DNA of 47,775 nucleotides from OCS116 cluster bacterium AG-430-B22. Lineage in GTDB: Bacteria; Pseudomonadota; Alphaproteobacteria; MED-G09. A program made the translations under genes and the position numbers. Below are positions 1 through 47,775 of the stretch, in pieces (within the stretch, counting starts at the first letter, position 1; every line of letters starts with the position of its first letter). Location: contig QCOD01000002.1 of NCBI GenBank assembly GCA_003209955.1, forward strand, positions 64,603 through 112,377. Direction: 5' to 3'. The notes beneath the pieces are model-generated. The model was given only the letters and a program-made list of their open reading frames with translations, did not search any database and was not told the origin of the DNA.

Positions 1-2355
1 TTAGTTTCGGAGAATGTCTCTATGTTAGACACAATGAAAGGAAGAGTATTTAAGAAAGAAGATGTATTTGATAAATTTGGAGTTTACCCAGAAAAAGTAA
101 TTGATGTTCAATCTTTAGCAGGCGACTCTGTTGATAATATTCCAGGAATACCTGGGATTGGAATTAAAACAGCAGCATTATTGATTAATGAATATGGAGA
201 CTTAGATGGATTATTTGAAAATTCAGAGAAAATAAAACAAAAAAAGAGAAGAGAAAATATAATTGAATTTGAAAATCAAGCTTATTTAAGTAAGAAATTA
301 GTGACTCTCAAAAATGATGTTCCCCTTCCGATTCCAATTAAGGAAACTGTTTTAAAAGAGATAGATGCTGAAAAATTAATTAGTTTCTTAAAAGAGATGG
401 AATTTAAAACATTAACTGAAAAAAAATCTAGAGAACTGAATATAGACTCTGATAAGGTTAAAGCATCCGATCAAGTCGAAAAGTTTGAAAAAAAAATAAT
501 TGAAACCCCCAATGAAATAGAAAAAATTAATTCTGAATTTAACAGAGAAAATTATCAAATAATTCAATCTTTAGACGAATTAAAACAATGGAAACTGAAA
601 GCTGAAAACATTGGATATATAGCATTTGATACCGAAACAAATTCACTAGATGCAGTAGAGGCTGACATGGTAGGCTTTTCTTTATGTACATCTGAGAATG
701 ATGCTTGTTATGTCCCATTACTACATGAAGAAAATGATAAACAAATCGATTTTGATCAAGCTATAGATGTTTTGAAATCCATCCTAGAAGACAATGGAAT
801 TAAAAAGATCCTTCACAATATGAAATTCGATGCACTAGTAGTAGATAAATATAATATTAATATCAAAAATTATGATGATACTATGTTGATGTCTTACTCT
901 ATTGGGTCAGGTGGAATAAGGCATAAGCTTGATACATTAATAAAATATTACTTTGACCATGATGCTATATCATTTAAAGATCTCATTGGTAGCGGTAAAG
1001 ATAAAAAAACTTTTCAGGAACTTCCAATTAAAGAAGCGGGAAAATACGCGGCCGAAGATGCAGATATGACTTTAAGACTATGGAAAAGATTTAAATCTTC
1101 TTTATCCCAAGACAAACAGGTTAAAATATATGAAATTATTGAAAAACCTCTTGCTAAAGTCATAATGAATATGGAAAAACACGGTATATCAATCGATGTA
1201 AACAAATTAAATGAATTATCTGTTAATTTTGAAGAAAAATTAAAAAACCTTGAAAAATCTTGCTACAAATTAATTGGTGAGGAGATTAATCTTGGCTCTC
1301 CAAAGCAGGTAGGGGAAATATTATTTGATAAACTTGAATTGCCAGGGGGTAAAAAAACATCGACTGGTTCATGGTCAACAAATGCTGAGATATTAGAAAA
1401 TTTAGCTAATGAAGGATATGATTTTCCAAAAGCTTTACTTGAATGGAGAGCTTTATCAAAACTCAAGACAACCTATACTGACACATTACCTACTTATTTA
1501 AATATAAAAACAAATAGAATTCACTCTTCTTTTGCTATGGCTACAACTTCAACAGGAAGATTAGCTTCCTCTGATCCAAATCTTCAAAATATTCCTATCA
1601 GAAGTGAAAATGGTAGAATGATAAGAAAAGCCTTTATTCCTGAAAAAGGGAATGTATTAATAAGCTCTGACTACAGTCAAATCGAACTTAGATTAATTGC
1701 TCATATTGCTGACGAGAGAAATTTGATTAATGCCTTTCTTGATGAAATTGATATCCATTCATCTACGGCTTCTGAAGTTTTTAATATTCCATTGAATGAT
1801 ATGACACCTGATATTAGAAGAAATGCAAAAGCTATCAACTTTGGTATAATTTATGGTATTTCAGCCTTTGGGCTGGCAAAGCAGCTCAATATTAGCCGTA
1901 CTGAAGCATCTGAATTCATTAAAGCTTATTTTAAGAAATACCCTTCAATAAGAGACTATATGGATGAAACAAAGAAGTACGCAAATGAAAATGGTTATGT
2001 CAAAACTCTCTTAGGAAGAAAATGCCTTGTTGAGGAAATTAACAGCAAGAATGCGGCCACAAGATCATTTATGGAAAGAGCTGCAATTAATGCGCCTATT
2101 CAAGGATCCGCTGCTGATATAATCAAGAGAGCAATGATTATTTTAGGTAATCATAAAAATTTGGCAAAATTAGAAACAAAAATGCTTTTGCAGGTACATG
2201 ATGAATTAATCTTCGAAACTAAAAAAGAAAATTGTGAAGAATCTATGAGAATTATTAAGAAGGAAATGGAAAGCGCTAACTTACCAATCCTTAATTTAAA
2301 TGTACCATTAATAGCAGATACTAATTTTGGCAATAATTGGGATGAAGCACACTAA
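1..2355 (+). CDS. polA: DNA polymerase I (5' end outside window)
   Basis: Pol I fills gaps and removes RNA primers during replication and repair. The reading frame is open to base 1, and residues before the first ATG (base 22) already match the family, so this ATG is internal and the N-terminal part of the 5'-nuclease domain lies outside the window. Visible parts in order are the end of the 5'-nuclease with its helix-hairpin-helix (GIPGIGIKTAA), a 3'-5' exonuclease domain and the polymerase. The exonuclease looks active: DTE at 628-636, LHNMKFD, and YAAED. Polymerase motif A is DYSQIELR (from about 1669), the O-helix is RRNAKAINFGIIYG, and motif C is QVHDE (2191-2205). About 784 codons are visible against a usual length near 900-950. 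Its stop codon directly abuts the stop of the convergent pckA, with no base between them. Identity is certain. Confidence 0.97.
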   Translation, partial: LVSENVSMLDTMKGRVFKKEDVFDKFGVYPEKVIDVQSLAGDSVDNIPGIPGIGIKTAALLINEYGDLDGLFENSEKIKQKKRRENIIEFENQAYLSKKLVTLKNDVPLPIPIKETVLKEIDAEKLISFLKEMEFKTLTEKKSRELNIDSDKVKASDQVEKFEKKIIETPNEIEKINSEFNRENYQIIQSLDELKQWKLKAENIGYIAFDTETNSLDAVEADMVGFSLCTSENDACYVPLLHEENDKQIDFDQAIDVLKSILEDNGIKKILHNMKFDALVVDKYNINIKNYDDTMLMSYSIGSGGIRHKLDTLIKYYFDHDAISFKDLIGSGKDKKTFQELPIKEAGKYAAEDADMTLRLWKRFKSSLSQDKQVKIYEIIEKPLAKVIMNMEKHGISIDVNKLNELSVNFEEKLKNLEKSCYKLIGEEINLGSPKQVGEILFDKLELPGGKKTSTGSWSTNAEILENLANEGYDFPKALLEWRALSKLKTTYTDTLPTYLNIKTNRIHSSFAMATTSTGRLASSDPNLQNIPIRSENGRMIRKAFIPEKGNVLISSDYSQIELRLIAHIADERNLINAFLDEIDIHSSTASEVFNIPLNDMTPDIRRNAKAINFGIIYGISAFGLAKQLNISRTEASEFIKAYFKKYPSIRDYMDETKKYANENGYVKTLLGRKCLVEEINSKNAATRSFMERAAINAPIQGSAADIIKRAMIILGNHKNLAKLETKMLLQVHDELIFETKKENCEESMRIIKKEMESANLPILNLNVPLIADTNFGNNWDEAH

Positions 2356-3978
2356 TTATTCTGCAGCTTGAAGATTTGGCGCAGCATCTATGATGTCTAT
2401 ATCAACATAAGGCTTAAAAACATCAAAATTATCAGAAAACATTTTTACTAATTTTTGAGCCTGTAAATCATAACCTTCCTTATCTTCCCATGTATCTCTT
2501 GGGTTAAGGATTTTAGTATCAACTCCATCGACAAATGAAGGGACTTCAAAACCAAAGTTTTCATCAATTCTCATTTCTGCTGATAGTAAGGAACCATTCA
2601 ATGCAGAAGATAGTAACTTTCTTGTTGCGTCAATTGGCATTCTTTCACCTTTTCCATAAGGCCCTCCGGTCCAACCTGTATTAACAAGCCAGCATTTTAC
2701 ACTATGTTTTGCAATAAGTTTTTGTAAAAGTTTTCCATACTCCGATGGGTGTCTAGGCATAAAAGGTGCGCCAAAACACGCAGAAAAAGTAGCTTCTGGT
2801 TCTGTTACCCCCTTTTCAGTTCCAGCAACCTTAGCAGTATAACCAGAAAGAAAATGATACATTGTTTGTGACGAAGATAATTTAGCTATTGGTGGAAGAA
2901 CCCCAAATGCATCACATGTTAACAATATGATGTTTTTAGGTATGTCAGTTCTTCCTGTTTCACTTGCATTAGGTATAAAAGATAAAGGATAGGCTCCCCT
3001 TGTATTTTCAGCAAGAGAACTATCATCTAGATCTATTTCTCCAGAGTCTTTGTCGATGACAACATTTTCTAAGATAGTCCCTCTTAATTTTGTTGTTTGA
3101 TAAATCTCTGGTTCAGCCTTTTCTGATAATCTAATCATTTTTGCATAACAACCGCCCTCAAAGTTGAAAACACCATTACTGGACCAACCATGTTCATCAT
3201 CACCAATTAATATTCTATCTGGGTCAGCAGATAGAGTAGTTTTACCGGTTCCCGATAAACCAAAGAAAATTGCAGGATCATTTTCTTCCCCTACATTTAC
3301 TGAGCAATGCATAGGCATAACATTCTTTGGAGGCAACAGATAATTCAACATGGAAAAAACAGACTTCTTGATTTCACCTGCATAAGAAGTTCCAACAATA
3401 ATAACTAATTTCTTTTCAAAATTGACAGCAATTAGAGTTTCCGAAGAACAACCGTGCCTAGATGTATCCGCTTTAAAGCTAGGAATATCAATTATCACAA
3501 ACTCAGGGTTGAAGCTAGATTTCTCATCTTCCTTAACTTCAATTAGTAAATTTTGTATGAACAAGGAATGCCATGCATATTCTGTATATACTCTTGTACT
3601 CAATCGATAATCAAGATCTGCACCACCAAATAAATCTTGGACATATAACTCTTTTTCTTTACAAAAATTCAGAACATCCTCATGAAGATTATTAAAATTT
3701 TCTTCGGTAATTGACTTGTTGTTATCCCACCAAATTGAGTCTTTATTTAGGTCATTTTTTACAATGAATTTATCATTTGCTGATCGGCCAGTATGAATTC
3801 CAGTTTCAACAACAAGAACTTCATCTTTTGATAATAAACCTTGTCCGTTTGAAATTGTTATATCGTAAATATCATCTCTATTGAGATTCCAATTAACTTT
3901 TTTTAGATTTTTAAAGCCATGACTATCAGCCCCAACTTTAGAAAAATTTTCACCCACATTTTCCAATTTAATGCTCAC
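2356..3978 (-). CDS. pckA: Phosphoenolpyruvate carboxykinase (ATP)
   Basis: This cytosolic enzyme converts oxaloacetate and ATP to phosphoenolpyruvate, CO2 and ADP, the entry step of gluconeogenesis. The sequence has the ATP-type signature: P-loop [11 protein letters not shown], then [23 protein letters not shown] with metal and nucleotide ligands, and the RGAYPL region. The frame stays open up to an ATG at 4017, but the extra 13 residues are hydrophobic and unlike the family. I prefer the GTG at 3978 (protein begins [12 protein letters not shown]), giving about 540 residues. Neither start has a clear ribosome site, and a TTG at 3966 is also possible. It is divergent from chvI, an arrangement known in Agrobacterium, where ChvG/ChvI controls pckA. 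An inverted repeat lies between the two genes. Function is certain, start uncertain. Confidence 0.95.
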
Positions 3979-3993
3979 TAAAATTAATAAACA

Positions 3994-4014
3994 TTTATAA
4001 CAGAAAGTTATAAA
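3994..4014. promoter_or_regulatory. 8-bp inverted repeat between pckA and chvI
   Basis: TTTATAAC and GTTATAAA form perfect 8-bp arms around a 5-base spacer (AGAAA), just upstream of the preferred pckA start and in the short region shared with the divergent chvI promoter. Its position suits an operator, for instance for autoregulation by ChvI. The bases are very AT-rich, so chance is possible, and I cannot match it to a known ChvI site. Confidence 0.3.
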
Positions 4015-4070
4015 CATATAAATAAGGTATTATATACTTTTTTAAAAAAATAAATTAATTTATCTATCAA

Positions 4071-4766
4071 ATGGTAAAAATTTGTTTAATAGATGATGAC
4101 CAAAATATTCTTGCATCTTTAAGTCTTGCTTTGAAATCTGAAAAGTTTGATGTTGAGACATATTCTGATGGGATATCTGGTTTAGAGGCACTAAAAAGTA
4201 ATAATTTTGATATAGCAATATTAGATATAAAAATGCCAAGATTGGATGGTTTAGAAGTTTTACAAAAGTTTAGAAATTCATCTGATATTCCAGTTATTTT
4301 CTTAACATCAAAAGATGATGAAATTGATCAATTATTAGGATTAAAGATGGGCGCTGACGATTACATAACTAAACCTTTTTCTCAAAAATTATTAATTGAA
4401 AGAGTTAAAGTAATACTAAAAAGAACTGCATTTTCTTTAGAGAACGAAAATCATGTGAAAAGTGACTCCCTCATTGAACGTGGTGATTTACTTTTAAATA
4501 TGGATCGTCATGAATGTCATTGGAAAAATAAAAGAATAAAATTAACTGTTACTGAATTTTTACTTCTTGAAAACTTAGTGAATAGGCCCGGTTATGTAAA
4601 AAATAGGGATCAATTAATGTCTGCTGCGTATAGTGAAGATATATATGTTGATGATAGAACGATTGATAGTCACATAAAAAGAATTAGAAGAAAATTTAAA
4701 GCAATTGATCAAGAGTTTAATTCAATTGAGACACTATATGGAGTTGGATATAGATTTAACCAATAA
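4071..4766 (+). CDS. chvI: Response regulator, OmpR/PhoB family (ChvI-like)
   Basis: This DNA-binding response regulator is paired with the sensor kinase just downstream. The receiver domain (residues 1-115) has the acidic pocket DDD at 8-10, phosphoacceptor D52 in AILDIKMP, the conserved T in FLTSKDD and the lysine of ITKPFS. A winged-helix DNA-binding domain follows (about 135-231), with [28 protein letters not shown] and GVGYRF. Length 231 is normal. The ATG at 4071 is supported by the family N-terminus. The gene is divergent from pckA and followed after 5 bases by the kinase gene, the arrangement of ChvI/ChvG in Rhizobiales. There the pair responds to acid or envelope stress; that signal is not established here. 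Confidence 0.93.
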
Positions 4767-4771
4767 ATGAA

Positions 4772-6292
4772 ATGCTAAATTTATTTAAACCGAGATCTCT
4801 AGGTGCAAGAATTGTAGCTATCAATTTTATTGGGCTCATACTCTTAGCCTTAGGCTTTATATATGTAGATAAGTCGGAAGATAATTTAATAAAAGCAAGA
4901 ATTGAAGCTTTATTGGTACAGGCAAATTTATTTGCATTTTCTTTTGATTTAGATCCAGGTATTAGAGAAAACTTTAGAGAAAATCTAAATAAATTTATTC
5001 TTAAGAGACAAGAAGACGATACACTTATAACAACTAGAACAAGAATATTTGATAAAGATTTGAAAATCATTTTTGATACAAGTGATTTTGATGATAGAAG
5101 GTCGTTTAATACAAATAATAACAAAGCATATTTCGATAAAGTTTTTGAATTCTTAGAAAATTATTTTGTTAGAAACGCTCAAATTTTACCCCAAATTGGT
5201 TTCTCCTCCTCCGATATAAATGAAGCATTAAATGGTAATACGGTTGCAAAGGAATATAAACTTGATAATGGTGGAATCATAGTCCATGTGACGGTACCAG
5301 TGATTAATGATAATGAGATTGTAAATGCATTGCTTCTTACAACTGAAGAAGGTGATATTGGTTTAATTCTTCAGGAAGGAAGACAAGGTTTTGTTAGAGT
5401 ATTTATCATTACTATTTTTGTTACACTTTTTCTATCTGCAGCTCTATCAACAACTATTGCAAGACCATTAACAAGGTTATCGAATGCAGCAGAGCGTGTA
5501 ACTGATGCAGGTATTGGTGATACACCAATTATGGATGATAGAAGAGATGAAATTGGTACGCTTTCAAGATCTATAAGAAGAATGACGGTAGCATTGCAAG
5601 AAAGGGTAAGTGCCGTTGAGGCTTTTGCTGCAGATGTAGCTCATGAAGTTAAAAATCCATTAACTTCACTACAAAGCGCTATTGAAACATTAAATACTTC
5701 ACAAAGTGAAGAAGAAAAAAGAGAACTTATTTTAATTGCCTTCAAAGATCTTAAAAGGCTCGATAGATTGATTTCAGATATTTCTTCAAGCTCAAGATTA
5801 GAAGTTGAATTAGCTAAAGGTAAGTTTGAAAATATTGATTTAAAAGATGTTTTGAGCTCTGTCATTGAGGTAACTGAATCAACATTAATTAAAAAATACG
5901 AGGTTGATGTTAAATATACAAATATAAATGAAGATATTTTAGTTAGTGGAATAGGTGACAAAATTGCCCAAGTTTTTCATAATCTAATTGATAATGCTTT
6001 ATCATTTTCATCTAAGGGTGATTGTATAGATATTTCAATATGGAAGAGTAATACAGGTGCAATTGTCGAAATAAAAGATAATGGTCCTGGAATACCAAAG
6101 GAGAGTTTATTAAAGGTTTTTGATAGATTCTATACTTATAGACCAAACGATAAAAGTTTTGGAAATAATTCGGGATTAGGTTTGTCAATTTGCAAACAAA
6201 TAGTAAAAACACATGGTGGTTCAATTATTGCTGGAAATAAAGAAAATGGTGGAGCCATATTTACAGTTACTTTTCCTTTGGTTAATAAATAA
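4772..6292 (+). CDS. chvG: Sensor histidine kinase (ChvG-like)
   Basis: Membrane sensor kinase partner of the upstream ChvI. It has an N-terminal membrane helix (about residues 13-32), an extracytoplasmic sensing region to about 205, and a second helix (FVRVFIITIFVTLFLSAAL). A HAMP linker follows (IARPLTRLSNAAERV...RRDEIGTLSRSI). The phosphoacceptor H291 sits in ADVAHEVKNPLTSL. The ATPase has N box VFHNLIDNALSF, G1 DNGPGIP and G2 GLGLSICKQI. Length 506 is typical. The gene is immediately downstream of chvI. In many alphaproteobacteria hprK follows chvG; here an EIIA gene comes directly after a 15-base gap. Confidence 0.93.
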   Translation: MLNLFKPRSLGARIVAINFIGLILLALGFIYVDKSEDNLIKARIEALLVQANLFAFSFDLDPGIRENFRENLNKFILKRQEDDTLITTRTRIFDKDLKIIFDTSDFDDRRSFNTNNNKAYFDKVFEFLENYFVRNAQILPQIGFSSSDINEALNGNTVAKEYKLDNGGIIVHVTVPVINDNEIVNALLLTTEEGDIGLILQEGRQGFVRVFIITIFVTLFLSAALSTTIARPLTRLSNAAERVTDAGIGDTPIMDDRRDEIGTLSRSIRRMTVALQERVSAVEAFAADVAHEVKNPLTSLQSAIETLNTSQSEEEKRELILIAFKDLKRLDRLISDISSSSRLEVELAKGKFENIDLKDVLSSVIEVTESTLIKKYEVDVKYTNINEDILVSGIGDKIAQVFHNLIDNALSFSSKGDCIDISIWKSNTGAIVEIKDNGPGIPKESLLKVFDRFYTYRPNDKSFGNNSGLGLSICKQIVKTHGGSIIAGNKENGGAIFTVTFPLVNK

Positions 6293-6307
6293 ATAAAGGT
6301 AGATGAT

Positions 6308-6715
6308 TTGATTGGTTTAATAATAATTACACATGGCAATCTTGCAATTGAGATAAAAAGCTCTCTAGAGAATATTATTGGTCCTCAAAAGAATCTTGAG
6401 ACCGTGTGTATTGGTTATGATGACGATGTGGATAAAAGAAAAGAAGAGGTAAAAGAATTAATTACGAAAGTTGATAGCGGTCAAGGAGTAATACTGTTGA
6501 CGGAAATGTTTGGAAACACACCATCTAACTTATTAATTTCATTAATTGAAGAAAATAAAATAGAAATGATTGGTGGTATTAATTTACCTTTACTGGTAAA
6601 ACTTGGATCCTTAAGAGAAAATACAAATATACAGGAAGTAATACAATCTGCTGTAGATGCTGGCCATAAATATATTGGTATAGCAAGCGAAATTTTGTCA
6701 AAAGAGGATAATTAA
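6308..6715 (+). CDS. PTS EIIA component, mannose family
   Basis: EIIA(Man)-type phosphocarrier domain. Members of this family accept phosphate from HPr on a histidine. In alphaproteobacteria the stand-alone form is regulatory and not part of a sugar transporter. The phosphorylatable H9 is present in IIITHGNLA and the family motif TEMFGNTPSNLL is intact. Length 135 is usual. The start is TTG at 6308, with an AAAGGT ribosome site about 9 bases upstream. It lies between chvG and ahcY, the normal position of this gene, but hprK (usually before it) and ptsH (usually after it) are both missing here. Its phosphate donor is therefore not in the window. Confidence 0.9.
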   Translation: MIGLIIITHGNLAIEIKSSLENIIGPQKNLETVCIGYDDDVDKRKEEVKELITKVDSGQGVILLTEMFGNTPSNLLISLIEENKIEMIGGINLPLLVKLGSLRENTNIQEVIQSAVDAGHKYIGIASEILSKEDN

Positions 6716-6724
6716 AATATATAA

Positions 6725-8041
<1,317 letters not shown>

Positions 8042-8049
8042 ATTTTATT

Positions 8050-8370
8050 CTAATGTTGTGATGGTGGCATTTTAACCTTTAAACCATCAAATTCTTCAGT
8101 TATAGGTATTTGGCAACCTAATCTTGAACTATCTTCTTTATATTCATGAAAATCTAACATGCTTTCTTCCTCATCACTCATGGAAGACATTTTATCTTTC
8201 CATTCATCGTCAATAAAAACCATACATGTTGCGCAAGCACAGCCTCCTCCACAATCAGCATCAATACCTGGTATTGAATTAGATACTGCTCCCTCCATGA
8301 TTGAAGTACCAACATCGACATCAACTGGATGCTCAGTACCATCATGTTCTATATAAATAATTTTAACCAT
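8050..8370 (-). CDS. [2Fe-2S] ferredoxin, adrenodoxin type
   Basis: Small electron carrier with one [2Fe-2S] cluster. Ligands follow the adrenodoxin/FdVI spacing: C40-x5-C46-x2-C49 in DCGGGCACATC, with the fourth at C86 (RLGCQIP). C44 is an extra cysteine inside the loop. The frame extends to an ATG at 8394, but the ATG at 8370 has a GGGGAT ribosome site and gives the usual start MVKIIYIEHDG (106 residues). The next reverse-strand gene upstream is a matching FAD reductase, 56 bases away, so the two probably form an NAD(P)H-reductase-ferredoxin pair. No P450 or Rieske oxygenase is in the window. Iron-sulfur assembly or quinone or heme hydroxylation are possible roles. Confidence 0.92.
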   Translation of the reverse strand: MVKIIYIEHDGTEHPVDVDVGTSIMEGAVSNSIPGIDADCGGGCACATCMVFIDDEWKDKMSSMSDEEESMLDFHEYKEDSSRLGCQIPITEEFDGLKVKMPPSQH

Positions 8371-8426
8371 AATTATCCCCGTAAGTATTATCATTTAATA
8401 AAGATATTATTAAAAAAAATCTACAA

Positions 8427-9644
8427 TTAGTTTGCGACTTCCTTAATTGGAATAGTTTCATCAGAAAGTCGATCTTTATCTATTAAAATTTTTTCAGAAA
8501 TAAGTTTTCTAGACATCATATGCTCTGCCGGTCGATTTACGCAATCTGAAGCAGTAATTCTATTCTCTTTTGTATAAAAAACAGCAAAAGATTGGTTTTT
8601 TGTATCTCCTCGAACAACGATATCATCATAATTATCCAATAATCCTGCAATTTGAAGCTTTGTTTCATATTGATCAGACCAAAACCAAGGTATCTGATTA
8701 TAAGAAATATTTTCGCCCATAATTGAGGCAGCAACTGTTTTTCCTTGCTCAATAGCATTATGAACAGACTCCAGTCTTATATTTTTATTATAAAAAATAT
8801 TTGGATGCATAGTACAGTCACCTGCAGAAAATATATAGTCATTTGAGGTTCTACAAAATTCATCAACTATAATTCCATTTTTAGCATCTATGCCAGACTC
8901 AAGAGCAAGAGTATCGCATGGTAAAACACCTATGCCTACAATTACAAAATCAGATACTATTACTCCATTTGAAGTAATAACCTCAACCCCTTTATTATTT
9001 TTTTCTAGTCCCTCAACCGATGTATTAGTTAATACTTCAACACCAGCTTGCTTATGAATTTTAGTATAAAAACTTGATATAGTCTCACTTGTCACACGTT
9101 CAAGAATTCTTGAAGCCATTTCTACAATTGTAACTTGTAAACCCAATTTATTAATAATTGCCGCTACCTCAAGACCAATATAGCCTCCCCCAATTATAGT
9201 AACTTTATTGGATTCTTTAATTTTACCTCTAATTTGTAGAACATCTTCGATAGACCTGAGGTAAAATACTTTATCCGATATCTTTTTATCAACATCAATT
9301 TGTCGTGGAATAGTGCCTGTAGCTATAACAAGATTATCATAATTTTCTTTCTTGTTATCTTTTAAAAATATTTCTTTGTTTTCTATATCAATTCTTTGAA
9401 CATAAGAATTTAAATTTATTGCGATTTGATTTTCTGTGTAAAACTTTTCTGGTTTAAAAAACAATCGCTCTTTATCTAATTCCCCCATAAGAAATTTTTT
9501 AGATAATGGAGGTCTCTGATATGGTAAATAATTCTCTGAACAAAAGATTTTTATTTCACCATCATATTTCTTATTTTTCAAACTTGTTGCAGTTTGGCAA
9601 GCTGCTTGACCACCCCCAATAATTAATGTTTTTTCTTTACTCAT
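8427..9644 (-). CDS. NAD(P)H-dependent ferredoxin reductase (FAD)
   Basis: Pyridine-nucleotide-disulfide oxidoreductase of the putidaredoxin/rhodocoxin reductase type. It passes electrons from NAD(P)H through FAD to a ferredoxin. The FAD-binding GGGQAACQTATSL is at the N-terminus with the YQRPPLSK segment, followed by ATGTIPR. The second dinucleotide fold is IIGGGYIGLEVAAI, then the FAD motif FSAGDCT and a C-terminal reductase domain (QIPWFWSDQYETKLQIAG). Length 405 is normal. The ATG at 9644 follows AAGGT at a good distance. The neighbouring ferredoxin is the likely partner. Confidence 0.92.
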   Translation of the reverse strand: MSKEKTLIIGGGQAACQTATSLKNKKYDGEIKIFCSENYLPYQRPPLSKKFLMGELDKERLFFKPEKFYTENQIAINLNSYVQRIDIENKEIFLKDNKKENYDNLVIATGTIPRQIDVDKKISDKVFYLRSIEDVLQIRGKIKESNKVTIIGGGYIGLEVAAIINKLGLQVTIVEMASRILERVTSETISSFYTKIHKQAGVEVLTNTSVEGLEKNNKGVEVITSNGVIVSDFVIVGIGVLPCDTLALESGIDAKNGIIVDEFCRTSNDYIFSAGDCTMHPNIFYNKNIRLESVHNAIEQGKTVAASIMGENISYNQIPWFWSDQYETKLQIAGLLDNYDDIVVRGDTKNQSFAVFYTKENRITASDCVNRPAEHMMSRKLISEKILIDKDRLSDETIPIKEVAN

Positions 9645-9668
9645 AAAATTACCTTATGCAGGATTACT

Positions 9669-9696
9669 TTGATAAAAATTTACAACAGTATATATT
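9669..9696 (+). promoter_or_regulatory. Candidate sigma70 promoter for tsaE
   Basis: A TTGATA box at 9669-9674 and a TATATT box at 9691-9696, 16 bases apart, stand 32 bases before the tsaE start in the region divergent from the ferredoxin reductase. The match to consensus is good but the region is AT-rich. Confidence 0.4.
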
Positions 9697-9728
9697 AGCG
9701 AGACCTTTTAAAAAACTAAATTTAGGAA

Positions 9729-10202
9729 ATGAAAGACTTAATTTTTAATTCAGAAACAGTTCAAGATACAGAGAAGTTTGCCTATAGGTTAGCATCTTTA
9801 ATAAAAAAATATGACCTTATTTTTCTTAAAGGTGAGCTTGGTAGCGGAAAAACTACATTTGCTCGATCAATAATTAATTCAAAATATTTTGCTAATGATA
9901 TAAATCATATTGTACCCTCGCCAACATTTAATCTTTTGCAAATATATAAATTTGGTAACAGAATAATAGGTCATGCTGATTTATATAGAGTACAAAATAA
10001 AGAAGAAATAACTGTTTTAGATCTGCAAAAAATTGTAGACGAGGGGTCTCTAATTGTAGAGTGGCCAGAAATAATAGACTCATCAATTTCTGCAAACATT
10101 CTTAATATTAATTTTGAAATTCATAATAACTCAATCAACCTCCTAGTTGAAGATGGGGGTGGTTGGAAAGATAGAATCAGATCAATATCCTTTAAGTCAT
10201 GA
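9729..10202 (+). CDS. tsaE: tRNA t6A synthesis ATPase TsaE
   Basis: TsaE is the small ATPase that works with TsaB and TsaD to make N6-threonylcarbamoyladenosine at position 37 of ANN-decoding tRNAs. The sequence has the P-loop GELGSGKTTFAR, the SPTFNLLQIY segment, HADLYR and VEWPE, all family motifs. Length 157 is usual. The last four bases overlap the start of the next gene (ATGA), so the two are translationally coupled. The protein partners TsaB and TsaD are not in the window. Confidence 0.94.
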   Translation: MKDLIFNSETVQDTEKFAYRLASLIKKYDLIFLKGELGSGKTTFARSIINSKYFANDINHIVPSPTFNLLQIYKFGNRIIGHADLYRVQNKEEITVLDLQKIVDEGSLIVEWPEIIDSSISANILNINFEIHNNSINLLVEDGGGWKDRIRSISFKS

Positions 10203-11524
10203 CTGAAGAAACTGAATGCGTTTTTGATTTTGAAACTAATGGTACAGATAAGGGTTTTAGACTTCCTCACCAATTAGCAGTTATTGATTTAAATAATTTA
10301 GATAATTTATCGGTAATTAATAATAGATTACCAACCTACGATTTACCAAGTCCTGGAGCTTTAAAAGCGACCTCTACGCCATGGAAAAAACTTATGGAAG
10401 GACCAAGCCTTTATGAGAGCATTCCTAAAATATTAGAAAGCCTAGATTATGATATTTTGTGGGCATATAATTCACAGTACGACTCAAATGTGCTAACGGA
10501 AGCGCTTTATACATCAGGTTTTTTCCCATACCCACATAAGATGGGTGATAAAGTTATATGTGATGCGTTACCATTTATATCACTTGCTGGAAAGATTTAT
10601 CCTGAAACTATAATAACACCGCAAGTAGTTAATGGTAAAAGAGATCAATCCTTATCAAATGTTTTTATGAATAATTTTGTAAAGGATGAAAGTATAATTT
10701 GGCATCAAGCAGATGGGGATGTCAAAGCAACAGCTAAATTATTAAATAAAATCAAATTAGAACAACCAGATTATTGGGCAACAAGAACTAAAATGTTTTC
10801 AAAATTTACAAGATATAAAATTTTTTCTGATAAAGCTAAATTTGCAACATATTACTTTCCTAAACAAAAAATTACTGAATTTGTTCCAGTAGTAGATATT
10901 GATACTGATAATTTTTACTCTATCAATCTAGAGGAATTCTATGAAAATGGATGCCTGACAGAAAAAAATATAGCAACTTTAGAACAAGGAAAAAAACCAA
11001 AGTGGTTAAAAGAGACTTATCTTAAAACACCTGGAATAATATTTTGTCCCGATTGGTACGATTTACAGGAGAAATATCAACTTCCATCAAATAAAGAAAT
11101 AGAAATAATATCAAATCTTATTAAAGATCATTTACCATTAAAAAAAGAATGGCCTAAAAATAAAAATGATCATCTAGAAACACAAATATTTGGATTTCCA
11201 GCAAGTGAGGATAAGTTTGCGTGGGAGGAATTTCATAACGCAAACTCATGGGATAAAAAAATCCAAATAAAATTCTCTGATAAAAGGTCAAAAAGAATAG
11301 CACAAAGAATTATATTTGATAATTCACCTGAAACTATTGATGAAGAGCCCTACAAAGTTTTACTGGAATTTATTAAGTCAAGATGGCTGTCCAATGATTT
11401 TAATAGTCCATGGATAACAATTCCGAATGCAATAAGAGAAATTGAAAAATTCGAAGAACAGGAAGAACAAAAAATCTTTGAGGGTTATAAAGACTATCTT
11501 ATGGAGATGAAAGAAAACTTATAA
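10199..11524 (+). CDS. sbcB: Exodeoxyribonuclease I-like 3'-5' exonuclease
   Basis: Single-strand 3'-5' DNA exonuclease of the DEDDh class, similar to E. coli ExoI (SbcB). The N-terminal nuclease shows DFETNG (residues about 10-15, first D and E), AYNSQYDSN (second D), and HQADGDVKAT (the H and last D). The rest resembles the ExoI extension domains, but at 441 residues it is shorter than E. coli ExoI (475). It overlaps tsaE by four bases. In many alphaproteobacteria addB and addA lie between tsaE and trxA, and this single exonuclease stands there instead. A role in recombination or mismatch repair is likely but the exact substrate is not shown by the sequence. Confidence 0.83.
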   Translation: MTEETECVFDFETNGTDKGFRLPHQLAVIDLNNLDNLSVINNRLPTYDLPSPGALKATSTPWKKLMEGPSLYESIPKILESLDYDILWAYNSQYDSNVLTEALYTSGFFPYPHKMGDKVICDALPFISLAGKIYPETIITPQVVNGKRDQSLSNVFMNNFVKDESIIWHQADGDVKATAKLLNKIKLEQPDYWATRTKMFSKFTRYKIFSDKAKFATYYFPKQKITEFVPVVDIDTDNFYSINLEEFYENGCLTEKNIATLEQGKKPKWLKETYLKTPGIIFCPDWYDLQEKYQLPSNKEIEIISNLIKDHLPLKKEWPKNKNDHLETQIFGFPASEDKFAWEEFHNANSWDKKIQIKFSDKRSKRIAQRIIFDNSPETIDEEPYKVLLEFIKSRWLSNDFNSPWITIPNAIREIEKFEEQEEQKIFEGYKDYLMEMKENL

Positions 11525-11584
11525 AATTACTTGAATGATTGATATGATTTTTTTAGCTTAGTGTAATTGATTCTAGGAGATGTT

Positions 11585-11905
11585 ATGGCATTAATAAATA
11601 TTACTGATGAAGAATTTGAAGATTCGATTTTAAAGAACTCTGGCGTTTGTTTGGTTGATTTTTGGGCTGAATGGTGTGGACCATGTAAACAAATATCACC
11701 AATTCTTGAAGAAATTGCCTCAGAAGAAAATAATACTATAACTATCGCAAAGATAAATATTGATGAAAATCCAAGAATTGCAACTGATTATGGAATTAGA
11801 AGCATACCAACTATGCTGTTGTTTAGTAATGGAGAACTTAAAGATACAAAAGTAGGGGTTCTACCCAAACAAGAATTAAATGATTGGATTAAAATTAATA
11901 GTTAA
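11585..11905 (+). CDS. trxA: Thioredoxin
   Basis: Thiol-disulfide reductant of the cytoplasm. The active site is WCGPC (C31 and C34) in VDFWAEWCGPCKQ, followed by KINIDENP and the cis-proline turn SIPTM. The frame opens 18 bases earlier at a TTG, but the ATG at 11585 has AGGAGAT just upstream and yields the normal 106-residue protein. There is an additional cysteine at 22. Its stop overlaps the stop of the convergent folC. Confidence 0.96.
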   Translation: MALINITDEEFEDSILKNSGVCLVDFWAEWCGPCKQISPILEEIASEENNTITIAKINIDENPRIATDYGIRSIPTMLLFSNGELKDTKVGVLPKQELNDWIKINS

Positions 11906-13161
11906 AAAATACTAATTGCTTTCCCTACTAGTTGCATAGATCCACAAATTAATATTCTTGATGGATGGTCATCTTTAAGAATTAGTTTTTTATCAAATTC
12001 TTTTATCTCTTTAATATTGATATTAACTCCAATAGTATTTTTCTTAATTTCATTAAAAGAATAATGATTATCGTTAATACCTATATATTTTATCTCATCA
12101 AAGAGACCTTCAAAAGGAATTATAAAATCCCTGATTTTCTTTCCTTTTTTAAGACTAAAAATTAGATTCATTTTTTTTTGTTTTTCAGAGTTCATTTTTT
12201 TCATTTCATGAGCAATAACTTTTGTTCCTGAGGGGTTATGGCAACTATCAATCCATAACTCTGATAAATTATTCTCACAATTAATTTTTTCGAGTCGACC
12301 GTGCCATTTTGTATTTAAAATACCTTTTTCAATAATATTTTTTGATAAATTAATTTGGTTAGATTTTTTTAAAAATCTAAGAGAGGCAATCGAAAGTGCT
12401 GCATTCATCTTCTGATGCTCTCCAATCATAAACGGGTTATTAATTCTTATGGATGCATTATTGTCTTCATAATAAAAAGACTTTTTTTTCTTTGTCATGG
12501 TCCAATCTAAACCATAAACAAACCTGTTTTCTTTGTTATGCAAAAAATTTTTTAATATAAAGTCAGTTATATTTTTTGGCTGTTTTCCCAAGACTGTATA
12601 GATTTTACTATTAGTGATGCCTATTTTTTCTTTTGTGATTTCAACAATATCATCGCCAAGAAAGTTTTCATGGTCATATGAAATAGGTGTAATGATCGCT
12701 AAATCTTTTTTTGGCAGGATATTTGTTGCATCAAATTGCCCTCCCATACCAACTTCAAAAAGATTCCAATCTGCTTTGTACTGATTAAATAAAAATATCG
12801 CACAACAAGTAATAAATTCGAAAAAAGCAATTTTTCTATCCTTTGAATGTTGAAATAACTTATCTATTGTTTTTTCAAGAAGTTTATCTTCAACTATTTT
12901 ATTATTAATTAATATTCTTTCATTAATTTGAATTAAATGTGGTGAAGTAAAAGCATTAACTTTAAAATTATTCATTGTTAAACATGATTTAATATATGAT
13001 AAAATCGAACCTTTCCCATTTGTTCCTGCAATATGAATTATATTTTTAATTTTGTTTTGTGGATTTCCTATTTCATCAAGCAAACTAATTGTTCTTTCTA
13101 GTGATCTAGGTAAATTCTCTGAAAATTTTTTATGAAATTGATTAAAATTACTCTTTAACAT
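11902..13161 (-). CDS. folC: Bifunctional folylpolyglutamate/dihydrofolate synthase
   Basis: Mur-ligase-family enzyme that adds glutamate to dihydropteroate and to folates. It carries the P-loop HIAGTNGKGS, the family motif FEVGMGGQFDATN, and the ISYDHENFLG segment, with a C-terminal ligase domain (SCHNPSG, LICGSMQLVG). The frame reaches an ATG at 13191 that would overlap accD by 29 bases. The ATG at 13161, one base after the accD stop, gives a start (MLKSNFNQF) closer to the family, and I use it (419 residues). The start is uncertain because neither has a clear ribosome site. It is the last gene of the reverse-strand run that includes accD and trpAB. Confidence 0.93.
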   Translation of the reverse strand: MLKSNFNQFHKKFSENLPRSLERTISLLDEIGNPQNKIKNIIHIAGTNGKGSILSYIKSCLTMNNFKVNAFTSPHLIQINERILINNKIVEDKLLEKTIDKLFQHSKDRKIAFFEFITCCAIFLFNQYKADWNLFEVGMGGQFDATNILPKKDLAIITPISYDHENFLGDDIVEITKEKIGITNSKIYTVLGKQPKNITDFILKNFLHNKENRFVYGLDWTMTKKKKSFYYEDNNASIRINNPFMIGEHQKMNAALSIASLRFLKKSNQINLSKNIIEKGILNTKWHGRLEKINCENNLSELWIDSCHNPSGTKVIAHEMKKMNSEKQKKMNLIFSLKKGKKIRDFIIPFEGLFDEIKYIGINDNHYSFNEIKKNTIGVNINIKEIKEFDKKLILKDDHPSRILICGSMQLVGKAISIF

Positions 13162-13162
13162 T

Positions 13163-14035
13163 TTATATGCTAGCAGATTTTTGAATTTCATTATTCATAA
13201 GAATTTCTAGTATGCTTGTAATGTTATTTTTTAAATCTTTTCTATGAGAAACCATATCAATCATACCATGATCCAAAAGATATTCTGATTTTTGAAAACC
13301 ATCAGGTAAATTCTCTTTAATAGTATTTTCTATGACTCTAGGCCCGGCAAAACCAATCAAAGCATTTGGTTCTGCAATATGAATGTCACCCAACATAGCA
13401 TAGGAAGCGGTAACACCTCCTGTAGTTGGGTTAGTCAATAAAACAATATATGGAATTCTCTTTTCTCTTAAAGCTTGTATCATAATTGTTGTTCTTGGCA
13501 TTTGCATTAGTGATAATATTCCCTCTTGCATTCTTGCTCCACCCGAAGAAGCACATAATATAAATGGACAATGATTATCTAAAGAGTGTTTTATTGCCCT
13601 AATGATAGACTCACCAGCCGCCATTCCTAGTGATCCTCCCATAAATTGAAAATCATGAACAGCTAAAGTCACATTAATTTTATTAATATACCCGTAACCT
13701 ATCACAACTGAGTCTGCAATTTTGGTTTTCTTCTTCGATTCTTTAAGACGATCGATATATTTTTTTTCATCTCTAAACTTAAGAGGATCAATTGGTACAA
13801 TCGGATCTTCGATATATTTTATGGACCCTTGATCTAATAATTGATTAAACCTTTCTTTGGCCGATATTCTCATATGATGATCGCACTCATTGCATACATA
13901 TAAATTTTCTTTGGCATCTTTGTGGAAAATCATTGCTTCACAGTTGTTACACTTTAACCATAAATCTTTAGTTGACGATCTTTTGGAAAAGATTTTTTTA
14001 AGTCCTGGAGGAACAATTTTTTTAAACCAATTCAT
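13163..14035 (-). CDS. accD: Acetyl-CoA carboxylase carboxyltransferase subunit beta
   Basis: Beta subunit of the carboxyltransferase that makes malonyl-CoA for fatty acid synthesis. It has the N-terminal four-cysteine zinc ribbon (CNNC at about residues 29-32 and CNEC about 20 residues later), then the crotonase-like carboxyltransferase core with GGSLGMAAGE, SSGGARMQEG and LTNPTTGGVTASYA. Length 290 is normal. It lies between trpA and folC, as in many alphaproteobacteria. The alpha subunit accA is not in the window. Confidence 0.96.
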   Translation of the reverse strand: MNWFKKIVPPGLKKIFSKRSSTKDLWLKCNNCEAMIFHKDAKENLYVCNECDHHMRISAKERFNQLLDQGSIKYIEDPIVPIDPLKFRDEKKYIDRLKESKKKTKIADSVVIGYGYINKINVTLAVHDFQFMGGSLGMAAGESIIRAIKHSLDNHCPFILCASSGGARMQEGILSLMQMPRTTIMIQALREKRIPYIVLLTNPTTGGVTASYAMLGDIHIAEPNALIGFAGPRVIENTIKENLPDGFQKSEYLLDHGMIDMVSHRKDLKNNITSILEILMNNEIQKSASI

Positions 14036-14039
14036 AATA

Positions 14040-14846
14040 CTAAATCACAGCCTTAAGACTTTTTATATACTCAGAAACTTCTGATAAAACTAAATCTTCT
14101 TTATTATTTTGATAATTTTTCATTATTTTTTCTATCAAAGACGAGCCTACTACTATTGCATCAGAAAATTCAGATATCTTTTGAGCCTGGTCTGGTCTTT
14201 TAATACCAAATCCGACACCAATAGGAATATCGGTTTCTTTTTTTAATTTAATAATCTGCTCCTTTAAAATATCTAGATTAGGTTCTTTTGTACCCGTTAT
14301 ACCCATAATTGAGACATAATAAAGAAAACCTGAGCTTTTATTTAAAACTATATTTAATCTTTTTTTATCAGTGGTAGGTGTAGCGAGTCTTATAAAATCA
14401 AGATCAATATCTATTGTGAGATCACATAATTCAGAATCATGCTCAGGAGGCAAATCAACAACAATTAAACCATCAACGCCATAATCAAGACACCTCTTTA
14501 TAAAGTTATCATTTCCATATTGGTAAATAGGATTGTAATAACCCATTAAAATAATAGGTGTTGTAATATTTTTATTTCGGAATTTTTTTATCAAATCAAA
14601 GGTTAATTCCATCGTATGCCCATTATCCAAAGACATCTTAGAGGATTGTTGAATAATAGGTCCCTCAGCCATAGGATCTGAAAAGGGCATACCGATTTCA
14701 ATTAAATCACTTCCTGATCTTGAGAGCACATTAATTATATCAAGGCATAATTCTTGGTTTGGAAAACCAGCTGTAAGATATGTTATTAAACCCGTTTGAG
14801 AATTTAACTTTAATTCATCAAAAGTTTTAGAAATCCTTGTTACCAT
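14040..14846 (-). CDS. trpA: Tryptophan synthase alpha subunit
   Basis: TIM-barrel subunit that cleaves indole-3-glycerol phosphate to indole. The catalytic glutamate is in IEIGMPFSDPMAEGP and the aspartate in DGLIVVDLPPEH. The phosphate-binding GVGFGIKRPDQA and VVGSSLIEKI are also present. Length 268 is standard. Its start overlaps the trpB stop by one base, and the accD start lies 4 bases downstream of its stop. It acts in complex with TrpB. Confidence 0.96.
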   Translation of the reverse strand: MVTRISKTFDELKLNSQTGLITYLTAGFPNQELCLDIINVLSRSGSDLIEIGMPFSDPMAEGPIIQQSSKMSLDNGHTMELTFDLIKKFRNKNITTPIILMGYYNPIYQYGNDNFIKRCLDYGVDGLIVVDLPPEHDSELCDLTIDIDLDFIRLATPTTDKKRLNIVLNKSSGFLYYVSIMGITGTKEPNLDILKEQIIKLKKETDIPIGVGFGIKRPDQAQKISEFSDAIVVGSSLIEKIMKNYQNNKEDLVLSEVSEYIKSLKAVI

Positions 14847-16051
14847 TAAACATCCACACCGAGATAATTTGCGACTGTCTCAATATCTTTATCACCTCTT
14901 CCGCATAGATTAACAATAATTATCTGATCTTTTTTCATTTTCTTCGCAAGTTTAAAAACGAATGCTAAAGCATGTGAAGGCTCTAAAGCTGGAATAATAC
15001 CTTCATATTTAGAGCATATTTCAAAGGCATTTAGAGCTTCATCATCTGCTGATGATACATAATTTACTCTACCTTGATCATTAAGCCAGGAATGTTCTGG
15101 ACCGATACCAGGATAATCAAGGCCTGCAGATATTGAATGTCCTTCTCTAATTTGACCATCGGTATTTTGAAGCAAATATGTTCTATTCCCGTGCAATACA
15201 CCTGGGGAGCCTTTAGCTAAAGATGCAGCATGGTCATTCCCACTTAATCCTAGACCTGCAGCCTCAACACCATACATATCTACATCATCATCTAAAAATG
15301 GATAAAACAAGCCTAAGGCATTAGAACCTCCACCAATACATGCCACTAAAGCATCTGGTAATACATTTTCTTTCTCTAGAATTTGCTTTTTTGCCTCTTC
15401 GCCAATAACTGATTGAAAATCTCTTACCATAGTAGGATATGGATGAGGGCCTGCTGCAGTACCAATTAAATAATAAGTGTTTTCAACATTAGCGACCCAG
15501 TCACGCAAAGCCTCATTCATTGCATCCTTCAAAGTGCCATTACCTGAATCGACTGGTACGATCTTACCTCCAAGCAACTTGATTTTGAAAACATTAGACT
15601 TTTGACGCTCAATATCTTTTTTTCCCATATAAATTACACACTCATAACCAAATCTAGCACAAACAGTTGCTACTGCTACTCCGTGCTGTCCTGCTCCAGT
15701 TTCTGCTATTATCCTATTTTTATTCATCCTTTTCGCTAATAGTATTTGTCCAATACAATTATTTATTTTGTGACTACCCGTATGATTAAGTTCGTCTCTT
15801 TTAAAATATATTTTTGCTCCTTTAAGATAACTTGTTAATCTTTCAGCAAAGTAAAGGGGGCTCTCTCTTCCAATATAATCTTTAGAAAATTGGTTGATTT
15901 CTTTTCTGAAATTAGGATCATTTAATGCATCTGAATAAGCCTTCTCAAGCTCAATTATCAAAGGCATTAATGTTTCAGCAACATATCTGCCACCAAATAA
16001 GCCAAAGTTACCATCTGAGTCTGGACCTAATTTATAAGAATTTTTTTTCAT
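14846..16051 (-). CDS. trpB: Tryptophan synthase beta subunit
   Basis: PLP enzyme that joins indole and serine to give tryptophan. The PLP lysine is in [12 protein letters not shown], the phosphate loop is [12 protein letters not shown], and [11 protein letters not shown] is the catalytic glutamate region. Length 401 is standard. It overlaps trpA and lies two bases after trpF, so the three genes are one transcription unit. The remaining trp genes (E, G, D, C) are not in the window. Confidence 0.97.
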
Positions 16052-16053
16052 AA

Positions 16054-16701
16054 TTATACCAATGCTTTAAATTCTGCATATAATTTCTTTATCATGTTGC
16101 TATCCTTTACACCTAGCGTTTTCTCAACTCCAGAAGAAATATCAATACAAAAAGCATTTGTTTCATTTATTGCCGATTGAATATTATTGATATTGATTCC
16201 TCCGGCAAGAAAAAAATTTTTAACCTTCCAATTACTAAGTATTTCCCAGTTGAAAACTTTATTTAATCCACCTTTTTGATTACTATTTTCATTACTAGGC
16301 TTTGCATCAAATAAAAAATAATCAACTACATTTTCATAGATAACTGCATTATCAAGATCTTTGACTGTATTAATTCCAAAAGCTTTTATAATTGGTAGAT
16401 TAAACATTTTTTTTATATCTAAACATCTTTTTGTGCTTTCATTACCGTGTAATTGAATATATGTGGCATCAATTGATCTTATACATTTATCTAGATATTG
16501 ATCAGAAGGATCTACAAAAACTGCAACTCTATCTATTTTTTTACAATAACTTGATAAATTATTTTTATCCGCTTCACTAGGTTTAATTTTTCTAGGACTA
16601 ACATCTGCAAAATTAAAACCTATAAAATCAATACCTAATTCATTACATACTGAAATATCTTTAGGATCTTTGACCCCGCATATTTTAATCTTTTTTATCA
16701 T
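16054..16701 (-). CDS. trpF: Phosphoribosylanthranilate isomerase
   Basis: TIM-barrel enzyme of tryptophan synthesis that isomerises phosphoribosylanthranilate. It shows the catalytic cysteine in [27 protein letters not shown] and the catalytic aspartate in FLFDAKPS, with [10 protein letters not shown] and DISSGVE near the end. Length 215 is usual. The start overlaps the pyrF stop by four bases. Confidence 0.95.
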
Positions 16702-17399
16702 TTTATAGAATTAATTATTTCTATGACTGCATTCTTAGGGTCATTTGATTCAGTAATAGGCCTTCCAATAACAAGATGGTCTGCGCCAAGAGATATTGCT
16801 TCTTTAGGTGTCATTGTTCTTTTTTGATCATTTTTATCAGAACCGTTTGGACGAATCCCCGGGACAATTATTTTAAAATTTTTTCCGCAGATATCCCTAA
16901 CCATTTTTATTTCCTGAGATGAACAAACAACACCTGACAAACCTGATTCCTTTGCAAGTTTTGCAAGATTAGATACAAGATTTTTAATTGGGATATTAAT
17001 TCCCATAATCTGTAAATCATTATCATCTAAGCTAGTTAATATAGTAACTGCTATTAGGTAGGTTTCGGGTGATTTTTTGGATATTGATTTTAATGCATAC
17101 TCCATCATGTTTTTTCCACCCAATGCATGAATATTTAATATTGCTGGCCTCAAAGAGGATAGAGTATCAATAGTTTTTTTTACAGTTTGAGGAATATCAT
17201 GAATCTTTAAATCTAAAAAAATTGGTATTCCAAGACTTTGAATTTTCTTTATTCCATCAGGGCCAAATGTATCAAAATATTCTAAACCAAGTTTTATTGC
17301 ACCAATGTTACCAATTAATTCTTTTGAAAGTTGATAAGCTTCTGTTTCAGAATTTTTATCTATTGCTACTATAATAGGGTTTAGAAAAACCTTACTCAT
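16698..17399 (-). CDS. pyrF: Orotidine 5'-phosphate decarboxylase
   Basis: Final step of UMP synthesis. The catalytic D-x-K-x2-D array is in FLDLKIHDIPQT, with VAIDKN at the N-terminus and IVPGIRP and GADHLVIGRPI at the C-terminus (phosphate binding). Length 233 is usual. It sits between ihfB and trpF with one-base and four-base overlaps, so translation is coupled. Confidence 0.96.
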   Translation of the reverse strand: MSKVFLNPIIVAIDKNSETEAYQLSKELIGNIGAIKLGLEYFDTFGPDGIKKIQSLGIPIFLDLKIHDIPQTVKKTIDTLSSLRPAILNIHALGGKNMMEYALKSISKKSPETYLIAVTILTSLDDNDLQIMGINIPIKNLVSNLAKLAKESGLSGVVCSSQEIKMVRDICGKNFKIIVPGIRPNGSDKNDQKRTMTPKEAISLGADHLVIGRPITESNDPKNAVIEIINSIK

Positions 17400-17683
17400 T
17401 ATATTTTATAATTTAGCCTATCCCTCAAACCTTTTCCAGATTTAAAAATAGGAGCTTTTTTTTCTGGAACGAAAACACTTTCACCAGTTCTTGGATTCCT
17501 ACCATTTTTTTGATCTCTTTTTCTAACAGATAGAGATCCAAAACCTCTAATTTCTACTCTTCCATTATTTTCTAAAGTAGTGGTAATTTTTCCTAGTATA
17601 AGTGAAGTTATATTTTCAACATCTTTTTGAATAAGATGAGGGTTTTTATTAAGTAATTTTTTAACTAATTGAGACTTAATCAT
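17399..17683 (-). CDS. ihfB: Integration host factor subunit beta
   Basis: HU/IHF-type DNA-bending protein. The 94 residues include the signature GRVEIRGFGSLSVRKR and the DNA-intercalating RNPRTGE arm. Its position directly after rpsA, with the start overlapping the rpsA stop by one base, is the classic place of ihfB. The partner ihfA is not in the window. Confidence 0.93.
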   Translation of the reverse strand: MIKSQLVKKLLNKNPHLIQKDVENITSLILGKITTTLENNGRVEIRGFGSLSVRKRDQKNGRNPRTGESVFVPEKKAPIFKSGKGLRDRLNYKI

Positions 17684-19431
17684 TATTCTTTATTCTCTTC
17701 ATTAATATCATCATCCTGCGTTTCTGAATTTTTGTCAAAGGCTTCTCCTAAAATATCTCCAAGAGAAGCTCCAGAATCTTTGGATCCATATTGCTTAATA
17801 GCCTCTTTTTCATCGGAAATTTGAAGAGCCTTAATTGATAAAGTTACTCTGCGAGACTTTTTATCAAAACTCATAATTTTTGCATCTACTTTTTGTCCAA
17901 TTTCGAATCTTGATGGGTCTTGCTCTGATTTATCCATAGATAAGTCATTTCTTTTAATAAAAGCGGGAAAACCCTCACCTATCTCAACATCAATACCACC
18001 TTTATCAGTATTAATTACTGTACATGTCAAAATCGATCCTTTCTTTAGATCAACATCACCTATTGGATCATCTACTAATTGTTTAATACCTAGAGAGATC
18101 CTCTCTTTATCAATTTCAAAATCTAGAATTTGTGCTTCAATTTCCTGACCAACATTGTAGTCTTTAATTGCTATATCACCGGGTATTTTCCAATCTATAT
18201 CTGATAAATGCACAAGGCCATCAAGACCTTCCTCAACTTGAACAAAAATGCCAAAGTCAGTTATATTTTGTATGCTTCCTTTTATCTTATTACCTATTGG
18301 ATTATTTTGAGCAAAGTTTTCCCAAGGATTATCAACACATTGCTTGATTCCCAAGGATAATCTTTTTTTATCAATATCCAATTCCAAAACCATTACTTCC
18401 AATTCATCTCCTATAGAAACATAACTTTCTGGTTTTTGAATTTTAGATACCCAACTCATTTCAGAAACATGTACTAAACCTTCTAAGCCGCCATCAACTT
18501 CTACAAATGCACCATAATCGGCCATATTTGTTACAATTCCCTTATATTTATCACCGATAATATATTTCTTTTCTGAGTCTACCCATGGATCTTCTAATAA
18601 TTGTTTCATTCCAAGGGATATCTTCATATCTTCTTTAGAAATTTTAATAATTTTAACTTTGACTTTTTCACCAATATCTATTGCTTCAGAAGGTTTATTA
18701 ATTCTTTTCCAGGATATATCTGTGACATGCAATAGTCCATCAACACCACCTAAATCAACAAAAGCGCCATAGTCAGTTATATTTTTAACAATTCCTTCAA
18801 CTTCTTGTCCTTCATCTAATTTATTAAGTATTTCAGACTTATCAAGAGAGTTATTATCAGATAAAACAGATTTTCTTGAAACAACTATATTTCCTCTCTT
18901 TTTGTCCATTTTAAGGATATGAAATGACTGAGGCTTATTCATAAATGGTCTAATATCTTTTATGGGCCTTACATCAACTTGGCTACCTGGGAGAAAAGCT
19001 TGAGTTCCATTAATATCAACTGTAAAACCTCCTCTAACTTTTCCATTAATAATTCCTTCAACAATTACATTATCTTTTTGATCTTCTTCAAGTTTAACCC
19101 AATTTTCTTCTCTTTTAGCTTTATCTCTAGATAGAACTGCATCGCCCAACGCATTCTCAATTCTCTCTAAATAAACATCAACTTGGTCACCAATTTCAAG
19201 ATCATTAGAGCCATCATGAGAGGAAAATTCACTTAATGAAATTCTACCTTCAGTTTTTAAACCAACATCAACAATTACTAAATCAGATTCTATTGATACA
19301 ACAGTTCCTTTAACAATCTTTCCTTCATTAATTTGATTAATTTCAAAACTTTCCTCTAAAAGCTTTGCAAATTCATTTGTGGCGCTATCTTGTGCGGCTT
19401 TATATTGCTGCGTTTCAGTTATATTAGACAA
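17683..19431 (-). CDS. rpsA: 30S ribosomal protein S1
   Basis: S1 helps load mRNA on the small subunit. The 582 residues hold six S1 RNA-binding repeats, for example IVKNITDYGAFVDLGGVDGLLHVTDISW and IVTNMADYGAFVEVDGGLEGLVHVSEMSW, spaced by about 85 residues. The start is a TTG at 19431 preceded by AAGGAG at 6 bases. An ATG four bases earlier opens a three-codon ORF (M-L-V) and is too close to the ribosome site to be a good start. cmk is 13 bases upstream and ihfB overlaps downstream. Confidence 0.97.
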   Translation of the reverse strand: MSNITETQQYKAAQDSATNEFAKLLEESFEINQINEGKIVKGTVVSIESDLVIVDVGLKTEGRISLSEFSSHDGSNDLEIGDQVDVYLERIENALGDAVLSRDKAKREENWVKLEEDQKDNVIVEGIINGKVRGGFTVDINGTQAFLPGSQVDVRPIKDIRPFMNKPQSFHILKMDKKRGNIVVSRKSVLSDNNSLDKSEILNKLDEGQEVEGIVKNITDYGAFVDLGGVDGLLHVTDISWKRINKPSEAIDIGEKVKVKIIKISKEDMKISLGMKQLLEDPWVDSEKKYIIGDKYKGIVTNMADYGAFVEVDGGLEGLVHVSEMSWVSKIQKPESYVSIGDELEVMVLELDIDKKRLSLGIKQCVDNPWENFAQNNPIGNKIKGSIQNITDFGIFVQVEEGLDGLVHLSDIDWKIPGDIAIKDYNVGQEIEAQILDFEIDKERISLGIKQLVDDPIGDVDLKKGSILTCTVINTDKGGIDVEIGEGFPAFIKRNDLSMDKSEQDPSRFEIGQKVDAKIMSFDKKSRRVTLSIKALQISDEKEAIKQYGSKDSGASLGDILGEAFDKNSETQDDDINEENKE

Positions 19432-19444
19432 GCATTACTCCTTT

Positions 19445-20083
19445 TTACTTTATTACCTTTTCAATTTCTCTTTGCACTTTAGAATTTACCTCTTCTATTG
19501 TTAAGTTAGAAGTATCAATTACTATCGCATCTTTTGCAATTTTTAAAGGTGCGGTGCTCCTTTCCATATCTCTTTGGTCCCTTTTTTGCAATTCTTTTAT
19601 TACAAGTTTTTTATCTATTTTTGAATTATTTAATACTAATTCCTCAAAACGCCTATTTGCTCTATCTTTCAGAGATGCTGTTATATAAAATTTTATCTCC
19701 GCATCTGGAAAAATTACTGTAGTTATGTCCCTTCCATCAACCACAATACCGCTTTTATCACTATGAATTTTTTTAAAATTCAACTGAAATGTCTTTAAGC
19801 TCTCTCTTAGAGAACTAAAAGAAGAAATTTTAGAAGAAATTTCATCAATATTTTCTGTTCTCAATTTATCAATATCTATATTATCTAGGTTAAGATTTTG
19901 TGCATACCTCAATACATTCTTTTCATCAAAAATCTTTTCTCCACTTTTATGACATAAATAAGCAACTGACCGATACAGAATACCGCTATCAAGGTGTGGA
20001 AAATTATAAAATGAAGATATTTTTTTTGCTATCGTTCCTTTTCCAGATCCTGCAGGTCCATCTATCGCAATCACTATAGTCAT
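19445..20083 (-). CDS. cmk: Cytidylate kinase
   Basis: Phosphorylates CMP and dCMP. It has the P-loop IDGPAGSGKGTIAK, the nucleotide-binding HLDSGILYRSVAY, VVDGRDITTVIFPDAEIKFYITA and the lid region RDQRDMERSTAPL. Length 212 is usual. It lies between aroA and rpsA as in most proteobacteria, with gaps of 17 and 13 bases. Confidence 0.96.
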   Translation of the reverse strand: MTIVIAIDGPAGSGKGTIAKKISSFYNFPHLDSGILYRSVAYLCHKSGEKIFDEKNVLRYAQNLNLDNIDIDKLRTENIDEISSKISSFSSLRESLKTFQLNFKKIHSDKSGIVVDGRDITTVIFPDAEIKFYITASLKDRANRRFEELVLNNSKIDKKLVIKELQKRDQRDMERSTAPLKIAKDAIVIDTSNLTIEEVNSKVQREIEKVIK

Positions 20084-20100
20084 ATTTCTCTCATCTATTT

Positions 20101-21414
20101 TTATTTCTTCGATAACTTAGCGCCAATTTTAAGCATAACCTTATAAAAAGATGGAAAGCTTGTTTTTATAGTCTCATCATTATCAATTTTTACCTCTTTC
20201 TTTGATACTAGTCCCATGACTAAAGCTGACATAGCCATCCTGTGATCCAAATTTGTTTCAATTTCAATATCACCTTTTTTTAATTCACTTTTTCCATAAA
20301 TAATTATGTCATCTTTTTTAGAGTCAGCTCTTACCCCACTTTTTTCTAACAGATTTAAAATTCCACTAAATCTATCGCTTTCTTTAAATCTAAGCTCATT
20401 AACTCCTTTGAAATATGTTTTACCTTTAGCCATAGAAGCTGCAACTGCAAGAATTGGGTAATCGTCTATCATTGTTGGAGACAATTTCCTTGGAATATTA
20501 ATTCCTTTTAAGTTACTTGACCTGACTCTAATATCATAAACTTCTTCAGCTGCCATAATTCTATGATTTAAAAAACTTATATCGGCACCCATATCTTTTA
20601 AAACTCTATATGCCCCATCTCTAGTAGGATTTATTAAAACATTTTTGACTGTTATATCTGAATTCTTACAAATCAATGCTGCTATGATTGGAAATAAAGC
20701 CGAGGATGGGTCACCAGGAACACTTACATCTATTCCTTTTAGTTCATTAATTCCCTTTATTGTAATTTCTCTTACACTCCTTTTTTTAACGGTATTGATA
20801 TTTGCTCCATATAGCTCTAGTAACCTTTCAGTATGGTCTCTAGTATTAAATTTATCTTTAACTTTGGTTACTCCAGGAGTATTTAATGCGCCTAATAGGA
20901 CCGCTGATTTAATCTGTGCGGATGGCTCCTCTAATTCAAAACTAAAAGGAATTGGATTATCTGAACCTTTTAATATTGCAGGTAAATAATTTTCTTTTCT
21001 TAATGAGTAACTAGAACCAAAATTAACTAAAGATTTTAAAACTCTATCCATTGGTCTCATAGATAACGATGCATCACCAACAAATAAAGTTGTAATAGGA
21101 TGAGATGCAGATAAACCCATTATTAATCTAACCGCAGTACCTGAATTACCAAAATCCAATGCTGATTTTGGCTCTGCTAGACCTCCCAAGCCCACTCCTT
21201 TAATTAAACAATTATATGGATTTGAAAATTCAATTGAAGCGCCAAAATTTTTCATAGCGTCAATAGTTTTCATAATGTCATCACTTTTTAAAATTCCCTT
21301 AATATTGCTTTTCCCAATAGCAATTGAAGATAAAATAACAAGTCTATGCGAAATAGATTTATCTCCAGGAATTAAGATATTGCCTTTTAATTTTTTACTG
21401 CTTATAGATTTCAT
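20101..21414 (-). CDS. aroA: 3-phosphoshikimate 1-carboxyvinyltransferase
   Basis: EPSP synthase of the shikimate pathway. It shows PGDKSISHR at the N-terminus, the PEP-binding LDFGNSGTAVRLIMG, SMRPMDRVL, and the C-terminal ELRFKESDR and DHRMAMSALVMGL. Length 437 is usual. At the glyphosate-contact position the loop reads N-S-G-T-A and keeps a glycine, unlike the Agrobacterium CP4 enzyme with alanine. It is the first gene of the reverse-strand run aroA-cmk-rpsA-ihfB and is divergent from the FYDLN gene, with a 115-base shared upstream region. Confidence 0.96.
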   Translation of the reverse strand: MKSISSKKLKGNILIPGDKSISHRLVILSSIAIGKSNIKGILKSDDIMKTIDAMKNFGASIEFSNPYNCLIKGVGLGGLAEPKSALDFGNSGTAVRLIMGLSASHPITTLFVGDASLSMRPMDRVLKSLVNFGSSYSLRKENYLPAILKGSDNPIPFSFELEEPSAQIKSAVLLGALNTPGVTKVKDKFNTRDHTERLLELYGANINTVKKRSVREITIKGINELKGIDVSVPGDPSSALFPIIAALICKNSDITVKNVLINPTRDGAYRVLKDMGADISFLNHRIMAAEEVYDIRVRSSNLKGINIPRKLSPTMIDDYPILAVAASMAKGKTYFKGVNELRFKESDRFSGILNLLEKSGVRADSKKDDIIIYGKSELKKGDIEIETNLDHRMAMSALVMGLVSKKEVKIDNDETIKTSFPSFYKVMLKIGAKLSKK

Positions 21415-21529
21415 TTGTTAATTTATATATCATATTATTAGCTTTATTGTTTATTAGATTTAAAATTAATAATTAACTTTGACAGTAAGATTTGTTCATG
21501 GCAAATCAGTGTAAAAAATAGGTGTTCAA

Positions 21530-21994
21530 TTGGAAAAAGAGAAACTTGGCAAAAAATGGATTTGTCCTACTACAGGAAAAAAGTTCTATGACTTAAATAA
21601 GGAACCTGTAAAGAGTCCTTATACTGGCGAGCTTTTAGAGATAATAAAAACCGAAGATTTAGAAAAAGAAAAAAAGGAAGAAATTATTCTTGAAACTAAA
21701 GATAATGAGACTTCACAATTTTCTGAATCAGATGAAGTTAAAGATTCTGATAATGCTGAATCTGATGTTGAAATACTCGATGATAGCGCAGAAGATTCAA
21801 TTTCTGAAGTTGAAGATGATAACTTTACTGATAATTCAGAAGATTCAGATCACGACATTGATGAACTAGATGAGTTTGAAATAGATGAAGAAATCGATGA
21901 TGATCCTGATGATGATCAATTTCTGGAAAATAATGATGATAGCTCAGTTGAAGATGTTATTGGTTCAGTTAAAAAAAATAATGAAGAAGACTAA
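21530..21994 (+). CDS. FYDLN acid-rich protein (TIGR02300 family)
   Basis: Alphaproteobacterial conserved protein of unknown function. The N-terminal 45 residues match the family: GKKWICPTTGKKFYDLNKEP followed by SPYTGE. The remainder is a long, very acidic and probably disordered tail rich in D, E and S. Start is TTG at 21530 with AGGTG upstream. A TTGACA box at 21479-21484 could be the -35 of its promoter, although I see no convincing -10. The tRNA-Ala gene begins one base after its stop, so they are probably co-transcribed. The 154-residue protein is divergent from aroA, its usual neighbour. Confidence 0.9.
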   Translation: MEKEKLGKKWICPTTGKKFYDLNKEPVKSPYTGELLEIIKTEDLEKEKKEEIILETKDNETSQFSESDEVKDSDNAESDVEILDDSAEDSISEVEDDNFTDNSEDSDHDIDELDEFEIDEEIDDDPDDDQFLENNDDSSVEDVIGSVKKNNEED

Positions 21995-21995
21995 A

Positions 21996-22071
<76 letters not shown>

Positions 22072-22078
22072 AAATAAA

Positions 22079-22150
22079 ATGAAATTTGTTATAACAATTA
22101 TACTTCTTGGACTTTTAACTTTTCTTATACTTGCACTAATTGCATTATAG
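22079..22150 (+). CDS. 23-residue hydrophobic peptide downstream of tRNA-Ala
   Basis: A short frame, ATG at 22079 to TAG at 22148, encodes 23 residues beginning MKFVITIILL and ending LIALIAL-like (LALIAL). After a single lysine it is entirely hydrophobic apart from two threonines, enough for one membrane helix. It starts 7 bases after the tRNA CCA end and has no ribosome site, so it would be translated from an almost leaderless 3' product of tRNA processing. It ends 5 bases from the convergent panC stop. There is no functional assignment, and it could be a chance frame in AT-rich DNA. Confidence 0.4.
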   Translation: MKFVITIILLGLLTFLILALIAL

Positions 22151-22155
22151 GAATT

Positions 22156-22974
22156 TTAATTCTTATCTAAAATGATATTATCAATTAATCTTACTTTGCC
22201 TAATTTGGCAGCAATAGCAATTAAAGCACCCTCTTCAAAATTTTTAGCTTCCTTTAGGCTTTGCTTATCAAAGATGCCTAAATAATCTATTTGAATATTA
22301 TTTCGCTCTAGTTTTTCAGATGATATTTTTACTAGTTCGGTTATTGAAAATTCCCTTCTATTATTTTTTATCCATTTAAGACTTTCATAAATATTGGGTG
22401 CAATTTTTCTTTCATCTCTTGTTAAAAGATTGTTACGTGAAGACATCGCAAGCCCATCCTTCTCTCTAATAATAGGTAATCCAATAATTTTTATTCCTGG
22501 AAAATAATTTTTTGTAAATTCTCTGATTAATATAAATTGTTGATAGTCCTTTAAACCAAAAAAAGCATATGAGGGAAGAATAACAGAAAAAATTTTATTA
22601 ATTATTGTTAAAACACCATCAAAATGTCCTGGTCTATTTTTTCCACATAATTTCTTTGAAATTGAAGGTGCTTTTATTAACTTTAATTCTTTAGCAAAAT
22701 TATCTTGGGGAATAAAAGCGTAATCACAATCAATTTTTTTTAATTTTTTAATATCCGAAGCTTCGGTTCTAGGATAATTTTTAAAATCTTCATTTGGCCC
22801 AAATTGAAGAGGATTAATATAAATAGATACTATAGTTTTATTATTATAATTTTTTGCTGCTTTTATTAGACTTAGGTGACCCTCATGAAGATTCCCCATA
22901 GTTGGAATTAAACTTAGACCTTTTGCATTTAGTCGATTATCTTTAATGTCATTTTCTGTTTCAAAAATTTTCAT
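22156..22974 (-). CDS. panC: Pantothenate synthetase
   Basis: Joins pantoate and beta-alanine with ATP to make pantothenate. It has the nucleotidyltransferase signature PTMGNLHEGHLSLI (with HxGH), INPLQFGPNEDF, FGLKDYQQF and the KMSKS-like MSSRN. Length 272 is usual. The start immediately abuts the panB stop, so panB and panC form an operon. panD is not in the window. Confidence 0.96.
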   Translation of the reverse strand: MKIFETENDIKDNRLNAKGLSLIPTMGNLHEGHLSLIKAAKNYNNKTIVSIYINPLQFGPNEDFKNYPRTEASDIKKLKKIDCDYAFIPQDNFAKELKLIKAPSISKKLCGKNRPGHFDGVLTIINKIFSVILPSYAFFGLKDYQQFILIREFTKNYFPGIKIIGLPIIREKDGLAMSSRNNLLTRDERKIAPNIYESLKWIKNNRREFSITELVKISSEKLERNNIQIDYLGIFDKQSLKEAKNFEEGALIAIAAKLGKVRLIDNIILDKN

Positions 22975-23790
22975 TTAAAAAAAAGTATGATTATCAGATG
23001 GAAATGATTTATTCTTTACACTTTTAGAGTAATTAAATATTGCTTCCTCAATACTTGATGAGTTCTTTAAAAAGTCCTTAACAAATTTAGGGGATTTTTC
23101 TAGGCATGATATGCCTAATAAATCATGTATTACCATAATCTGACCGTCTGTTCTTTGACCTGCCCCTATACCAATTACTGGTATAGTAATTTTTTCTAGT
23201 ATATCAGCTGTTAAATCATCTGGAACGCATTCTAATAATATCATTTCTGCACCAGCATCTTCTAATGCTTTGGCTTCTTCAATCATATTATTTTTCTTAT
23301 TTACGTCTCTCCCTTGAACAAAATATCCACCGATCCTATTGATTGACTGAGGGGTTAAACCCATGTGAGCACAAACAGGAATGCCTCTCTCTGCAAGAAT
23401 TGAAGTTAGTTTGCAAATCCAGGTTCCTCCTTCAATTTTTATTGAATGAGCGCCATTTTGCATAAGTTTGGTTGCATTCTCCAAAGCTAGATGATCAGTT
23501 GAATAACTCATGAAGGGCATATCGGCCATAATATGTGAATTAATGTTACCTCTAACCACACATTTTAAATGATAAATTAAGTTCTCCATAGTTACTGGTA
23601 ATGTGCTATCATGGCCCTGTACAACCATACCTAGACTATCACCTACAAGAATTACCTCTATTCCTGATTTACTTATTTTTTCTGCTATAGTTGCTTCATA
23701 AGCAGTTAGACAAGCAAATTTTTCACCTTTTTCTTTGAGTCGTTTCAGGGTTGAAATTGTTATAAGATCTCTATCTGATTTTATTGACAT
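22975..23790 (-). CDS. panB: 3-methyl-2-oxobutanoate hydroxymethyltransferase
   Basis: Ketopantoate hydroxymethyltransferase, the first committed step of pantothenate synthesis. It shows LTAYEATIAEKI, VILVGDSLGMVVQGHDSTLPVT with the metal-binding aspartate, MADMPF, the catalytic IKIEGG, AHMGLTPQS and GIGAG. Length 271 is usual. AGAGGA precedes the ATG at 23790. Confidence 0.96.
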   Translation of the reverse strand: MSIKSDRDLITISTLKRLKEKGEKFACLTAYEATIAEKISKSGIEVILVGDSLGMVVQGHDSTLPVTMENLIYHLKCVVRGNINSHIMADMPFMSYSTDHLALENATKLMQNGAHSIKIEGGTWICKLTSILAERGIPVCAHMGLTPQSINRIGGYFVQGRDVNKKNNMIEEAKALEDAGAEMILLECVPDDLTADILEKITIPVIGIGAGQRTDGQIMVIHDLLGISCLEKSPKFVKDFLKNSSSIEEAIFNYSKSVKNKSFPSDNHTFF

Positions 23791-23844
23791 TCTAGTCCTC
23801 TTTTTGAGCTAAAGAATTTTTAATAATAGCTTAATAGTTAAATA

Positions 23845-23919
23845 TCAACTACCAAAGAACATTAATGTAGTGATAAAACCAAAAAGAAATACTAATATTA
23901 ATACTATTACTGATTTCAT
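23845..23919 (-). CDS. 24-residue single-helix membrane peptide
   Basis: A short frame with ATG at 23919 and TGA at 23845 encodes 24 residues starting MKSVIVLILV and ending TLMFFGS. One positive residue is followed by a continuous hydrophobic helix. It has a good ribosome site, AGGA, 8 bases before the ATG, and starts 9 bases after the stop of the Sel1-repeat gene on the same strand, so it looks like the last gene of the cytochrome oxidase operon. It matches no family I recognise. Small one-helix subunits and assembly peptides are common in respiratory oxidases, which makes a role there plausible but unproven. Confidence 0.5.
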   Translation of the reverse strand: MKSVIVLILVFLFGFITTLMFFGS

Positions 23920-23928
23920 AATTTTTTC

Positions 23929-24495
23929 CTAATTGCCACATCTATAAAATTTTATTGCGTCCAAGATATCTTGCCTGGTTGCTATACCCTCTTCATAAAG
24001 GAGGCTTAGATTATTTTGTGCTGCAGTATGACCTTGTTTCGAAGCCAATTTATACCAATTTAAAGATTCTTGAAAATCTTGATTAATGCCTATACCTAAT
24101 CGATAAAAAATACCTAAATTATATTGTGCATCAGCATTACCTTTTCGCCCAGCACTAAGATAATATTCATAAGCTTTTTTAGAATCTTTTTGAACCCCTA
24201 AACCATTATCATAAATATAACCGAGTTTATATTCTGCCAAAACATTTTTAAGCGATGCAGATTTCTTAAACCAATATATAGCTTCTTTCAGGTCTTTTTC
24301 AACATCCTCACCATTCGAATAAATTAAACCTAAATTATACTGAACATCAGAATTACCTTTTTCAGCAATCTCTTTCATATTCAAAATATATTCAGGAGTA
24401 TTTTCGTTATTTTGTGAATATAATTGTAAAGAGAAAAGCAAAAATATAAATATTAAAGCACAATTAAAATAATCACATATTTTAACATTAGACAT
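23929..24495 (-). CDS. Exported Sel1-repeat protein
   Basis: 188 residues. The first 28 form a signal peptide (charged start, FNCALIFIFLLFSLQLYS). Four Sel1-type helical repeats follow, with the pattern A-x2-G-x-A-x2-Y-x-L-G-x2-Y-x2-G: GNSDVQYNLGLIYSNG, VLAEYKLGYIYDNG, GNADAQYNLGIFYRLG and GHTAAQNNLSLLYEEG. It therefore works in the periplasm, probably as a protein-binding scaffold. Only one cysteine (near the C-terminus) remains after signal cleavage. The gene is 8 bases downstream of the oxidase subunit IV-like gene on the same strand, so it is likely part of that operon. Mitochondria use a Sel1-repeat protein, COA7, in complex IV assembly; the parallel is suggestive only. Confidence 0.85.
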   Translation of the reverse strand: MSNVKICDYFNCALIFIFLLFSLQLYSQNNENTPEYILNMKEIAEKGNSDVQYNLGLIYSNGEDVEKDLKEAIYWFKKSASLKNVLAEYKLGYIYDNGLGVQKDSKKAYEYYLSAGRKGNADAQYNLGIFYRLGIGINQDFQESLNWYKLASKQGHTAAQNNLSLLYEEGIATRQDILDAIKFYRCGN

Positions 24496-24503
24496 AATAT
24501 AAA

Positions 24504-24905
24504 TTAGTGTGCTTCTCCGGCTGAATGAGCACCATCATGATGCTCAGCTTTATGAGCGCCATGAGGAACAGCCCAAACCTTATCCGGTTTTCCATCATCA
24601 AAAAATACATCTCTTGAAGCTTGAGTATATTCTGATTCATATCCCATTATTGCAATAAAGACTAAGACAGCAATCATAGGGGATAAAAGAGCAACAACTA
24701 ACGCCATTCTTTCCCATACCATGTGCATAAAAATGGCCATAATAAAGCCAGCTTTTAGAAACATGAAAATTAAGATTAAACTCCACCTTAGCCACCCTTG
24801 TAGTTGGTAAAAGTCAACCATATAAGAAAAGATACTCAATACAAAAAGTAGTATCCAAATTTTTAAATAAACACTAATAGGGTGTTCTTGTCCTTCCGTT
24901 GCCAT
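24504..24905 (-). CDS. Cytochrome c oxidase subunit IV-like protein with His-rich tail
   Basis: 133-residue membrane protein with three helices (about residues 13-30, 38-60 and 67-90), like the CyoD/CtaF subunit IV of heme-copper oxidases. The helix with FLKAGFIMAIFMHMVWER is typical of that family. The C-terminal tail carries six histidines in its last 19 residues (PHGAHKAEHHDGAH...), which could bind copper or another metal; the tail is this protein's oddity. The gene lies 8 bases after subunit III in the oxidase operon. Confidence 0.85.
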   Translation of the reverse strand: MATEGQEHPISVYLKIWILLFVLSIFSYMVDFYQLQGWLRWSLILIFMFLKAGFIMAIFMHMVWERMALVVALLSPMIAVLVFIAIMGYESEYTQASRDVFFDDGKPDKVWAVPHGAHKAEHHDGAHSAGEAH

Positions 24906-24913
24906 GTCTTACC

Positions 24914-25627
24914 TCACCAAAGATAGAAAAATGCGAAAATAAATACCCAAACTAAATCGACAAAATGCCAATAAAGTCCAAGTGTTTCAACGATTTCATA
25001 TCTGCCTTTTTGCCAAGTAAAAAAACCTCTCTTTCCAGAGTCGTAGTCTCCTCTCCAAACTTTTTTGACATTTATAAATAAGAAGATCACGCCTATAGAG
25101 ACATGAAAACCGTGAAAACCAGTAACCATAAAAAACACTGAACCAAATTGTGGAGCACCAAATGGATTTTCCCAAGGCCTTACTCCTTCCATTATTAATT
25201 TCGTCCACTCAAAAGCTTGCATACCAACAAAAGATGCTCCCAATATGGCAGTTACTAAGAGTAGTATTGCAGTTTGTTTTCTTTTCTTTTGATATCCACT
25301 GCGGACTGCCATAGCCATTGTCCCGCTACTAGTGATTAATATAAATGTCATAATAGCTATGAGAAGCAAGGGTACACTTACTCCACCTACAGTAAGAGCA
25401 AAAACCTCACTTGAATTAGGCCATGGAACAACCGTTGACCATCTAGCGGTCATATAGCTAATGAGAAAACAACTAAATATAAATGTGTCACTTAAAAGGA
25501 AAATCCACATCATAGCTTTTCCCCAAGGAACACCTTTAAAAGCTCTTTGATCTGATGCCCAATCGTGTGTCAATCCTTCCATTCCATCAGGTAATGGCTT
25601 GATAGATGTTGTTGAAGTGTCACTCAT
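24914..25627 (-). CDS. coxO: Heme-copper oxidase subunit III (first copy)
   Basis: Membrane subunit III of a cytochrome oxidase. The 237 residues contain about five membrane helices, with WIFLLSDTFIFSCFLISY (helix after the usual SE/D position), the family motif TGFHGFHVSIG and YWHFVDLVWVFIFAFFYLW at the end. A second subunit III-type gene lies 20 bases upstream in the operon. The pairing of two subunit III genes recalls the alternative CoxMNOP oxidase of Bradyrhizobium, so I use coxO tentatively. Confidence 0.9.
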   Translation of the reverse strand: MSDTSTTSIKPLPDGMEGLTHDWASDQRAFKGVPWGKAMMWIFLLSDTFIFSCFLISYMTARWSTVVPWPNSSEVFALTVGGVSVPLLLIAIMTFILITSSGTMAMAVRSGYQKKRKQTAILLLVTAILGASFVGMQAFEWTKLIMEGVRPWENPFGAPQFGSVFFMVTGFHGFHVSIGVIFLFINVKKVWRGDYDSGKRGFFTWQKGRYEIVETLGLYWHFVDLVWVFIFAFFYLW

Positions 25628-25647
25628 TAGTAATTACTCCCAAATAA

Positions 25648-26268
25648 TTATGTAACTAATAAAATACAAAATAAAACTAACCAAATAGCTAATAAATAAT
25701 GCCAGTATATTGCTGTTGAACCGATAGTAGACTTTAATTTTCTATATGAAAGGTCAGTTTTATATATTTGAGTCATTGACCATGTCCAAACTACAAGCCC
25801 ACCTAACATATGAAACATGTGTAAGCCAGTCAGCATATAGAAGAAGGCAAATGAGGCATTTGAGTCAACAAAATAACCATAAGAAGTTAACTCATTCCAT
25901 ACTTTAAATTGACCAGCAATAAATAATATTGCTGATAACCCTGCAGCCATAAGATAATGCTTTGCATTCTTAAACATAAATTTGTTGGATAAATTTTTAG
26001 CTTTTTGAAATAAAAAGCTACTTATTATCAATACAGCACTATTAATCCACAAAAGAGGTGGCTCAGGAAGAATTCTCCAATCGCCATATGCCATTCTACC
26101 TACATAAGCAACAAAAAAGAGAGAAAATAATGCAGTTATTGATCCAAGAAAACAAATAAGCGCAACTCTTGAAGAATCAAACTCAAAAGATTTTCCCGTA
26201 TGTAGATTATCCTTTTTTTCTTGAGAGGGTAACCAAGGTTTTTGTGCTAAAGTTTCAAAAATGCTCAT
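25648..26268 (-). CDS. coxP: Heme-copper oxidase subunit III (second copy)
   Basis: 206-residue membrane protein with about five helices and the subunit III motif TGLHMFHMLGG, then AIYWHYLLAIWLVLFCILLV. Its sequence is distant from the other subunit III downstream, so this is not a recent duplication. The start overlaps the subunit I stop by four bases (ATGA), which gives coupled translation. The gene name follows the CoxMNOP pattern and is tentative. Confidence 0.85.
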   Translation of the reverse strand: MSIFETLAQKPWLPSQEKKDNLHTGKSFEFDSSRVALICFLGSITALFSLFFVAYVGRMAYGDWRILPEPPLLWINSAVLIISSFLFQKAKNLSNKFMFKNAKHYLMAAGLSAILFIAGQFKVWNELTSYGYFVDSNASFAFFYMLTGLHMFHMLGGLVVWTWSMTQIYKTDLSYRKLKSTIGSTAIYWHYLLAIWLVLFCILLVT

Positions 26269-28049
26269 GTTTTTTCAGCCTTAATCTCAGTCCCTTCATA
26301 ACCTTCGGCTAACTCAACCTCTGAATTGGGAACATCCTGAGGAACAAAATCATCTTTTGCACCTGGAACATTAAAGTCATAAGGCCATCGGTAAACAACT
26401 GGAAGTTCTTTACCAAAATTTCCATGTCCTGGAGGCATTGACGGTGTTCTCCATTCAAGTGAATTTGCTTGCCATGGATTTTTTTCTGCAGGAACACCAT
26501 ATTTTCTACTCCAGAACATATTAATGAAGAAGAAGATTTGTGCAAAACCTGTAACAAGAGCAGTCAAAGTTATGAAAATATTCAAATCAGCTGCGGATTG
26601 GGTGTACAAAGCTTCTGTTTGACCCATTTCGTAATATCTTCTTGGAACTCCAATTAATCCAAGATAATGCATCGGGAAATAAATCAAATAAGATCCTAAG
26701 AAAGTAAACCAAAAATGTAACCTTCCCAGCGTTTCGTTATACATTCGACCAGTCATTAGAGGAAACCAATGATAAATAGCTGCAAAAACAACCTGAACCG
26801 GTGCAATACCCATTACCATATGAAAATGAGCTACTACAAAATATGTATCAGAAAGAGGTACATCCACTATAACATTTCCAAGAAATAGACCTGTAAGACC
26901 ACCATTCAAAAAAGTTATAATGAAAGATATGCAAAATAACATTGGTACGGTTAATGTTATGTTACCCTTCCAAAGAGTTAGTACCCAATTATATACTTTA
27001 ATAGCTGTGGGTACGGCTATTATTAATGTCGTCGTAGCAAAGAAAAATCCAAAATAGGGGTGCATTCCACTAACATACATATGATGAGCCCATACAATAA
27101 AACTTAGAGCGCCGATTGCTACTATTGCCCAAACCATCATACGATAACCAAAAATATTTTTTCTTGCATGAACAGATAGGATATCAGAAACCAAACCGAA
27201 GGCAGGAAGTGCAACAATATAGACTTCAGGATGCCCAAAGAACCAAAATAAATGTTGGAAAAGAATTGGGCTTCCACCACCATAACTTAATTGTTCACCC
27301 ATTTCCACCAATGCTGGCATAAAGAAACTTGTCATCAGGGTTTTATCTAATATCATCATTATTGCGCTAACAAGAAGTGCGGGAAAGGCAAACATAGCCA
27401 AAACTGTTGCAGTGAAAATACCCCAAACTGCCAAAGGCATTCTCATAAGTGTCATTCCCCTTGTCCTAGCTTGAAGTATGGTTACAATATAATTTAGACC
27501 TCCCATAGTAAAACCAACAATAAAAATTGATAAAGAAATCAGCATAAGAATAATACCACTTTCTTGACCAGGTGTTCCTCCCAAAATTGCTTGAGGAGGA
27601 TATAAAGTCCATCCAGCGCCAGTTGGGCCGCCAGGAGTGAAGAAACTAGCAACTAGAACTAAACAAGCCAATAAAAAGGTCCAATAGCTTATCATATTCA
27701 AATAAGGAAAAACCATATCTCTTGCTCCAACCATAAGTGGAATTAGATAATTACCAAATCCTCCAAGAAATAGGGCTGTTAAGAAATAAACAACCATTAT
27801 CATTCCATGCATAGTTATAGCTTGATAATAAAAACTTTCACTAACGATTGAGAGGCCGGGAAAACCTATTTGCATTCTCATAAACCATGATAAAACTAAA
27901 CCAATTAAAGCAATAGCTGTAGCAGTACAAAAATATTGTATACCAATTATTTTCGCATCTTGAGAAAAAACCTTTTCAGTCCACCAACTCTTAGCATGAT
28001 AGAGTTCCTGCTCCTCAACTTCTCTTTCTGGTATTATAGCATCAGACAT
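26265..28049 (-). CDS. coxN: Cytochrome c oxidase subunit I
   Basis: Catalytic subunit of a heme-copper oxidase: it reduces O2 at the heme-CuB centre and pumps protons. The 594 residues carry twelve-helix family features. HGMIMV includes a heme ligand. FFGHPEVYIVALP contains the CuB histidine, the E of the A1-type D-channel and the tyrosine crosslinked to histidine. VWAHHMYVSGM gives two CuB histidines, and the heme histidines are in YFVVAHFHMVMG. The A1-type glutamate points to the mitochondrial-like class. It lies between subunit II and the two subunit III genes. Gene name tentative (CoxMNOP-like layout; ctaD is the alternative). Confidence 0.95.
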   Translation of the reverse strand: MSDAIIPEREVEEQELYHAKSWWTEKVFSQDAKIIGIQYFCTATAIALIGLVLSWFMRMQIGFPGLSIVSESFYYQAITMHGMIMVVYFLTALFLGGFGNYLIPLMVGARDMVFPYLNMISYWTFLLACLVLVASFFTPGGPTGAGWTLYPPQAILGGTPGQESGIILMLISLSIFIVGFTMGGLNYIVTILQARTRGMTLMRMPLAVWGIFTATVLAMFAFPALLVSAIMMILDKTLMTSFFMPALVEMGEQLSYGGGSPILFQHLFWFFGHPEVYIVALPAFGLVSDILSVHARKNIFGYRMMVWAIVAIGALSFIVWAHHMYVSGMHPYFGFFFATTTLIIAVPTAIKVYNWVLTLWKGNITLTVPMLFCISFIITFLNGGLTGLFLGNVIVDVPLSDTYFVVAHFHMVMGIAPVQVVFAAIYHWFPLMTGRMYNETLGRLHFWFTFLGSYLIYFPMHYLGLIGVPRRYYEMGQTEALYTQSAADLNIFITLTALVTGFAQIFFFINMFWSRKYGVPAEKNPWQANSLEWRTPSMPPGHGNFGKELPVVYRWPYDFNVPGAKDDFVPQDVPNSEVELAEGYEGTEIKAEKT

Positions 28050-28067
28050 TTCTTACCTCTTTCTATA

Positions 28068-28895
28068 TTATTTATTTTCCGCAAATTTATTAGCATTCAA
28101 GGACGCGGACTCCATTGATTCCTTAAATGTCATTTGTTCAGATAGCCATTCATTATAATTTGACTCATCATCAACAGAGACAAACCCTCTCATAGCGTGA
28201 TGACCAACGCCGCATAGCTCAGCACATAATATTTCATACTCACCTGACTTTTCAGGAGTAAACCAATAATATGTAATCATCCCTGGAACCATATCCATTT
28301 TTCCTCTGAATTGTGGTACATAGAAATTATGCAGAACATCAATGGATCGCAACAAGACTTTCACTGGTTGATCAATTAATAGGTGCAGATCATCGCCTTG
28401 TATTAAAATATCATCTTGACCATTTGGATCATTTGGATTCATTCCAAATGGATTCTCATCATTTATATTTCGAGCATCACTAGTACCTAAGATACCATCT
28501 TCGCCTGGTAATCGAAAACTCCAGTACCATTGTTGGCCCATAACTTCTATCGGAACGACATTATCAGGCGGACTAACATATTCATCCCAAACAACTAAAC
28601 CTGGCGCCAATAGAGCTATAATCCCGACTGTAGTTACGGCTGTAAGAGTTATCTCGGTTTTCCTACTTTCAGGCTCGTATGCGCCTCTTCTGCCGGGTAC
28701 TTTTTTGAATTTATAAATACAGTAAATCATAAAACCTATAACTGCTGCAAAAACAAAACCAGTCAAAGCAAAAGTAAGTTGAAGTATTGAATCTATTCCA
28801 CCCCAATTTGAAGCAATTGGTGTCCACCACCACGGACTTAAAAGATGAAAAACTATCGACCCGAGCACTACAAGAAACATTACGAAGGCAATCAT
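28068..28895 (-). CDS. coxM: Cytochrome c oxidase subunit II
   Basis: Receives electrons from cytochrome c through the dinuclear CuA site. Two membrane helices lie near residues 1-20 and 40-62, followed by a periplasmic cupredoxin domain. The CuA ligands are visible: H in DVLHNFYVPQF and the set CAELCGVGHHAM (C-x3-C-x3-H plus M). No cytochrome c domain is fused at the C-terminus. Length 275. The ATG at 28895 is preceded by AAAGGAG 10 bases away. The first hydrophobic segment may act as a signal anchor. First gene of the oxidase operon. Confidence 0.94.
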   Translation of the reverse strand: MIAFVMFLVVLGSIVFHLLSPWWWTPIASNWGGIDSILQLTFALTGFVFAAVIGFMIYCIYKFKKVPGRRGAYEPESRKTEITLTAVTTVGIIALLAPGLVVWDEYVSPPDNVVPIEVMGQQWYWSFRLPGEDGILGTSDARNINDENPFGMNPNDPNGQDDILIQGDDLHLLIDQPVKVLLRSIDVLHNFYVPQFRGKMDMVPGMITYYWFTPEKSGEYEILCAELCGVGHHAMRGFVSVDDESNYNEWLSEQMTFKESMESASLNANKFAENK

Positions 28896-28933
28896 TTGGG
28901 GTAAGCTCCTTTAAAAAAAATTTTGTCTAATAA

Positions 28934-28962
28934 CAGATAATAAATATTGTTTTTAGATTCAA
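28934..28962 (-). promoter_or_regulatory. Candidate promoter for the oxidase operon
   Basis: Reading the reverse strand, TTGAAT (28957-28962) and TATCTG (28934-28939) are 17 bases apart, about 40 bases before subunit II. The -10 is weak. The rest of the 200-base gap to ctaB (28896-29095) shows no gene; on the forward strand it contains TATAAT at 29044-29049, possibly for ctaB. Confidence 0.3.
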
Positions 28963-29095
28963 GAGACAAATTACTTATAGTCGATTTAAAGTCAAGATAA
29001 GAGCTATATTTGAATTAGGTCATTGTGGAAATAGATTTATTAATATAATAGATAATTCATAGAATTAGATAAAAAAAATAAAGCCCAGAATAAAC

Positions 29096-29968
29096 ATGTT
29101 TACATTTTTAAGAAAAATTATTGAAATCTTTAAAGTTAGAATTAGCTTAACAATAACATTATGTGCTGTTTCTGGGGTTTTTATAATGCCTTACAGTAAT
29201 TCTTTCACTTTTAAACAATTTTTGGTTCTAATATTTTGTACTTTTTTATCCTCGGCAAGCTCAAGTGCTTTTAATCAATTTTATGAAAAAGATTTGGATA
29301 AATTAATGCCTCGAACATCTCAGCGACCATTTGCCACAGGTTTTTTTAAAACAAAAATTTCTTGGTTAATCGGATTCTTTGCACTGCTAGTTTGTTCTCT
29401 ATTATTAGCTGCATATTATTTGAATATAGCAACTGCAATCTATTTGTTATTAGGAGCTCTATTTTATGGCTATATTTATACGGTAGTTTTAAAAAGATCG
29501 AGTATATATAATATAGTTATAGGAGGTCTAGCTGGAAGTTTTGCTGTTCTTGCAGGCTCAGCGGCGGTAAATCCAATGCTATCAGTTTCAGCAATAATTC
29601 TTTCTTTAATTCTTTTCCTTTGGACACCACCACATTTCTGGAGCTTAGCAATAGCTATAGAAGAAGATTATGCTAAAGCAAAAATACCGATGCTTCCAAA
29701 CCTGATAGGGGCAAAAAGCTCTTCTTATGTCATTCTTTCTCAAACTGTTTTATTAGTTTTGATTTCCTTCGTTCCATTATTATTCAATATGGGTATAATT
29801 TATCTAATTTTTGTTTTTGTTGGAGGCCTTTATTTCTTGTGGAGAAGCGTAGTTCTTGTATTAGAAACAACTAAAAAAAATGCTATGTCTAATTTTTTTG
29901 CTTCTTTTATTCAGCTAGGCTTACTTTTATTTGCTTGCATAATTGAAGGACTTCTAAATTATATCTAA
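29096..29968 (+). CDS. ctaB: Protoheme IX farnesyltransferase (heme O synthase)
   Basis: Integral membrane prenyltransferase that adds a farnesyl group to heme B, giving heme O for cytochrome oxidase. The aspartate-rich prenyl site is in SSAFNQFYEKDLDKLMPRT and the second conserved region is WTPPHFWSLAI. About eight or nine hydrophobic helices are visible. Length 290 is usual. It is divergent from the oxidase operon across a 200-base gap; in many relatives ctaB lies inside the operon, after subunit I. No CtaA or CtaG (Cox11) is in the window. Confidence 0.95.
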   Translation: MFTFLRKIIEIFKVRISLTITLCAVSGVFIMPYSNSFTFKQFLVLIFCTFLSSASSSAFNQFYEKDLDKLMPRTSQRPFATGFFKTKISWLIGFFALLVCSLLLAAYYLNIATAIYLLLGALFYGYIYTVVLKRSSIYNIVIGGLAGSFAVLAGSAAVNPMLSVSAIILSLILFLWTPPHFWSLAIAIEEDYAKAKIPMLPNLIGAKSSSYVILSQTVLLVLISFVPLLFNMGIIYLIFVFVGGLYFLWRSVVLVLETTKKNAMSNFFASFIQLGLLLFACIIEGLLNYI

Positions 29969-30026
29969 TTTCAAATACTTGAATCTATTTGTTAATTGTT
30001 CTAATAATTATTAACTAATAAACTAT

Positions 30027-31157
30027 ATGGAGAAAAAATTGAAAAAATCTGATCAAATTACTAAGAATGCAGCTTATGAGGCTGTAGCGCCAGATGACTT
30101 TGCATCAATGATTGAAGTTGATCGATATGAACAAAGATCAAGTGATTTTGATAAGATAATTTCAGATACTCATGCCCACTTTTGGGATCCTCTAGATACA
30201 AAATATATTGATTTTTCTGAAAACTTTGATGTTGAAAATAAATTACTTATGCCTGAAGAATTTCTTCCAGAATTACAGTGCCCATCAGTAATGAAATTGG
30301 ATCAAAAATCCAAAATAAAACTTGCGAATGAGAGTTTTAGGTGGCAGATGTCGGCAATTCTTCATGGGGAACAAGGAGCATTAAATTTATCAGCAAGTCT
30401 CTGCCACATATTAAAAGATCAAGGTGCACAAGAATATGCTGCAAATCAGGCTAGAGAAGAAGCTAGACATGTAACTGGTTTTGCTAAGTACATTAATTCT
30501 AGATGGGGTAAACCACTCCCAGTTGGCCAAACTCTTGGAGATCTGTTGAGTGAATTAGTTAATGCACCAGAAGTTTATAAAAAAATTGTTGGAATGCAAA
30601 TTCTAGTAGAAGGATTAGCTATGGGAGCTTTTGCAACAATTTATCAACACAGTTATGACCCAGTTTTAGTTAAGTTAATGCAGTTAGTTATGACAGATGA
30701 AGCATTTCATCATAAATTTGGAAAAATATGGGCGGATAAAACTATTCCTAAATTAGATGAGAATGAACAAAATATTATTGAAGATTGGGCAGCCAATTGT
30801 TTTCAAATTTTGTTATTTAATTTAGTCAACCCTGAACAGAAGAAAATTATATATGATCAATTTGGTCTTGATTGGAAACAAGTGCTTGATGAACTACACG
30901 AAATCATAACCGATGATGATAGAAGAGAGAGAATGAGGGAATCGACTGATATCTTTAGGGTTCTTGTTAAAACTCTCTTTAAAGCTGGTATTATTACTGA
31001 CCGAACAAAAGATTTTTATTCTGTCTATGTTGATCTTGATGAATTAAAAGAAGAAGGAGATCGAATGGTTGGTGATGATATAGCTGACGAAGGGCTTCAG
31101 TTCTTAAAAGAAATAAATTTCAGGGATAACACTAGTAGAAATATTGCAGCAGAATAA
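30027..31157 (+). CDS. Ferritin-like diiron protein of unknown function
   Basis: Conserved protein of a four-helix-bundle diiron fold. The ligand pattern is complete: E115 (HGEQGAL), E145 and H148 (REEARHV), E195 (LVEGLAMGA), E225 and H228 (TDEAFHHKFG). This is the E, ExxH, E, ExxH arrangement of oxygenase-type ferritin-like proteins (R2, AurF and hydroxylase relatives). Length 376 exceeds a plain ferritin, with an N-terminal extension of about 100 residues and a C-terminal helix region. The ATG at 30027 lacks a ribosome site; a TTG at 30039 follows GGAG by six bases and may be the real start (MKKSDQITKNAA). It lies between ctaB and the ankyrin gene; substrate unknown. I infer an oxygen-using enzyme. 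Confidence 0.8.
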   Translation: MEKKLKKSDQITKNAAYEAVAPDDFASMIEVDRYEQRSSDFDKIISDTHAHFWDPLDTKYIDFSENFDVENKLLMPEEFLPELQCPSVMKLDQKSKIKLANESFRWQMSAILHGEQGALNLSASLCHILKDQGAQEYAANQAREEARHVTGFAKYINSRWGKPLPVGQTLGDLLSELVNAPEVYKKIVGMQILVEGLAMGAFATIYQHSYDPVLVKLMQLVMTDEAFHHKFGKIWADKTIPKLDENEQNIIEDWAANCFQILLFNLVNPEQKKIIYDQFGLDWKQVLDELHEIITDDDRRERMRESTDIFRVLVKTLFKAGIITDRTKDFYSVYVDLDELKEEGDRMVGDDIADEGLQFLKEINFRDNTSRNIAAE

Positions 31158-31170
31158 ATAATTTATATAT

Positions 31171-31749
31171 CTAATTATTATATGCTCCATTTTCAATTAA
31201 CAAAACTTCAATCCTTTTAAATCGTTTAGATTTTGCCCAATCAAGTGCTGTTCTGCCGGTTAAATCTGTATCATCAGGATATGCACCCCCTTGTAATAAA
31301 GCTTTAACAGAATTAAATTTACCTTCTCTTGAAGCAATTATTAGTGGAGTTTGACGGTTTGGTCCTAATTTATTCGGATCAGCTCCATAGCTTATTAATG
31401 TTTTTATTAAATTTGGATCATCTTTAAACACAGCAAGTGATAAGGCTGTTCGGTTATCTTGGTCTTTCATATTAACCCTTGCACCTTGCTCTAATAAAAA
31501 TAATGCCATATCTATTCTTGACCGTTCAATAGCAAGCAATAATGCCGGTACTTCATCAAAATCTCTCTCATTAATAGAAGCTCCAGAATTTAATGCAGAA
31601 ACTAAATCTTGGAGCCTGCCCGTTTTAACAGCTGAAACAAGAGCCCCTTCTTTAAATGGACTATCATTAAAACCTCCATATTGTGCATTGATAGAGATAT
31701 AAGGAATAAAAAATAATATCAATAAATTTACTATTAAAAATTTTTTCAT
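31171..31749 (-). CDS. Exported ankyrin-repeat protein
   Basis: After a signal peptide (MKKFLIVNLLILFFIPYISINA, cleavage probably near residue 22) come four or five ankyrin repeats of about 33 residues, for instance EVPALLLAIERSRIDMALFLL, RTALSLAVFKDDPNLIKTLI and TGRTALDWAKSKRFKRIEVLL. The frame runs on to an ATG at 31803, but the ATG at 31749 follows AAGGT and begins directly with the signal peptide, so I use it (192 residues). It is a periplasmic protein-binding module of unknown partner. It lies divergent to SCO1 and 13 bases from the convergent diiron gene. Confidence 0.87.
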   Translation of the reverse strand: MKKFLIVNLLILFFIPYISINAQYGGFNDSPFKEGALVSAVKTGRLQDLVSALNSGASINERDFDEVPALLLAIERSRIDMALFLLEQGARVNMKDQDNRTALSLAVFKDDPNLIKTLISYGADPNKLGPNRQTPLIIASREGKFNSVKALLQGGAYPDDTDLTGRTALDWAKSKRFKRIEVLLIENGAYNN

Positions 31750-31811
31750 TTTTTTTACCTTATTATTTAAATTAATGGATTTTAATACATTCTTATTATA
31801 CATACATCTAC

Positions 31812-32438
31812 ATGTTTCAAAAATATTTTTTAATTTTAATGGCTACCGCTCTAATATCTTTTGTATTGTACCTTTTTGGAACTTTTTTCATTTCTTCAAA
31901 TAGAAGTTATAACCAGGATAAAGTTGTTACAGAAGTTGAAAACCAAGAAGGAATACCTGGTGGTCACTTTAAATTGAGAACTCATGATGGAAAAATTTTT
32001 GATACATTGGAAAACCAAAACCCCATGCTAATATATTTTGGTTTTACATATTGCCCTGATGTTTGCCCTATTACATTACTGACCATGGCAAATGTTCTTG
32101 ATAAATTAGAGCATGAAGAAATTACTTCTCTTTTTATTACAGTGGACCCAGAACGTGACAATGAAGAAATTTTATCAAATTATGTTACTGCTTTTCATGA
32201 TGAAATAATTGGTTTAACAGGCACAATTTCAGAGATAAATAAAGTTACCTCAGATTGGAAAGTATATTTTAAAAAAGAAAATAACATTGATATGCCCGAC
32301 AATTACTCTGTTAATCACTTAGATATTATATTTATTGCTAATAAGAATGCCGAATTTGTTGATTTTATAAAACCTAATACATCTTCTGAAGATGTAATTA
32401 AAAAATTAGTAAAAGTTATCCCGCAAATAAAAGGCTAG
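31812..32438 (+). CDS. SCO1/SenC copper chaperone
   Basis: Membrane-anchored thioredoxin-fold protein that delivers copper to the CuA site of oxidase subunit II. It has an N-terminal membrane helix (residues about 5-27) and the copper ligands C81 and C85 in FGFTYCPDVCP together with H169 in VNHLDIIF, all present. VDPERD is a further family motif. Length 208 is usual. It is 3 kb from the oxidase operon and divergent from the ankyrin gene, and ends 4 bases from the convergent gyrB stop. The oxidase with a CuA centre nearby supports the assignment. Confidence 0.95.
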   Translation: MFQKYFLILMATALISFVLYLFGTFFISSNRSYNQDKVVTEVENQEGIPGGHFKLRTHDGKIFDTLENQNPMLIYFGFTYCPDVCPITLLTMANVLDKLEHEEITSLFITVDPERDNEEILSNYVTAFHDEIIGLTGTISEINKVTSDWKVYFKKENNIDMPDNYSVNHLDIIFIANKNAEFVDFIKPNTSSEDVIKKLVKVIPQIKG

Positions 32439-32442
32439 AAAT

Positions 32443-36098
<3,656 letters not shown>

Positions 36099-36113
36099 TT
36101 TAAAATGAACCTA

Positions 36114-37220
36114 TCATACCCTCATAGGCATTAAAACATATGTTGCATCTTCATGAGCTGAGTCATTAATTAACGCTGGCGCTCCTGGGTCCTCCAAGGT
36201 AAAAGTCATTGTATCTCCAGATATTTGAGAAGCTATATCGAGTAAATATCTTGCATTAAAACCAACTTCTAACTCATCTGCTTCATAGTTAACATCAACT
36301 TTTTCAACCGCTGTACCAGCATCAGGATTAATAACAGTTAATGTTAAAGAATTATCTTTGATCGCAAATTTTACCGCTTTAGACTTATCGGAAGAAATTG
36401 TTGCAACACGATCAATTGAAGAGGCAAAGTCTTGTGTCTTGACAGTCATAATTTTTGTATTTGTTTTAGGAATTACTCTCTCATAATCAGGAAAAGTTCC
36501 ATCAATTAATTTTGATGTTAGAGAAATATTTGTTACTTCAAATCTTATTTTGGTTTCAGAAATAAATAAATTGATATTTCCTTCAATATCTTCAATTAAT
36601 TTTCTAACCTCTCCTATAGTTTTCCTTGGTATAATGATGCTTGGGATATCATCTGCACCTGATGGTAAATTTGCCTGAATACAAGCTAATCTGTGCCCAT
36701 CTGTAGCAACACTTCTTAAAGTATTGTTTATAGCATGAAAGAAAATACCATTAAGATAATATCGAGTTTCTTCAGTAGAGATAGCGAATTTAGATTTATC
36801 AATCATATTAGCAAACTCTTCGGAATCTATAACAAAATTGCAAGGCATTTCGCCTGAGGACATTTCTGGAAAATCCTCTATAGGTAGAGTTGATAATTCA
36901 AAATTTGACTGTCCACATGATAATTCTAATTTATCATTATCTTTAGTCTTAATATCCAATGACGATCCGTCAGGTAACTTTCTTACAATATCGTAAAGTG
37001 TATGAGCGGATGTGGTAATCTCACCATCTTCAATGGTATTGGCTTTATCTAGGCTCTCTATGATTTCTAGATCTAAATCAGTTGCTGTAAGTGAGATTCC
37101 TTCGTTGTTTGCTATGATTTTTACATTTGAGAGAATAGGAATAGTGTTCCTTCTTTCAACTACGCTTTGAATATGGTTTAGACTCTTAAGAAGAATATCT
37201 TTTTCAACTGATATCTTCAT
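36114..37220 (-). CDS. dnaN: DNA polymerase III subunit beta (sliding clamp)
   Basis: Ring-shaped processivity clamp. The family features are NTIPILSNVKI at the N-terminus, AHTLYDIVRKLPDG, GIFFHAINNTLRSVATDGHRLA and the C-terminal VLMPMRV. Length 368. AAGGAG precedes the ATG at 37220. It lies between dnaA and recF and has its own promoter candidate in the 89-base gap after dnaA. Confidence 0.97.
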   Translation of the reverse strand: MKISVEKDILLKSLNHIQSVVERRNTIPILSNVKIIANNEGISLTATDLDLEIIESLDKANTIEDGEITTSAHTLYDIVRKLPDGSSLDIKTKDNDKLELSCGQSNFELSTLPIEDFPEMSSGEMPCNFVIDSEEFANMIDKSKFAISTEETRYYLNGIFFHAINNTLRSVATDGHRLACIQANLPSGADDIPSIIIPRKTIGEVRKLIEDIEGNINLFISETKIRFEVTNISLTSKLIDGTFPDYERVIPKTNTKIMTVKTQDFASSIDRVATISSDKSKAVKFAIKDNSLTLTVINPDAGTAVEKVDVNYEADELEVGFNARYLLDIASQISGDTMTFTLEDPGAPALINDSAHEDATYVLMPMRV

Positions 37221-37262
37221 AAATTATAACTCCTTAAGTTTTGCATAGATAAAATATCTACG

Positions 37263-37305
37263 AATCACTTATAAATTATAGCAGAAAACAAGGAAAAATC
37301 ACTTA
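37263..37305 (-). promoter_or_regulatory. dnaN upstream region: extended -10 flanked by direct repeats
   Basis: On the reverse strand the extended -10 TGCTATAAT lies at 37275-37283, without a clear -35. Two copies of the 9-base word TAAGTGATT (37263-37271 and 37297-37305 on the map) flank it. GANTC words, the CcrM methylation target in alphaproteobacteria, occur at 37262-37266 and 37307-37311. This looks like a promoter with possible operator sites for dnaN. Confidence 0.4.
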
Positions 37306-37309
37306 AGAA

Positions 37310-38710
37310 TCAATTTTCAAGAGATCTCCTAAGAACCTCAACCTCTTCGTCAATTGCTACATCACCAACTCTTAAATCTTCTATTTTTTTAACAGCATGA
37401 ATTACTGTTGTATGGTCCCTGCCACCAAATTTTCTTCCAATTTCAGGAAGGGATCTAGTGGTCAAGATTTTTGATAAGTACATAGCTATTTGCCTTGGTC
37501 TTGCAATTGTTCTTGATCTTCTTGCGGATAATAAATCTGATAATCTAAGATTATAGTAATCCGCAACTTTCCTTTGTATATCATCTATTGTTGTTTTTCT
37601 CTGTGAAGCTCTGATTAAGTCTTTTAATACTTCTTTAGCCATATCAGTACTTAAAGGTCTATTAGCAAATGATGAATATGCAATGACTCTGTTTAATGCC
37701 CCTTCTAGAACTCGAATATTAGAGTCAATTCTTTGGGCAAGAAATTCTAAAAGATTATCCGGTATTACTATTTCAGGATTTTCTATAAGATGAGATTCTG
37801 CTTTGGATTGAAGAACTCCAAGACGTAATTCATAATCTGAAGCATGAATATCAGCGACTAAACCCCATCCTAACCTAGATCTAATTCTCTCCTCAATTCC
37901 ATCAAGATCTACTGGCGATCTATCAGCAGAAATTATGACCTGATGATTGTGATCAATTAATGTATTAAAAGTATGGAAGAATTCTTCTTGAGTAGAGTCT
38001 TTACCAGCAATGAATTGAATATCATCAATCATCAAAACATCTACAGATCTAAACTGTTGTTTAAAAGACATAGTATCTTTAAATCTTAAAGCCTTTATGA
38101 ATTGATACATAAATTTTTCTGCTGAAAGATACAAAACCTTCCTTTCAGGCCAGTTTTTATTAATTTCTAAGGCCATAGCATGAAGTAAATGAGTTTTACC
38201 AAGGCCTACTCCACCATACAAAAATAAGGGATTAAAAGAAACATTCCTTCTCTCTGTAATTCTTCTAGCTGCGGCATATGCAAGCTCATTAGAAGGACCA
38301 ACTACAAAATTTTCAAAAGATAATTTCACATCTAAAGGTGCACCAACAGAATTATGGTCTAGCAATGACTCAGAAGCTTTCATTGAGACATTAATTTTAT
38401 TTTTTTGCTGCTGTGAACTATCTTTTTTACTAGTTAAATCAACTGAGGCAACATCAACTATAACAGATTTTACTTCTTTCAACTCTTTGGAAAGAATTGA
38501 TGAAATACGATCAATATAATGATTTTCTATCCAGTCTCTCATGAATCTCGTCGGAACTAAAAGAGTTAATTTGCTCCCAGAAAAGTCTCCAAATTGAATG
38601 TTTTTAAACCAACTTTTAAATGTCGCTTCACCTATTTCAGCTCTTAATATAGAAAGGGAGCGTTCCCAACCCTCTTTTATTTTACTAAGCTGAAAATTAT
38701 TATCTTCCAA
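37310..38710 (-). CDS. dnaA: Chromosomal replication initiator DnaA
   Basis: Initiator ATPase that melts the origin. Domain I is residues 1-80, domain III has the P-loop YGGVGLGKTHLLHA and Walker B VLMIDDIQFIAGK, and domain IV holds the DnaA-box reader (GGRDHTTVIHAVKKIE). Length 466. The start is TTG at 38710 with GAAGGG 9 bases before it; an in-frame stop at 38717-38719 rules out a longer protein. rpsT is 167 bases upstream and dnaN 89 bases downstream. Confidence 0.97.
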   Translation of the reverse strand: MEDNNFQLSKIKEGWERSLSILRAEIGEATFKSWFKNIQFGDFSGSKLTLLVPTRFMRDWIENHYIDRISSILSKELKEVKSVIVDVASVDLTSKKDSSQQQKNKINVSMKASESLLDHNSVGAPLDVKLSFENFVVGPSNELAYAAARRITERRNVSFNPLFLYGGVGLGKTHLLHAMALEINKNWPERKVLYLSAEKFMYQFIKALRFKDTMSFKQQFRSVDVLMIDDIQFIAGKDSTQEEFFHTFNTLIDHNHQVIISADRSPVDLDGIEERIRSRLGWGLVADIHASDYELRLGVLQSKAESHLIENPEIVIPDNLLEFLAQRIDSNIRVLEGALNRVIAYSSFANRPLSTDMAKEVLKDLIRASQRKTTIDDIQRKVADYYNLRLSDLLSARRSRTIARPRQIAMYLSKILTTRSLPEIGRKFGGRDHTTVIHAVKKIEDLRVGDVAIDEEVEVLRRSLEN

Positions 38711-38734
38711 GACAAATTACCCTTCAATACTGAG

Positions 38735-38756
38735 AAACAACATTGATATGTTGTTT
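38735..38756 (-). promoter_or_regulatory. Hairpin in the dnaA leader
   Basis: AAACAACAT and ATGTTGTTT are perfect 9-bp arms around a 4-base loop (TGAT on the forward strand). The hairpin lies between the predicted promoter and the TTG start, inside the 5' leader. An ATG in its 3' arm opens an 8-codon frame (38717-38743) in the reading frame of dnaA. Function unknown; translational control is a reasonable guess. Confidence 0.5.
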
Positions 38757-38785
38757 AAGTTTTTTTTTTTGAAAATCTAAAAAAA

Positions 38786-38814
38786 ATTACAAATTAACAC
38801 TAGCCTCGAGTCAA
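38786..38814 (-). promoter_or_regulatory. Candidate dnaA promoter
   Basis: Reading the reverse strand, TTGACT (38809-38814) and TGTAAT (38786-38791) are separated by exactly 17 bases, a good sigma70 match. Transcription would begin near 38779 and give a leader of about 70 bases. No TTATNCACA DnaA box is seen in the 38711-38877 gap, and one GANTC lies at 38829-38833. Confidence 0.55.
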
Positions 38815-38877
38815 GAATGATGCAACATGAATCAACAAAAAAATGAAATAATTTTTATTTTTTTTAATTTATAGTTC

Positions 38878-39141
38878 TTAATTCAGAGATTTTAACTTTT
38901 TGGCTAACCTAGATATCTTTCTTGATGCATTTTTTTTATGAACTATGCCTTTTTGAGCAAGCTTCATTAACTTTGGCTGAACTATATTAAAAGCTAACTG
39001 TGCTTCATTAGTCTCTCCTGAAGCTACAGCTTCTTCAAATCTTCTAATATATGTTCTTACATTAGTTCTAAGAGATCTATTTCTCTCAGTTCTTTTTAAA
39101 ATTTTTCTTACCATTTTTTTGGAAGAGGATAAATTAGCCAT
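38878..39141 (-). CDS. rpsT: 30S ribosomal protein S20
   Basis: Small basic ribosomal protein, 87 residues, with the family start MANLSSSKKMVRK and the KGIVHKKNASRKISRL segment. AAAGGT precedes the ATG at 39141. It lies upstream of dnaA, as in many alphaproteobacteria, with its own promoter. Confidence 0.96.
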   Translation of the reverse strand: MANLSSSKKMVRKILKRTERNRSLRTNVRTYIRRFEEAVASGETNEAQLAFNIVQPKLMKLAQKGIVHKKNASRKISRLAKKLKSLN

Positions 39142-39168
39142 TTTAAACCTTTTTTTATATTGCTAGGC

Positions 39169-39197
39169 TTTATATTTACTTAATATTAAAGCGTCAA
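39169..39197 (-). promoter_or_regulatory. rpsT promoter
   Basis: On the reverse strand, TTGACG (39192-39197) and TATAAA (39169-39174) are separated by 17 bases, ending 27 bases before the rpsT start. It matches sigma70 consensus at five of six -35 positions and five of six -10 positions. The -35 lies about 8 bases beyond the end of the preceding gene. Confidence 0.6.
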
Positions 39198-39205
39198 GCT
39201 TTCTA

Positions 39206-39982
39206 TTACTCATCTTTAAATTCTGGTTTTCTTTTCTCAACAAAAGCTGCCATTCCTTCAGCTTTATCTTTTGTTGCAAACATAGAATGGAATAACCTTC
39301 GTTCAAAGCGAACACCTTCAGCTAGAGTTGTTTCATAAGCTCTATTCACCATTTCTTTTGTCATCATTGTTGCTACTAGTGATTTATTAGCAACTTCTCT
39401 AGCTATATCAACTACATCATCAATAAAATTATCATTAGACAAAATCCTACTGACTAAACCAATACTCTCAGCCTCTTTAGAGTCCATCATTCTTCCTGTT
39501 AGACACATATCCATAGATTTTGATTTACCAATAAATCTAGTGAGTCTTTGTGTCCCCCCAGCACCAGGGCTTACTCCAAGATTGATTTCTGGTTGACCAA
39601 ATTTTGCACTCTCAGAGGCTATCATAAAATCACACATCATAGCTAATTCACAACCACCCCCAAGTGCATAACCTGAAACAGCTGCAATAGTTGGTTTTCT
39701 GCATCTTGAAATTCTTTCCCAATTTCTAGTGATAAAATCTTCTTTATAAACATCCATATAAGATTTCGGTTGCATTTGCTTTATATCAGCGCCGGCTGCA
39801 AATGCTTTTTCTGAACCTGTAAGAATTAAACACTTTAAATTAGTATTCTTCTCATATTCATCAACAACTTTTGACAATTCATCCATCAAATCATCATTCA
39901 AAGCATTAAGGGCTTCTGGTCTGTTTAATGTTACAATAATTATGTCTTCTCTAATTTCAGTTAATACATTTTTTTCTGTCAT
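39206..39982 (-). CDS. Enoyl-CoA hydratase
   Basis: Crotonase-fold enzyme that hydrates enoyl-CoA in fatty acid breakdown. It has the oxyanion-hole motifs KAFAAGADIKQM and ALGGGCELAMMCD. Catalytic glutamates are present in LGGGCELAM and in FGQPEINLGVSPGAGGTQRL, and the C-terminus (FVEKRKPEF) is typical. Length 258 is usual. The gene is placed before rpsT, as in several alphaproteobacteria. The exact acyl substrate cannot be read from the sequence. Confidence 0.93.
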   Translation of the reverse strand: MTEKNVLTEIREDIIIVTLNRPEALNALNDDLMDELSKVVDEYEKNTNLKCLILTGSEKAFAAGADIKQMQPKSYMDVYKEDFITRNWERISRCRKPTIAAVSGYALGGGCELAMMCDFMIASESAKFGQPEINLGVSPGAGGTQRLTRFIGKSKSMDMCLTGRMMDSKEAESIGLVSRILSNDNFIDDVVDIAREVANKSLVATMMTKEMVNRAYETTLAEGVRFERRLFHSMFATKDKAEGMAAFVEKRKPEFKDE

Positions 39983-40033
39983 AAAGTTCCTCTCACATAA
40001 ACAAATATTATCAATTAAACAATTGTCTATAAA

Positions 40034-40042
40034 AGTATAGCA
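40034..40042 (-). promoter_or_regulatory. Extended -10 motif for the enoyl-CoA hydratase gene
   Basis: TGCTATACT on the reverse strand has the TG extension and a near-consensus -10, with no clear -35. It nearly equals the TGCTATAAT before dnaN. It lies just beyond the mutM stop and about 52 bases before the hydratase start, so the gene may be transcribed separately from mutM. Confidence 0.35.
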
Positions 40043-40064
40043 GTAAATTTATTTTAAATTTACT
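40042..40064. repeat. 10-bp inverted repeat over the mutM stop codon
   Basis: AGTAAATTTA and TAAATTTACT are perfect arms around a 3-base loop, overlapping the mutM stop (40060-40062). The T-run that would make a terminator lies on the forward strand (40064-40070), where no gene ends. It may instead serve as a 3' stabilising hairpin for mutM mRNA. AT-only pairing makes it weak. Confidence 0.35.
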
Positions 40065-40914
40065 TTTTTTGACATGAAGGACAGAAGAATGTTGACCGAT
40101 TAGATTGAACTATTCTTGATATTCTTGATGAGCATCCTTTTGAAATACATTCCTTACCGTCTCGACCGTAAACACTAAATGTACTTTGAAAATATCCCAT
40201 CTTTCCTTGCGTATTAACATAATCCCTTAAAGAAGAGCCACCTAATAATATTGATGACTTGATAATTCTTTTAATATTTTTAATTAAATGATTAAGTTCC
40301 TTTTTGGGGGTTTTATCTTTATTTACTAATTTTTTCGCGGATAATAATGGAGAAATACCAGACTTAAATAATGCCTCACAAACATAAATATTACCTAATC
40401 CTGCAATAATTCTTTGATCCATTAAAACATTTTTTATATTTCTTTGTTTATTATGAAGCAATAAAGATAAATTTTTTCCATTACAGTCTTTTGACAACGG
40501 TTCATAACCAAGATTTTTTAACCGATTATGCTCAGAAGTGCTGTCGGTATGCAATAATATATATCCAAATCTTCTTGGATCATTATAAATAACAACAAAT
40601 TTTTCAGTTTTAAAAATAAAATGATCATGTTTAATCTTAGTATTATTATTAAATAATTTCTTATCGATTACTCTATAACTTCCTGACATACCTAAATGAG
40701 AAATAATTTTAGTATTATTTGAAAGAGTAAATAATATATATTTAGCTCTTCGTGTTATTGAGAGGATATACTCTCCAGTTATTCTTTTTATAAAATTTTT
40801 ATCATAGGGAAATCGTAATTTCTTATCAGATATCTCTACTTCTAGAATTTTTTGACCTAATAAGTCTCTTTTTAGGCCTTCTTTTGTTGTTTCTACTTCA
40901 GGTAACTCAGGCAT
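40060..40914 (-). CDS. mutM: Formamidopyrimidine-DNA glycosylase
   Basis: Removes oxidised purines such as 8-oxoguanine. The catalytic start PELPEVET (P2, E3) is intact, with SHLGMSGSY, DPRRFGY, DQRIIAGLGNIYVCEAL and the DNA-binding zinc finger at the C-terminus (C-x4-C in ECISKGC and C-x2-C in CPSC). Length 284. It is divergent from ubiE across 69 bases. Confidence 0.96.
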   Translation of the reverse strand: MPELPEVETTKEGLKRDLLGQKILEVEISDKKLRFPYDKNFIKRITGEYILSITRRAKYILFTLSNNTKIISHLGMSGSYRVIDKKLFNNNTKIKHDHFIFKTEKFVVIYNDPRRFGYILLHTDSTSEHNRLKNLGYEPLSKDCNGKNLSLLLHNKQRNIKNVLMDQRIIAGLGNIYVCEALFKSGISPLLSAKKLVNKDKTPKKELNHLIKNIKRIIKSSILLGGSSLRDYVNTQGKMGYFQSTFSVYGRDGKECISKGCSSRISRIVQSNRSTFFCPSCQKK

Positions 40915-40983
40915 TATTTTAATCTTTCTATCTGGAACTAATCCTTACAACAAGCTATGTTCGCGAAATAAGGAATTATAGTA

Positions 40984-41724
40984 ATGAATAAAAATGATTT
41001 TGGATATGAGCAAGTAGAAAAGGGTGAGCATTATAATAAAGTTCAAGATGTATTTAATAATGTAGCAAATGAATACGATCTTATGAACGACTTTATGTCA
41101 TTTGGTTTACATAGAAATTGGAAAAAAGAATTTGTAGATTTAATAGACATTAATTATGAAAAAGAGACAAAGATATTAGACTTAGCAGGTGGTACAGGTG
41201 ATATAGCTAAAAGAATTCTCAAGAATCACCCCAATACTTCAATAGAAGTTATTGATAAAAACTTTATGATGCTAAAAGAGTCTAATGCAAAAAATAATTT
41301 TCTTAATTCTAATAAGGTTAATCTCATTTGTGGTGATGGTGAAAATATCCCTCTAAGCGATAATTCAATTGATGTAGTAACTTTATCTTTCGGAATAAGA
41401 AATATGACTGATAGATTAAAATGTTTAGAAGAATGTTATCGAGTTTTGAAGCCGGAAGGTATTTTTCTGTGTATGGAATTTTCTATGCCTGAAAATTATA
41501 CTTTAAGAAATATTTATGATGTTTGGTCATTTTTTGTCATACCTAAATTAGGAAAATTAATAACCAAATCTGAAGACTCTTATAAATATCTTGTTGAAAG
41601 TATAAGAACATTCCCAAAACCAGAGGAATTTGTTGATATTATAGAAAAAGCTAATTTTAAAAAAACTTCGATAAGGCAACTAAGTGGTAATATAGTTTGT
41701 ATATATAAAAGTAGGAAAACTTAA
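40984..41724 (+). CDS. ubiE: Ubiquinone/menaquinone C-methyltransferase UbiE
   Basis: SAM-dependent C-methylation of the quinone ring in ubiquinone synthesis. It has the SAM motif ILDLAGGTGDIAKRI, the post-I acidic residue in VIDKNFMML, SFGIRNMTDR and the family FSMPEN region. Length 246 is usual. AAGGA lies 9 bases before the ATG. Its stop overlaps the ubiB start. Confidence 0.95.
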   Translation: MNKNDFGYEQVEKGEHYNKVQDVFNNVANEYDLMNDFMSFGLHRNWKKEFVDLIDINYEKETKILDLAGGTGDIAKRILKNHPNTSIEVIDKNFMMLKESNAKNNFLNSNKVNLICGDGENIPLSDNSIDVVTLSFGIRNMTDRLKCLEECYRVLKPEGIFLCMEFSMPENYTLRNIYDVWSFFVIPKLGKLITKSEDSYKYLVESIRTFPKPEEFVDIIEKANFKKTSIRQLSGNIVCIYKSRKT

Positions 41725-43265
41725 TGTTAGGATTTTATAGAATTATAAATCTAGTTCCTGCTCTCAGAGCAATTATTTCTGAAGAAAGCCTGATTCCAAA
41801 AAATAATCAAAACAAGGTTCCTTTTTTATTCAAAACTCTAAAGCTTTTATTATTTGTAAAAAAAAATAAAAATACAGATTTATCAAAAACTTTAAGGAAA
41901 CTAGGTCCAACTTGGATCAAACTTGGACAATTCCTATCAACTAGGCCGGATATTATTGGTAAAGATCTCTCAGATAAACTCAAAAAATTACAAGATAAAG
42001 TTGAACCATTTACATTAACAAAAGCTAAAGAAATACTCCAAAAGGAATTTGAAGAGGATTATAAAAATATTTTTATAGAAATAATGCCTTCAGAGGCTGC
42101 AGCTTCAATTGCACAAGTTCATAAAGGAAAAGTAAAATTAAATAATAAAAAATATGATGTAGCGGTAAAAATTTTAAGACCAAATATAGAAAGAGAAATA
42201 AAAAGGGATTTAAGAAATTTCTTCGTTACGGCTAAAATTATGGAAAGATTTTCCAAAGAGGCAAAAAGGCTAAGATTAGTTGATGTCGTTAAAACCTTAG
42301 CGGAAAGTCTTAGTATGGAAATAGATCTAAGATTAGAGGCTGCTGCTCAATCAGAAATAAGAGAAAATATAATTAATGACGATTACTTTAATGTTCCAGA
42401 TGTTTATTGGGATCTGACAAGAAAGAATATATTAATTTCTGACTGGGTAGATGCAATACCAGCAAAAGATATAAATAAAATCACTGAAGAAGGTTTTAAT
42501 AAAAAGAAAATAGGAAAAAATATACTAAAAACTTTTCTTACCACATCCATACGTGATGGGTTATTTCACGCAGATATGCACCAAGGCAATCTTTTTATTG
42601 AAAAAGAAGAAAAAATTATAGCTGTAGATTTTGGCATAGTTGGTCACCTCGACTTTGAAAGCAAACAATACCTAAATAATATTTTACTTGGTTTTATTAA
42701 TAGAGATTATGACAAAATTGCTAATGTGCATTTTGAAGCAGGTTATGTGCCTGAAACAGAAGATAAGAAAAAATTTGCACAAGCACTGCGATCTATAGGA
42801 GAGCCTATTCAAGGAAAAGAGGCTAGTGATATATCTATTGGAAATCTTCTCACACAACTTTTTGAAATTACTAATCAATTTAATATGAAAACACAACCTC
42901 AATTACTTCTGCTTCAAAAAACTATGGTTGTTGTTGAAGGCGTTGCAAGAGAATATGATCCAAATTTAAATATATGGACTGAATCGGAACCAATATTGAA
43001 TGAATTAAGTAAAATAGACTTTGTAAATAAATTTAATTTTTCGACTGATGAAGTTGTTAATCGAGCTAAGGATATCATTTTAAATCTTCCCAAAAATATC
43101 GATGGTGTTAAGAAAAATATAAACCAAATGGGAAAAATAATTGATTATCGGGGAATAAAAATACACCCAGAAAGTCTAAATAGTCTAAATAATACTAATA
43201 ATAACTTATTGTTTTATATAATTATTATTCTTTTGATTATAATTTTAGTAATTTCAATTTTTTAA
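41724..43265 (+). CDS. ubiB: UbiB protein-kinase-like ATPase
   Basis: ABC1/ADCK-type atypical kinase fold needed for ubiquinone synthesis. It shows the KxGQ motif in PTWIKLGQFLSTRPDII, the A-rich loop SEAAASIAQVH in place of a glycine loop, GLFHADMHQGNLF (catalytic loop) and VDFGIVG. One strong membrane helix sits at the very end (LLFYIIIILLIIILVISIF). Length 513 is usual. It overlaps ubiE (TAATG) and precedes coaBC. Confidence 0.95.
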   Translation: MLGFYRIINLVPALRAIISEESLIPKNNQNKVPFLFKTLKLLLFVKKNKNTDLSKTLRKLGPTWIKLGQFLSTRPDIIGKDLSDKLKKLQDKVEPFTLTKAKEILQKEFEEDYKNIFIEIMPSEAAASIAQVHKGKVKLNNKKYDVAVKILRPNIEREIKRDLRNFFVTAKIMERFSKEAKRLRLVDVVKTLAESLSMEIDLRLEAAAQSEIRENIINDDYFNVPDVYWDLTRKNILISDWVDAIPAKDINKITEEGFNKKKIGKNILKTFLTTSIRDGLFHADMHQGNLFIEKEEKIIAVDFGIVGHLDFESKQYLNNILLGFINRDYDKIANVHFEAGYVPETEDKKKFAQALRSIGEPIQGKEASDISIGNLLTQLFEITNQFNMKTQPQLLLLQKTMVVVEGVAREYDPNLNIWTESEPILNELSKIDFVNKFNFSTDEVVNRAKDIILNLPKNIDGVKKNINQMGKIIDYRGIKIHPESLNSLNNTNNNLLFYIIIILLIIILVISIF

Positions 43266-43293
43266 TTTTAAAATATCCTACACATTTGAATTT

Positions 43294-43312
43294 AATGGAT
43301 TTATATTCCATT
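43294..43312 (+). terminator. Weak hairpin after ubiB
   Basis: AATGGA and TCCATT form 6-bp arms with a 7-base loop, and an imperfect AT-rich extension on both sides, followed by a T-rich stretch. It lies in the 66-base ubiB-coaBC gap. It may be a terminator for ubiB, but pairing is weak. Confidence 0.25.
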
Positions 43313-43331
43313 TGTAAATTTTGAGAGAATA

Positions 43332-44531
43332 ATGAAGAAGATATTGTTAATTATAACTGGAGGTATTGCCTCATATAGAGCTCTTGATTTGATAAGAGAA
43401 ATCAAAAGATCAGGAGATGATGTGACTTGTGTAATGACAAAAAGTGCATGTGAGTTTGTTCAACCAATATCCTTTGCAACATTATCAAAAAATAAAGTCT
43501 ATACAGAGCTTTTTGATTTAAACAATGAATCTGAAATTGGTCATATAAATTTATCTAGAGAATCTGATTTGATTGTAATTGTTCCTGCTACAGCAAATAC
43601 CCTATATAAAATTGCTAATGGAGTTGCTGATGATTTAGCTAGCACTATAATGTTAGCCTCAAATAAACCTACATTAATAGCGCCTTCAATGAATGTAAAA
43701 ATGTGGGAAAACCAAAATACAATTGCTAATGTTTTGAAGCTCAAAGAACAAGGTATTCATTTTATAGGGCCTAACAAGGGTGAAATGGCATGCGGTGAGG
43801 TAGGCTATGGCAAAATGGCATCAGTTCAGGAAATCAAAAGGGAAATTGATTATCTTCTTAAGCCGGGAATCTTAACTGGAAAAAGGGCTTTAGTAACATC
43901 TGGACCGACAATTGAACAAATCGACCCTGTCAGATTTATATCAAATAATTCTTCTGGTAAACAAGGGCATGCAATTGCAGATGCATTAAGAAGGCATGGA
44001 GCTGATACAAATCTAATCAGCGGACCTGTAAATATCAAAGATCCAGAAAATGTAAAAGTAACAAAAGTAAATTCTGCTGAGGAAATGCTCCATGAATGTA
44101 GGGAAAACCTGCCAGTTGATATTGCTGTATTTGCTGCTGCAGTTTCAGATTGGAGATGCTCAAATACTTCTAATATTAAGATAAAGAAGACCCCTGAGAA
44201 TGATGAGTTAAATCTAAATCTTGAAAAAAATCAGGATATTTTAAAAGATATAAGTACATTAAATAAGAATAGACCTGATCTAGTAATTGGCTTTTCTCTT
44301 GAAACGGATGATCTTATTGAAACAGCAAAAGAAAAATTAAAGAATAAATCTTGCGATTGGATAGTTGCTAATGAGCATTATAATGGTAAAGAAAGCGTTT
44401 TTGATAGTGATATGAATTCAGTGAAATTAGTTGAAAATGATAATCTTGAAGATTGGGGCTACCTAACAAAAAATGATGTAGCTGAAAAACTATGTATAAA
44501 GATTTCAAAATTCTTTAATGAGGCTGCTTAG
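43332..44531 (+). CDS. coaBC: Bifunctional phosphopantothenoylcysteine decarboxylase/synthetase
   Basis: Makes 4'-phosphopantetheine from phosphopantothenate for coenzyme A, so it uses the product of the panB/panC genes in this window once phosphorylated. The N-terminal CoaC half has the flavin-type fold with catalytic H in GHINLSRES, APSMNVKMW and the flap cysteine in GEMACGEVG. The CoaB half has ALVTSGPTIEQIDPVRFISN and the dimer motif KNKSCDWIVAN. Length 399 is usual. Confidence 0.96.
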   Translation: MKKILLIITGGIASYRALDLIREIKRSGDDVTCVMTKSACEFVQPISFATLSKNKVYTELFDLNNESEIGHINLSRESDLIVIVPATANTLYKIANGVADDLASTIMLASNKPTLIAPSMNVKMWENQNTIANVLKLKEQGIHFIGPNKGEMACGEVGYGKMASVQEIKREIDYLLKPGILTGKRALVTSGPTIEQIDPVRFISNNSSGKQGHAIADALRRHGADTNLISGPVNIKDPENVKVTKVNSAEEMLHECRENLPVDIAVFAAAVSDWRCSNTSNIKIKKTPENDELNLNLEKNQDILKDISTLNKNRPDLVIGFSLETDDLIETAKEKLKNKSCDWIVANEHYNGKESVFDSDMNSVKLVENDNLEDWGYLTKNDVAEKLCIKISKFFNEAA

Positions 44532-45259
44532 TGGCAAATGATCATGATCTTGAAAAATATTCACGTCAAATAATTCTCAATGAGATAGGTCACGAGGGAC
44601 AGGAAAAAATTAAAAGAGTAAGTATACTTGTTATTGGCGCAGGTGGCTTAGGGTCTTCAGTTATACAATATTTAAGTGCAGCAGGTGTTGGAAAAATTGG
44701 TATCGTGGATGACGATAAAGTTGAGCTTTCAAATCTAAATAGGCAATTAATTTACGGGGAAAATGATTTAGGGGAAAGTAAGGTAGATGCTGCTAAAAAT
44801 TATATATCAAAATCAAATCCTTCCATAAAAATAGAAACTTATAAAATACGTATAGATGAAAAGAATTTGCCAGATATAATAGATGATTATGATCTTATTG
44901 CAGATTGTTCAGATAATATAGAGACCAGATTATCCATAAATGATACATGTATTAAATATAAAAAAACTTGGGTGATGGCTGCGGTTGGAGGCTTTTTTGG
45001 ACAAATAGCTTCATTCCAATCAATTAAAAATAATACTTCAAATTCAACATATAGAGATCTCATGAAACACAAAATCTTTGATGAGGCAGGTTGTGATAAT
45101 ATAGGAACTATTGGATCAGTTGTAGGTGCGGTCGGGGGAATGCAAGCAACAGAAATATTAAAACTCATAATTGGAAATAAAGAAAATTTAGTTAACAAAA
45201 TTCTTATTTTTGATTTCATAACATTTCAGAGTAAGACACTAAGAATTAATTCGATATAA
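44531..45259 (+). CDS. MoeB/ThiF-like adenylyltransferase, zinc cysteines lost
   Basis: E1-like enzyme family that activates ubiquitin-like sulfur carriers (MoaD or ThiS). The ATP site is present: GAGGLGSSVIQYLSAAGVG, DDDKVELSNLNRQLIY, and SKVDAA with the conserved lysine. The usual P-C-Y-R-C-L zinc motif is T-Y-R-D-L here, and the C-terminal CxxC is absent because the protein ends soon after FDFITFQ. A cysteine remains in AGCDNIGTIGSV at the site of the catalytic cysteine. Start is GTG at 44531, overlapping the coaBC stop (TAGTG). The length, 242, suits a stripped MoeB. Function in molybdopterin or thiamine sulfur transfer is possible, or it may have changed. Confidence 0.85.
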   Translation: MANDHDLEKYSRQIILNEIGHEGQEKIKRVSILVIGAGGLGSSVIQYLSAAGVGKIGIVDDDKVELSNLNRQLIYGENDLGESKVDAAKNYISKSNPSIKIETYKIRIDEKNLPDIIDDYDLIADCSDNIETRLSINDTCIKYKKTWVMAAVGGFFGQIASFQSIKNNTSNSTYRDLMKHKIFDEAGCDNIGTIGSVVGAVGGMQATEILKLIIGNKENLVNKILIFDFITFQSKTLRINSI

Positions 45260-45264
45260 GCAAA

Positions 45265-45754
45265 ATGAATAGCGAAATAAAATATAAAAAAATAAATTAT
45301 TTACTCTCGTTATTTCTTTTATTATTTAATTTTTTATTTTCATTTCCTGTTTTTTCAGAAATAACATCTATTGAATGGTTATCATTAAAGTATGATAAAA
45401 CCTATCTTCGATCTGGTCCATCAAGACAAAATAAGGTTTTATGGACTTATAAAAAAAAGGGTTTACCAATTAAGGTTATAAGAAAAAAAAGGTGATTGGT
45501 ATGAGGTAGAGATGCCTGAAAGAATTACAGGATGGATAAGCTCTACACAAATTTCATTTAAGAGAAGAGTACTCGTAATTTCAGATGAATTAATAGACAT
45601 AAGAAGAAAAAAACAGAGAACCTCAAAGGTAATTGCAAAAGTTGGAAAGAATGTAGTTGGTGAATTGATAGGTTGTCAAAAAACAATTTGCAAAATTGAT
45701 TATTATGAGATTGAAGGTTTTATCGAAAAAGAATTTTTGTGGGGAGTAGATTAA
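45265..45754 (+). pseudogene. Exported SH3-domain protein, frame broken at an A8 tract
   Basis: The first part (ATG 45265, stop 45493-45495) encodes a signal peptide of about 30 residues (LLSLFLLLFNFLFSFPVFS) and the first half of a bacterial SH3 domain with RSGPSRQNKVLWTYKKKGLPIKVI. The second part continues in the -1 frame: K-K-G-D-W-Y-E-V-E-M-P-E-R-I-T-G-W-I, as this family reads after KGLP. The join falls in eight A at 45483-45490; removing one A restores a single frame ending at 45752-45754 (about 162 residues). It may be a pseudogene, a sequencing error or a slippage site. A second A8 lies at 45451-45458. It sits just after the MoeB-like gene and converges on katG. Confidence 0.75.
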
Positions 45755-45786
45755 TTTGTGGAGCCAAATAATTGACTCCACAAATT
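45753..45786. terminator. Bidirectional terminator between SH3 gene and katG
   Basis: AATTTGTGGAG and CTCCACAAATT are perfect 11-bp arms around a 12-base loop, in the 40-base gap between two convergent genes. T-rich bases follow on the forward strand. The GTGGAG core makes it the most stable hairpin I see in the window. Confidence 0.65.
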
Positions 45787-45794
45787 TATTAAAA

Positions 45795-47775
<1,981 letters not shown>

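Follow-up and report, generated by a model that had tools for sequence, protein, structure and literature searches.

The gene considered here lies in the window, that is, the whole analysed stretch of 47,775 nucleotides from OCS116 cluster bacterium AG-430-B22, whose genome is a 1.24 Mb draft of 79.6% completeness. It encodes a ferritin-like protein of the AurF-like kind and stands between ctaB, for a heme O synthase-type prenyltransferase, and genes for an ankyrin-repeat protein and SCO1/SenC, while a ferredoxin and a ferredoxin reductase are encoded elsewhere in the window (Table 1). No terminator-like site was found between ctaB and the diiron gene, a promoter scan gave results at chance level, and no gene of redox or acyl function adjoins the diiron gene in the window.

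Table 1. Genes and codons of the window discussed in the text, with residue numbers of the diiron protein
Feature	Position	Strand	Remarks
[2Fe-2S] ferredoxin (Fer2)	8050..8394	-	possible, not dedicated, electron donor
FAD-dependent ferredoxin reductase	8427..9644	-	present with or without the diiron gene across the order
Heme O synthase-type UbiA prenyltransferase (ctaB)	29096..29968	+	same strand as the diiron gene, 58 bp upstream
Diiron ferritin-like protein, AurF-like, PF11583-related, H-G-E-Q motif subfamily	30027..31157	+	ATG start, 376 aa
Codons H113-G114-E115	30363..30371	+	E115, putative first metal ligand
E145-x-x-H148	30459..30470	+	putative metal ligands, EEARH motif
E195	30609..30611	+	putative metal ligand
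V221	30687..30689	+	column of the seventh ligand (His) of AurF-type N-oxygenases, by alignment
E225-x-x-H228	30699..30710	+	putative metal ligands, DEAFH motif, D224 directly before
Ankyrin-repeat protein	31171..31803	-	conserved neighbour
SCO1/SenC	31812..32438	+	conserved neighbour; within the RegB/RegA-SCO1 locus in Parvibaculaceae

The six putative metal ligands are E115 within an HGEQ motif, E145 and H148 within EEARH, E195, and E225 and H228 within DEAFH. All of them are invariant in the 143 homologue stretches that were aligned, of which 119 are close and 24 distant, and H113, A118, R147 and D224 are likewise invariant. Codon comparison with three relatives from the PS1 order gave dN/dS values of 0.010, 0.015 and 0.026, which mark strong purifying selection on the gene; in a fourth the synonymous sites were saturated. 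Given this invariance and the low dN/dS, the presence of the six ligands reflects more than chance. The E/ExxH/E/ExxH pattern on a four-helix core that defines the ferritin-like dimetal superfamily (FDO/R2-like) is found in the ligands together with an AlphaFold2 model (pLDDT 87.0, pTM 0.88), and the product of the gene thus reads as a real ferritin-like dimetal protein of the PS1 clade of Alphaproteobacteria. The ligand set, the length and the setting between the heme O synthase and the ankyrin and SCO1 genes had been described in a first-pass annotation made from the letters alone, and all three hold. A storage ferritin, which that annotation had set aside on account of size, is rejected, since a chain of 376 residues contrasts with the type of about 20 kDa and PF00210 is not listed at E ≤1.

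The nearest named relatives are OCS116/PS1-clade Alphaproteobacteria with 97-99% identity across the protein. One copy was found in the organism's own draft genome, and the gene occurs in 8 of 18 genomes of the order: in all seven of its own genus, in the single genome of a second genus, where there are two copies, and in none of the ten of a third, sister genus. Matches were obtained in 48 of 288 alphaproteobacterial genomes sampled (one to five per genome, weak matches counted) and in 12 of 299 genomes of a phylum sample, ten of these twelve, the organism's own included, belonging to the same class. In the class and phylum searches the homologues fall into a close group of at least 53% identity and a distant one of about 24-38%, the two frequently sharing a genome. 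The family alignment comprises 51 members, after exclusion of two copies (L021 and L023) whose matched stretch starts upstream of the start codon with an in-frame stop, and 22 of the 143 stretches, of at most 300 residues, were left out of the tree. No publication on the family was found by name or by context in the open PubMed Central literature, and no characterised close homologue was found; the protein is an uncharacterised kind within a known superfamily, and its substrate is left unassigned by homology, as the annotation had it.

Comparison with sequence families places the protein close to, but just outside, the AurF family. Pfam AurF (PF11583) is the best Pfam family, with 29.5 bits and an E-value of 5.3e-7, 0.1 bit short of the gathering cut-off of 29.6, followed by aldehyde decarbonylase (22.0 bits, cut-off 28) and weaker matches. 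Every one of the 51 sequences in the family alignment matches AurF at E ≤0.01, and among ten relatives scanned against its cut-off all eight distant ones, with scores of up to 72 bits, and one of two close ones pass. The NCBIfam models gave only scores far under their cut-offs. The phenylacetyl-CoA epoxidase-type family PF05138 reached 13.6 bits against a gathering cut-off of 28.5, and the soluble acyl-ACP desaturase family PF03405 (cut-off 22.7) is absent from the six Pfam families listed at E ≤1. When a single sequence was searched against the PDB, the aldehyde-deformylating enzymes designated ADO came first (5k52, E 4.1e-5), as they did with a profile of the close family (E 5.6e-4), while a profile of close and distant members gave R2lox II as the best match (7qbk, E 1.1e-9), ADO at E 4e-7 (4rc6) and AurF merely at E 0.34. 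A designed helix bundle, 9u78, was matched by the same profile at E 3.8e-7, so E-values around 1e-7 may reflect the ExxH helices alone.

Structure comparison of the model likewise points to several classes at once. The matches include ribonucleotide reductase R2 (2rcc_C, Z 20.8, 258 residues, 3.1 A), AurF (2jcd_B, Z 20.5, 283 residues, 3.4 A, the longest alignment among the matches listed), R2lox (6f6l_B, Z 20.4, 234 residues, 2.7 A) and CmlI (5hyh, Z 19.8, 266 residues, 3.1 A); for the predicted structure these are ties, with Z within 1. Because a radical generator (R2), oxygenases (AurF/CmlI) and an oxidase (R2lox) tie, fold and ligands alone leave the chemistry unfixed. The best 50 structural matches listed contain neither ADO nor stearoyl-ACP desaturase, an absence that excludes nothing, and Foldseek gave weak E-values, the best being 8.8e-4. 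Of the diiron oxygenase proposed in the first-pass annotation, a ferritin-like dimetal protein of oxygenase or oxidase type is supported, while an oxygenase as such is not singled out by the structure prediction against AurF, R2 and related hydroxylases that had been suggested as a check.

The surroundings of the gene were compared across 78 loci of named genomes; the locus-feature counts, here and below, are raw counts that allow neither for a background rate nor for loci ending at a contig edge. At least one of the genes for an RND exporter, MmcB, RegA, RegB, the ankyrin protein or SCO1 lies beside the diiron gene in 63 of these loci (MmcB in 53, RegA in 46, RegB in 41), and a divergent HAE3/RND exporter gene lies immediately upstream of it in 42. 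This exporter is an HAE3-type MMPL/RND protein that scores under the HAE3 subfamily cut-off, while the two-component pair at the RND locus passes the ActR/PrrA/RegA and ActS/PrrB/RegB cut-offs. As the RegBA/RND loci share one ancestry, they represent few events. The tree, built by a quick method, joins the window gene to the RND-locus copies of Parvibaculaceae (SH-aLRT 91), and the window order ctaB-diiron-Ank-SCO1-gyrB retains Ank, SCO1 and gyrB of that locus; by these sequence comparisons, the window gene is judged the orthologue of the Parvibaculaceae gene beside the HAE3/RND exporter and RegB/RegA-SCO1. A RegA homologue is encoded elsewhere on the window's contig, and a search without positive control found no relative of the RND exporter in the organism's own genome, at its 79.6% completeness. 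A separate subclade of nine copies (L043, L044, L046, L047, L054, L056, L067, L068 and L079) adjoins cobalamin-uptake-type BtuCDF genes. In the four sister-genus loci examined the site is empty, with ctaB directly beside ank and no diiron gene (L201-L204 compared with window positions 29096-32438).

Electron supply was the subject of a further proposal of the annotation, which noted the ferredoxin-reductase pair at 8-9.6 kb, found it without a terminal oxygenase and suggested that it could serve the diiron protein. The pair is indeed encoded there, and it has no terminal oxygenase inside the window, but six P450 genes are present genome-wide (seven matches, two of them in one frame). In L156 a close relative is followed directly by a Fer2 ferredoxin gene, then by two P450 genes and another copy of the diiron gene; the window ferredoxin shares 61% identity with that ferredoxin and 47% with one beside a distant relative in L138. 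Among 20 distant-group loci, a ferredoxin is encoded within one gene of the relative in two (L138 and L151) and a PaaE-like reductase in five (L139, L142, L143, L146 and L149); since seven of the 20 have one or the other, the context favours a reductant-dependent oxidase or oxygenase. The reductase of the pair, however, occurs in 17 of 18 genomes of the order (one merely a weak match), including all ten without the diiron gene, and P450s occur in all 18; a dedicated pair is rejected on these grounds, and the pair is most simply a P450 donor, perhaps shared with the diiron protein.

P450 genes are themselves a feature of these genomes, the 18 of the PS1 order (0.9-1.4 Mb) having 3-13 PF00067 matches each, many for streamlined genomes. 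A P450 gene also lies between tandem diiron copies in 12 of the 78 loci, of the Parvibaculum type (L010, L011, L012, L015, L022, L025, L027, L030, L039, L040, L042 and L048). In a Parvibaculum strain alkane oxidation has been assigned to a P450-like enzyme in the available part of the report (PMC3695450), and on that account the Parvibaculum diiron copies are not implicated in it.

The neighbours of further relatives include genes of acyl metabolism. An acyl-CoA dehydrogenase- or AMP-ligase-like gene, some of these matches being about 25% identical, is present in eight of 20 fetched loci of close paralogues (L156, L160, L162, L165, L169, L170, L172 and L174). On a Tistrella plasmid a family member has as neighbours a Rieske oxygenase, a PaaA/PaaC-type protein, a radical SAM protein and a MaoC protein; the PaaA-like ferritin-like protein just upstream of it (L130:8074-8826) is possibly a second diiron subunit or belongs to another diiron pathway. 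A relative on a Streptomyces plasmid is surrounded by genes for an acyl-CoA dehydrogenase and for AMP-binding and carrier proteins; this plasmid stretch (L129:1-18750), which also contains DAHP synthase, lyase and anthranilate synthase genes, has the appearance of a biosynthetic gene cluster. A Rhodococcus relative adjoins the ferredoxin FdxA and a molybdopterin oxidoreductase.

A further relative is a 327-residue protein encoded on a Burkholderia plasmid (L127, 8920-9903). Its gene follows a dehydrogenase-like ORF (assigned by eye), a carrier protein gene and two ORFs, and is followed by genes for a KAS III-like protein, a PLP decarboxylase and an adenylation-type ORF (also by eye). As this order matches afcJ-K-L-M-N-O-P-Q, the protein is taken as AfcN by gene order alone. 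In Burkholderia the acyl-peptide AFC-BC11 is lost when afcN is deleted, and AfcN is described as highly homologous to acyl-ACP desaturases, according to the portion of that study available (PMC12186527). For the related bolagladins, the accessible text proposes that BolL desaturates a fatty acyl thioester (PMC7756342). In pairwise comparison the AfcN-like protein is 27% identical to the window protein over 291 residues (E 4e-31), with the six ligands identical, and it scores 15.7 bits against PF03405 (cut-off 22.7); it differs in belonging to an acyl-peptide cluster of its own, with its carrier protein, and in reading DEARH where the window protein has EEARH.

Taken at about even confidence, the protein is an electron-dependent diiron oxidase or oxygenase that activates O2 with electrons from ferredoxin and oxidises a fatty-acyl-like molecule. 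This reading starts from the invariant ligand set, the fold of the model, the purifying selection on the gene, its orthology with the Parvibaculaceae copy and the missing histidine of N-oxygenases. The protein would be a soluble dimetal enzyme in an AurF/R2-like branch of the ferritin-like superfamily, probably with diiron rather than Mn/Fe. Two Fe(II) ions held by the six ligands would bind O2, a [2Fe-2S] ferredoxin would supply the electrons, and a C-H bond of a hydrophobic, fatty-acyl-type substrate would be oxidised, by either desaturation or hydroxylation. A lipid is favoured because the combined profile finds both R2lox, which binds a fatty acid in the available part of its description (PMC6399176), and ADO, which acts on fatty aldehydes in the excerpt available, and because of the acyl-gene neighbours and the AfcN-like relative. 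The exporter divergently adjoining the gene and the P450 between tandem copies also favour the overall reading; it is weakened by the tie with R2, which is no oxygenase, by the designed helix bundle among the profile matches, by the common ancestry of the RegBA/RND loci, and by a window gene without redox or acyl neighbour in a genome where no RND relative was found. The AfcN support is itself weakened, since the identity of the L127 protein rests on gene order and its motif is DEARH. BioE may be likened to the window protein by description, being a diiron oxygenase that converts long-chain acyl-ACP/CoA into pimeloyl thioester, with the same E/ExxH/E/ExxH set, an acyl-thioester substrate and a need for an external reductant, although its ligands are differently spaced (E41, E68, H71, E140, E170 and H173 in C. 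psittaci), as far as the accessible text goes (PMC12915131).

An unlikely alternative is a dimetal oxidase or oxygenase that acts in the manner of AurF/CmlI on a non-acyl small molecule, be it aromatic, terpenoid or nitrogen-bearing. The AurF/CmlI/Dob3 N-oxygenases of PF11583 share the fold and the six-ligand pattern with the window protein, and the best Pfam score, the distant relatives above the cut-off and the length of the 2jcd_B alignment argue for such a function, whereas AurF ranks low in the combined profile search. N-oxygenases of the AurF/Dob3 type are marked by a seventh ligand, a histidine four residues before the Glu of the last ExxH, in the part of the source available (PMC12154687); at this column the window protein has V221, the close group V, A, T or I and the distant group V or I, and histidine is found in none of the 143 homologues. 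N-oxygenase function is rejected by this seventh-ligand criterion, and the first ExxH motif also differs, EEARH standing where these enzymes have DExxH. The halogenase CylC is another comparison, with QExxH and HxxDExxH motifs in the available portion of its report (PMC12101540); as the window protein reads EEARH and VMTDEAFH, it is without this pattern.

Quite unlikely is an R2lox- or R2-like function, in which a single activation of O2 yields a radical or a cross-link without substrate turnover. Both families tie with AurF on Z, and R2lox, a fatty-acid-binding family of the same fold, provides the top PDB profile match. The protein nevertheless scores far under the curated cut-offs, with 13.9 bits against the gathering cut-off of 33.6 for R2 (PF00268) and 18.0 against 194 for the R2lox equivalog (NF006200), the genome carries a separate R2 at 259.1 bits, and the gene is missing from all ten sister-genus genomes. 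Phe occupies the position four residues after H148, the place of the radical tyrosine in E. coli R2, in 116 of the 119 close homologues. An R2 of ribonucleotide reductase is rejected from the low score, the separate R2 and the dispensability of the gene.

Release of a hydrocarbon from a fatty aldehyde, as by ADO, is very improbable. The local active-site sequence is similar, a GEQ, EARH, DE..H..FG..W pattern being common to both in alignment with the cyanobacterial enzyme, and 5k52 is the best single-sequence match, but the ADO equivalog TIGR04059 gives 23.9 bits against a cut-off of 222.65, the ADO chains listed have 212-265 residues, with the window protein extending past the matched stretch at both ends, and no acyl-ACP reductase was incidentally noticed adjoining the gene. 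An assembly factor for heme A or cytochrome oxidase, suggested by the placement between ctaB and SCO1, the closeness to ctaB on one strand without a terminator-like site, and a Parvibaculum copy (L045) just upstream of ccoN/ccoO, is rejected as hardly credible, because all four sister-genus loci examined keep cox2, ctaB, ank, SCO1 and gyrB in order without the diiron gene, which is therefore dispensable and unneeded for the cox locus, and the Parvibaculaceae orthologue does not adjoin ctaB. The protein need not be linked to cytochrome oxidase or heme O.

The acyl-oxidising reading can be extended, speculatively and with a low probability, to the whole H-G-E-Q subfamily, which would then be a distinct class of soluble, ferredoxin-dependent diiron acyl (thioester) desaturases or hydroxylases. 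In Parvibaculales and related Alphaproteobacteria the modified lipid would be exported by the adjacent HAE3/RND pump, whose locus also includes the RegB/RegA redox system, and the streamlined PS1 cells of the ocean would have retained the enzyme and lost the exporter next to it.

The branch is an unnamed, strongly conserved set of dimetal oxidases, often with several copies per genome, for which HGEQ, [DE]EARH and DE..H without a seventh histidine provide a usable signature, and the question of its substrate is testable in cultured Parvibaculum. If it does act on lipids, the enzymes of streamlined marine bacteria would come to include a soluble one that oxidises acyl groups.
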